Origin: Prevotella sp.
GTDB taxonomy: Bacteria; Bacteroidota; Bacteroidia; Bacteroidales; Bacteroidaceae
DNA length: 41,742 nt
Reading direction: 5' to 3'
Assembly: GCA_017554385.1 (NCBI GenBank)
Contig: JAFZIL010000098.1
Coordinates: 1 to 41,742 of the forward strand
Part shown: piece by piece, positions 1 through 41,742 of the stretch
Position numbering within the stretch: position 1 is the first letter of the stretch
How the letters are laid out: each line of letters opens with the position of its first letter
Program-made: the position numbers and the translations under genes
Notes under the pieces: generated by a model
Database searches by the model: none
What the model saw: only the letters and a program-made list of their open reading frames with translations
Told to the model about the DNA's origin: nothing

Positions 1-40
1 CCACTCCCCTCCCTTCAAGGGGAGGGGCAGGGGTGGGGTC
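1..40. repeat. G-rich hairpin / G-quadruplex-capable repeat
   Basis: A C-rich arm (about 1-13) faces a G-rich arm (19-38), so the segment can fold as a hairpin. The G-rich arm alone has four runs of four G (19-22, 24-27, 30-33, 35-38) separated by 1, 2 and 1 nt, an ideal intramolecular G-quadruplex pattern. It resembles short dispersed intergenic repeats of Bacteroidetes genomes, but that is from memory. It lies about 65 nt upstream of the first gene and may be the end of an upstream terminator. Confidence 0.6.
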
Positions 41-102
41 TGTAATATCAAATCTTTCCAAGTTATTTTTTTATTATCACTTAAGGAGAGAAGGAGTAAA
101 AC

Positions 103-1497
103 TTGAACAGTATGGAAAAGAAAACGATAACACGTCGCTCGTTTATGAAGTATCTCGGAGCCGGGACGGCTACGCTACTTGCCGCCTGTGCAGGCAAGAA
201 CAGCCCGTCGAAGGCCGAGGACGACTATAAGAACCAAGTGGAACCACCCGTGGGCAAGATGACCTACCGCACCAATCCGAAGACTGGTGATAAGGTATCG
301 CTGTTAGGCTACGGTATGATGCGACTGCCGACGATGCCGGGCAACGACGAGGAATTCGATCAGGAGATGATCAACCGTCAGGTGGACTATGCCATCGAAC
401 ACGGAGTGAACTACTTCGACACCAGTCCTGCCTATTGTCGTGGTCTGTCGGAACGCTGCACTGGCATTGCCTTGAGCCGTCATAAGCGCAACGAGTATTT
501 TGTCGCCACGAAGCTCTCGAACTTCGATCCCCGCACACAAACCCGCGAGGCAAGTATCGAGATGTACCACAACTCCATGAAGGAGCTGCAAGTAGACTAT
601 ATTGACTACTATCTGCTCCACGCCATTGGTGGAGGAGGCATGGACAACCTGCATCAGCGATACTTAGACAACGGTATGCTCGACTTCCTCATCAAGGAGC
701 GCGAGGCAGGCCGTATTCGCAACCTGGGCTTTTCCTATCATGGCGACATCGAGGTGTTCGACTATCTGCTGGAGCATCACGATGAGTACAAATGGGACTT
801 TGTGCAGATAGAGCTGAACTACTTGGACTGGGACTATGCCAACGAGATCAACAACGCAAATACCGATGCCCGCTATCTCTACGCTGAACTGCAGAAGCGC
901 AATATCCCTGCCGTCATCATGGAGCCGCTCCTTGGCGGGCGCCTCGTCAAGCTGCCACAGTACTTAATGACCGAGCTGAAACAGCGCAATCCCGAACGCA
1001 GTGTGGCCTCATGGGCATTCCGCTATGCCGGTACACCCGAGGGCGTGCTCACCGTATTGAGCGGCATGACCTATATGGAGCATCTGAAGGACAACCTGCT
1101 GAGCTACTGTCCGTTGGTTCCGCTGACAGAAGAAGAGGTTGAATACCTGCATACCGATGTGGCTCAGAAGATTTTCGGACTTGAGAACATTCCCTGCAAC
1201 GACTGCAAGTACTGCATGCCCTGCCCCTACGGTGTCGATATTCCCGGCATCTTCGTCCATTACAACAAATGCAAGAACGAAGGTACCCTGCCACGTGGTG
1301 TGGGCGATGCCGACTATCGCGAACATCGTCGGCGCTATCTCATCAGCCTCGACCGTAGCGTGCCGCGCCATCGTCAGCCCGACCATTGCATCGGGTGCGG
1401 ACAGTGTGTGGAGCATTGTCCACAGGGCATTCGCATCCCGCGTGAGCTACAGAAGATCGACCAGATGATTGAAGAAATGAAGCAGAACTCCCTCTAA
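103..1497 (+). CDS. Aldo/keto reductase with C-terminal ferredoxin domain
   Basis: This is an aldo/keto reductase (AKR) of the iron-sulfur-containing type, about 464 aa. The N-terminus has a twin-arginine-like TRRSFMK motif, a hydrophobic stretch and a lipobox-like LLAACAG, so it is probably exported and perhaps lipid-anchored. The AKR barrel covers roughly residues 50-340 (GYGMMRLP, YFDTSPAYC, EPLLGGRL). Two cysteine clusters follow, CNDCKYCMPCP and CIGCGQCVEHCP; the second is a classic 4Fe-4S motif. Substrate is unknown. Two starts are possible: TTG at 103, 6 nt after AAGGAG (91-96), or ATG at 112. A 10-bp tandem repeat spans the stop codon and leads into the next gene. Confidence 0.88.
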   Translation: MNSMEKKTITRRSFMKYLGAGTATLLAACAGKNSPSKAEDDYKNQVEPPVGKMTYRTNPKTGDKVSLLGYGMMRLPTMPGNDEEFDQEMINRQVDYAIEHGVNYFDTSPAYCRGLSERCTGIALSRHKRNEYFVATKLSNFDPRTQTREASIEMYHNSMKELQVDYIDYYLLHAIGGGGMDNLHQRYLDNGMLDFLIKEREAGRIRNLGFSYHGDIEVFDYLLEHHDEYKWDFVQIELNYLDWDYANEINNANTDARYLYAELQKRNIPAVIMEPLLGGRLVKLPQYLMTELKQRNPERSVASWAFRYAGTPEGVLTVLSGMTYMEHLKDNLLSYCPLVPLTEEEVEYLHTDVAQKIFGLENIPCNDCKYCMPCPYGVDIPGIFVHYNKCKNEGTLPRGVGDADYREHRRRYLISLDRSVPRHRQPDHCIGCGQCVEHCPQGIRIPRELQKIDQMIEEMKQNSL

Positions 1498-1517
1498 CTC
1501 CCTCTAACTTCCCCTAA
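1486..1517. repeat. 10-bp tandem repeat across the AKR stop codon
   Basis: Three tandem decamers, AACTCCCTCT twice and AACTTCCCCT once, begin inside the last codons of the AKR gene and end 4 nt before the next start codon. They supply the AKR stop codon (1495-1497) and fill almost the whole intergenic gap. Confidence 0.75.
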
Positions 1518-1520
1518 AAA

Positions 1521-1994
1521 ATGACCGGTCATTACATTTTAAGCATATTCATAGCTGCCATATTGGGCGGCATTATCGGACTTGAACGCGAATACCGTTC
1601 GAAGGAAGCCGGCTTCCGCACCCATTTCCTCGTAGGATTAGGCAGCGGATTATTCATGATACTCTCCGTCCACGGCTTCGACGAGTACTTGGGACTGCCG
1701 GGCATACAGCGCGACCCAAGCCGCCTGGCTGCCCAGGTGGTCAGTGGCATTGGCTTTATCGGTGCCGGTTGTATCATTTTCCAGAAGAATGCCGTAAAGG
1801 GCCTCACGACTGCCGCAGGCCTATGGGTCACTTCGGCCATCGGCATGACGGCAGGCGTGGGCATGTATGCCGTTGCTGCTACGTCTACGCTGATGGTATT
1901 GGTATGCCTCAAGGGGATGAACTTTATTCATCACAAGATTTTCAAGCATCCGCACCGTGAATATGATGCCGACGAGCATAACGAAGAAGTTTAA
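1521..1994 (+). CDS. MgtC/SapB family membrane protein
   Basis: A 157-aa integral membrane protein of the MgtC/SapB family, represented by the transmembrane domain only. Family signatures visible are GGIIGLEREYRSKEAGFRTH near the N-terminus, then GIGFIGAGCI and GLTTAAGLWVTSAIGM. About four hydrophobic helices fill residues 5-130, followed by a short charged His-rich tail. The family is linked to Mg2+ limitation, acid stress and, in MgtC, F-ATPase interaction; the role here is not determined. It starts 23 nt after the AKR stop and is probably co-transcribed. Confidence 0.85.
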   Translation: MTGHYILSIFIAAILGGIIGLEREYRSKEAGFRTHFLVGLGSGLFMILSVHGFDEYLGLPGIQRDPSRLAAQVVSGIGFIGAGCIIFQKNAVKGLTTAAGLWVTSAIGMTAGVGMYAVAATSTLMVLVCLKGMNFIHHKIFKHPHREYDADEHNEEV

Positions 1995-2034
1995 CCATCT
2001 GTCATTACCAACTCCGCCAAACTGCCCGCTTGAC

Positions 2035-2090
2035 GAGAATAGTTCTCACCCTTGACGAGAATAGTTCTCGCTTTCTACGAGAATAGTTCA
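2035..2090. repeat. Three 22-bp tandem palindromic repeats
   Basis: The palindrome GAGAA-TAG-TTCTC occurs at 2035-2047 and 2057-2069, and a shortened copy (GAGAATAGTTCA) at 2079-2090. The spacing is exactly 22 bp. The array lies between convergent genes, and the third copy encodes the last codons of the YigZ-family gene. It may act as a weak convergent terminator or be a minisatellite. Confidence 0.8.
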
Positions 2091-2665
2091 CGCAATTTCG
2101 TGAGTTTGTTCTTGAGTTCTTTTGCCTCCGACTGCCTGATACTCAACACTATCTGGCAGGTGTTGTCGAAGTCCTGACTGACGATACGGGCATTGGTGTC
2201 CTTGACGATGCGCATGACACCGTTCATCAGTTCGTAGGGAAACTGGTAGCTGATGCGCTCCTCGACCTGGCGCAGCTCTATGGTGCAATGGGCAATGGCG
2301 TCGGACGCTGCTTCGCGATAGGCCACGATGAGCCCGCTGGTACCGAGATTCACGCCACCATAGTAGCGCACGACGACAATGAGAATGTCGGTAAGCTCGT
2401 TCGAGTTGATCTGTCCGAGGATAGGCTTGCCCGCAGTAGAGCTGGGCTCACCGTCGTCGTTGGCGCGGAAGTCGGTGCGTGCCGGACCGAGCATGTAGGC
2501 ATAGCAGACGTGGCGGGCGTCGTAGTACTTCTTACGATACTGGGCCAACAAGTCCTTCACCTCGTCCTGCGTCTCTACATGATGGGCAAAGGCGAGGAAC
2601 TTACTACGCTTCTCTGTGTAGTATCCCTCGCCTTTACCGTTGATAGTCTTGTATTCGTCGGTCAT
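2075..2665 (-). CDS. YigZ/IMPACT family protein (UPF0029)
   Basis: A 196-aa protein of the YigZ/IMPACT family. The conserved core is visible: KRSKFLAFAHHV near the N-terminus, DDGEPSSTAGKPIL, and VVRYYGGVNLGTSGLIVAYREA. The C-terminal third matches the ferredoxin-like UPF0029 C-terminal domain. The eukaryotic homologue IMPACT modulates Gcn2; the bacterial role is not settled, though nucleic acid or ribosome binding has been proposed. It is the last gene of a minus-strand set with the DUF1015 and HIT genes. Its 3' end lies inside the 22-bp repeat array. Confidence 0.85.
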   Translation of the reverse strand: MTDEYKTINGKGEGYYTEKRSKFLAFAHHVETQDEVKDLLAQYRKKYYDARHVCYAYMLGPARTDFRANDDGEPSSTAGKPILGQINSNELTDILIVVVRYYGGVNLGTSGLIVAYREAASDAIAHCTIELRQVEERISYQFPYELMNGVMRIVKDTNARIVSQDFDNTCQIVLSIRQSEAKELKNKLTKLRELFS

Positions 2666-2676
2666 ACTCTCTGATT

Positions 2677-2718
2677 AAATGAGAAACCCTCATTTCTCAT
2701 TTCTCATTCATCATTTAA
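2677..2718. repeat. Heptamer repeat and hairpin between YigZ and DUF1015 genes
   Basis: Tandem 7-mers CATTTCT, CATTTCT, CATTCAT, CATTTAA occupy 2691-2718 and include the DUF1015 stop codon (2704-2706). An inverted copy at 2677-2686 (AAATGAGAAA) pairs with 2693-2702, giving a 10-bp stem that could act as a minus-strand terminator. Confidence 0.6.
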
Positions 2719-3957
2719 CTTGTGAATCACCAGTCCTGAACGCAGCTTCGGTTCGAACCAGGTGGCCTTGGGTGGCATGATCTTTCCGCTGTCGGCAATG
2801 TCCATGATCTGCTGCATGGATACGGGATAGAGGGCCAGGGCTGCGCGCATCTCACCATTGTCGACACGACGCTTCAGCTCGCCCAGACCACGCAGGCCTC
2901 CCACGAAGTCGATGCGCTGAGAAGAGCGCAGGTCGCCGATGTTCAGTATCTCGTCAAGAATCAGTCGGCTGGAGATGTCTACGTCGAGCACGCCGATGGG
3001 GTCGCTATTGTCGTAGGTGCCCTCCTTGGCCTTCAGCGAGTACCAGTGCTGGTCGAGATAGAGCGAGAACTCGTGGAGCTGCTGCGGCTTGTAGATGTCA
3101 GTACCCTTGTCCTCGACGCTGAAGTTCTTGCGCAGCGCCTCCAGGAACTGCTCGCTGGTGAGGCCGTTCAGGTCTTTCACCACGCGGTTATAGTCAAGGA
3201 TGGTGAGCTGAGAAGCCTGAAAGCACACGGCCATGAAGTAGTTGTACTCTTCCTGTCCCGTATGGTTGGGGTTCTGTCGCTGTTTTTCGGCACCTACGAG
3301 GGCGGCAGCAGCCGAGCGATGATGGCCGTCGGCAATATAGAGCGACGGCATCTTGGCAAACTCAGCGGTGATGGTCTGCATGTCCTGCTCGTCGCTGATC
3401 ACCCAGAACTGATGGCGGAAACCGTCGATAGGTGCGATGAAGTCATACTCTGGCTCAGTAGCGGCATAGCGCATGATGAGTGCGTCGAGCACCTTGTTGT
3501 CGGGATAGGCAAAGAACACCGGCTCGATGTTGGCATTGTTCACGCGGACATGCTTCATGCGGTCTTCCTCCTTGTCGCGTCGGGTCAGCTCGTGCTTCTT
3601 GATGCGCCCTTGCATATAGTCGTCGACCCAGGCACCGACCACCAGGCCGTACTGGGTCTTCCCGCTCATGGTCTGTGCATATATATAATAATGTTCGCGC
3701 GTATCCTGCACCAGCCAGCCCTTGTCCTGGAACTTCTGGAAGTTAGCGGCTGCCTGCTCATAGACGCGGGGATCGTACTCCGAGGTGCCCACGGGGAAGT
3801 CAATCTCGGGTTTGATGATGTGATAGAGGCTCATTTCGTTGTCGCCAGCCTCGGCGCGGGCCTCTTCGCTATTGAGCACGTCGTAGGGACGGCTCTCTAC
3901 TTGTTCTACTAATTCCTTCGGTGGACGGATGCCACGAAATGGTTTTATTGTTGCCAT
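2704..3957 (-). CDS. DUF1015 family protein
   Basis: A 417-aa protein of the DUF1015 family. Recognisable features are the opening PFRGIRPPKELVEQVESRPYDV, YAQTMSGKTQYGLVVGAWVDDY, the HH motif in YIADGHHRSAAA (about residues 210-220) and a conserved C-terminus ending in a basic PKATWFEPKLRSGL. The family is sometimes annotated as a SerC-associated or predicted kinase-like protein, but its biochemistry is unknown and no serine-biosynthesis gene lies next to it here. It follows the HIT gene by 56 nt and precedes the YigZ-like gene by 38 nt on the same strand. Confidence 0.85.
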   Translation of the reverse strand: MATIKPFRGIRPPKELVEQVESRPYDVLNSEEARAEAGDNEMSLYHIIKPEIDFPVGTSEYDPRVYEQAAANFQKFQDKGWLVQDTREHYYIYAQTMSGKTQYGLVVGAWVDDYMQGRIKKHELTRRDKEEDRMKHVRVNNANIEPVFFAYPDNKVLDALIMRYAATEPEYDFIAPIDGFRHQFWVISDEQDMQTITAEFAKMPSLYIADGHHRSAAAALVGAEKQRQNPNHTGQEEYNYFMAVCFQASQLTILDYNRVVKDLNGLTSEQFLEALRKNFSVEDKGTDIYKPQQLHEFSLYLDQHWYSLKAKEGTYDNSDPIGVLDVDISSRLILDEILNIGDLRSSQRIDFVGGLRGLGELKRRVDNGEMRAALALYPVSMQQIMDIADSGKIMPPKATWFEPKLRSGLVIHKLNDE

Positions 3958-4013
3958 TGATTCTTGCTTTTATTTCGTTATGATGGTTTATCGATATTAC
4001 GTTATGACGGCAA

Positions 4014-4439
4014 TTACAAATAAGCCTTGATTTGGGCTATCATCTCCTGATACTCGGCATCGGAGAGGTAGACCTTGCCGGGATTCATCTGGAACGTGCC
4101 GCCATAGTCGGGACCGTCGACATACTTCGGAGCCAGATGGAAGTGGAGGTGCGAGAGCTTGTCGCTGTAGGCACCGTAGTTGATCTTCTCCGGATTGAAA
4201 GCACGCTGCATGGCACGAGTAACGCGAGCCACATCGGCCATGAACAGGTTGCGCTCGTCGTCCGATAGCTCGTTCAGGTCGTTCACATGGTCTTTGTAGG
4301 CCACGAGACAGCGTCCACGATAGGTCTGCTCTTTGAATAGGAAGACCCTTGACACCTGAAGTTGACAGATTTCAATCATCAGGTCGTGCAAGGTTTGGTT
4401 GTTAGTGCAGTACAAGCACTGTTTGGGATCACTTTGCAT
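4014..4439 (-). CDS. HIT family hydrolase
   Basis: A 141-aa histidine-triad protein, which would hydrolyse or transfer nucleotides from nucleoside phosphoramidates or related substrates. The active-site motif HLHFHLAPKY shows the HxHxH triad, and a CLYC pair at the N-terminus is typical of some family members. The start at 4439 (MQSDPKQCLYC) is preferred to the frame's first ATG at 4505 because a -7 promoter box lies between them at 4478-4486. Likely first gene of the HIT-DUF1015-YigZ set. Confidence 0.87.
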   Translation of the reverse strand: MQSDPKQCLYCTNNQTLHDLMIEICQLQVSRVFLFKEQTYRGRCLVAYKDHVNDLNELSDDERNLFMADVARVTRAMQRAFNPEKINYGAYSDKLSHLHFHLAPKYVDGPDYGGTFQMNPGKVYLSDAEYQEMIAQIKAYL

Positions 4440-4477
4440 AGTCGAATTGGTAATTGTTTGGATATACGTTTGTGTCT

Positions 4478-4486
4478 GCAAAATTA
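4478..4486 (-). promoter_or_regulatory. Bacteroidetes -7 promoter element for the HIT gene
   Basis: On the minus strand this reads TAATTTTGC, matching TAnnTTTG, about 40 nt before the chosen HIT start codon. No clear -33 TTTG is seen, only a T-rich stretch about 20 nt further upstream. Confidence 0.5.
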
Positions 4487-4599
4487 CAATTTTTTCTGTT
4501 ATCATGCTAAAAAAGTACGGATAAGTTTTGTTTTTTTATGTTCCTTAGGCCCGGATGAGGTTCGTGAGCGTTGAAATAGAAAGTTTTTTAGGTCATTTC

Positions 4600-4630
4600 T
4601 TGCGTATTTCGGAAATAAGCAGTAATTTTG
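4600..4630 (+). promoter_or_regulatory. Promoter of the Wza-like gene
   Basis: TTG at 4600-4602 and TAATTTTG at 4623-4630 are separated by 20 nt, fitting the Bacteroidetes -33/-7 pattern. They lie about 33 nt before the lipoprotein start at 4663. Confidence 0.6.
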
Positions 4631-4662
4631 CAGGCAAATCAAAAAACGAATACGAACAGAAG

Positions 4663-5463
4663 ATGAAAAAGAACGCATTGTCGATTCTCATTGTCCTTGC
4701 AGGAGTGCTTTTCCTGGCCAGTTGTGGCAGTACCAAGGATGTGGCCTATTTCCAGAACAGCAACTATGTAGACCTTTCGCAGTCGCAGGTGCTGTATGAT
4801 GCCCGCATCATGCCAAAGGATCAGCTCACCATCACCGTGAGTGCCACTAACGACGAGGCTGCTGCTCCCTTCAATATGACGGTGCCAACGCCTTATAGCG
4901 TTAATTCACGCTCGACCTACTCGCAGGCCATGTTGCAGACCTATCTGGTGGATAATGGCGGTAACGTCAACTTCCCCATTCTGGGTACCATCCATCTGGG
5001 CGGTCTGACCAAGTCGGAGGCCGAGCAGATGATTCAGAAGCGTATCAAGCCTTTCCTCTCGGAGGAAGAGAATCCCATTGTCACCGTCCGCATGACGGGC
5101 TATCAGATCTCTGTCATCGGCGAAGTTGCCCGTCCTGGTACGTTCACCGTCAGCCGTGAGAAGATTACCGTGTTAGAGGCATTGGCACAGGCAGGCGACC
5201 TTACTATCTACGGACTGCGCAAGAACGTGCAGCTGATTCGTGAGGATGCTAACGGTCAGAAGTCGATTCACATTCTCGACCTGACTGATGCGAACCTGGT
5301 CAACTCACCATATTATTATTTACAACAGAACGATGTGCTCTATGTGACGCCAAACAAGGTGAAAGCCCAGAACTCCAGTGTGGGTAGTATGACAACGCTT
5401 TGGTTCTCGGCAACGAGTATCCTGATTTCGTTGACTTCGCTGTTGTATAATATTTTGAAGTAA
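4663..5463 (+). CDS. Wza-family polysaccharide export lipoprotein
   Basis: A 266-aa outer-membrane polysaccharide export protein. The signal peptide ends in the lipobox LFLASC (cysteine near residue 19). A Poly_export (PES) domain follows (MPKDQLTITV through FPILGTIHLGG), then an SLBB-type module containing GYQISVIGEVARPGTFTV. A hydrophobic C-terminal helix (TLWFSATSILISLTSLLYNIL) could be the outer-membrane span, as in Wza. Unusually for the family, no Wzc-type kinase or capsule gene is adjacent; the gene stands alone between its own promoter and terminator. The upstream in-frame ATG at 4555 lies before the promoter and is rejected. Confidence 0.88.
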   Translation: MKKNALSILIVLAGVLFLASCGSTKDVAYFQNSNYVDLSQSQVLYDARIMPKDQLTITVSATNDEAAAPFNMTVPTPYSVNSRSTYSQAMLQTYLVDNGGNVNFPILGTIHLGGLTKSEAEQMIQKRIKPFLSEEENPIVTVRMTGYQISVIGEVARPGTFTVSREKITVLEALAQAGDLTIYGLRKNVQLIREDANGQKSIHILDLTDANLVNSPYYYLQQNDVLYVTPNKVKAQNSSVGSMTTLWFSATSILISLTSLLYNILK

Positions 5464-5467
5464 AAAC

Positions 5468-5501
5468 AAAAGAGATTGGGAATCGTTTCCCAATCTCTTT
5501 T
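5468..5501 (+). terminator. Intrinsic terminator after the Wza-like gene
   Basis: A perfect 15-bp inverted repeat (5468-5482 with 5487-5501) with a 4-nt loop ends in TTTT and starts 5 nt after the stop codon. Confidence 0.85.
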
Positions 5502-5542
5502 CATAATAACACAACACAAACACCTAATAAAAACAGATTCAT

Positions 5543-7387
5543 ATGTGTGGAATAGTAGGATACATAGGGAAGAAAGAAGCATATCCCATCCTGATCAAGG
5601 GCTTGCGCCGTTTGGAGTATCGCGGCTATGACAGCGCTGGCGTAGCATTAATCAGTGGCGATGGCCAATTGAATGTTTACAAATCGAAGGGAAAGGTTGA
5701 CAACCTGACCGAGTTCTGCAGCGACAAGGACGTCAGCGGTTCCATTGGCATTGCGCATACCCGTTGGGCAACCCACGGCGAGCCGTCGTCGAGGAACGCC
5801 CATCCGCATTATTCTCAGAGCCGCAATCTGGCTATCATCCATAACGGCATCATCGAGAACTATGCCGACATCAAGGAGAAGCTACGTGCCAAGGGCGTGA
5901 AGTTCGAGAGCGATACCGACACCGAGGTGCTCGTGCAGCTCATCGAATATATCATGGTGAAGAAAAATATCGACCTGCTTGAGGCTGTTCAGGTAGCACT
6001 CTATCAGGTCATCGGTGCCTACGCCATTGCTGTTGTCGACAAGCGTGATCCTGACCAGATTATTGCTGCCCGCAAGCAGAGCCCGCTGGTGGTCGGCATC
6101 GGAGACGACGAGTTCTTCCTTGGCTCGGACGCAAGTCCCATCGTGGAGTATACCGATAAGGTGGTCTATCTGGAAGATGGCAACATTGCCGTAATACGTC
6201 GCGGTCAGGACCTTCATGTGATCAGCCTCCTCGGTGAGGAGCAGGAGCTGAAGGTCAAGAAGGTCGACATCGACCTGGGACAGATAGAGAAGGGCGGCTA
6301 TCCGCACTTCATGCTGAAGGAGATCTTCGAGCAGCCCGAGTGTCTGACCAACTGTATGCGAGGCCGCGTAAATGTTGAAGCCGACCACGTGACGCTCTCT
6401 GCCCTTATAGACTATCGCCGCCAGCTGCTTAACGCCAAGCGCGTGGTCATCGTGGCTTGTGGCACGTCCTGGCATGCAGGACTTATTGGCAAGCAGATTA
6501 TTGAGACGCTGTGCCGAATACCTGTTGAGGTGGAGTACGCCAGCGAGTTCCGCTATAGGAATCCTGTCGTTGGCAAGGACGATGTGGTAGTGGCCATCAG
6601 CCAGAGCGGAGAGACTGCCGACACGCTTGCGGCAGTTCAGTTGGCCAAGGAGAAGGGTGCCTTCATCTACGGCATCTGCAATGCCATCGGTTCCAGTATT
6701 CCCCGTGCCACAGACACAGGTACCTATATCCACGTAGGACCTGAGATCGGTGTGGCTTCGACGAAGGCTTTCACGGGTCAGGTGACGGTTCTCACGATGA
6801 TTGCATTGGCTATGGGCGAAGCCAAAGGCACTATCGCCCGCGATGAATACCTCCGCATCGTGAAGGGACTGAGCGAGATACCCGATAAAATCCGAGAGGT
6901 GCTGAAGAGCAATGACAAGGTGGCCGACCTCGCGCGTACCTTTACTTACGCGCATAACTTCCTATACTTAGGTCGAGGATTCAGCTATCCTGTAGCCTTG
7001 GAGGGCGCGTTGAAGTTGAAGGAAATCTCCTATATCCATGCCGAGGGCTATCCCGCTGCCGAGATGAAGCATGGCCCCATCGCCCTCATTGACTCGGATA
7101 TGCCTGTTGTTGTCATTGCCACGCACAACGCCATGTACGAAAAGGTGCTTTCGAACATTCAGGAAATCAAGGCCCGGCAGGGTAAGGTGATTGCCCTCGT
7201 GTCGAAGGGCGACGATGTCATCTCGAAGATTGCCGACGAGGTAATTGAGCTGCCCGATGTGCTGGAATGCCTCGAACCGTTGGTGGCCACGATACCTCTC
7301 CAGCTCTTGGCCTATCACGTCGCCGTCTGTAAAGGCAAGAACGTTGACCAGCCACGAAACTTGGCAAAGTCAGTTACCGTAGAATAG
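5543..7387 (+). CDS. glmS: Glutamine-fructose-6-phosphate aminotransferase (isomerizing)
   Basis: A 614-aa GlmS, the usual length. It makes glucosamine 6-phosphate from fructose 6-phosphate and glutamine, the first step toward UDP-GlcNAc for peptidoglycan and lipid A. The N-terminal class II glutamine amidotransferase begins with the catalytic cysteine MCGIVGYIG and includes HTRWATHG. Two SIS sugar-isomerase domains follow (VACGTSWHAG; SQSGETADT; ALKLKEISYIHAEG). The C-terminus ends with the characteristic PRNLAKSVTVE. It stands between the Wza-like terminator and the carA unit. No glmS ribozyme would be expected here and none is seen. Confidence 0.97.
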   Translation: MCGIVGYIGKKEAYPILIKGLRRLEYRGYDSAGVALISGDGQLNVYKSKGKVDNLTEFCSDKDVSGSIGIAHTRWATHGEPSSRNAHPHYSQSRNLAIIHNGIIENYADIKEKLRAKGVKFESDTDTEVLVQLIEYIMVKKNIDLLEAVQVALYQVIGAYAIAVVDKRDPDQIIAARKQSPLVVGIGDDEFFLGSDASPIVEYTDKVVYLEDGNIAVIRRGQDLHVISLLGEEQELKVKKVDIDLGQIEKGGYPHFMLKEIFEQPECLTNCMRGRVNVEADHVTLSALIDYRRQLLNAKRVVIVACGTSWHAGLIGKQIIETLCRIPVEVEYASEFRYRNPVVGKDDVVVAISQSGETADTLAAVQLAKEKGAFIYGICNAIGSSIPRATDTGTYIHVGPEIGVASTKAFTGQVTVLTMIALAMGEAKGTIARDEYLRIVKGLSEIPDKIREVLKSNDKVADLARTFTYAHNFLYLGRGFSYPVALEGALKLKEISYIHAEGYPAAEMKHGPIALIDSDMPVVVIATHNAMYEKVLSNIQEIKARQGKVIALVSKGDDVISKIADEVIELPDVLECLEPLVATIPLQLLAYHVAVCKGKNVDQPRNLAKSVTVE

Positions 7388-7417
7388 TCTAAGTTAAGCA
7401 TAATGAATGAAGAATGA

Positions 7418-7471
7418 AAAAGTGAAGAATATGCTCCCGCCATCATCCGCAGGCTGCGATTCTTCACTTTT
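7418..7471. terminator. Long inverted repeat between glmS and carA
   Basis: A perfect 13-bp inverted repeat (7418-7430 with 7459-7471, ending in TTTT) encloses a 28-nt GC-rich loop, which itself contains the short palindrome CGCAG-G-CTGCG. It could terminate glmS or form a leader structure for carA. Heptamer-like AT repeats (about 7401-7420) lie just before it. Confidence 0.55.
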
Positions 7472-7496
7472 CGCATATAATAAACAGGATAAGATA

Positions 7497-8576
7497 ATGA
7501 GAGATGTGACTCTTGTGCTGCAGGACGGCACGACATTCAGAGGAAAAAGCTTCGGCTACGAGCAAAACGTAGTCGGCGAAGTGGTCTTCAACACAGCCAT
7601 GATGGGTTATCCCGAGAGCCTGACCGATCCGAGCTATGCCGGACAGTTGATGGTGCTGACGTATCCGTTGGTGGGAAACTACGGCGTACCTCCGTTTACT
7701 GTCGAGAAGAATGGTATCGCTACGTTTATGGAGAGCGACAGAATCTATGCAAGTGCCATTATCGTCAGCGACTACAGTACTGAGTACTCGCATTGGAATG
7801 CCTGCGAGAGTCTTGGCGACTGGCTGAAGAGAGAAAAGGTGCCTGGCGTGACAGGCATTGATACGCGCCAGTTGACAAAGGTGCTGCGTGAGCACGGTGT
7901 GATGATGGGGCGTATCGTCTTCGACGAAATGAGTAATGAGAAATTAGAAATGAGTAATGACTATGGCAGCATCAACTGGGTGGCACGTGTATCCTGCAAA
8001 GACATCATCCGCTACAATGAAGGTGCAGGCCGTAAGATAGTGCTGGTTGATTGTGGCGTGAAAAATAACATCATCCGATGCCTGATTAATCGCGGAGTGG
8101 AGGTCATCCGTGTGCCCTGGAACTACGACTACACAGATATGACGTTCGACGGGCTGTTCCTCGCAAATGGTCCGGGTGACCCGGATATGTGCGTCGATGC
8201 CGTAGAGGTATTGAAGAAGCAGATGTCTATGTCGCGTAAGCCCATCTGTGGCATCTGTATGGGTAACCAGTTGCTGGCAAAGGCTGGTGGCGCTACGATC
8301 TATAAGCTGAAGTACGGACACCGTTCGCATAACCAGCCGGTGCGCGAGGTGGGAACCAATCGCTGCTATGTGACCTCACAGAATCATGGATATGCCGTTG
8401 ATGCCGCTACGTTGGGCAACGACTGGCGTGAACTGTTTGTGAATATGAACGACGGTTCGAATGAGGGTATACGCCATCTGTCGTATCCTTGGTTCTCCAG
8501 CCAGTTCCACCCAGAGGCCTGTTCCGGTCCTGTAGACACGGAATTTATGTTTGACCGTTTCATTGAGACGCTTTAG
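7497..8576 (+). CDS. carA: Carbamoyl-phosphate synthase small subunit
   Basis: A 359-aa glutamine-hydrolysing subunit of carbamoyl-phosphate synthetase, feeding pyrimidine and arginine synthesis. The N-terminal domain starts MRDVTLVLQDGTTFRGKSFG. The class I amidotransferase domain shows the nucleophile in ICGICMGNQLLA and the His-Glu of SQFHPEA. The frame opens further upstream (7407), but homology begins at 7497 and the upstream part is repeat and hairpin sequence. Residues about 144-156 are encoded by a five-unit 7-bp tandem repeat. It lies 34 nt before carB. Confidence 0.95.
   Translation: MRDVTLVLQDGTTFRGKSFGYEQNVVGEVVFNTAMMGYPESLTDPSYAGQLMVLTYPLVGNYGVPPFTVEKNGIATFMESDRIYASAIIVSDYSTEYSHWNACESLGDWLKREKVPGVTGIDTRQLTKVLREHGVMMGRIVFDEMSNEKLEMSNDYGSINWVARVSCKDIIRYNEGAGRKIVLVDCGVKNNIIRCLINRGVEVIRVPWNYDYTDMTFDGLFLANGPGDPDMCVDAVEVLKKQMSMSRKPICGICMGNQLLAKAGGATIYKLKYGHRSHNQPVREVGTNRCYVTSQNHGYAVDAATLGNDWRELFVNMNDGSNEGIRHLSYPWFSSQFHPEACSGPVDTEFMFDRFIETL
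7928..7962. repeat. Five-unit heptamer array inside carA
   Basis: Tandem 7-mers AATGAGT, AATGAGA, AATTAGA, AATGAGT, AATGACT run without gaps through coding sequence. They encode a polar segment (EMSNEKLEMSND) in the linker before the glutaminase domain. Confidence 0.8.
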
Positions 8577-8577
8577 T

Positions 8578-8605
8578 AGTTAAGAGTTACGAATTAAGAG
8601 TTAAG
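8578..8605. repeat. Heptamer array between carA and carB
   Basis: Four tandem 7-mers, AGTTAAG, AGTTACG, AATTAAG, AGTTAAG, fill the carA-carB gap and end 5 nt before the carB start, where the ribosome-binding region lies. Confidence 0.75.
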
Positions 8606-8610
8606 AAAGA

Positions 8611-11600
8611 ATGAGAGACAATAATATAAAAAAGGTGTTGCTGCTGGGTAGCGGCGCGTTGAAGATCGGTGAGGCCGGAGAGTTTGATTATAGTGGTTCG
8701 CAGGCACTGAAGGCATTGAGGGAGGAAGGTATCAAAACGGTGCTTATCAACCCCAATATCGCAACGGTGCAGACTTCGGAGGGTGTGGCCGATGAGATAT
8801 ACTTCCTGCCCGTACAGCCCTATTTCGTTGAGCGTGTCATTGAGAAAGAAAGACCCGACGGCATCCTGTTGGCCTTTGGAGGTCAGACGGCATTAAACTG
8901 TGGCGTAGAACTCTATAAGAGCGGAGTGCTCGAGAAATATGGCGTGCGTGTGCTCGGTACTCCTGTACAGGCTATCATCGACACTGAGGACCGCGAGCTT
9001 TTTGTGAAGAAACTCGACGAAATCGGTGTGAAGACCATTAAGAGTCAGGCATGCTCAGATATCGCTGAGGCCCGAAAGGCTGCTGCCGGGCTGGGCTATC
9101 CCGTCATCATTCGTGCAGCATACGCCCTTGGTGGACTCGGCTCGGGTTTCTGTGACGATGAGCAACAACTGAATGCACTTTGTGAAAAGGCCTTCGCTTT
9201 CTCACCGCAGGTGCTTGTGGAGAAGTCGCTCAAAGGTTGGAAGGAGATAGAGTACGAAGTGGTACGCGACCGCTTCGACAACTGTATCACCGTCTGTAAC
9301 ATGGAGAACTTCGACCCGCTGGGCATCCATACTGGCGAGTCGATTGTCATTGCTCCCTCGCAGACGCTTACCAATTCGGAATACCATAAGCTGCGCGCAC
9401 TGGCTATCAAGATTATCCGTCATATTGGCATCGTAGGAGAATGTAACGTTCAGTATGCCTTCGATCCGCAATCAGAAGATTATCGCGTTATCGAGGTCAA
9501 CGCCCGTCTCAGTCGCTCGTCTGCCTTGGCATCAAAGGCTACGGGCTATCCTCTCGCTTTCGTTGCTGCCAAGCTTGGATTGGGGTATGGTCTCTTCGAT
9601 TTGAAGAACTCGGTGACCAAGACCACGAGTGCTTTCTTTGAACCTGCGCTCGACTACGTGGTCTGCAAGATTCCCCGTTGGGACCTCTCAAAGTTCCACG
9701 GTGTAGATAAGGAACTCGGTTCGTCGATGAAGTCTGTCGGTGAGGTGATGGCTATAGGCCGTACCTTTGAGGAAGCCCTGCAAAAAGGCTTGCGCATGAT
9801 AGGTCAGAGCATGCATGGCTTCGTCGAGAACAAGGAACTTCAGATAGCCGATATCGATGCTGCCCTGAGAGAACCGACGGACAAGCGCATCTTTGTTATC
9901 TCGAAGGCCATGCACCTGCCAGAATACGATATTGACAAGATACACGAGCTCACGAAGATTGACAAGTGGTTCCTCTATAAACTCCAGCACATCATCGAGA
10001 TTGACGAGCGGTTGAAGAAGCAGAATATCAATACGCTGGAAGCCGACCTGCTCCGTGAGGCGAAGGTTTATGGATTTACTGATTTCCAGATTGCCCGTGC
10101 CATCGGTCTTGAAAGTGAGTGTCGCACGATGCACGAGGCACTGCTATTGGTGCGTAACCGTCGTAAGCAACTCGGAATCCTGCCTGTTGTGAAACAGATT
10201 GATACCTTGGCTGCTGAGTATCCTGCCCAGACCAACTATCTTTACGTCACCTATTCTGGCGTGGCAAGCGATATCCAGTTCGAAAATGATAAGAAAAGCA
10301 TTATAGTCCTTGGGTCAGGTGCTTATCGCATCGGTTCCTCCGTGGAGTTCGACTGGTGTGGTGTGCAGGCTCTTAACACCATTCGTCGAGAAGGATGGCG
10401 TTCGGTAATGATCAATTACAATCCTGAGACTGTATCCACCGATTACGACATGTGCGACCGTCTCTATTTCGACGAGCTGACCTTCGAGCGTGTTCTTGAC
10501 ATCATTGATATGGAACAGCCCTACGGCGTGATTGTCTCTACGGGTGGTCAGATACCGAATAACCTTGCGGTCTATTTGGATGAACAGCATGTGAACATCC
10601 TTGGCACTCAGGCCAATGACATTGATGGAGCAGAGGATCGTGCGAAGTTCTCCCAAATGCTGAACGAGATTGGCGTCAACCAGCCTGAATGGAGTGCGCT
10701 GACTTCAATGGATGATATCGACAAGTTTGTTGATAGGGTGGGGTTCCCGGTCTTGGTGCGTCCATCTTATGTCCTTTCTGGTGCAGCCATGAACGTCTGT
10801 TCAAACCGTGACGAGCTCGAGCGATTCCTCCAGCTTGCAGCTAACGTCAGCGAGGATCATCCTGTTGTAGTGTCGAAGTTTATTGAGCATGCAAAAGAGA
10901 TTGAAATGGATGCTGTGGCAAAGGATGGAGAAATCCTGGCTTATGCTATCTCAGAGCATATCGAGTTTGCGGGTGTCCACTCTGGCGACGCTACCATCCA
11001 GTTCCCGCCTCAGAAGCTCTATGTCGAGACAGTGCGCCGCATCAAGCGTATCTCTCGTCAGATAGCAGCTGCACTGCATATCAATGGCCCGTTCAACATC
11101 CAGTATATGGCACGCGACAACGATATCCTTGTGATTGAGTGTAATCTTCGTGCCTCGCGCTCTTTCCCCTTTGTGAGCAAGGTCCTGAAACTCAATCTCA
11201 TTGACCTGGCTACTCGTGTCATGCTTGGACTGCCCGTTGAACGTCCCCACAAGAATCTCTTCGATCTCGACTATGTGGGTATCAAGGCTTCGCAGTTCAG
11301 CTTCAATCGTCTGCAGAAAGCCGACCCGGTTCTTGGCGTCGATATGGCTTCTACGGGTGAAGTGGGCTGCATAGGCGACAACACGCATACTGCCCTCTTG
11401 AAGGCGATGCTCTCTGTAGGCCATCGCATCCCGAAGAAGACGATTCTTCTTTCTACCGGTGGAGCAAAGCAGAAGGCAGAAATGCTCGATGCCGCCCGTA
11501 TGCTTGTGGAGCATGGCTTTGAGCTCTATGCCACCGGTGGAACGTCGAAGTATCTCACCGATAACGGCGTGAAGAACACCCGCGTCCTCTGGCCTTCTGA

Positions 11601-11850
11601 GAACAGCGAGAATTCAGAGTGCCCGGATGCTCTTACACTATTGCATCAGCACAAGATCGACATGGTGGTGAACATCCCCAAGAACCTTACCACCCACGAA
11701 CTGACCAATGGTTACAAGATACGTCGTGCAGCCATCGACCTTAATGTGCCGCTCATTACCAACTCGCGTCTGGCTTCTGCATTCATTCAGGCATTCTGCA
11801 CCGTTCCGCTTGAACAGATTGGTATTAAGGCATGGTCGGAATATAAGTAG
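8611..11850 (+). CDS. carB: Carbamoyl-phosphate synthase large subunit
   Basis: A 1079-aa large subunit that makes carbamoyl phosphate from bicarbonate, ATP and ammonia delivered by CarA. Two homologous halves are visible, each with a carbamoyl-phosphate-synthase N-lobe (VLLLGSGALKIGEAGEFDYSG; IIVLGSGAYRIGSSVEFDWCG) and an ATP-grasp domain (VIEVNARLSRSSALASKATG; VIECNLRASRSFPFVSK). The last 130 residues form an MGS-like allosteric domain (ILLSTGGAKQKAEML, ELYATGGTSKYL). Length is normal. A strong hairpin follows the stop. Confidence 0.97.
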   Translation: MRDNNIKKVLLLGSGALKIGEAGEFDYSGSQALKALREEGIKTVLINPNIATVQTSEGVADEIYFLPVQPYFVERVIEKERPDGILLAFGGQTALNCGVELYKSGVLEKYGVRVLGTPVQAIIDTEDRELFVKKLDEIGVKTIKSQACSDIAEARKAAAGLGYPVIIRAAYALGGLGSGFCDDEQQLNALCEKAFAFSPQVLVEKSLKGWKEIEYEVVRDRFDNCITVCNMENFDPLGIHTGESIVIAPSQTLTNSEYHKLRALAIKIIRHIGIVGECNVQYAFDPQSEDYRVIEVNARLSRSSALASKATGYPLAFVAAKLGLGYGLFDLKNSVTKTTSAFFEPALDYVVCKIPRWDLSKFHGVDKELGSSMKSVGEVMAIGRTFEEALQKGLRMIGQSMHGFVENKELQIADIDAALREPTDKRIFVISKAMHLPEYDIDKIHELTKIDKWFLYKLQHIIEIDERLKKQNINTLEADLLREAKVYGFTDFQIARAIGLESECRTMHEALLLVRNRRKQLGILPVVKQIDTLAAEYPAQTNYLYVTYSGVASDIQFENDKKSIIVLGSGAYRIGSSVEFDWCGVQALNTIRREGWRSVMINYNPETVSTDYDMCDRLYFDELTFERVLDIIDMEQPYGVIVSTGGQIPNNLAVYLDEQHVNILGTQANDIDGAEDRAKFSQMLNEIGVNQPEWSALTSMDDIDKFVDRVGFPVLVRPSYVLSGAAMNVCSNRDELERFLQLAANVSEDHPVVVSKFIEHAKEIEMDAVAKDGEILAYAISEHIEFAGVHSGDATIQFPPQKLYVETVRRIKRISRQIAAALHINGPFNIQYMARDNDILVIECNLRASRSFPFVSKVLKLNLIDLATRVMLGLPVERPHKNLFDLDYVGIKASQFSFNRLQKADPVLGVDMASTGEVGCIGDNTHTALLKAMLSVGHRIPKKTILLSTGGAKQKAEMLDAARMLVEHGFELYATGGTSKYLTDNGVKNTRVLWPSENSENSECPDALTLLHQHKIDMVVNIPKNLTTHELTNGYKIRRAAIDLNVPLITNSRLASAFIQAFCTVPLEQIGIKAWSEYK

Positions 11851-11884
11851 ACTATTGGCTATTCTTTAGTTATGTCATGAATCT

Positions 11885-11914
11885 TTGGGCTGGAATGAAA
11901 GATTTCCAGCCCAA
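11885..11914 (+). terminator. Hairpin terminator after carB
   Basis: An 11-bp perfect inverted repeat (11885-11895 with 11904-11914) and an 8-nt loop lie 34 nt after the carB stop. Only a weak T-run follows. Confidence 0.7.
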
Positions 11915-11916
11915 TT

Positions 11917-11948
11917 GCATCGTATTCGCAAAAAAATGAGTAATTTTG
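11917..11948 (+). promoter_or_regulatory. Promoter of the fabD operon
   Basis: TAATTTTG at 11941-11948 is a good -7 box 40 nt before fabD. A possible -33 TTG begins at about 11915-11917, with a rather long spacer of 23 nt. Confidence 0.55.
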
Positions 11949-11988
11949 CAGCGCGAAATCAATTAGTATTCAATAATCAAAAGGAAAA

Positions 11989-12876
11989 ATGAAAGCATTT
12001 GTATTCCCCGGTCAGGGAGCACAGTTTGTAGGTATGGGCAAAGACCTGTACGAAAACAACGCTAAGGCAAAAGAATTGTTTGACAAGGCTAACGACATTT
12101 TGGGATATCGTATCACAGACATTATGTTCGAGGGAACCGATGATGATCTGAAGCAGACGAAGGTTACCCAACCTGCAGTATTCCTCCATTCTGTTATTTC
12201 GGCTATTTGCATGGGCGATGCATTCCAGCCCCAGATGACTGCCGGTCACTCTTTGGGTGAGTTCTCGGCACTTGTGGCTTCAGGAGCACTCTCGTTCGAG
12301 GATGGATTACGCTTGGTCTATGCCCGTGCTATGGCTATGCAGAAGGCTTGTGAAGCTATGCCTTCGACAATGGCTGCCATTATTGGTCTGCCTGACGAGA
12401 AAGTCGAGGAAATATGCAACAGCATCAATCGTGAGGGTCATGTTTGTGTATGTGCCAACTATAATAATCCAGGACAGCTGGTTATCAGTGGAAATGTTGA
12501 GGCTATCAACGAGGCTTGTGAGCAACTGAAGGCTGCCGGTGCCAAGCGTGCATTGCCGCTGAAGGTAGGTGGCGCCTTCCACTCTCCCTTGATGCAGCCT
12601 GCCAAGGACGAACTCCAAGCCGCTATCGAGGCTACTCCTTTCCAGACTCCTTCATGTCCTGTCTATCAGAATGTTGACGGCAAGCCTCATACTGATCCTG
12701 CAGAAATCAAGTCAAACCTGATTGCACAGTTGACCAGTTCCGTTCGTTGGACGCAGTGTGTGCAGTCGATGATTGCCGATGGTGCCGACGACTTCACTGA
12801 GTGCGGCCCTGGCAAAGCACTTCGTGGAATGATTTCCAAGATCAATAGTGAGGTAAGTGCTCACGGGATAGAGTAA
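11989..12876 (+). CDS. fabD: Malonyl-CoA:ACP transacylase
   Basis: A 295-aa FabD that loads malonyl groups onto acyl carrier protein for fatty acid synthesis. Landmarks are FPGQGAQFVGMG at the N-terminus, the serine nucleophile in AGHSLGEFSAL, the catalytic His in GGAFHSPLM, and ECGPGKALRGM near the end. Length is typical. The stop codon overlaps the next start (TAATG), so translation of the GH13 gene is probably coupled to it. Confidence 0.95.
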   Translation: MKAFVFPGQGAQFVGMGKDLYENNAKAKELFDKANDILGYRITDIMFEGTDDDLKQTKVTQPAVFLHSVISAICMGDAFQPQMTAGHSLGEFSALVASGALSFEDGLRLVYARAMAMQKACEAMPSTMAAIIGLPDEKVEEICNSINREGHVCVCANYNNPGQLVISGNVEAINEACEQLKAAGAKRALPLKVGGAFHSPLMQPAKDELQAAIEATPFQTPSCPVYQNVDGKPHTDPAEIKSNLIAQLTSSVRWTQCVQSMIADGADDFTECGPGKALRGMISKINSEVSAHGIE

Positions 12877-14540
12877 TGATGAAAATTGTAATATATCAGG
12901 TTTTTACCCGCCTTTACGGTAACCGCAACACTACTCGCACCAAAAATGGTTCTATCGAGGAGAATGGTTGCGGTAAGCTTGCCGACTTCACTCCTACGGT
13001 GCTGAAGCAGATTAGGGAGAAGGGCGTCACACATGTGTGGTACACAGGTGTCATCCGTCATGCCACCCAGACTGACTATAGCAGCTATGGCATTCCCCGA
13101 CAGCATCCAGCAGTAGTGAAGGGTAGGGCAGGCTCACCATACGCTATCACCGACTATTACGACATTGACCCCGACTTGGCGGTCAATGTCGATAAGCGTA
13201 TGGAAGAGTTTGAGAAGCTCGTAGCCCGTACCCATCGTGCAGGACTAAAGATGATTATCGACTTCGTGCCTAATCATGTGGCGCGACAGTACAAGAGCGT
13301 TGCCAAGCCAAAGGGCGTTGCCGATCTCGGTGAGGACGATGATCCTTCAATGGGCTTCAGCCTTCAGAACAATTTCTATTATTGCCCTGGCCAGTCGTTT
13401 GCTCCCCACTTCGACCTGTATCATGGCGAGAAGGAACCTTATTGTGAGACACCTGCCAAGGCTACAGGAAATGACTGCTTCGGCAATGCTCCAGGACAGA
13501 ACGACTGGTATGAAACGGTGAAACTGAACTATGGTGTCGACTATTATGCCGGACAGACACCATCCTCTCTTCAACTTCCTTCTACTACCATCCCCTCTAC
13601 TTGGCAAAAGATGCTCGACATCTTGCTGTTCTGGGCTTCCAAGGGCATCGATGGCTTCCGTTGCGACATGGCTGAAATGGTACCTGCTGCTTTCTGGGCA
13701 TGGGCCACAACGAAAGTCAAAGAGGCTTATCCTGAAATCCTGTTTGTCGGTGAGGTATATAATCCAGGTGAGTATCGTCACTATCTGGCTTCCGGCTTTG
13801 ATTATCTCTATGATAAGGTTGGCATGTATGATGTCATGCGTGACGTTATCTGTCATCGCCGTGGTACTGATGCCCTCACGTGGGCTTGGCAGATGAACGA
13901 TGACATTGCTTCCCACATGCTCTATTTTCTTGAGAACCATGATGAGCAGCGCATTGCCAGCGACTTCTTTGCTGCTAATGCGCAAAAGGCCGTACCTGCA
14001 CTTATTGCCAATGTACTGATGCAGCAGAATCCATTCATGCTCTATGCAGGCCAGGAGTATGGTGAGGCGGGTATGGATGTCGAAGGCTTCAGCGGTCATG
14101 ACGGAAGAACGACAATCTTTGACTATTGGTCTTTGGATACGCTCTGCCGAGCAGCAGCCAAGAAACTGACGAATGAAGAGCAGGCACTTGCAGATACGTA
14201 CAGCCGCGTACTTAACATCGCTATCAGCGAAAAGGCCGTTGGTGAAGGCAAGTCGTTCGATCTTACCTATGTAAATGCGCAGCATTTCCGTCAGTATGCT
14301 TTCCTTAGGAAGGCTGGCCATGAGGTACTCTTCGTAGTTGTCAACTTCGATGACCGTCCAGTGAACTGCGACGTGCTGATCCCAGCGCACGCTTTCGACT
14401 ATTTCCAAATGAACGAAGACAACTATACAGCCGTCGACTTGCTTACTGACGAACAGCATGTCCTTACTTTCAAACGTGACGGGAAAGTGCTCGTATCGAT
14501 TGCGAAGCGTAGTGGTGTCATATTGAAATTCAAAGTGTAA
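12876..14540 (+). CDS. GH13 alpha-amylase family protein
   Basis: A 554-aa glycoside hydrolase family 13 protein. The (beta/alpha)8 barrel motifs are present: IDFVPNHV (region I), the nucleophile Asp in GFRCDMAE (region II), the acid/base Glu in FVGEVYNP (region III), and FLENHDEQR (region IV). A C-terminal all-beta domain covers about residues 440-554. There is no signal peptide, so it is probably cytoplasmic and acts on glycogen or imported malto-oligosaccharides; specificity cannot be read. One-nucleotide overlaps at both ends tie it to fabD and to the PorD-like gene. Confidence 0.9.
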   Translation: MMKIVIYQVFTRLYGNRNTTRTKNGSIEENGCGKLADFTPTVLKQIREKGVTHVWYTGVIRHATQTDYSSYGIPRQHPAVVKGRAGSPYAITDYYDIDPDLAVNVDKRMEEFEKLVARTHRAGLKMIIDFVPNHVARQYKSVAKPKGVADLGEDDDPSMGFSLQNNFYYCPGQSFAPHFDLYHGEKEPYCETPAKATGNDCFGNAPGQNDWYETVKLNYGVDYYAGQTPSSLQLPSTTIPSTWQKMLDILLFWASKGIDGFRCDMAEMVPAAFWAWATTKVKEAYPEILFVGEVYNPGEYRHYLASGFDYLYDKVGMYDVMRDVICHRRGTDALTWAWQMNDDIASHMLYFLENHDEQRIASDFFAANAQKAVPALIANVLMQQNPFMLYAGQEYGEAGMDVEGFSGHDGRTTIFDYWSLDTLCRAAAKKLTNEEQALADTYSRVLNIAISEKAVGEGKSFDLTYVNAQHFRQYAFLRKAGHEVLFVVVNFDDRPVNCDVLIPAHAFDYFQMNEDNYTAVDLLTDEQHVLTFKRDGKVLVSIAKRSGVILKFKV

Positions 14541-15448
14541 TGTATAACAGGTTATTCATACTTCTATTCATCATCTGCCTTGGTAGATTGGAACTGGTGG
14601 CGCAGGAGATTCAGGCTACGGTAAGAATCAATCATAGTCAGATTCAAGGTACCGATGCCTCGGTTTTCGATAATCTGCAGCAAACGCTGGAGCAGTTTAT
14701 AAATGAGCACCAGTGGACGGCCTTGCAGTTTCAGGAGAACGAACGCATCACATGTAACTTTAACATTACTGTGACGAAGTATGAACAAAGTGACAATCGC
14801 TTCACCTGTAATGCGCTGATTCAGGCCAATCGGCCCGTATTCAATTCTGCTTATACAACTACTATTTATAATAATACGGACAAGAATTTCATCTTTGACT
14901 TTGCGCAGTTTGACCAGTTGAACTTCAATGAGGAGGTTATCGATAACCAGCTTGTGGCGCTCGTTGCCTATTATTGTTACCTGATCATTGGTCTTGACCT
15001 TGACACCTTCTCGCCGTTGGGTGGCACAGATGTGCTACAGCGTTGCATGTATCTGGTCAACAACGCCCAGTCGCTCGATTATCCTGGATGGAAGTCGTTT
15101 GAAGACTCTCGAAATCGTTTCGCTCTTATCAGTGATTATCTTGATGAGGGTATGAAGCCCTTCCGCCAGTTACAATACGACTACTATAGAACCGGTCTCG
15201 ACGAGATGGCACAGAACGTGGAACGTGGACGTACGAACGTTACTACAGCTATTGAGAACGATCTGAAGAAGGCCCACGAGAACAAGCCCCTCAGCCTCTT
15301 GCCCCAGATATGGACTGACTATAAGCGTGATGAGTTGGCCAACATTTACAAAGGCAAGGGAACTCAGAAGGAGAAAGAGTCTGTCTATGAGATACTTTTC
15401 TCCATAAATGCCTCGCAAAACAATGCATGGGAGAAGATAAAGCAGTGA
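14540..15448 (+). CDS. porD: DUF4835 protein, PorD-like type IX secretion component
   Basis: A 302-aa secreted or periplasmic protein with a signal peptide (about residues 1-21, ending LVAQ). It matches the DUF4835 family by its opening EIQATVRINHSQIQGTD, the central YYCYLIIGLDLDTFSPLGG, and the C-terminal ANIYKG. As I recall, this family is annotated PorD in type IX secretion, a system limited to Bacteroidetes; I am less sure of the symbol than of the family. It is the last gene of the fabD-GH13-porD unit and is followed by a strong hairpin. Confidence 0.82.
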   Translation: MYNRLFILLFIICLGRLELVAQEIQATVRINHSQIQGTDASVFDNLQQTLEQFINEHQWTALQFQENERITCNFNITVTKYEQSDNRFTCNALIQANRPVFNSAYTTTIYNNTDKNFIFDFAQFDQLNFNEEVIDNQLVALVAYYCYLIIGLDLDTFSPLGGTDVLQRCMYLVNNAQSLDYPGWKSFEDSRNRFALISDYLDEGMKPFRQLQYDYYRTGLDEMAQNVERGRTNVTTAIENDLKKAHENKPLSLLPQIWTDYKRDELANIYKGKGTQKEKESVYEILFSINASQNNAWEKIKQ

Positions 15449-15481
15449 TATACGAGTTTTTTCAATAAAAAAAGTTAAATA

Positions 15482-15519
15482 TTGGGAGTTGCAGCAAGCG
15501 GAAAAGCTGTAACTCCCAA
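15482..15519 (+). terminator. Terminator after the porD-like gene
   Basis: A 14-bp stem with one G-U pair (15482-15495 with 15506-15519), a 10-nt loop and a following ATTTT lie 33 nt after the stop. The -7 box of rpsA begins 9 nt later. Confidence 0.8.
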
Positions 15520-15527
15520 ATTTTCAG

Positions 15528-15535
15528 TACCTTTG
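15528..15535 (+). promoter_or_regulatory. -7 promoter element of rpsA
   Basis: TACCTTTG followed by C matches TAnnTTTG; it lies 72 nt before the rpsA start, leaving a leader of about 65 nt. No convincing -33 element is visible because the region overlaps the upstream terminator stem. Confidence 0.55.
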
Positions 15536-15607
15536 CAGCCGCTTTATGTACATAGTTCACATAATGTCCAACTTTATTAATTACAAACAACAATTTTTTA
15601 AACAATT

Positions 15608-17395
15608 ATGTCAGAATTAACAAAGAACGTGAAGCCGTTGGAAGACTTCGATTGGGAGTCATTTGAAAACGGTACCACAGCGAACGTGAGCAAGGAAGAG
15701 CTTGACCGCGCTTACGACGAAACCCTGAACAAGGTGGCCGACCATCAGGTGGTTGACGGTAAGGTAATCTCCGTTGACAAGAAAGAGGTCATCGTCAACA
15801 TTGGCTACAAGAGCGACGGTATCATCCCCGCTTCCGAGTTCCGCTACAATCCCGAACTGAAAGAGGGTGATGTGGTCGAGGTCTACGTGGAGAGCGCTGA
15901 GGACAAGAAGGGACAGCTCCTTCTGTCGCACAAGAAGGCTCGCCTGAGCAAGGCTTGGGATCGTGTCAATGCAGCCCTTGACGAGCAGCAGATTATTCAG
16001 GGATTCATCAAGTGCCGCACGAAGGGCGGTATGATTGTCGACGTGTTCGGCATCGAGGCATTCCTGCCCGGTTCGCAGATCGACGTTCACCCCATACGCG
16101 ACTATGACCAGTTCGTAGGTAAGACCATGGAGTTCAAGGTGGTGAAGATCAACCAGGAGTTCCGTAACGTAGTCGTTTCGCACAAGGCTCTTATCGAGGC
16201 AGAGCTTGAGGCTCAGAAGCAGGAGATTATCTCTAAGCTCGAGAAGGGTCAGATTCTTGAGGGTACTGTCAAGAACATCACGAGCTACGGCGTATTCGTC
16301 GACCTCGGTGGTGTTGACGGACTCATCCATATTACCGATCTCAGCTGGGGTCGTGTTGACGATCCGAAGAAGGTTGTCGAACTCGACCAGAAGATCAATG
16401 TTGTTATCCTTGACTTCGACGAGGAGAAGAAGCGCATCGCTCTCGGTCTGAAGCAGCTCACTCCGCATCCTTGGGATGCTCTGGATCAGGAGCTCAAGGT
16501 TGGCGACAAGATCAAGGGTAAGGTTGTTGTGATTGCCGACTACGGTGCATTCGTAGAGGTACAGCCCGGCGTAGAGGGCCTCATCCACGTCAGCGAGATG
16601 TCTTGGAGCCAGCATCTGCGCAGCGCTCAGGAGTTCCTGAAGGTTGGCGACGAGGTAGAGGCTGTCATCCTGACTCTCGACCGCGACGAGCGCAAGATGT
16701 CTCTGGGTATCAAGCAGCTGAAGGAAGATCCTTGGGAGACCATCGAGGTGAAGTATCCCGTTGGTTCGAAGCACACCGCCAAGGTGCGCAACTTCACCAA
16801 CTTCGGCGTGTTCGTCGAGTTGGAGGAGGGCGTCGATGGTCTGATTCACATCAGCGACCTGTCTTGGACCAAGAAGGTGAAGCACCCCAGCGAGTTTACT
16901 CAGGTGGGCACTATGATCGACGTGATCGTTCTCGACATCGACAAGGAGAACCGTCGTCTCTCGCTTGGTCACAAGCAGCTTGAGGACAATCCTTGGGACG
17001 TCTTCGAGAGCCAGTACACCGTGGGCTCTGTCCACACTGGTAAGATCACTGAACTGCTCGAGAAGGGCGCCGTTGTTCAGCTTGAGGAGAATGTCGAGGG
17101 CTTCGCTACTCCGAAGCATCTCGTGAAGGAAGACGGCTCACAGGCTCAGCTGGGTGAGGAACTTCCCTTCAAGGTGATTGAGTTCAACAAGGACTCAAAG
17201 CGTATCATCCTCTCGCACAGCCGCACCTTCGAAGATGCTCAGCGTGATGAGAAGCGTGCTGCCCGCAAGGCTGCTGCTCCCCGTGCTGCCAAGAAGGACG
17301 AGGCTCCTAAGATTGAGAACGTTGCAGCTTCCACCACGCTCGGCGACATCGACGTGCTGGCTCAGCTCAAGGCTCAGATGGAGAAGGGAGAGTAA
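15608..17395 (+). CDS. rpsA: 30S ribosomal protein S1
   Basis: A 595-aa ribosomal protein S1 that binds mRNA for initiation. Six S1 (OB-fold) repeats are visible in tandem, for example VDGKVISVDKKEVIVNIGYK, LEGTVKNITSYGVFVDLGG, KGKVVVIADYGAFVEVQPG, TAKVRNFTNFGVFVELEEG and TGKITELLEKGAVVQLEEN. The tail is basic and Ala-rich. Repeats 3-5 are the most regular, each with the GLIHxSxLSW block. The gene is monocistronic, with its own -7 box and a terminator. Confidence 0.96.
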   Translation: MSELTKNVKPLEDFDWESFENGTTANVSKEELDRAYDETLNKVADHQVVDGKVISVDKKEVIVNIGYKSDGIIPASEFRYNPELKEGDVVEVYVESAEDKKGQLLLSHKKARLSKAWDRVNAALDEQQIIQGFIKCRTKGGMIVDVFGIEAFLPGSQIDVHPIRDYDQFVGKTMEFKVVKINQEFRNVVVSHKALIEAELEAQKQEIISKLEKGQILEGTVKNITSYGVFVDLGGVDGLIHITDLSWGRVDDPKKVVELDQKINVVILDFDEEKKRIALGLKQLTPHPWDALDQELKVGDKIKGKVVVIADYGAFVEVQPGVEGLIHVSEMSWSQHLRSAQEFLKVGDEVEAVILTLDRDERKMSLGIKQLKEDPWETIEVKYPVGSKHTAKVRNFTNFGVFVELEEGVDGLIHISDLSWTKKVKHPSEFTQVGTMIDVIVLDIDKENRRLSLGHKQLEDNPWDVFESQYTVGSVHTGKITELLEKGAVVQLEENVEGFATPKHLVKEDGSQAQLGEELPFKVIEFNKDSKRIILSHSRTFEDAQRDEKRAARKAAAPRAAKKDEAPKIENVAASTTLGDIDVLAQLKAQMEKGE

Positions 17396-17454
17396 GACTT
17401 TCATGTCTAGAGACTACAAGGCTATAGACGAATAGGCTATAGATTGTAAACATA

Positions 17455-17498
17455 AAAGTAGGCTGCGCCTTGTTATTTACAAGAACGTAGCCTACTTT
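17455..17498 (+). terminator. Terminator after rpsA
   Basis: A 13-bp inverted repeat (17455-17467 with 17486-17498), with one G-U pair and an 18-nt loop, ends in a T-rich run. Confidence 0.75.
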
Positions 17499-17632
17499 AT
17501 TTGAAAGTCTGTAAGTCATAAGTCGTAACTATTATAGTTTCATGTCAAAAGTATGATAGTTGTCATCCAAAAGTACTATACTTATTAGTCATAACTATTA
17601 TTGTTTTAAAACGACACAACTGAAGCGGACAA

Positions 17633-18484
17633 ATGAAGACGGGCTTGGTATTAGAAGGCGGAGCCATGCGAGGACTCTTTACGGCAGGCATCATCGATGT
17701 GATGATGGAGCACGATGTGTGGCCTGACGTACTCGTCGGTGTTTCGGCTGGAGCAGCTTTTGGCTGTAACATGAAGTCGAGACAGGTAGGGCGAGCCATT
17801 CGTTATAATAAGCGCTTTGCCAAGGATAGCCGCTATAGTGGGTGGCGGTCGTTGTTCACTACGGGCAACTACTTTAATGCTGAGTTTGCTTACCATACCA
17901 TGCCCACAAGTCTTGACCGTTTTGATGACGAGGCCTTCAACAATAATCCGATGGACTTCTATGTCGTCTGCACCGATGTGGAGACGGGAGAGGCTGTTTA
18001 CAAGAAGTTAGAGAAATCGGAAAGTGCTACCTACGACTGGATACGCGCATCGGCCTCAATGCCACTACTTTCAAAAGCCGTAGAGCTCGAGGGTCGCAAG
18101 TTGCTTGATGGTGGAGTGGCAGACAGTATACCTTTGGCGTTTTCAGAGCGTATTGGCTGTGAGCGAAATGTGGTCATTCTTACCCAGCCTGAAGGATACC
18201 TGAAAGCCCACAACCCCTTTATGCCGTTGATGCGTATAGCCCTGCGGCGCTATCCAAAGATGATTGAGGCTATGGACAATAGGCACTTGATGTATAATAA
18301 AGAATTAGAATATGTACGCGAGGCCGAACGTGAAGGCCGTTGTCTCGTTATCCGTCCTGACGAGAAGATACCTATCGGACACATCTCGCACAATCCCGAC
18401 GAGATGCAACGCGTCTATGATATCGGACGTGCCATCGGAGAACGCAATCTGTATCGCATTTCGTCTTTCTACCGTAATTCCTGA
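17633..18484 (+). CDS. Patatin-like phospholipase family protein
   Basis: A 283-aa patatin-family serine hydrolase, of the YjjU-like group. The oxyanion loop is [13 protein letters not shown], the nucleophile lies in GVSAGA (GxSxG), and the catalytic Asp is in [13 protein letters not shown], so the Ser-Asp dyad is complete. There is no signal peptide, so a cytoplasmic or membrane-associated lipid hydrolase is likely. It ends 29 nt before trmD and probably shares its transcript. Confidence 0.9.
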
Positions 18485-18513
18485 TTTTTTCAAATCTCAT
18501 TTTTCATATAGCT

Positions 18514-19191
18514 ATGCGCATAGACATCATCACTGTACTGCCCGAGATGATTGAGGGCTTCGTGCACGAGAGTATTCTTGCTCGTGCCGAGAAGAAGGGT
18601 TTGGCTGAAATACGTTTGCATAACCTACGTGACTACACGCTCGACAAATGGCGGCGTGTGGATGACTATCCATACGGTGGTTCGGCTGGTATGGTGATGC
18701 AGTGTGAACCCATTGATCGTTGTATCACGGCGCTGAAGGCTGAGCGTAACTACGACGAGGTGATTTTCACTTCGCCCGACGGAGAGCGTTTCGACCAGCA
18801 CATGGCCAACGAACTATCGCTGAAGGGTAATTTGATTATCTTGGCCGGGCACTATAAAGGTATAGACCAGCGTGTGCGTGATCATCTGATAACCCGCGAG
18901 ATAAGCATCGGAGATTTCGTGCTGACGGGTGGTGAACTGGTGGCTGCGATGATTGCCGATGCCATTGTCCGCGTGGTACCTGGTGTCATAGGCGACGAGC
19001 AAAGTGCTCTGTCCGATTGTTTCCAAGACGATTTGCTTGCTGCACCTATCTACACCCGTCCTGCTGACTATAAGGGCTGGAAGGTGCCTGAGATATTACT
19101 GAGCGGTAATGAGGCCAAAATTCGTGCATGGGAACTTGACCAGGCTTTGGAGCGTACGCGACGTTTGCGTCCAGACCTATTGAAAGAATAA
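18514..19191 (+). CDS. trmD: tRNA (guanine37-N1)-methyltransferase
   Basis: A 225-aa TrmD, which methylates G37 of tRNAs reading CNN codons and prevents frameshifting. The SPOUT trefoil-knot segments are clear: [30 protein letters not shown] and [16 protein letters not shown]. The opening [16 protein letters not shown] is typical. It sits directly after the patatin-like gene and before a strong hairpin, without its usual rplS/rpsP neighbours. Confidence 0.96.
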
Positions 19192-19222
19192 GAGACGGAT
19201 GGCTGTTCAGGCCATCCGTCTC
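19192..19222. terminator. Bidirectional terminator between trmD and lutC
   Basis: A perfect 12-bp stem (19192-19203 with 19211-19222) with a 7-nt loop lies between two convergent genes. It is followed by CTTTT on the plus strand. Confidence 0.85.
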
Positions 19223-19243
19223 CTTTTGATGAAAAACAGCCGG

Positions 19244-19840
19244 TTATCTCAAGATAACGGTGAGGGCACGGGCTGCTTGGGCACCATAGACCAGTGCTGA
19301 CTCGATGTCGGCTGTCTTGCTGGGTCCGCTGATAAACGTTCCGAATTTGTACTGCTGAAAATATTCCTGCGATGCGGCAATGCGTGCGTAGGCCTCGTGC
19401 ATGTTGTTGACGATGGCATCGCGGCTGAGCACGACAATCAGTCGTTGCACAGCGAAGCATACCGACTTCTCTTTCATCTGTTGTGGAATCCAGATGCAGG
19501 CATTCTCTGCAACGCCAATCTTGCCTTCTATCACCCCCACATCAATCTTCATCAGTTCCTTGGCGTCAGCAACAGTATCGGGGTCGATGCCGGCCTTCAC
19601 GTCAGGTAGGTTGCTGGCCACCGTAGTCACATCGGGATAGGCTTGGCGTATCAGGTCGTTCAGATTGTCGCCTGTTTTCATCTCAATGAGCCCGGCACCG
19701 GCAGTGGTTGTGGTCTTCGTGATGAACTCGGCTACAGGGTCGCTGAACGTAATGGGGTTCAGACTGCCGAGGTCAGGCATGTCGTACGTCTCGCGGGTGT
19801 TCTTGCGCAGACGGGATAGTATTTCTTCTCTTGAACTCAT
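19244..19840 (-). CDS. lutC: LUD-domain lactate utilization protein LutC
   Basis: A 198-aa LutC/YkgG-type LUD-domain protein, one of three subunits that oxidise L-lactate to pyruvate. Visible family features are REEILSRLRKN at the N-terminus and, near the end, FISGPSKTADIESALVYGAQ. Its start overlaps the lutB stop as ATGA, and GGAAGGAGG lies 7-8 nt upstream on the minus strand, so 19840 is preferred to the in-frame ATG at 19858. Confidence 0.9.
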   Translation of the reverse strand: MSSREEILSRLRKNTRETYDMPDLGSLNPITFSDPVAEFITKTTTTAGAGLIEMKTGDNLNDLIRQAYPDVTTVASNLPDVKAGIDPDTVADAKELMKIDVGVIEGKIGVAENACIWIPQQMKEKSVCFAVQRLIVVLSRDAIVNNMHEAYARIAASQEYFQQYKFGTFISGPSKTADIESALVYGAQAARALTVILR

Positions 19841-21234
19841 TGCTTTTCCTCCTTCCATAATTGATGGAACGACTTCTTCGGGAACTTCATCATCTTGTGT
19901 CCGTAGGCCCAGGGATTCAGCTTTAAGTTCATGAGTGGGGCTGGCACCCAGTTGGCCATCGGTGAGAAACGCAGGGCAGTAGTGTATAGAGCAGGATGAT
20001 TAAACAGGAACGACATGCCCTTCGACATCATTTTTTTCATTGGGTCGGCATGCCCCAGCGAATCGAGTTCCTGACGCCAGCGATAGACCTGATGAGAGAG
20101 GTCGACCTTTACGGGGCATACATTATCGCACGAACAGCAGAGCGAGCAGGCCGACACGTTGTCGTGGTACTTCTGTTTGTCGCGCAACATGCCGAGGTTG
20201 ATGCCAATAGGTCCGGGAATGAAGTAGGTGTAGCTGTAGCCAGCTGAGCGACGGTATACCGGACAGGTGTTCATACACGCACCACAGCGCATGCATTTCA
20301 GCGTCTGCCAGTGCTCTGGATTACCGAGAATGTCGCTGCGTCCGTTGTCCACGAGCACGATGTGCATCTCGCCTCCAGGTCTCGGCCCTCGGAAGTGGCT
20401 GGTGTAGACGGTGGTCTCCTGTCCTGTGCCCGAGCGGGCGACGAAGCGCTGGAACACGCCCATGGCCTTGTAGTCAGGGATGAGTTTCTCAATGCCCATC
20501 GACACGATGTGAAGCTTGGGTATGGAGGTCGACATGTCAGCATTGCCTTCGTTGGTGCACACTACGACGTCGCCCGTAGCAGCAATGCCGAAGTTAGCAC
20601 CGGTCATGCCGCATTCAGCCTCGGCAAACTGCTGGCGCAGGTGCATACGGGCTACGTAGGTCAGGAAGGTCGGGTCGTTGGGGTCGTCGTGGGGCTTGCC
20701 GTAGCTTTTTGAAATCTCGTCGAAGTTGGCTATTTGCTTGCGGAAACAGTCGCCGATGTCCTCGCGATGCACGTGGAGGGCAGGCATGACGATGTGGCTG
20801 GGTGCCAGCTTCATCATCTGTAGGATGCGTTCGCCCAGGTCGGTCTCTATAACATCGATGCCGTTTCGCTCTAAGTTCTCGTTCAGGTGGCACTCTTCGG
20901 TGAGCATACTTTTGCTCTTTACCACTTTCTTCACCTGGTGCTGTTGGAGAATATCGAGCACGATGCGGTTGTACTCGTCGGCATCCTCGGCCCAGTGAAC
21001 GTGTACACCGTTCTTCGTGGCATTCTGCTCGAACTGCTCCAGGTAGTCGGCCAGATGTGTCTCCGTATGTTTCTTAATCTGGCTGGCTGCTTCTCGCAGG
21101 TCTTCCCATTCGGGCAGGGCCTGTGCCATGCGGTCGCGCTTCTGGCGCACTCCGAAGAACGTCTGGTCGTGACGGGTCACCACGGCGTCGTTCTGCAGAT
21201 AAGTCTCTGCGGCTTTGGAATGTCTTGTGCTCAT
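19837..21234 (-). CDS. lutB: Iron-sulfur lactate utilization protein LutB
   Basis: A 465-aa LutB/YkgF-type protein of the LutABC lactate oxidase. An N-terminal LUD domain (about residues 60-290) is followed by two ferredoxin-type clusters, CMRCGACMNTCPVYR and CSLCCSCDNVCPVKV, and a C-terminal DUF3390-like tail. The start at 21234 gives an ATGA overlap with the lutA stop. The open frame extends to 21444, but the extra residues are antisense to lutA and unlike the family. Confidence 0.93.
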   Translation of the reverse strand: MSTRHSKAAETYLQNDAVVTRHDQTFFGVRQKRDRMAQALPEWEDLREAASQIKKHTETHLADYLEQFEQNATKNGVHVHWAEDADEYNRIVLDILQQHQVKKVVKSKSMLTEECHLNENLERNGIDVIETDLGERILQMMKLAPSHIVMPALHVHREDIGDCFRKQIANFDEISKSYGKPHDDPNDPTFLTYVARMHLRQQFAEAECGMTGANFGIAATGDVVVCTNEGNADMSTSIPKLHIVSMGIEKLIPDYKAMGVFQRFVARSGTGQETTVYTSHFRGPRPGGEMHIVLVDNGRSDILGNPEHWQTLKCMRCGACMNTCPVYRRSAGYSYTYFIPGPIGINLGMLRDKQKYHDNVSACSLCCSCDNVCPVKVDLSHQVYRWRQELDSLGHADPMKKMMSKGMSFLFNHPALYTTALRFSPMANWVPAPLMNLKLNPWAYGHKMMKFPKKSFHQLWKEEKQ

Positions 21235-21971
21235 AGGCCGGCGGTAAGTATTTGTGCAACGTGAATGAACTTGATATCTAAGCCTTGCTTCTCGGCTACG
21301 CCCTGCATGTGCATGAGGCATGACGAGTCGGGACCAGTGACATATTCGGCACCTGTAGCGATGTGGCGACGCACCTTCTCCAACCCCATGCGGGTCGATA
21401 CTTCTTTCTCTTCGACAGCAAACATACCACCGAAGCCGCAGCACTCGTCGGGCCGTTCAGGCTCTACAATCTCAATGCCTTCGACCAGTCGTAACAGGTC
21501 AATAATCTTATTGAACTTCGGCATATTACGCTCAGAGGGTGACGAGAGACCTAATTCGCGCACACCGTGGCACGAATTGTGGACGCTTACCTTGTGGGGG
21601 AACTTTGCTGGCAGTGACTTCACCTTGATAACGTCGTGCAGGAACTCCACAAGGTCGACGGTCTTTCCCACCGCCTCACATTCTTCAGCTTTCTTGCCCA
21701 ACAGGTTCGGATGGAAGCAACGTACGTAAGCTGCACAGCTGGCAGAGGGAGCCACCACGTAGTCGTAGCCGCGAAACAGCTCATCGAACTTCTTGGCCAA
21801 GGGGACGGCCAGCTTCTCGAAGCCGGCGTTGCCCATGGGCTGGCCACAGCAGGTCTGACGTTCGGGATAGTCGACGTCGAGACCAAGCGACCTTAAAAGC
21901 CGCAATGTCGACACGCCTACCTCGGGGTAGAGCGCATCGACATAGCATGGTATGAATAGTCCAATTTTCAT
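21231..21971 (-). CDS. lutA: (Fe-S)-binding lactate utilization protein LutA
   Basis: A 246-aa LutA/YkgE-type protein, related to the Fe-S subunits of glycolate oxidase and heterodisulfide reductase. It has two cysteine-rich CCG domains, marked by RQTCCGQPMGNAG and DECCGFGGMF, plus SCHGVRELG and GPDSSCLMH. The start MKIGLFIPC at 21971 fits the family better than the ATG at 21995. It follows the aldehyde dehydrogenase by 14 nt. Confidence 0.93.
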   Translation of the reverse strand: MKIGLFIPCYVDALYPEVGVSTLRLLRSLGLDVDYPERQTCCGQPMGNAGFEKLAVPLAKKFDELFRGYDYVVAPSASCAAYVRCFHPNLLGKKAEECEAVGKTVDLVEFLHDVIKVKSLPAKFPHKVSVHNSCHGVRELGLSSPSERNMPKFNKIIDLLRLVEGIEIVEPERPDECCGFGGMFAVEEKEVSTRMGLEKVRRHIATGAEYVTGPDSSCLMHMQGVAEKQGLDIKFIHVAQILTAGL

Positions 21972-21985
21972 AAAAGCGAAAGGAG

Positions 21986-23422
21986 TTAATTCCAAGTATC
22001 AAGGTACGTGACATGCGTGACGAGATATTCGTCGACACCGTGCTTGCCATCTGCACCACCGATACCGCTCTTCTTCATGCCTGCATGGAAGCCTTGGATG
22101 GCCTCGAAGTGCTCGCGGTTAATATAGGTCTCGCCGAATTCCAGTTCGCGGCAGGCCTTCACGGCGGTGTTCAGGTCGTTGGTGAAGATGCTCGAAGCCA
22201 GACCGTATTCGCAGTCATTAGCCATAGCAATGACCTCGTCAAGGGTCTCGAACTCGATGAGCGGAATCACAGGGCCGAAGGTCTCCTCGTGGATGATATC
22301 CATGTCCTGGCGGCAGTCGTCAAGTACGGTAGCGGCATAGAAGTAGCCCTTCGTACCTACGCGCTGACCGCCGCAGAGCAGCTTGGCACCCTGCTTGATG
22401 GCACGCTCTACCTTCTCTGTAACGCTCTCCAAGGCACGCTGTTCTACCAACGGGCCCATGTCGACGCTCTCGTCCTGGCAGGGGTCGCCCACCTTCACGG
22501 CCTTCATCTTCTCGACCAGTATCTTCGTAAACTCAGCCTTCACCTCTTTCTGTACATAGACACGCTCTGCATTGTTACAGATCTGGCCATTGTTGCCGAT
22601 GCGGCTGTCAACAATCCACTGGGCAGCACGATCCAAGTCGGCATCCTTCATGACAATGGCAGGGGCCTTGCCGCCGAGTTCCAGCGACACCTTCGTAATG
22701 TTCTTCGATGCTGCAGCCATGATGCTCTCGCCAGCAGCCACAGAACCTGTCACGCTGACGATGTCAATCTTCGGACTTCCTGCCATCTCGTTACCGATGA
22801 CCGAGCCCTTACCCGTAACAATATTGATAACACCTGCGGGCAATCCCGTTTCGGCCACCACCTTGGCGAACTCCGTACAGTTCTCTGGCGTGAGCTGCGA
22901 GGGCTTGATGACGATGGTACAGCCTGCGATAAGGGCAGCACCGGCCTTGCGGGCAATGAGGAAGAACGGGAAGTTCCAAGGCAGGATGCCAGCCACGACG
23001 CCAATGGGCTTCTTCGTGAGAAGGATGGTCTCGTTGGGACGGTCGCTGGGTATGATCTCGCCCTCGATATGGCGTGCGAAAGTTGCCATGTACTCGAAGT
23101 AGGCAATAGTAGCACCTACTTCGATCGAGGCCCATGTGCGTGTCTTACCCTGCTCGCGCATGATAATCTCAGTAAACTCCTTCTCGCGTTTCTTAATTCC
23201 CTCGGCTATCTTCAGCAGATAGGCTGCACGCTCGATGGCGGGCGTCTTGGCCCATGCTTTCTGTGCTGCACGGGCAGCATCGAGAGCACGGTTCACATCC
23301 TCGATAGTGCCTTCAGGCTGGCGAGAGATTACTTCCTCGGTCGAGGGGTTCAACACATCAATCCACTTGCCGTTCGAACTTTCGCAGAACTGGCCGTTAA
23401 TGTACATCTGTAAATCTTTCAT
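21986..23422 (-). CDS. aldA: NAD-dependent aldehyde dehydrogenase, probably lactaldehyde dehydrogenase
   Basis: A 478-aa aldehyde dehydrogenase. The fold is complete: GILPWNFPFFLIARK (cofactor site), KPSQLTPENC, SVTGSVAAGE, the general base Glu in LELGGKAPAIV, and the catalytic Cys in NNGQICNNAERV. The sequence is close to the AldA (lactaldehyde/glycolaldehyde) group, and the downstream lutABC genes support a path from L-lactaldehyde, made from fucose or rhamnose, to lactate and pyruvate. The substrate is inferred from context. It is the first gene of the four-gene operon. Confidence 0.85.
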   Translation of the reverse strand: MKDLQMYINGQFCESSNGKWIDVLNPSTEEVISRQPEGTIEDVNRALDAARAAQKAWAKTPAIERAAYLLKIAEGIKKREKEFTEIIMREQGKTRTWASIEVGATIAYFEYMATFARHIEGEIIPSDRPNETILLTKKPIGVVAGILPWNFPFFLIARKAGAALIAGCTIVIKPSQLTPENCTEFAKVVAETGLPAGVINIVTGKGSVIGNEMAGSPKIDIVSVTGSVAAGESIMAAASKNITKVSLELGGKAPAIVMKDADLDRAAQWIVDSRIGNNGQICNNAERVYVQKEVKAEFTKILVEKMKAVKVGDPCQDESVDMGPLVEQRALESVTEKVERAIKQGAKLLCGGQRVGTKGYFYAATVLDDCRQDMDIIHEETFGPVIPLIEFETLDEVIAMANDCEYGLASSIFTNDLNTAVKACRELEFGETYINREHFEAIQGFHAGMKKSGIGGADGKHGVDEYLVTHVTYLDTWN

Positions 23423-23467
23423 ACGTGTAGTTTTGTTTTTTGATAGGTTAGTTCAATAAATCATTGG

Positions 23468-23497
23468 CAAAGATAGGAAAAGAATTTCATTGTACAA
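23468..23497 (-). promoter_or_regulatory. Promoter of the aldA-lutABC operon
   Basis: On the minus strand, TTG (23497-23495) and TATCTTTG (23475-23468) are 19 nt apart, an excellent Bacteroidetes promoter about 45 nt before the aldA start. Confidence 0.7.
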
Positions 23498-23499
23498 TG
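23488..23499. promoter_or_regulatory. Possible operator palindrome on the -33 element
   Basis: CATTGTACAATG is a perfect 12-bp palindrome that contains the -33 TTG of the aldA promoter, where a bound repressor would block transcription. Confidence 0.45.
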
Positions 23500-23513
23500 G
23501 ATTTGAGCAATTT

Positions 23514-25148
23514 TTAAGGTAAATTGTAGTAAAGTTTCAGGGTTTTTGCATCTTCTTCAGCTTTTGTGAAGACCTCGAGTAGCATCGGGCACTCACTTTC
23601 CCTCGTTATCAGCCATTCTATTCCTTCGCTCATCTGCTGCATGTCCTCTGCCTTCCTGTAGTCGACGTGGTTCTGCAGACAGATGCCCTCGGCACTTGTA
23701 TGATGCTTGGCAGATACGAAGCAGTCGCGTACAGGACATTGTTCCAGACCTGGAAGCATATCGAAGATACCGCCCTTACCATTATTTAATAATAGGATGC
23801 GCAGGTTGCCACGCAAGTTCTGGTTCCACAGCGCGTTCTGGTCGTAGAAAAAGCTTAGGTCACCGATGATGCAGAACACTTTTTCGTCGGCAATGACAGC
23901 GTGTCCTGCTGCTGTCGACAGAGAACCTTCGATACCGTTTACGCCCCGGTTGCACCAGACGTGGTGTGAAGCATAGATGTTGGCTAAGCGGATGGCAGAT
24001 GAGTTAGCGTAATGAACGATAGCGTCTTTAGGCACTTGATGCTCGAACTCGCGCACTGTTGCCATTTGCGAGTAGGCAGGTTCGTAATCCTGTGTATGCT
24101 GTCGAGCTTCAGTGAGCAGGTGTAGCCATTCTCGCCGGTAGGCCATGCCGCTGATAGTCTGCTTCTTGCTCAGCTTGTCGCTGAGCGATTGCAGTACAAA
24201 CTCGGGGTCGCCTACGATGATGCCTCGCAGATTTTGGAAGGTGTCCTCAACGTCGCCCGTAGGACTGATGCGCCACACTTGGGCATCCTTGGCCTGACGC
24301 AGGAATTGCTTCAGTCGTTTGCTCACGATACAACCGCCCAGATAAATGACGAAGTCGGGTGGCAGTATCTCTTCCCCATGCTTTGCCAGCACCTCGTCAA
24401 AGTGGCTTACACTGGGGAATGGAGCCAGAGCCTCGTGCAGCACGATGACGTGACTGAAAAGAAAGTCAAGCCCTTCGCCCGAGAAATTGTGGGGCGAGGA
24501 CTGTCCGAAGACAATCATCGGACGCTCGGCCTTTGCCAGCGCGTCGACAAAGCCGGGATGCAGACAGCCATAGTCGGTGCCAGGCGTCATTCGCACGATG
24601 ATCCGTTCATCAGGCAACTCGGGCGTAGTGAACTGGAAGAGATGTTCGGTGATAGGCACGTTGATGTGAACACAGGCGGGCAAGGATAGCAGGGCTTCGT
24701 TCACCAGTCGGTTGCAGTACCATCGCTCGTCGTCGTTCTGAGGTTCGGGCAGCGTCACGCATTTTGTCACCAGTCCACCTAATGCTCCTGGTTGTGGCAG
24801 CGTCTGCCCGTCGAGCTGGTCAATCCATTGCGGGGGACGGTCGGCACTGATAATCACCAACGACTGTCGCTGGTATTTAGCCTCGGCTACGGCAGGCAGC
24901 ACGTTCAACAGTGCTGAGCCGCTGGTAACGCATACTGCCACTGGTTCGTTCAATGCCTGTGCCATGCCCAAGGCATAAAACCCCGCGCTACGTTCGTCGG
25001 TCACGGGATAACACGCGATAGCCGGACACTCGTTCAGGTTGTGCACGATGGGAGCATTGCGCGAACCGGGACAGACAACTGCATGGCGAATGCCGTGCTT
25101 CGCGAGCAGCGCCGTCAGGATGTTGACATTTTCTTTGTTGCTATACAC
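23514..25148 (-). CDS. menD: SEPHCHC synthase (menaquinone synthesis)
   Basis: A 544-aa thiamine-diphosphate enzyme of menaquinone biosynthesis, joining isochorismate and 2-oxoglutarate. The N-terminal domain carries VCPGSRNAPI and TDERSAGFYALGMAQA, the middle has ISADRPP, and the C-terminal cofactor motif GDLSFFYDQNAL matches GDxxFxxD. Length is typical. Other men genes are not in the window. It lies downstream of secG behind a hairpin, so it probably has its own promoter, though none is obvious in the 45 nt between. Confidence 0.94.
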   Translation of the reverse strand: MYSNKENVNILTALLAKHGIRHAVVCPGSRNAPIVHNLNECPAIACYPVTDERSAGFYALGMAQALNEPVAVCVTSGSALLNVLPAVAEAKYQRQSLVIISADRPPQWIDQLDGQTLPQPGALGGLVTKCVTLPEPQNDDERWYCNRLVNEALLSLPACVHINVPITEHLFQFTTPELPDERIIVRMTPGTDYGCLHPGFVDALAKAERPMIVFGQSSPHNFSGEGLDFLFSHVIVLHEALAPFPSVSHFDEVLAKHGEEILPPDFVIYLGGCIVSKRLKQFLRQAKDAQVWRISPTGDVEDTFQNLRGIIVGDPEFVLQSLSDKLSKKQTISGMAYRREWLHLLTEARQHTQDYEPAYSQMATVREFEHQVPKDAIVHYANSSAIRLANIYASHHVWCNRGVNGIEGSLSTAAGHAVIADEKVFCIIGDLSFFYDQNALWNQNLRGNLRILLLNNGKGGIFDMLPGLEQCPVRDCFVSAKHHTSAEGICLQNHVDYRKAEDMQQMSEGIEWLITRESECPMLLEVFTKAEEDAKTLKLYYNLP

Positions 25149-25193
25149 CTTGATTCATTATTGTCTTATGACCACGAAGTGTCGATAACCGAA

Positions 25194-25219
25194 AAAAGGC
25201 AATCGTGTGATTGCCTTTT
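25194..25219 (-). terminator. Terminator after secG
   Basis: An 11-bp perfect stem (25194-25204 with 25209-25219) with a 4-nt loop reads into a run of T on the minus strand, 22 nt after the secG stop. Confidence 0.8.
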
Positions 25220-25240
25220 CATTGTTCCTCCCAGTTGTCT

Positions 25241-25609
25241 TTACTCTGCTGGTTTGGCGGGTGTCTCAGCGGGAGCCTCGGCAGCAGGAGCCTTCTCCTG
25301 AGTCTGGCTGGCACCGAAACCAGGCAGGTTCTGCGGGTTGGTGACAGGGTTCTCAATGCCTTCCATTACCGAGTTGTCGGTAGAAGCCTGGGGAGCAACG
25401 TATGCACAAGCAACGCTGATGACTACCATGAAAGCAGCCAGGCTCCATGTGGCTTTCTCAATGAAGTCGGTGGTCTTGCGGACACCGCCAATCTGGTTGT
25501 AGGATGCGAAGTTTGATGCCAAACCACCACCCTTTGACTCTTGAATGAGCACAATGCCGATCATCAGCAAGGCTGCAATCACGATGAAGATAACTAAAAG
25601 TGTGTACAT
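25241..25609 (-). CDS. secG: Preprotein translocase subunit SecG
   Basis: A 122-aa SecG, the small accessory subunit of the SecYEG channel. The first hydrophobic helix (about residues 3-22) is followed by LIQESKGGGLASNFASYNQIGGVRKT, the conserved cytoplasmic loop, and a second helix at about residues 55-72. The C-terminus is a long Ala/Pro/Glu-rich tail, as in other Bacteroidetes. It begins 10 nt after the TPR gene and is the last gene of the regulator-lptE-TPR-secG unit. Confidence 0.92.
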   Translation of the reverse strand: MYTLLVIFIVIAALLMIGIVLIQESKGGGLASNFASYNQIGGVRKTTDFIEKATWSLAAFMVVISVACAYVAPQASTDNSVMEGIENPVTNPQNLPGFGASQTQEKAPAAEAPAETPAKPAE

Positions 25610-25619
25610 TTTTTTTACT

Positions 25620-26384
25620 TTATTTTTTGTTGTTGTTTATAATCAATTTCTCTAAGAAACGAATTTGGTCTGCAAAGTAAGCATTTTTTTTTGGATATTG
25701 CAAACTTAATCGCTGAATAATTTCCAATGCTTTCGAATATCTGCCCTGTTTTATGTAAATTCGGGCCAATGTTTCGGTGAAATAGCCCTCTTCGGGCTCT
25801 TTTTCGTCATTTTCGCCTGCCTCAACTATCTCGGGCATCAGGGTTGGGTTTTCGTTGAGAACGAGCTTCCCTTTGTCATTATTTATGAACGAATCGATGA
25901 GGCTGTGGCCTATGAGCTGAGGCGTTTCTTGCTGCTGCTGCTCTTCGTCGTTTTCGCTTTCGAGCAGGTAGGCCACATAGTCTACGGCAGCATCGGCAGG
26001 TGTCGGCTTGCGTTTGTTTTTTTTCTCGCCGGTATTGTTATCTTCCTCTTCTTTAGGTATCGACTCTAAGAAGTTGTCGATAAGCGATATGGTTCTGTCG
26101 CCTCTTTCTTCTTTGCTTTCCTCCTGACTCTGGCTTTTCTTCTGTGGTGATAGCTGGTAGTGTCCTGCCTCGATCATCTGGAAGAGCACCTTCCTGTCGG
26201 TAATATAGATGGCAGCTCGTCGCAGCTCTTCATCGAACATGGGGTCGTGCAGCAAGTAGAGGTTCTGCAGCATGAGGAGTCTTGCCGTTTGGAAATAGGG
26301 GTAGAGAGCCAGCATGGAACGCAGTTCGTACAGCGTTTCGCGGTCGAGTCGTTCGGGGTGATTGATAAGCTCTGCTATTTCCAT
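25620..26384 (-). CDS. Tetratricopeptide-repeat protein conserved in Bacteroidales
   Basis: A 254-aa soluble protein. The N-terminal half opens with IAELINHPERLDRETLYELRSMLALYPYFQTARLL and is helical; a low-complexity Glu/Lys/Gln-rich middle (about residues 85-150) follows. The C-terminal part, ETLARIYIKQGRYSKALEIIQRLSLQYPKKNAYFADQ, is a clear TPR motif. I know it only as a conserved hypothetical protein in this lptE-secG neighbourhood. No function is assigned. Confidence 0.8.
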   Translation of the reverse strand: MEIAELINHPERLDRETLYELRSMLALYPYFQTARLLMLQNLYLLHDPMFDEELRRAAIYITDRKVLFQMIEAGHYQLSPQKKSQSQEESKEERGDRTISLIDNFLESIPKEEEDNNTGEKKNKRKPTPADAAVDYVAYLLESENDEEQQQQETPQLIGHSLIDSFINNDKGKLVLNENPTLMPEIVEAGENDEKEPEEGYFTETLARIYIKQGRYSKALEIIQRLSLQYPKKNAYFADQIRFLEKLIINNNKK

Positions 26385-26435
26385 GAGTTCTAATCGCTTG
26401 TTTTCTTACTACTTACTTCTTTGCCTCCTCATCTC

Positions 26436-26942
26436 CTACCAGTTGGCCACGGTAGCGTTGAATATCTGGTCGGTAATGTCTTTCACCATTTCGGTAACCA
26501 GCTCTTCCTGTACAGCGTTTAGCGACTGCGTGGTTTCATAGGTGGCCGAGGCTGAGAACTGCTTCTCGAAGTCTTCGGCGTGATTGACGTTGTTGGTGAA
26601 TCTGACATTGACGGTCATCGTCAGTTCAGTCTGGGCAGAATATCCCTCGCTTGAAACCGACTTGTTACGCTGATCGTATTTAGTGATTTCACCGTCTATC
26701 TTCAGGTCTCCGTTACGCTTCACCTGTATCAGCTTGGTATGGTTGGCAAACTGGTCCTTCAGCTGGTTGTTGAAGATGCTTGCCATGGGTCCCCACACAT
26801 AGCTGGAACGGATGGGGAAGTCGCTGATCTGTATGGTCTTGGTCTTCGTATAGTCGATACTTGCTCCGTTGAACTTATAGCTGACTGAACAGCTTGAAAG
26901 CAAGAAGGTGAAGAGGAAAAATGGTAAGAGGCAGAGCACCAT
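26436..26942 (-). CDS. lptE: LptE-like outer-membrane LPS assembly lipoprotein (internal start)
   Basis: The last 168 codons of the longer frame look like a complete LptE-family lipoprotein. MVLCLLPFFLFTFLLSSC is a hydrophobic signal with lipobox LLSSC, followed by SVSYKFNGASIDYTKTKTIQI, typical of Bacteroidetes LptE. LptE plugs the LptD channel that inserts lipopolysaccharide. The ATG at 26942 falls exactly where the regulator's DNA-binding domain ends. The signal lacks the usual N-terminal lysines and no clear ribosome-binding site precedes it. Confidence 0.7.
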   Translation of the reverse strand: MVLCLLPFFLFTFLLSSCSVSYKFNGASIDYTKTKTIQISDFPIRSSYVWGPMASIFNNQLKDQFANHTKLIQVKRNGDLKIDGEITKYDQRNKSVSSEGYSAQTELTMTVNVRFTNNVNHAEDFEKQFSASATYETTQSLNAVQEELVTEMVKDITDQIFNATVANW

Positions 26943-28151
26943 CCCGTATTGCTTCAGCCGTCGGTAGAGGGTGCGGTCGCTGATGCCCAGTTCCTGTGCT
27001 GCCTTCTTTCTGTTACCGTTATGGCGTTCGAGGGCTTTCTCCAGCATCTGTCGGTTCAAGTCGCTGAGATTCAGGTTTTCCTGTTCGGGCGTGGGTTCTA
27101 TATACTCTTCTGCCTCGGCATCCTCCATTGTCGGAGTAATAGCGGGTATGGGCGAGATGGGAGCCATTGCCGGGCTGCTGATAATTTTGGACGACGTGGT
27201 CTGCACGTCTTCTATTTGTTTCTTTAACTGACTGATTTCACGGCGCATGTCGTTGACGTTGTTGCGCATGTCGTAGAGAATCTTGTAGAGTATCTCACGC
27301 TCGTTCTCGAATGAATGGTCGGAGCCGTTGGGATGGACTACGGCCAGCTGGGTGCTCTCCTTGTCCTGCGGGATGAACTTTGACAGAATCTCGGGCGTGA
27401 TGGTGCGCTCCTTGCTGAGGATGGAAATCTGCTCTGTAATGTTCTTCAGTTGGCGTATGTTGCCCGGCCATTTATAGCGCATCAGCATCTGCTTGGCCTC
27501 TTCGGTCAGTACGATGCGGTCCATCTTGTATTTCTCGGCCATCTGCATGGCAAAGAGCCGGAACAGCAGCACCACGTCCTCGCCACGTTCGCGTAGCGGT
27601 GGCATCTGCAGGGGTATGCGGTTCAGTCTGTAGTACAGGTCTTCGCGGAATCGTCCTTCGCTGATAGCCTGACGGATGTTGACGTTGGTGGCAGCCACGA
27701 TGCGTACGTCGGTCCGCTTTACCTCGGTTGCACCCACGGGAATGTATTCGCCTGTCTCAAGCACACGCAACAGTCGGGCCTGAGTGGCCATAGGCAGTTC
27801 GCCCACCTCGTCAAGGAACAGCGTGCCTTTGTCGGCCACGCCGAAGTAGCCAGGTGAGTCGTTGATGGCACCGGTATAGCTTCCTTTCACGTGTCCGAAC
27901 AGTTCGGAGTCGATCGTTCCTTCGGGAATTGATCCGCAGTTGATGGCGAAGTACTTCTCTCTTCTGCGGGGCGAGTTGTCGTGAATGACGCGTGGTATGA
28001 TTTCCTTTCCTACGCCACTCTCGCCGATGATGAGCACACTCAGGTCGGTCGGCGCCACTTGCATGGCGACGTCGAGCACAACATTAAGGGCCTCGCAGTT
28101 GCCCACGATGTTGTAGCGTTGTTTGATGGCTTGCAGCTCGTTACTTTTCAT
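26436..28151 (-). CDS. Sigma54-type regulator reading in frame into LptE
   Basis: One open frame of 571 codons holds two normally separate proteins. Codons 1-403 form a sigma54-interacting AAA+ regulator without receiver domain: Walker A GESGVGKE, the sigma54-contact loop as GSYTGA (canonical GAFTGA), Walker B GTLFLDEVG, WPGNIRQLKN, a coiled linker (about residues 285-325), and a Fis-type helix-turn-helix (KKAAQELGISDRTLYRRLKQYG). No stop follows; the frame passes straight into the LptE signal peptide. Either LptE starts internally at 26942 or a fusion protein is made. It is the promoter-proximal gene of the unit. Confidence 0.85.
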   Translation of the reverse strand: MKSNELQAIKQRYNIVGNCEALNVVLDVAMQVAPTDLSVLIIGESGVGKEIIPRVIHDNSPRRREKYFAINCGSIPEGTIDSELFGHVKGSYTGAINDSPGYFGVADKGTLFLDEVGELPMATQARLLRVLETGEYIPVGATEVKRTDVRIVAATNVNIRQAISEGRFREDLYYRLNRIPLQMPPLRERGEDVVLLFRLFAMQMAEKYKMDRIVLTEEAKQMLMRYKWPGNIRQLKNITEQISILSKERTITPEILSKFIPQDKESTQLAVVHPNGSDHSFENEREILYKILYDMRNNVNDMRREISQLKKQIEDVQTTSSKIISSPAMAPISPIPAITPTMEDAEAEEYIEPTPEQENLNLSDLNRQMLEKALERHNGNRKKAAQELGISDRTLYRRLKQYGMVLCLLPFFLFTFLLSSCSVSYKFNGASIDYTKTKTIQISDFPIRSSYVWGPMASIFNNQLKDQFANHTKLIQVKRNGDLKIDGEITKYDQRNKSVSSEGYSAQTELTMTVNVRFTNNVNHAEDFEKQFSASATYETTQSLNAVQEELVTEMVKDITDQIFNATVANW

Positions 28152-28159
28152 TTAGCTGA

Positions 28160-28186
28160 CAAAAGTACACATTTTTTCCGAAACAA
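28160..28186 (-). promoter_or_regulatory. Promoter of the regulator-lptE-TPR-secG unit
   Basis: On the minus strand, TACTTTTG (28167-28160) lies 9 nt before the regulator start codon, with a TTG at 28186-28184, a short 16-nt spacer. The leader would be nearly absent. Confidence 0.45.
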
Positions 28187-28251
28187 CTGCAATTTTGGCA
28201 GATTTTTAAGTCTTTTTATGTGCGGTTCAGACTGTCATTCCTGCTGCCATC

Positions 28252-29373
28252 CTATTCTTCGGCAGGTGTTTCGTCCTGCTGCTTCTTAAAGTCTTTACGA
28301 GGTGTACTGAAGCGCACCTTCTCGCTGTCGTCGCGCTTCTCGTGGTAGAGCTTTGGCAGCGGGTTGCCCATGGGCTCGTCGTAGTCCTTACGGTTACGCC
28401 AGATGTCGATGGCATCGAAGATGGCGTGGCGGAACGAACGCTCGTCGGCCTTGTTCTTTCCTGCGATGTCGTACTGCATGCCGTGGGCAGGAGCCGTGCG
28501 TACGATGGGCAGCCCGGCTGTATAGCGCACACCGTCGCCAGGTGTCAGGCTCTTGAACGGAGCGAGTCCCTGGTCGTGGTACATGGCCAGCACGGCATCG
28601 AATCTCATGTACGAGGCCGACGAGAAGAAGTCATCGGCAGCATAGGGGCCGAAAGCCTGTATGCCCTGTTCGGCCAGTTCCTTGACGGCAGGCGAGATGA
28701 TTTCCTGCTCTTCGTCGCCCAGCACACCGTCCTCGCCGCAGCGCGGGTTCAGTGCCAGTACGGCTATGCGCGGGTTGTTCACCCTCAGGTCGCGTTTCAG
28801 TGCCTGGTGGAGCAGCTGTGCTTTCTCCACAATCTTTACTTTTGTGATGGACTCTGCCACATCCTTGATGGCTACGTTGTTGGTGACAAGGGCTACGCGC
28901 AGGTCGTTGCTCAAGAGGATGGTCACTCCGTTCTTTCCCTCACCGAGCCGCTGCGACAGATAGGCGGCATGTCCGTTGAAGCCCTTGATGCTGTTCTTGC
29001 ATACGGGAGCCGTGACGAGCACGTCGAAGAGTCCCTTGCGGTAGTCCTCGATGGCGCGGTCGATGGCTTTCTGGGCAGCGACACCAGCCTCGGGTGCAGC
29101 TACGCCAAGCTCTACCTTGATGTCCTCTTCACCGAAGCAGTTCAGCAGGTTCACGCGGTTGTCCTGTGCCTCGCTCATGTCGTTGATAATCGAGAACTGC
29201 ACCTCGATGCCGAGAGCCTTGGCATGATAGGCAGCCACCTTGGGCGAACCGTAGATGATTGGTGTGCACAACTCGAGTATCTCGGGCGATTCAAAGGTTT
29301 TCAGAATGACCTCATAGCCCACTCCGTTGGTATCTCCGTGCGTGATAGCCACGCGTACTTTTCTGTTTTCCAT
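28252..29373 (-). CDS. pdxA: 4-hydroxythreonine-4-phosphate dehydrogenase
   Basis: A 373-aa PdxA of the deoxyxylulose-phosphate-independent branch of pyridoxal phosphate synthesis (4-phosphohydroxy-L-threonine oxidation). Landmarks are ITHGDTNGVGYEV at the N-terminus, NGHAAYLSQRLG and AMYHDQGLAPFK with metal-binding His residues, and GLPIVRTAPAHGMQYDIAG. The C-terminus carries about 40 extra polar residues. The start MENRKVRVAI at 29373 is chosen over the ATG at 29400. It follows the DUF4837 gene by 16 nt. Confidence 0.94.
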   Translation of the reverse strand: MENRKVRVAITHGDTNGVGYEVILKTFESPEILELCTPIIYGSPKVAAYHAKALGIEVQFSIINDMSEAQDNRVNLLNCFGEEDIKVELGVAAPEAGVAAQKAIDRAIEDYRKGLFDVLVTAPVCKNSIKGFNGHAAYLSQRLGEGKNGVTILLSNDLRVALVTNNVAIKDVAESITKVKIVEKAQLLHQALKRDLRVNNPRIAVLALNPRCGEDGVLGDEEQEIISPAVKELAEQGIQAFGPYAADDFFSSASYMRFDAVLAMYHDQGLAPFKSLTPGDGVRYTAGLPIVRTAPAHGMQYDIAGKNKADERSFRHAIFDAIDIWRNRKDYDEPMGNPLPKLYHEKRDDSEKVRFSTPRKDFKKQQDETPAEE

Positions 29374-29389
29374 ATTTGTTGTATGTTGT

Positions 29390-30361
29390 TTAATGTTCAA
29401 TGTTCAATGTATGCAGGCTTGCCTCCAGTCTTCTCACCAGCCTTCGCTTCTCCGTTTCCGGTGCATAGACGAAGGCTTCCACAACCAAGGTGCTGTCGCC
29501 GTAGCTTGTGCTCAGGCTGACAAAAGGGCCTCCCATCGCCTCGCCTTCCATCTCCCACAGGCCTCTCAGCTCCACAGGCCGGATGCCGTCAGGTGTTTTC
29601 TCGCTGTGGTTGTTGACAGCGACGGCAGGGTAGGGGGCTGTCTTCATGTAGCTTCCTTCGCTTTCGCCTGGTAGCCAGAGTCTCATCACGCTGTCGCGCT
29701 TGGCAATGGCCTGTTCGCTTGTCAGCACGGTGCCTGCATAGCGGTAGATACAGATGTTCTGCATGCCTCGTGCAGCATCGTTCGACATCCATAGGAAGTC
29801 CTGTCCGCGTTTCCATTTGTTCAGGTCTTCCGGCACCCAGAGCCTTGCTCCGAACATCTCCCTCACCATTGTTTCTGCCGCTTTGTTGTGCTTGTTGCGC
29901 AAGAGGGCAATGCCGTTGTTCAGTTCCTGCAGCACCAGCTGGTGTTCTATTGCGCGTACATTATTTATTAACGTAGAGCGCAGTTGGCCGGTTGATGCAG
30001 CCCGAAGGTGAAGGATGAGCTGTGGCTGGGCGTATGGGTTCTGCTGATAGCTCACTACTGCATGCTTGAGCGAGTCGATGCCTGTGGTCACCATCACGAT
30101 GTTCCTTGCATAGCGGGTGGCCTGTGTCAGCCCGTCGCTGACGAGGGTCGAGACGTCGAACGCGGCTTCTTGCTGAGGCAGTCCCTCCATCTTCAGGTCC
30201 CGTATTGAGCTGGCCACCATAGCTACAGCCTCGCTGTCAGCCCCTGTGACCAGCACTTCGTAGGGACGTCCGCCGCTCTTCGGCATCAGGCCGGAGCCGT
30301 TGGAGCATCCTGCACACGCCATCAGCAGGCACAGACCCAGGCTAAGAAGACTCTTGCTCAT
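29390..30361 (-). CDS. DUF4837 family lipoprotein
   Basis: A 323-aa lipoprotein of the DUF4837 family, found in Bacteroidetes and of unknown function. The signal peptide MSKSLLSLGLCLLMACAGC offers two lipobox cysteines (LMAC or CAGC). The mature part begins with a polar linker and RPYEVLVTGAD, and the family core includes QNICIYRYAG and a C-terminal FVYAPETEKRRLVRRLEA. It overlaps the end of rlmN by 20 nt, so the two are translationally linked. Its stop codon lies in a 7-bp repeat (AATGTTC). Confidence 0.82.
   Translation of the reverse strand: MSKSLLSLGLCLLMACAGCSNGSGLMPKSGGRPYEVLVTGADSEAVAMVASSIRDLKMEGLPQQEAAFDVSTLVSDGLTQATRYARNIVMVTTGIDSLKHAVVSYQQNPYAQPQLILHLRAASTGQLRSTLINNVRAIEHQLVLQELNNGIALLRNKHNKAAETMVREMFGARLWVPEDLNKWKRGQDFLWMSNDAARGMQNICIYRYAGTVLTSEQAIAKRDSVMRLWLPGESEGSYMKTAPYPAVAVNNHSEKTPDGIRPVELRGLWEMEGEAMGGPFVSLSTSYGDSTLVVEAFVYAPETEKRRLVRRLEASLHTLNIEH
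29392..29412. repeat. Heptamer repeat at the DUF4837 gene end
   Basis: Tandem 7-mers AATGTTC, AATGTTC, AATGTAT overlap the last codons of the DUF4837 gene, which encode NIEH. Confidence 0.65.
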
Positions 30362-31403
30362 GGCGTTTGGCTGTTGTGAGCAGTCCGCAAGCGGCAAAGA
30401 TGTCCTGTCCGCGGCTGGCGCGTATGGTCGCAAACACTCCGTGTTGGGTCAAGTAGTCGCGCAGTTCTGTCATGCGCTGCTCGTCAGAACCAGGCAGGTC
30501 GACGTCGGGAATCCGGTGGAACCGTATCAGGTTGATGCGGCATTCCAGTCCCCTGACCAGCTTCACGATTTCCCGTCCGTGGGCCAGCGAGTCGTTCAAT
30601 CCGCCAAAGCAGATGTATTCGAACGAGCAGCGTCGCTGGTGGCTGAAGTCGTACTGGCGTAGCAACTCTACGGTGTCGGCAATCGGCATAGCCCTTTCGG
30701 CAGGCATCAGCGATAGCCTCTGTTCGTGAAGGGGCGAGTGCATCGATATGGCAACGTGGCAGTCGCTCTCGTCGAGAAACCGTTTCAGTTTCGTTGGTAC
30801 GCCCACGGAGCTCACCGTGATGCGCTTGGGGCTCCACGCGTAGCCGTCCTTGTCGGTCAGAAGCCGGGTGACGTGAAGCACGGCATCAAGATTGTCCATA
30901 GGCTCTCCTTGTCCCATGAACACGATATTGGTCAGCTGCTCGCGCTCGGGCAGCGAGTATATCTGGTTCAGGATGTCGGCACTGCTCAGGTTGCCTTCCC
31001 ATCCCTGTTTGCCGGTCTGGCAGAATAGGCAGTTCATCTTGCAGCCCACCTGACAGGAGACGCAGAGCGTGCCTCGGTCGCCGTCGGGGATGAACACGGT
31101 TTCCACCATCTTCGACGACAATGGCGAAGTCTCGCGTCCACGAACGGGAAACAGGTACTTTGCCGTGCCGTCCTGGCTTCGCTGGCAGTCGATAGGAGCC
31201 ATCGCTCCCACGCAGTATTCTGCCGAGAGCCTTTCCCTGTTCTGCTTCGACAGGTTGGTCATCTCGTCAATGTCCGTGACGTGCTTGTCGTACATCCACT
31301 TCGCAATCTGCCCGCCCGTAAAGGCAGGCATGCCAAGACTGCGACAGAGGTCCTTCAGCTCGGTCGCCGTCATTCCCATGAGCACTTTTTTGCCGTCAGT
31401 CAT
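30342..31403 (-). CDS. rlmN: Dual-specificity 23S rRNA/tRNA adenine-C2 methyltransferase RlmN
   Basis: A 353-aa radical-SAM methyltransferase that modifies A2503 of 23S rRNA and A37 of some tRNAs. The cluster motif is CQVGCKMNCLFC (CxxxCxxC), the SAM-binding GQGEPMDN is present, and the C-terminal methyl-carrying cysteine is probably that in FAACGLL. Length matches the family. It is first in the rlmN-DUF4837-pdxA unit. Confidence 0.95.
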   Translation of the reverse strand: MTDGKKVLMGMTATELKDLCRSLGMPAFTGGQIAKWMYDKHVTDIDEMTNLSKQNRERLSAEYCVGAMAPIDCQRSQDGTAKYLFPVRGRETSPLSSKMVETVFIPDGDRGTLCVSCQVGCKMNCLFCQTGKQGWEGNLSSADILNQIYSLPEREQLTNIVFMGQGEPMDNLDAVLHVTRLLTDKDGYAWSPKRITVSSVGVPTKLKRFLDESDCHVAISMHSPLHEQRLSLMPAERAMPIADTVELLRQYDFSHQRRCSFEYICFGGLNDSLAHGREIVKLVRGLECRINLIRFHRIPDVDLPGSDEQRMTELRDYLTQHGVFATIRASRGQDIFAACGLLTTAKRHEQESS

Positions 31404-31424
31404 GCTTCTTGCTTCTTGGATGCT

Positions 31425-31433
31425 GCAAAGTTA
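31425..31433 (-). promoter_or_regulatory. -7 promoter element of rlmN
   Basis: On the minus strand this reads TAACTTTGC, matching TAnnTTTG, 22 nt before the rlmN start. The -33 region is A-rich with no clear TTTG. Confidence 0.5.
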
Positions 31434-31487
31434 GTGCTTTTTTTTCGATTCTGATGCCAGATAGGCGTTTTTTTGCAAAATATTTTG

Positions 31488-31495
31488 TATTTTTG
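31488..31495 (+). promoter_or_regulatory. -7 promoter element of the GH43 gene
   Basis: TATTTTTG matches TAnnTTTG and lies 59 nt before the chosen GH43 start. The divergent rlmN box is 55 nt away. Confidence 0.5.
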
Positions 31496-31554
31496 CACTC
31501 GAAATGACACTTCGATTCTTGAATGTTTTAAATCTTCAATTTATCTGGTTCCAC

Positions 31555-33795
31555 ATGAAAAAAGCGCTTTTCTTCGTTCTTGCATGCTTTGTGACGGGCT
31601 TACAGGGCATCACGGCACAGACCAAGTCGTGGACAGCCGACAACGGCAACGGCACGTTTACCAATCCTCTGTTCTACGACGAGTTCAGCGATCCCGACAT
31701 CATCCGAGTAGGCGATGACTACTATCTCGCCGGCACTACGATGCATGCCGTTCCCGGCTTGGTCATCCTCCACTCGAAGGACCTCGTGAACTGGGAGAAC
31801 ATCAGCTACTGCTTCGACCGCTTCGACTTCGCTGACGACAAGTTCGCCCTGAAGAACCACCAGGAAATCTACGGCCAGGGTATCTGGGCACCGTGCATCC
31901 GCTATGCCAACGATCAGTTCTACGTGTTCTCCAACATCAACGGAAAAGGCCTGCAATGCTACACCGCGAAGGACATCCGAGGCCCTTGGACCCACCATAA
32001 CATGCAGGGCAATATCTATGACCTTGGCGTGCTCTTCGACGATGACGGAAAGATCTACGCTATCCATAAATATGGTGAGGTGCATTGTACAGAGTTGAAA
32101 CCCGACATGAGCGGCCCCGTCGAGGGAACCGACCGTGTCATCATACCAGAGGGCAATGGCATTGGCGAGGGCCATCACATGTACAAGATTGACGGCATGT
32201 ACTACCTCATCTCGACCGACTACTCGCCCAACGGGCGCACGCTCTGCTCCCGCTCAAAGAGTATCTGGGGACCATACGAGACGCGTGTCATACAGGCCGA
32301 CGAGACCTACGGCTATCACGGCGCAGCACGTACCATAGTGCCTCGTGGAGCGAAATACCGCATCGGTGAAGATGGCACGAAGTTCGGTGTCTCGCCAGCC
32401 AGCCCCGATGCTACGGGCTGCGACAATGCCCATCAGGGTGGCATCGTGCAGGCCAAGGACGGCACGTGGTGGGCGCTGCTCATGCAGGACTTCCACTCTA
32501 TCGGCCGCACTGTCTGCCTCATGCCGATAACGTGGGAAGACGGATGGCCGATGATTGGCCTGAAGGGCAACCTTGGACGTGCCCCCCGTACGTGGTTCAA
32601 GCCTGACACCAAACTCGGCTGTTACGGTATCGGCGAGGAGGCGCAGCCCATGCGTGCGCCTTACGACCGCTCAGACAATTTCAATTATTCTGCCAAAAAC
32701 CTCCGCTCGAGCTCCGCTCGCTTGCTACCGGAGGGACGCAAGAAATCTCAAACCTCAAACCTCAAATCTCAAACCTCAAACCTCAAACCAATCTGGCAGT
32801 GGAACCACAATCCCGACGAAAAGATGTGGAGCCTGAAGGGTGGCCGTCTGCGTATCCAGGCGCAGCCCGCTGAACAGCTGATGTGGGCCCGCAACACGCT
32901 CACCCAGCGCGTCATCGGTCCGAAGAGCGTAGCTACCGTCGAACTGTATGTGAAAGGTATGAAGGACGGCGACGTCTGTGGTCTTGGCAACATCAACGTG
33001 CCCTGCTCGTGGGTAGGAATCGTGAAGGATGGCAAGCAGCTCTCCCTCCGCTGCTTCGAACAGATGACCAACGACACCGTCGCTGTGCCTATCGGTTTTG
33101 CCGATGGCAAAATCTGGCTCCGCTGCATAGGCGACTACGACAACGATCAGATGCAGTACGCCTATTCGACCGACGGTAAGAACTTCCAGACGGTGGGCCG
33201 CATGATGCCGCTGACCTATCAGCTCATCAGCTTCCAGGGTTCGCGCCACGCCCTCTTCGCCTTCAACGTGAAGGGCAAGCAGGGCGGCTATGCCGAGTTC
33301 GACAACTTTACCGTCGAAGAGCCTTGTGCCGACCGCTCGCAGAACATCCCCTACGGCAAGACCATCCGTATCATCAACAAGGCTACGGGACGTCCTGCCA
33401 TCGCCTTGAAGCACGGCATGCTTCACGACACCCATGCTGGCGATAAGAGCGAGCTGACCCACTTCCGCGTTATCGACCGCGGACAGGGCCGTGTTGCCCT
33501 TCAGTGTGCCGACGGCCGCTTTGTCAAGGTCTATGGCGACGGTCTGCCTGGCGATGTGCGCTTTACCAACGACATAGGCACCGGGGCAGATAAGCTGCGC
33601 ACTGTCGACGAGGTGAACAGCACGGAGTTCCTGTGGCAGGACTTCCTCGACCACGATTTCATGCTCCTCTCGCTCAAGAACCACCGCTATCTCGGCAAGA
33701 GCCCCACCACAGGTAGTTCCTATTCCATGGACTTCACAGGGCCTGATCCCGCCCGTCGCAACGGCTCCGTGCTGGTATGGGAGGAGGTGAAATAG
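31555..33795 (+). CDS. Secreted GH43 family glycosidase with in-frame repeat insertion
   Basis: A 746-aa secreted glycoside hydrolase family 43 enzyme (arabinofuranosidase/xylosidase type; substrate unknown). The signal peptide is MKKALFFVLACFVTGLQGITAQ. The five-bladed propeller shows the base Asp in FSDPDIIRVGDDYYL, the second Asp in NIYDLGVLFDDDG and the probable acid Glu in GIGEGHHMYK. Residues about 415-590 resemble the GH43 C-terminal concanavalin-like domain; the last 150 suggest a beta-trefoil (inference). Between catalytic and C-terminal domains, about residues 383-411 come from a double-hairpin element and a 7-bp repeat. The start at 31555 is preferred to 31504 because the signal peptide begins there. 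Confidence 0.9.
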   Translation: MKKALFFVLACFVTGLQGITAQTKSWTADNGNGTFTNPLFYDEFSDPDIIRVGDDYYLAGTTMHAVPGLVILHSKDLVNWENISYCFDRFDFADDKFALKNHQEIYGQGIWAPCIRYANDQFYVFSNINGKGLQCYTAKDIRGPWTHHNMQGNIYDLGVLFDDDGKIYAIHKYGEVHCTELKPDMSGPVEGTDRVIIPEGNGIGEGHHMYKIDGMYYLISTDYSPNGRTLCSRSKSIWGPYETRVIQADETYGYHGAARTIVPRGAKYRIGEDGTKFGVSPASPDATGCDNAHQGGIVQAKDGTWWALLMQDFHSIGRTVCLMPITWEDGWPMIGLKGNLGRAPRTWFKPDTKLGCYGIGEEAQPMRAPYDRSDNFNYSAKNLRSSSARLLPEGRKKSQTSNLKSQTSNLKPIWQWNHNPDEKMWSLKGGRLRIQAQPAEQLMWARNTLTQRVIGPKSVATVELYVKGMKDGDVCGLGNINVPCSWVGIVKDGKQLSLRCFEQMTNDTVAVPIGFADGKIWLRCIGDYDNDQMQYAYSTDGKNFQTVGRMMPLTYQLISFQGSRHALFAFNVKGKQGGYAEFDNFTVEEPCADRSQNIPYGKTIRIINKATGRPAIALKHGMLHDTHAGDKSELTHFRVIDRGQGRVALQCADGRFVKVYGDGLPGDVRFTNDIGTGADKLRTVDEVNSTEFLWQDFLDHDFMLLSLKNHRYLGKSPTTGSSYSMDFTGPDPARRNGSVLVWEEVK
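32704..32744. repeat. Double-hairpin intragenic element, copy A
   Basis: Two adjoining hairpins: CGAGC-TCC-GCTCG (32708-32720), then CTTGC/GCAAG with an inner CC/GG pair around the tetraloop GGAG (32721-32742). In frame it encodes RSSSARLLPEGRK. Copy B is at 36204-36244. Confidence 0.8.
32743..32789. repeat. Six-unit heptamer array inside the GH43 gene
   Basis: Tandem 7-mers AAATCTC, AAACCTC, AAACCTC, AAATCTC, AAACCTC, AAACCTC and a partial AAACC run directly on from the double-hairpin element. They encode the 7-residue repeat SQTSNLK. Gain or loss of one unit would shift the frame. Confidence 0.85.
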
Positions 33796-33807
33796 GTCAA
33801 AAATACA

Positions 33808-33938
33808 CACCGGCCTTCCTTTGCCATCTGAGTTGCCCAGTCATAGCATTTCAGCACCATATCCGTTGGTATGGTGCTCGATGCTAAGAATGCCGTTTTA
33901 GGTAGGCTGAGCAAGTCTGTATTGCCGAGATAATCCAT
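33808..33938 (-). pseudogene. Remnant of a DprA-like (SLOG) protein, cut at the GH43 boundary
   Basis: Reading from 33938 on the minus strand, MDYLGNTDLLSLPKTAFLASS continues into IPTDMVLKCYDWATQMAKEGRCV. It resembles the N-terminus of small DprA/Rossmann-like proteins of Bacteroidetes (an AFLxSxxIP start and VLKCYDWA). After GRCV the frame runs on to 33720, but only as antisense of the GH43 3' end, so the rest of the gene is missing. It starts 6 nt after the kinase-like gene's stop. Family assignment is from memory. Confidence 0.5.
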
Positions 33939-33944
33939 TAACCT

Positions 33945-34715
33945 CTATACAAATTTGACGATGCAATCGATACAGATGGGCTTTTCTGTCACGGTGTCAA
34001 TGAAAACGTTGGCAGGATGCATATCTTCCAATGCAATACGTTCAGAAATGTAGTTTACACCTTGACCGTTCCAGTTGTCTTGAAACCCCTTTGCAAGAAC
34101 CATATCGTCAATTTCCTCCTTTGTTGCCAATCGCAGACAGTTTATATATGGCTGCGTCAATACTATTCGCATAAGTCCGTCGCTATCACGAGTAAAACCT
34201 ATCACTTTCATGGCAGTTTCTGGAAAGAGGTAGTTATGCAACGCAATGGCATCAAGAGCCTTCTGTGTAGTAGAATAGATGGAAGCTCGTTCTTTTACTA
34301 CCGATGTGCTCCCTTCTTTATAATAGACCTTTGCCTCCGCACCCTGAGCTATCATTGGGCCAAACTCCCCAATGAGAATCTGCTCAGAGTCATCTTCCCA
34401 CAAATTGGCAGCCTTGGCCCATTGCTCTATCAGTTGCTCTTGCAGTTCGTCTATTTCCCAGTTTGCTGGGCTTCCCGTGCGGCCTTCAGCATGGCGACTT
34501 GCTGTAAGGCTTGCTGTCGCGTGGCATGCGATGATGGACGCCCCAATGAGAGGCGCACCTCCCTTGCTGAATCCTGCATGCTCTGGTAGATTGAATCTAG
34601 GAAAATCTTCTGTCCCATTCCTTATGTCGTTTACATATTTGTCTATCAGCAGAAGTGTTGACTCACTGAACCCATCAGCACTTATTGCCTCAAATATTCC
34701 ATTCAGTTTATCCAT
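33945..34715 (-). CDS. Polyvalent-protein-type kinase-like protein
   Basis: A 256-aa protein resembling the kinase domain found in polyvalent proteins of phages and conjugative elements (Kinase-PolyVal). Visible are a Gly-rich/Lys region (GPMIAQGAEAKVYYKEGSTSVVKERA), a catalytic-loop-like EDMHPANV (Asp, four residues, Asn) and a metal-site-like ICIDCIV. The N-terminal 100 residues (GAPLIGASIIACHATA) are of unknown fold. It is stand-alone here, although the domain usually occurs in very large proteins, suggesting mobile-element origin. Substrate is unknown. Confidence 0.6.
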   Translation of the reverse strand: MDKLNGIFEAISADGFSESTLLLIDKYVNDIRNGTEDFPRFNLPEHAGFSKGGAPLIGASIIACHATASLTASRHAEGRTGSPANWEIDELQEQLIEQWAKAANLWEDDSEQILIGEFGPMIAQGAEAKVYYKEGSTSVVKERASIYSTTQKALDAIALHNYLFPETAMKVIGFTRDSDGLMRIVLTQPYINCLRLATKEEIDDMVLAKGFQDNWNGQGVNYISERIALEDMHPANVFIDTVTEKPICIDCIVKFV

Positions 34716-34734
34716 ACTCCTTCATTTTTCTTTT

Positions 34735-34767
34735 GCAAAGATATGAAGTTTTTCTGATTCTCACAAA
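34735..34767 (-). promoter_or_regulatory. Promoter of the kinase-like gene
   Basis: On the minus strand, TTTG (34767-34764) and TATCTTTG (34743-34736) are 20 nt apart, a near-ideal Bacteroidetes promoter, about 20 nt before the start codon. Confidence 0.65.
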
Positions 34768-34797
34768 TAATTTGCTAAAAAACATCTGTTAGAAGTG

Positions 34798-35310
34798 TTA
34801 GAAGTGGAAGACGATTTTCCAAGCGGTCTTTCCTTGTTGGTTGATGCCAGTCCTGAAGGTAATCTTTGTGACCGGCTTTACGAGAGAATTTCCATCACAG
34901 ACCAACTTGATGGAGGCGATATCCTTGGCAGTATATGGGCAATAATCATTGGAGAGTTTGATTCTTCCATTTTCTGTGACCAGAACTTCCTTGGCGAATT
35001 CTTCATCGTCAAGATAGCGCTTAAAGGTTGTTTTCTCTCCACTCCTAATCCTTTCTATTGTTTCCTTACCGACTATCATGGTCAGCATGTTGTCCTTTGG
35101 ATCCGGTTTCTGTTCAACAGGTTTCTGCCTTTGCCTCGCTGGTTGGGGCTTTTCAGGTTGAGGCTCAGAATTACTCTCATCTCCTAACTCATCACCCATG
35201 CGGTATTTTATGTCGTAGTTAATGATGAAGTCGAGCTCTTCTTCCGTAAAGCCGTAATGCTTAGCAAGGACTTTGTCTATCTCGTCAATGATGGATTTTG
35301 AGAGTTTCAT
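34798..35310 (-). CDS. Orphan adenine-methyltransferase C-terminal tail fused to an unknown domain
   Basis: A 170-aa protein. Its first 40 residues (IIDEIDKVLAKHYGF, then TEEELDFIINYDIKYRMG) match the extreme C-terminus of large Eco57I/PglX-type N6-adenine methyltransferases, as I recall them, yet no methyltransferase body lies upstream. A charged Pro/Gln linker (about residues 46-73) leads to a roughly 95-residue domain (MLTMIVGKETIERIRSGEKTT to KIVFHF) that I do not recognise; its opening faintly recalls ASCH-type folds. It may be a recruited tail module or the relic of a deleted restriction or BREX locus. Confidence 0.5.
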   Translation of the reverse strand: MKLSKSIIDEIDKVLAKHYGFTEEELDFIINYDIKYRMGDELGDESNSEPQPEKPQPARQRQKPVEQKPDPKDNMLTMIVGKETIERIRSGEKTTFKRYLDDEEFAKEVLVTENGRIKLSNDYCPYTAKDIASIKLVCDGNSLVKPVTKITFRTGINQQGKTAWKIVFHF

Positions 35311-35336
35311 ATAGAATTCATCATATACTGATTACA

Positions 35337-35426
35337 AAAAAAAGGTGCCCCTGTGCCCCCCATTGTCTGTTTCCCCTTCGTACAAAGGCAATCCGGGGGG
35401 GCACACCATGCAAAAAAAGGTGCCCC
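35337..35426. repeat. Duplicated A-run/GGTGCCCC motif with GC-rich stem
   Basis: AAAAAAAGGTGCCCC occurs at 35337-35351 and 35412-35426, 75 nt apart. TGTGCCCCCC (35352-35361) can pair with GGGGGGCACA (35396-35405), forming a 10-bp stem between the two copies. Confidence 0.7.
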
Positions 35427-35517
35427 CTACCTGCCCCCCTTCCAATATCCCAAACATGCATTTTGACATCCTCGAGCATGCAGTGTCCTCAAACATGCTG
35501 CTTGGCAGAAGGATTCG

Positions 35518-35578
35518 TTACAGACGGCTTGTAAAACCTTTACAAATAGTCTGTAATGTCGTTACAAATACTTTGTAA
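35518..35578. promoter_or_regulatory. Three TTACA-N7-TGTAA palindromes at 22-bp period
   Basis: Copies occupy 35518-35534, 35540-35556 and 35562-35578. Starts are exactly 22 bp apart, two helical turns. Arms extend in places, for example GTTACAAA-TAC-TTTGTAAC at 35561-35579. This looks like an operator or iteron array. Confidence 0.7.
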
Positions 35579-35722
35579 CAATCCTAAGCAGTATCGAACC
35601 GACCGTGTAGTCATGTTTCATTTAGTGTAGTTAAACTACATTAACTAATCAACTGACTATAAGCAATATACATCTATTATTGTAGTAGTGTAGTTACATT
35701 TCAAAGAAATTGTTCTTTGAAT

Positions 35723-35774
35723 AATCAGGGGACGGTTCTCCGATCCGATGAAAGAATCAAAGAGTCCCCTGATT
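35723..35774. repeat. REP-like inverted repeat
   Basis: AATCAGGGGAC (35723-35733) pairs perfectly with GTCCCCTGATT (35764-35774) around 30 nt that begin GGTTCTCCG. It resembles REP elements mobilised by RAYT (IS200/IS605-like) transposases; no such gene is in the window. Confidence 0.5.
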
Positions 35775-36116
35775 CCCTAAAATAGAAGAGAGAACTAATC
35801 AAACTTCAACCTCGGAAGGCTATTGACAATATCCACCGTCTGAACTGAGACGTTGATAACTGACAGTAGCACGTGCTTCATGTCAAAGACGTGAATTCTG
35901 TTTCTTGCTATGTCCGTTCGATTTTGTTGGACAATTTACGCCATTATGGCATACCTTACTTATATTCAAACGCTGTACAGCAAATGGAGCATCTGGCTGT
36001 TTTATCTTGTGGCCGTTGTCTATGAGGTAGCTCATTTAGCTGCTATACATTTAGCTGCTATCTATTAAATAATGTGTTTTTTTGTGCCAAATCGTTTTTA
36101 TTTCGGATATATTTAT

Positions 36117-36125
36117 TAACTTTGC
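36117..36125 (+). promoter_or_regulatory. -7 promoter element of the helicase cluster
   Basis: TAACTTTGC matches TAnnTTTG, 18 nt before the start codon at 36144. No clear -33 TTTG is present at the right distance. Confidence 0.5.
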
Positions 36126-36143
36126 AAGGATAAAACCTAATGG

Positions 36144-36488
36144 ATGAGTATGGACTACGACGGCAGATTTATCATGCAAAAGACAGTGGACTGGTCGCTA
36201 TTGCGCTCGACCTCTGGTCGCTTGCTACCAACGGGACGCAAGAACGACGGGATGACCATTCCTGTGTCGGCATGTGCGCTGCTGAAGGCTTGGGACGAGT
36301 CCATTTTAACTCATGGGGCGGGCAAAGATATCAAGGTGCTGATTGATGGCGAGCTCTATGATGCCAAGCTGAAGAACCAAAACTTTGAACAGAGTAACTG
36401 GGCAGGCCATAAAGACGAGATTCAAATCCGCTATGAGCGGCAGTCGGCATTGGCTGTATATTTGAGAGCTCTAGTAGTGCATATCTAA
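36144..36488 (+). CDS. Small protein interrupted by the double-hairpin element
   Basis: A 114-aa protein not firmly recognised. DIKVLIDGELYDAKLKNQNF and KDEIQIRYERQSALAVYL recall a small beta-rich module found at the N-terminus of some HNH/restriction endonucleases, but no nuclease motif follows, so it may be a truncated or stand-alone version. Residues 20-33 (LRSTSGRLLPTGRK) come from copy B of the double-hairpin element; without it MQKTVDWSLL would run straight into NDGMTIPVS. Its composition is closer to the core chromosome than to the downstream genes. It ends 18 nt before the helicase and probably shares its transcript. Confidence 0.6.
   Translation: MSMDYDGRFIMQKTVDWSLLRSTSGRLLPTGRKNDGMTIPVSACALLKAWDESILTHGAGKDIKVLIDGELYDAKLKNQNFEQSNWAGHKDEIQIRYERQSALAVYLRALVVHI
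36204..36244. repeat. Double-hairpin intragenic element, copy B
   Basis: CGACC-TCT-GGTCG (36208-36220) adjoins CTTGC/GCAAG with an inner CC/GG pair around tetraloop AACG (36221-36242). It is identical to copy A at 35 of 41 positions and read in the same frame. Confidence 0.8.
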
Positions 36489-36506
36489 CATAGTAAATAA
36501 GAAATT

Positions 36507-39500
36507 ATGGAAGAGTACAACAAGTTATTCGAAAACTTAAATGATAAGCAGATAGAGGCTGTGATGGCAACGGAGGGTAAAGTCCGAGTCATTGCAGGTG
36601 CCGGCTCTGGTAAGACACGTGTTCTAGCACATCGATTTGGCTACCTTGTGAACGAAATCGGCATCAGTCCTAGCAACATATTGTGTATGACCTTTACCAA
36701 CAAGGCAGCTCAGGAGATGCGCAACCGAATAGCAAAGATGGTGCATCAAGGACATGTGAACGACTTTGTTTGTACTATTCATGGTTTCTGCGTGAAAGTG
36801 CTTCGGCGAGACATATACCGCATGGGCTATCCTAAAAACTTTTTCATTCATGATGATGAAGATGCCAAGAATTTCGCCAAACAAGTAATGGAAGAATTCG
36901 AATTAGACTATACAAAAAAAACACGCAATAAATTCTTGGAGGATGTAAAGAAAGCTAAGGCTCTTTCTGGGCACCCTTATATTGAGAGATTGGTTTTGCC
37001 AACATCAAAGGAACTGAGCCAAGAAGACACTAAGCCAATTGATCGCTATATACAATTACAAATTAACAATTTCGCTCTCGATTATCAGGATATCCAATAC
37101 TTCGCTCTTTATCTATTAAACACATACGAAGATATACGCTCATACTGGCAGGACAAACTGAATTATGTCATGGTGGATGAGGTACAAGATTGTAGTAAAT
37201 CTGATTGGGAACTAATCAACATAATCAGCGAGAAATATAACAATCTATTCATCGTTGGAGACCCCGACCAAGCAATTTATGAATGGCGAGGAGCACTTCC
37301 AAAGTATCTTGTGGATTATGAAGCAGATAAAGACATCATTCTCGCTGAGAATTATCGTTCGACACCCAATATTCTCGATGTCGCAAACTCTATTATCGAC
37401 AACAATGAAGAACGTGTAAAGAAAAACTTGTTTACTAAGAAGCCAACAAGTAAAAATGCTCTTTATTATCACGGAAAGACGGAAGAAGATGAGGCCATGT
37501 GGATTGCCAATAGGATATGCGAACTTAATAAATGTGGTGTAAAATATAACGAAATCGCCATTTTGTACAGAGCTTCGTTTCTTTCTCGTAACATTGAACA
37601 AGCTCTTATCAGAAAGCAAGTTAAATATACGGTATGGGGTGGCACAAGGTTCTTTGAACGTAAGGAAATCAAAGACGCTTTAGCATATCTTCGGTTAGTG
37701 GTTAATAGGGATGATTTATCTTTTCAGCGTATTGTGAATGTACCGTCAAGGAGGTTTGGCAGTAAATCAATGAACTTGCTGAAAGAACTATCAGAGCAAG
37801 AGGGAACGAGTCTTTATCAAACATTGTTCACCCATAAACAAGATAAGCAGTTCGACAAAGAGTCAATACATGACTTTTTAAATTTGATTGAACAATGTGA
37901 AAAGAAACAAAGCAATAATAGTATTTCCGAATTATTTGACTATTTGCTTAAAAATAGTGGACTATGGGAAATGTTCCGCGAAGAAGGAGATGAAGACAGA
38001 TTAGACAACATAAATGAACTCATTAATTCCATTCGTCTATATGAAAGTGTAGAAAGAGAGGAAAAAGCAACTATAGAAACGTATCTTCAAGATGTAGCTT
38101 TGTTCACTAATGCAGATTACAAAGATGATGGTGAAACCGTAAAACTAATGACTATACATCAGGCAAAAGGTCTTGAGTTCCCGTTTGTTTTTGTATGTGG
38201 GTTAAACGAAATGATTTTCCCAAGTATCAGAACAATTCGAGAAAGTGGGATAAGGGGACTTGAAGAAGAACGTAGATTAATGTATGTCGCAGTTACTAGA
38301 GCTGAACGAGCATTATTTCTTACCGAATCTGAAGGGTTTTCTTATAGTCTGTGTTCTGAAAAAATACCTTCTCGTTTTATCATTGAAATTAAAGAAAACC
38401 TTCTTGAAATAGAAGGAGATTATGATGCTTCTCTTTTCAATGTTACAAAAGAATTTGTTAAAAACGGATTTTACAGGAAGGATTATAATTCTACATATGT
38501 AACAAAATTCAAAGAAGGTGACTGCGTAATACATAAGACATTTGGTACTGGAGTTATCGAGTCATGCGAACCAAAAGAAAACGGGAGTGTATTTCGTGTA
38601 CGTTTTTCTATAGGTATTCGGTATTTAAGAGTTGAAAACTTAATTCAAATGACAGAAGGGCCAGAAAGGTGGATGGAAGAGTATCACATATACCAACTTT
38701 TAAGTACAAAGATTAAAGACTTGAACCTATCTACTAGGACGTTGAATGTGTTTATGAAATTAAATATAGTAACTATTAAGGATTTGGTGAAACACTCAAG
38801 GGAAGAACTTAAAGAAATACGTGGGTTCGGAAAAACGTGCTTGCAAGAAGTCGAAGATGAACTTGAATTTTTAAACTTACATTTAGGTTATGATGTTGAC
38901 CCTATTATTGGTAAATACGATATTTATAGGCAATACATAAGAGAAAGAAGTAAGACGTTAGTTCCTATTCTGAGAACTCCACTGATAGAAACAAGAATCC
39001 AAAACACTGATTACTATGAAACACTAATTAAAAATGACATAATGACTATTGGTGATTTGATGGTAAAAATTCAATATCATTCGATAAAGGAAAAACTACA
39101 TCCCAATGAAATTGAGGATGTGTTGTCTTTCTTTTGTGAGAAAGGTATTGACTTCTTTGATCCCGAACCCTATTATGATGAATATGATTACATGCAATCA
39201 TTAAATTGCGAAATACAAGGAACAGGAACGATTGAAGAAACTGCAAAAAACGATGGGGAACAACTATTATTGGCTCAAAAAGCCGAGCCCCAAAAAGATA
39301 TGCAGTTAAAAAATAATGATAATAAAAAAAATGTAAATAATGAAGTACCTATGAAAAGTCAAGAGTCAAATGTATTAAATGTTTCTGAGATTTCAGAAAT
39401 AATGAAAAAAGCGAGATCGGGTAATGCAGATGCGATATTATATTGTGCGCAGCATAAGATAAATCCTTTTAACTTTGATGAAGATTTCTTCTTTAATTAT

Positions 39501-40097
39501 GATGATGTTAGAATTGGAGATTGGTTTTATGATGATGGCAGCTTTTCAAGAAGTAGATCTGATTTGAAAAAATGTGTTGGAGTAGTCTTTTCGTTGGAAA
39601 CATCTCAATTAGAACAGGCTGACGGATGGACTCATGGTCTTATTGTGGCTATTAAGGATGCAGCTCAAGCAGAATGGGAGTTAGTATATGAAGATTTGGT
39701 ATATCCACATACTCATTATAGTGCGAAGGAATTGGAATTATTAAAAGAGTCTCCTACTTCTTTTAACGATTATCATACAGAATTCCTATTAAGGGACTCA
39801 AAAATTAATGCTTTCAGAATAGCGAGGAAATTTAAAGTTGGCTTACCTAAAGGAATAACCAGTGGATGGTTTTTGCCGAGTATTAGTCAACTTCGGCAAA
39901 TAGCATGCAATTTGCTTCCTGATACTTTAAGTAAAATATCAATGAATTGTGGAGAGGTGTATTGGTCTTCTTCCCAGTCTAATGCCAATGAGGCTTGTTA
40001 TGTGTTTATCTCTAATGGTGAAAATACATTTTTTAGTTTTGGCGTCAATAATAAAAAGTCTCCATTTCCTTATATTCGACCGATATTAGCATTTTGA
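36507..40097 (+). CDS. UvrD-type helicase with RpoA-CTD-like and DUF1566-like C-terminal domains
   Basis: A 1196-aa superfamily 1A helicase with a complete motor: Walker A AGAGSGKT (30-37), TFTNKAAQEM, DEVQD (224-228), GDPDQAIYEWRG, ENYRST, MTIHQAKGLEFP (549-559) and VAVTRAER. A UvrD/PcrA-type beta domain follows (FKEGDCVIHKTFGTGVI, 668-684). Residues about 735-795 match the RNA polymerase alpha C-terminal domain (LSTRTLNVFMKLNIVTIKDLV, IRGFGKTCLQEVEDEL); 815-885 look like a weaker second copy. After a polar linker and a short Sel1-like segment (965-983), residues 985-1196 resemble DUF1566/Lcl_C lectin-like domains (SGWFLPSISQLRQI, YWSSSQSNANEACYV, YIRPILAF). That combination is unusual. Codon use is AT-rich; a defence or genome-conflict role is inferred. 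Confidence 0.85.
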   Translation: MEEYNKLFENLNDKQIEAVMATEGKVRVIAGAGSGKTRVLAHRFGYLVNEIGISPSNILCMTFTNKAAQEMRNRIAKMVHQGHVNDFVCTIHGFCVKVLRRDIYRMGYPKNFFIHDDEDAKNFAKQVMEEFELDYTKKTRNKFLEDVKKAKALSGHPYIERLVLPTSKELSQEDTKPIDRYIQLQINNFALDYQDIQYFALYLLNTYEDIRSYWQDKLNYVMVDEVQDCSKSDWELINIISEKYNNLFIVGDPDQAIYEWRGALPKYLVDYEADKDIILAENYRSTPNILDVANSIIDNNEERVKKNLFTKKPTSKNALYYHGKTEEDEAMWIANRICELNKCGVKYNEIAILYRASFLSRNIEQALIRKQVKYTVWGGTRFFERKEIKDALAYLRLVVNRDDLSFQRIVNVPSRRFGSKSMNLLKELSEQEGTSLYQTLFTHKQDKQFDKESIHDFLNLIEQCEKKQSNNSISELFDYLLKNSGLWEMFREEGDEDRLDNINELINSIRLYESVEREEKATIETYLQDVALFTNADYKDDGETVKLMTIHQAKGLEFPFVFVCGLNEMIFPSIRTIRESGIRGLEEERRLMYVAVTRAERALFLTESEGFSYSLCSEKIPSRFIIEIKENLLEIEGDYDASLFNVTKEFVKNGFYRKDYNSTYVTKFKEGDCVIHKTFGTGVIESCEPKENGSVFRVRFSIGIRYLRVENLIQMTEGPERWMEEYHIYQLLSTKIKDLNLSTRTLNVFMKLNIVTIKDLVKHSREELKEIRGFGKTCLQEVEDELEFLNLHLGYDVDPIIGKYDIYRQYIRERSKTLVPILRTPLIETRIQNTDYYETLIKNDIMTIGDLMVKIQYHSIKEKLHPNEIEDVLSFFCEKGIDFFDPEPYYDEYDYMQSLNCEIQGTGTIEETAKNDGEQLLLAQKAEPQKDMQLKNNDNKKNVNNEVPMKSQESNVLNVSEISEIMKKARSGNADAILYCAQHKINPFNFDEDFFFNYDDVRIGDWFYDDGSFSRSRSDLKKCVGVVFSLETSQLEQADGWTHGLIVAIKDAAQAEWELVYEDLVYPHTHYSAKELELLKESPTSFNDYHTEFLLRDSKINAFRIARKFKVGLPKGITSGWFLPSISQLRQIACNLLPDTLSKISMNCGEVYWSSSQSNANEACYVFISNGENTFFSFGVNNKKSPFPYIRPILAF

Positions 40098-40103
40098 TTA
40101 TGT

Positions 40104-40298
40104 ATGGAAAATAAGTCAGTACCATCTTGTAAGGACATTTTTGACAAACTTGTTTTGCCGGAATGGCTTAACAAGAAAGATACATCATTGGGGTTTCTTC
40201 AAAATGACAAGGGAGATAGAAACCATTTAATTGAAACTTATAGGTGTTTCCAGAGCCTATACGATGTCCCACTGTTTTCGAATGGGAAAAAACATTAA
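40104..40298 (+). CDS. Small hypothetical protein after the helicase
   Basis: A 64-aa frame starting 6 nt after the helicase stop. It has no recognisable motif, signal peptide or membrane segment (CKDIFDKLVLPEWL and RNHLIETYRCFQSLYD are mildly amphipathic). Tight spacing and AT-rich codon use like its neighbours argue that it is translated; it could also be a fragment of a longer gene. Confidence 0.4.
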   Translation: MENKSVPSCKDIFDKLVLPEWLNKKDTSLGFLQNDKGDRNHLIETYRCFQSLYDVPLFSNGKKH

Positions 40299-40325
40299 CT
40301 AAATTGTATTCAATTCAAAATAAAT

Positions 40326-40937
40326 ATGGCTGATTTATTCACATTGTCCGTTTCCAACAAAGAAAAAGATTTCGTAAAGTCAGGAAGGGAAATAGACTTA
40401 GAGTTGTCCGCAGATGTTATAGAAACATTTGTAGAAATTCCCTATATTGCTTCTCTCATCAAGTTGGGGCGACTTGCTAATAGATATCAAGACCTTCATT
40501 TTATACGGAAGCTGGCAAAGTTCTTGGAAAAAGGCAAGGATATTTCTGAAAAGGAGAAAGAAAACTTCTTAAATAGTTTAACTCCGAAACGGCGGAAGAT
40601 ACTATATGAGCATTTGACACATTATCTTCTCCGTGCAGAGGATGATGCCAAGGCTGATATTATGGGATATATCTATAAAGAGCGAGTTTTGGGTCGTATT
40701 GACGATGAGATGTTTTTGCGGCTATGCTCAATTGTAGATAGAGCGTTTGTCTTTGATTTAAGAGCTTTGCCTGAATACGTAGAGGAGAACACAGAGGACT
40801 CAGTAGAAGCCAACAACTATATGATTGACAATTTTGTCGGTGGCTATTGGAAAGATGGACTGTCTTATATGTTAAATGAGATAGGTCAAACTTTGCATCG
40901 AATATTAGATACAAATGAATGGTATAAAAATGCATAA
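40326..40937 (+). CDS. Uncharacterised 203-aa helical protein
   Basis: A 203-aa mostly helical protein. It begins with polar residues and ADVIETFVEIPYIASLIKLGRLANRYQD, continues with LHFIRKLAKFLEKGKDISEKEKENFL, and ends with FLRLCSIVDRAFVFDLRALPEY and a short tail. I recall similar proteins of unknown function in mobile regions of Bacteroides and others, with the same hydrophobic segment followed by a charged Lys/Glu helix and a late DxR-L motif, but I cannot name the family. It starts 27 nt after the 64-aa frame and precedes the nuclease gene by 66 nt. Confidence 0.65.
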   Translation: MADLFTLSVSNKEKDFVKSGREIDLELSADVIETFVEIPYIASLIKLGRLANRYQDLHFIRKLAKFLEKGKDISEKEKENFLNSLTPKRRKILYEHLTHYLLRAEDDAKADIMGYIYKERVLGRIDDEMFLRLCSIVDRAFVFDLRALPEYVEENTEDSVEANNYMIDNFVGGYWKDGLSYMLNEIGQTLHRILDTNEWYKNA

Positions 40938-41003
40938 AGGTTTCTTGGCCATAACGGCATGTGTCAGTTCCGTTGGAATCTTATGAGTGTAATGTAAAAT
41001 AGT

Positions 41004-41742
41004 ATGAACATCCAATCAACTTTACACGGGTACAGAGTACAGTTCCTATATACCTTACATAGGATGATGCTTTCTGAAAATCTTCAGGAAGTTTTTGTGC
41101 CTGAGGGTAAGGAAGATTTGGATGTTTATGTTGATGGTGTCTTGAAGGAGTGTATTCAAGTGAAATGTCATGCAGGGACTTTGACGTATAGAGATTTATA
41201 TTCGACAGGAAGAAAGACATCATTATATGGAAGGGCAGTCGGTTCTCTTAGTGAGACCCCAGATGTAAAGATAAGAATTGTCTCCGTCAACGGGAAAATA
41301 AGTGACGAACTTACAGATAAAGCAAAACTGAAACGGAAACTGAAAGGGGATGCTGAACTGAAACTAAAAGAGCATGAAGCGAAGAAGCTTGCAAACATTA
41401 TTGATGCTACTGTTTTTGATGAACAGGAAATGCTCTCTGCGGTTTCTTTGGAGTTGAAATCAAGGTTTACAGAGATTGATGCGGTTTTAGGCATAAGACT
41501 ATTGACGCAATGGATTTATGAGGCTGCAGAACACGGAGAACGTCTAACAACAGAAAACTTGGAGCAAGTGATTCGGGCCATTGGTGTTTTCCAGTCTCAA
41601 ATGCAAGCATTCCATCATCAACTTGGTTATGCTATTGTTCCGCTATTCACGGAAAACGGCTTGGCTGGTTATGATGAGCAAGCCTTGTCGAATGAATTTT
41701 ATGATGGTGTTTCTGCAAAACCGGAACATATTATGGCCGGAC
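41004..41742 (+). CDS. PD-(D/E)xK nuclease-domain protein, probably STAND NTPase (partial)
   Basis: The first 246 residues of a protein that runs off the window. GYRVQFLYTLHRMM and EGKEDLDVYVDGVLKECIQVK form a restriction-like nuclease core (Glu-Asp-Leu-Asp, then QxK) as in Cap4/DUF4297-type dsDNA endonucleases. A helical region follows, ending NEFYDGVSAKPEHIMAG, which in my memory of Bacteroidetes homologues precedes a P-loop STAND NTPase; the P-loop itself lies outside. Such nuclease-STAND proteins (Avs-like) are anti-phage sensors. The start at 41004 is fixed by an in-frame stop 9 nt upstream. Confidence 0.7.
   Translation, partial: MNIQSTLHGYRVQFLYTLHRMMLSENLQEVFVPEGKEDLDVYVDGVLKECIQVKCHAGTLTYRDLYSTGRKTSLYGRAVGSLSETPDVKIRIVSVNGKISDELTDKAKLKRKLKGDAELKLKEHEAKKLANIIDATVFDEQEMLSAVSLELKSRFTEIDAVLGIRLLTQWIYEAAEHGERLTTENLEQVIRAIGVFQSQMQAFHHQLGYAIVPLFTENGLAGYDEQALSNEFYDGVSAKPEHIMAG

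Follow-up and report, generated by a model that had tools for sequence, protein, structure and literature searches.

The helicase chimera is a real gene: within the window (the whole 41,742-nucleotide stretch of Prevotella sp. DNA that was analysed, which is the entire contig), a single open frame of 1196 codons (36507..40097, + strand) starts with ATG, is free of internal stops and joins a PcrA/UvrD-type motor to an RNA polymerase alpha C-terminal domain (RpoA CTD) and a lectin-type end, as a sequence-only reading had proposed. Tentatively, we take its product for an accessory DNA translocase of the PcrA type, carried on an island and equipped with an acquired tail for recognition, whose most likely purpose would be conflict with mobile DNA. 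An assembly artefact was judged unlikely, given that a relative in another Prevotella (L068) has the same RpoA-type tail and that the third-position GC of the gene is 0.19-0.32 from residue 501 onward. Within the literature collection searched, no title or abstract describing this architecture was found.

The motor, its family and its setting

Residues 1-608 (36507..38330, + strand) form an SF1A motor of the PcrA/UvrD type, identified from Pfam, TIGR01073 and motifs. The matches to UvrD-helicase (residues 11-273, E=3.7e-66) and UvrD_C (residues 277-608, E=4e-71) bear out the earlier claim of a complete motor, intact over residues 11-608, and the motifs GAGSGKT, DEVQD, GDPDQAIYEWRGA and VAVTRAE can all be read from the sequence. 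The PcrA equivalog model TIGR01073 gives 584 bits, below its curated cut-off of 911. The host has its own ordinary PcrA, an 800-aa PcrA-type gene on contig C47, which the tree splits from the window helicase with full support. We found 80 relatives that group with the window apart from PcrA; motor identity to these is 46-88% where the alignment covers most of the motor, versus 33% to the host's PcrA. As judged by tree and identities, the window helicase is distinct from the genome's ordinary PcrA and belongs to a second UvrD family, mostly of Bacteroidales.

The window falls in a clade of 15 members, itself included (SH-aLRT 98), where long extra tails occur in 7 of the 15, as against 1 of 66 other family members, and where neighbouring genes are shared in 2 of 91 locus pairs, as against 199 of 1128 elsewhere. 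Close kin, in hand-picked neighbourhoods, have several defence-like neighbours (AIPR and a DEAD helicase at L111, a DUF3584 protein at L124, a KAP NTPase at L068, AAA_14/DUF4143 at L082). The same RpoA-type tail is present in only one of the 80 relatives, L068, and the intact lectin tail in one genome only, that of the window, among those searched.

An accessory repair or R-loop helicase, acting like PcrA on host DNA, would explain part of this pattern; its RpoA-CTD and lectin-type domains would only tune localisation or host partners, and its island position would reflect horizontal transfer and not defence. Comparison of the window with L068 (motors 88-89% identical, DNA 81% identical) points to purifying selection, with dN/dS of approximately 0.07 for the motor and 0.3-0.4 for both the Tudor part and CTD1 (described below), so that the motor is the most strongly constrained part, as such a helicase would predict; moreover, in 73 of 80 loci no long tail follows the Tudor-like part, and one tree branch of 44 rows, with more shared neighbours, may be vertically inherited. 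However, the host already has its own PcrA, and in the window's clade the hosts are scattered, the tails vary and several neighbours look defence-like. We regard this explanation as unlikely, though a serious competitor.

The AT-rich setting previously attributed to the helicase is confirmed, with a GC content of 33-44% from 34 kb on and 46-59% before. The stretch starts with a Kinase-PolyVal protein (33945..34715, - strand; PF18762, E=2.5e-32). Downstream of the helicase lie a 203-aa protein (40326..40937, + strand) with no Pfam match and remote matches (23-31%) in 4 other genomes of 393, and the N-terminus of a Cap4/LmuA-like nuclease cut by the contig end (41004..41742, + strand; PF14130 at E=3e-5, below cut-off; PADLOC LmuA at E=3e-11). 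Plasmid records yielded one relative, a protein of 1397 aa that has matches to nSTAND, and the gene is probably the N-terminal part of a nuclease-STAND protein. Of the adjacent nuclease-STAND gene named earlier, the nuclease half is thus present, but the STAND half is absent, the gene being cut by the contig end. No known defence system was matched at the locus.

Tudor-like and RNA polymerase alpha modules

A degenerate Tudor-like domain of the PcrA Tudor or CarD-TRCF-RID type follows the motor at approximately residues 668-718 (38508..38660, + strand). Its direct matches are weak (CarD_TRCF_RID, E=0.014; PcrA_UvrD_tudor, E=0.22), and the assignment also draws on the alignment and on relatives, which at the same position match CarD_TRCF_RID at E=4e-6, above cut-off (L083), and PcrA_UvrD_tudor at E=6e-4, below cut-off (L075). 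This domain, and also the pre-lectin module and the flanking gene fragments described below, had been overlooked in the sequence-only reading.

An RpoA CTD-like domain (CTD1) occupies residues 721-798 (38667..38900, + strand). PF03118 (RNA_pol_A_CTD) matches residues 728-787 at E=1.1e-15, with 57.5 bits against a gathering cut-off of 23.8, and RpoA entries of the PDB match as well, in agreement with the segment first placed at 735-795. CTD1 shares 43% identity with the RpoA of the host, but the helicase has no alpha N-terminal domain, and where the host's RpoA reads RNFGKKSL, CTD1 reads RGFGKTCL. We take these changes to alter two DNA-contact positions, K298 and S299 in E. coli numbering. Of 151 family genomes, counting that of the window, 140 matched a C-terminal query, and the matches listed are mostly frames of RpoA size, at about 36-45% identity in the CTD part. 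With the tail as query, matches among phage and plasmid records were confined to CTD1: one phage record without annotation and three from plasmids, of which two are labelled RpoA and the third is unannotated.

The second, weaker RpoA-CTD copy once proposed is not supported. Residues 813-885 (38943..39161, + strand) form a helical segment conserved in L068, with 44 of 70 aligned residues identical, which is not recognisably an RpoA CTD: an HMM built from 29 RpoA CTDs did not rise above shuffles in residues 800-895, phmmer found no RpoA in the PDB for this segment, and its profile comparison with CTD1 is weak (probability 51%).

Origin and fate of the lectin-type end

The lectin-type (Lcl_C/DUF1566-like) domain spans residues 1001-1196 (39507..40094, + strand), and is preceded by a pre-lectin module (residues 965-997; 39399..39497, + strand). 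The L171 protein, from a different genome of the genus, also carries this module, at 42% identity across 33 residues (pairwise E=4e-6). Residues 974-1196 have no direct match to a Pfam family; they are 38% identical (E=1.3e-25) to a lipoprotein of genome G003 (the L015 protein), which itself matches Lcl_C (PF07603) at E=7e-7, below the Pfam cut-off. A 7-row lectin profile that includes the window matches PDB 4eps at E=1.7e-6, and 27 columns are invariant among five aligned sequences, the window and four exported relatives. From these homologies the domain is real, assigned via intermediates only, so that the DUF1566/Lcl_C-like end first described stands through the L015 protein and the 4eps profile, but not through a direct Pfam match. 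That such a domain is normally secreted agrees with its exported relatives, although not exclusively, since in two other genomes of the genus (L153 and L171) it lies on proteins without an export signal. Among viral contigs, the helicase, its tail and the post-motor segment retrieved no relative, the lectin profile one contig bearing fimbria-like genes, and the C-terminal half of the lectin domain none.

At L171/L194, a two-gene unit encodes a TPR-lectin protein without an export signal and then a 258-aa partner. The order pre-lectin module, lectin domain, start of the following gene is the same as in the window, with a gap between the two genes of 6 nt in the window and 5 nt at L194. The first 55 residues of a 64-aa ORF that follows the helicase (40104..40298, + strand) resemble the N-terminus of the 258-aa partner (53% over 55 aa), a likeness also recovered by whole-genome search (E=2e-12). 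The unit differs in that identity is 32%, the lectin protein starts with a helical segment plus TPR and not with a helicase, and the window keeps a mere fragment of the partner gene. Judged by this collinearity, the window helicase is fused with the end of a lectin-type gene of the intracellular kind, behind which lies the start of the partner gene. On the other side, ending 18 nt before the helicase, a 114-aa ORF (36144..36488, + strand) resembles the front of a 284-aa protein (L193:2008-2859, 42% over 102 aa), by eye a putative HNH nuclease, the remainder of which is missing. Neither plasmids nor phages gave a match to the L171 partner, and plasmids gave none to the L171 lectin protein.

In the relative L068, what remains of the lectin domain is a short terminal stub, whose score against the window's own tail is reached by 0 of 5000 shuffles. 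A generic lectin profile does not place the stub above shuffles, whether it includes the window (155 of 5000 reach the score) or not (3898 of 5000), and comparisons with L171, L153 and L015 are not significant (541, 140 and 338 of 1000 shuffles, respectively), so that the identity of the stub comes from direct comparison with the window tail alone. Because L068 has both the same RpoA-type tail and this stub, the fusion of helicase and tail is probably older than the split between the two. The lectin tail may nevertheless be dispensable, since a single genome has it intact and L068, the nearest relative, has kept almost none of it.

These data bear on whether recombination in a decaying island joined the helicase by accident to the 3'-terminal part of a lectin-type gene, leaving a tail with no selected role. 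Gene fragments flank the helicase on both sides (36144-36488 and 40104-40298), most of the lectin domain is lost in L068, and the intact version was met once among the genomes searched. Nevertheless, the 1196-codon frame is open, the window's lectin part has 27 columns in common with all four exported relatives, and the L068 stub suggests a fusion predating 81% DNA identity, so that a tail without use would have had time to decay. We hold an accident to be rather improbable.

In its domain type and terminal position the lectin tail presumably resembles targets of diversity-generating retroelements (DGRs), and the C-terminal domain, ending in RPILAF, might be a variable region rewritten by reverse transcriptase. 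A link between FGS modules and DGRs in an excerpt of PMC7159879 points the same way. However, the genome (assembly 81% complete, contig end 1.6 kb downstream) holds no second copy of 39850-40097, other matches being 14-34 bases long (E=8), and its RVT_1 matches, confined to contigs C7 and C62, look by eye like group II intron types. No DGR was found in this assembly, and we consider the proposal, which is not supported, extremely improbable.

Possible role and comparison with known systems

PcrA binds the transcription elongation complex in a Tudor-dependent manner (PMC8318588, in excerpt). In the translocase reading that we prefer, the Tudor-like domain would likewise dock the helicase onto transcribing RNA polymerase, the RpoA-CTD mimic would supply DNA or activator contacts, and the lectin-type tail would bind a protein or small ligand belonging to an invader or to the partner system and direct or license the motor, which would then strip or unwind the DNA, R-loop or transcription complex so marked; conflict with mobile DNA would be the most likely purpose. 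In its favour are: (i) the domains identified and the extra copy beside an ordinary PcrA, (ii) the concentration of tails in the window's clade, with few shared neighbours there, and the genes found next to close kin, (iii) the purifying selection on motor, Tudor part and CTD1, the RpoA-type tail and lectin stub of L068, and the L171/L194 collinearity. Against it are the lack of a match to any known defence system, the hand-picking of the neighbours that were scanned, the possible dispensability of the lectin tail, the failure of the generic lectin profile to detect the L068 stub, the two changed putative DNA-contact positions, the weak Tudor match of the window, and the many family members with a plain motor and Tudor domain that may be ordinary repair helicases.

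A bolder version, which we think improbable, is an immune helicase in which RpoA-CTD mimicry would place the translocase at promoters or transcribing polymerase, and a swappable lectin-type tail from an intracellular lectin cassette would recognise invader proteins or modified DNA, tails being exchanged within one mobile UvrD family. If the tail is functional, it would show how modules from the transcription machinery and of lectin type can turn a repair-type helicase into a targeted effector; and, with a domain of mostly exported Bacteroidales proteins placed inside the cell, the ligands of that domain could be sought directly there.

Among known systems, GajB of Gabija and RTasHel share the UvrD-type motor (PADLOC, 358 bits for RTasHel and 311 for the best GajB), but no GajA or reverse transcriptase is present among the neighbouring proteins scanned (six, helicase included, on a contig that ends 1.6 kb downstream), and with the likeness confined to the motor a Gabija or DRT identity is rejected. 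As described in an excerpt of PMC7159879, FGS/C-type-lectin effectors are members of vWA-containing VMAP-ternary conflict systems, and FGS modules occur almost only in cyanobacterial systems of this type, often with a DGR; no vWA-containing system or DGR is seen in the window, and the likeness would be that of a lectin-fold module within a conflict protein. Bacteroidales Lcl_C/DUF1566 lipoproteins and fimbrillin-like proteins, relatives of PDB 4eps, are linked to the window domain by the 27 invariant columns and the profile match, and differ in that the window domain has no export signal or direct Pfam match and is joined to a helicase. As for PcrA/UvrD itself, the window helicase aligns with PDB 1pjr over residues 6-688 (E=2e-125) and likewise has a Tudor-like domain after the motor, but it is an extra copy, below the TIGR01073 cut-off (584 versus 911 bits), with about 480 residues of added tail.

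Domain architecture of the helicase

The chimeric architecture of the helicase is real: the ORF at 36507-40097 (+) runs through 1196 codons without interruption. The window is the entire contig, in a 3.06 Mb assembly of 98 contigs and 81% completeness, and its GC content is 46-59% in the first 34 kb against 33-44% in the remainder. Pfam places UvrD-helicase at residues 11-273, UvrD_C at 277-608 and RNA_pol_A_CTD at 728-787 (E=1.1e-15; hereafter CTD1), and the PcrA equivalog model scores 584 bits, far under its cut-off of 911. Between motor and CTD1 sits a Tudor-like domain, weak in the window copy (CarD_TRCF_RID, E=0.014; PcrA_UvrD_tudor, E=0.22); at the same position two relatives match CarD_TRCF_RID above cut-off (L083, E=4e-6) and PcrA_UvrD_tudor below it (L075, E=6e-4), and the Tudor-like columns of window and relatives align.

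The sequence-only reading had placed a second RpoA-like copy after CTD1; neither the RpoA-CTD HMM nor PDB sequences supported it, and this helical segment (813-885) bears a weak likeness to the first copy. The lectin-like C-terminus of the same reading probably stands, by an indirect route: residues 974-1196 had no Pfam match, but they are 38% identical (E=1.3e-25) to a lipoprotein of genome G003 that itself matches Lcl_C (PF07603) below cut-off (E=7e-7), and a profile of seven sequences, window included, matches PDB 4eps (E=1.7e-6). They also resemble the C-termini of fimbrillin-like proteins.

A second UvrD family and the nearest relative

The genome carries, on another contig (C47), an 800-aa PcrA-type gene whose motor is 33% identical to that of the window helicase; the latter is not the genome's ordinary PcrA. 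A scan of an 84,980-species collection with the segment after motif VI (from the window and a relative in genome G661) gave 96 relatives, and the 80 best were retained. A tree was built from the motors of 72 of these 80 loci (the others being too short), the window and three PcrAs. The family is split from PcrA there with full support, and locus L068 forms a pair with the window (support 100) within a clade of 15 (support 98), several members of which have long branches and uncertain placement. Querying 200 genus genomes with the whole protein (E<=1e-110) gave three other matches besides the window: the G661 gene, a family member without long tail and cut 5' by a contig edge, and two members of the PcrA group.

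Tails of at least 90 residues past the aligned segment were counted in the 81 members (80 loci plus window). They occur in 7 of the 15 clade members (window, L068, L069, L075, L083, L086 and L098) and in one of the 66 others, L129, which carries an HRDC domain (Fisher p=1.3e-5, kinship ignored). In L083 and L069 the added tail contains a PcrA-type Tudor domain by Pfam; the tails of L075, L086 and L098 had no clear Pfam assignment. Only L068 among the 80 relatives has an RpoA-type tail, and a tail-region query of 393 order genomes (E<=1e-14) found no further chimera, its three non-window matches being RpoA-sized frames aligned over the CTD part. Within the searches made, the full architecture appears complete in one case and partial in one more.

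L068, a 916-aa gene of Prevotella sp. Tb.RUG.463, is 81% identical to the window DNA over 2.6 kb. At the protein level the motor is 89% identical, and the Tudor part, CTD1 and the second segment, which is kept, 59-63%; dN/dS is about 0.07 for the motor, 0.32 for the Tudor part, 0.38 for CTD1 and about 0.11 for the second segment, which has a high dS (2.3). Its C-terminal residues (VRIGEWLYD) align to the start of the window lectin domain (VRIGDWFYD) with a score reached by 0 of 5000 shuffles. This stub went undetected by the generic lectin profile, matched none of three other lectin proteins above shuffles, and had no more lectin sequence seen downstream. The simplest reading would be a common fusion, afterwards truncated in L068. 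The L068 gene has a KAP NTPase gene 260 bp upstream and is followed by frame-broken remnants that, by eye, resemble a RhuM-family gene (L068:8900-9400).

Origin of the lectin-type tail

A lectin profile matched 46 of 200 genus genomes, the window's own included. For 30 of the 46, the best locus was checked by a crude rule and then by eye: 21 proteins had an export signal by the rule and 5 more by eye, one was cut, and three had none: the window helicase, L153 and L171. Ten more regions (odd frame lengths or own genome) encode exported proteins by eye, except the unclear L180. L153 is a zinc ribbon with a lectin domain, and its operon also includes Hsp70- and dynamin-like genes (by eye). At L195:4913-11347 (G722, contig 10), an operon joins a zinc-ribbon and lectin-type protein without export signal to one Hsp70-like, two dynamin-like and one GrpE-like gene (kinds by eye); it may be an intracellular system for stress or conflict. 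On L148, an IMG/VR 'viral' contig that may not be viral, fimbria-like genes have lectin-type ends.

The L171 protein, from another genome of the genus, consists of a helical segment, TPR and a lectin domain, and a 258-aa gene follows 5 nt after it. Residues 965-1196 of the window helicase align with it at 32% identity (pairwise E=2e-29). Six nt past the helicase stop a 64-aa ORF starts, and its residues 1-55 share 53% identity with the beginning of the 258-aa gene. Because both the lectin tail and the start of the next ORF match L171, the helicase appears to carry the end of an L171-like two-gene unit. Such units are rare: a partner query matched 5 of 301 family genomes, window fragment included, strongly in G738 only (E=1e-49), where no lectin gene was seen beside the homologue. 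A profile of the two tails matched 4 of 344 order genomes, the window's and G005, G255 and G269; one locus was inspected in each of the latter (in G005, one of seven matches), and all three encode exported proteins by eye. On contig 42 of G610 (L194:3317-12997), three or more genes seemingly have one unnamed helical domain in common at their N-termini. The TPR-lectin gene and the 258-aa partner lie among these genes, and a channel-like gene (by eye) is nearby.

Neighbourhood and possible mechanism

Upstream of the helicase, 36144-36488 is similar to the front of a putative HNH nuclease gene (42% over 102 aa); downstream comes a 203-aa protein. The nuclease-STAND neighbour proposed from sequence, next in line downstream, is borne out in its nuclease half, with the type probable and the remainder cut by the contig end. 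A 170-aa ORF at 34798-35310 matches a PADLOC model of a type IIG restriction-methylase (E=1e-18), its residues 2-44 aligning with the C-terminal end of the model.

Of the pairs formed by 14 clade loci, 2 of 91 have a neighbour in common; for 48 other loci the figure is 199 of 1128, and 18 loci fall in neither set. This contrast is partly expected because the 48 are closer kin mutually and flank lengths are unequal. Ten hand-picked neighbours from six relatives, a chosen sample and not a survey, were scanned with PADLOC, and ten, nine of them identical, with Pfam; PADLOC left four of its ten without a match. The neighbours include DUF3584 (L124; weak PADLOC JetC match, E=1e-5), AAA_14/DUF4143 (L082), NA37 (L092), PIN (L129) and AIPR with a DEAD helicase (L111). 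At L111:8416-13352 both of these last genes (PADLOC MzaE and C3a193) come after the helicase relative, possibly making up a three-gene defence unit with it.

The alpha CTD touches DNA and activators. The Tudor domain of PcrA is described as mediating binding to the transcription elongation complex, and PcrA is proposed there to be an R-loop surveillance helicase (PMC8318588). In the likeliest scheme, each functional step of which we infer, the lectin-type domain would be the recognition face of the helicase, and the translocase would be guided to invader-related transcription or DNA. The helicase is a new variant among UvrD-type accessory helicases. No DGR signs were found for it in its own, 81% complete genome assembly. 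The FGS lectin-fold modules described in conflict proteins of VMAP-ternary systems often occur with DGRs (PMC7159879).
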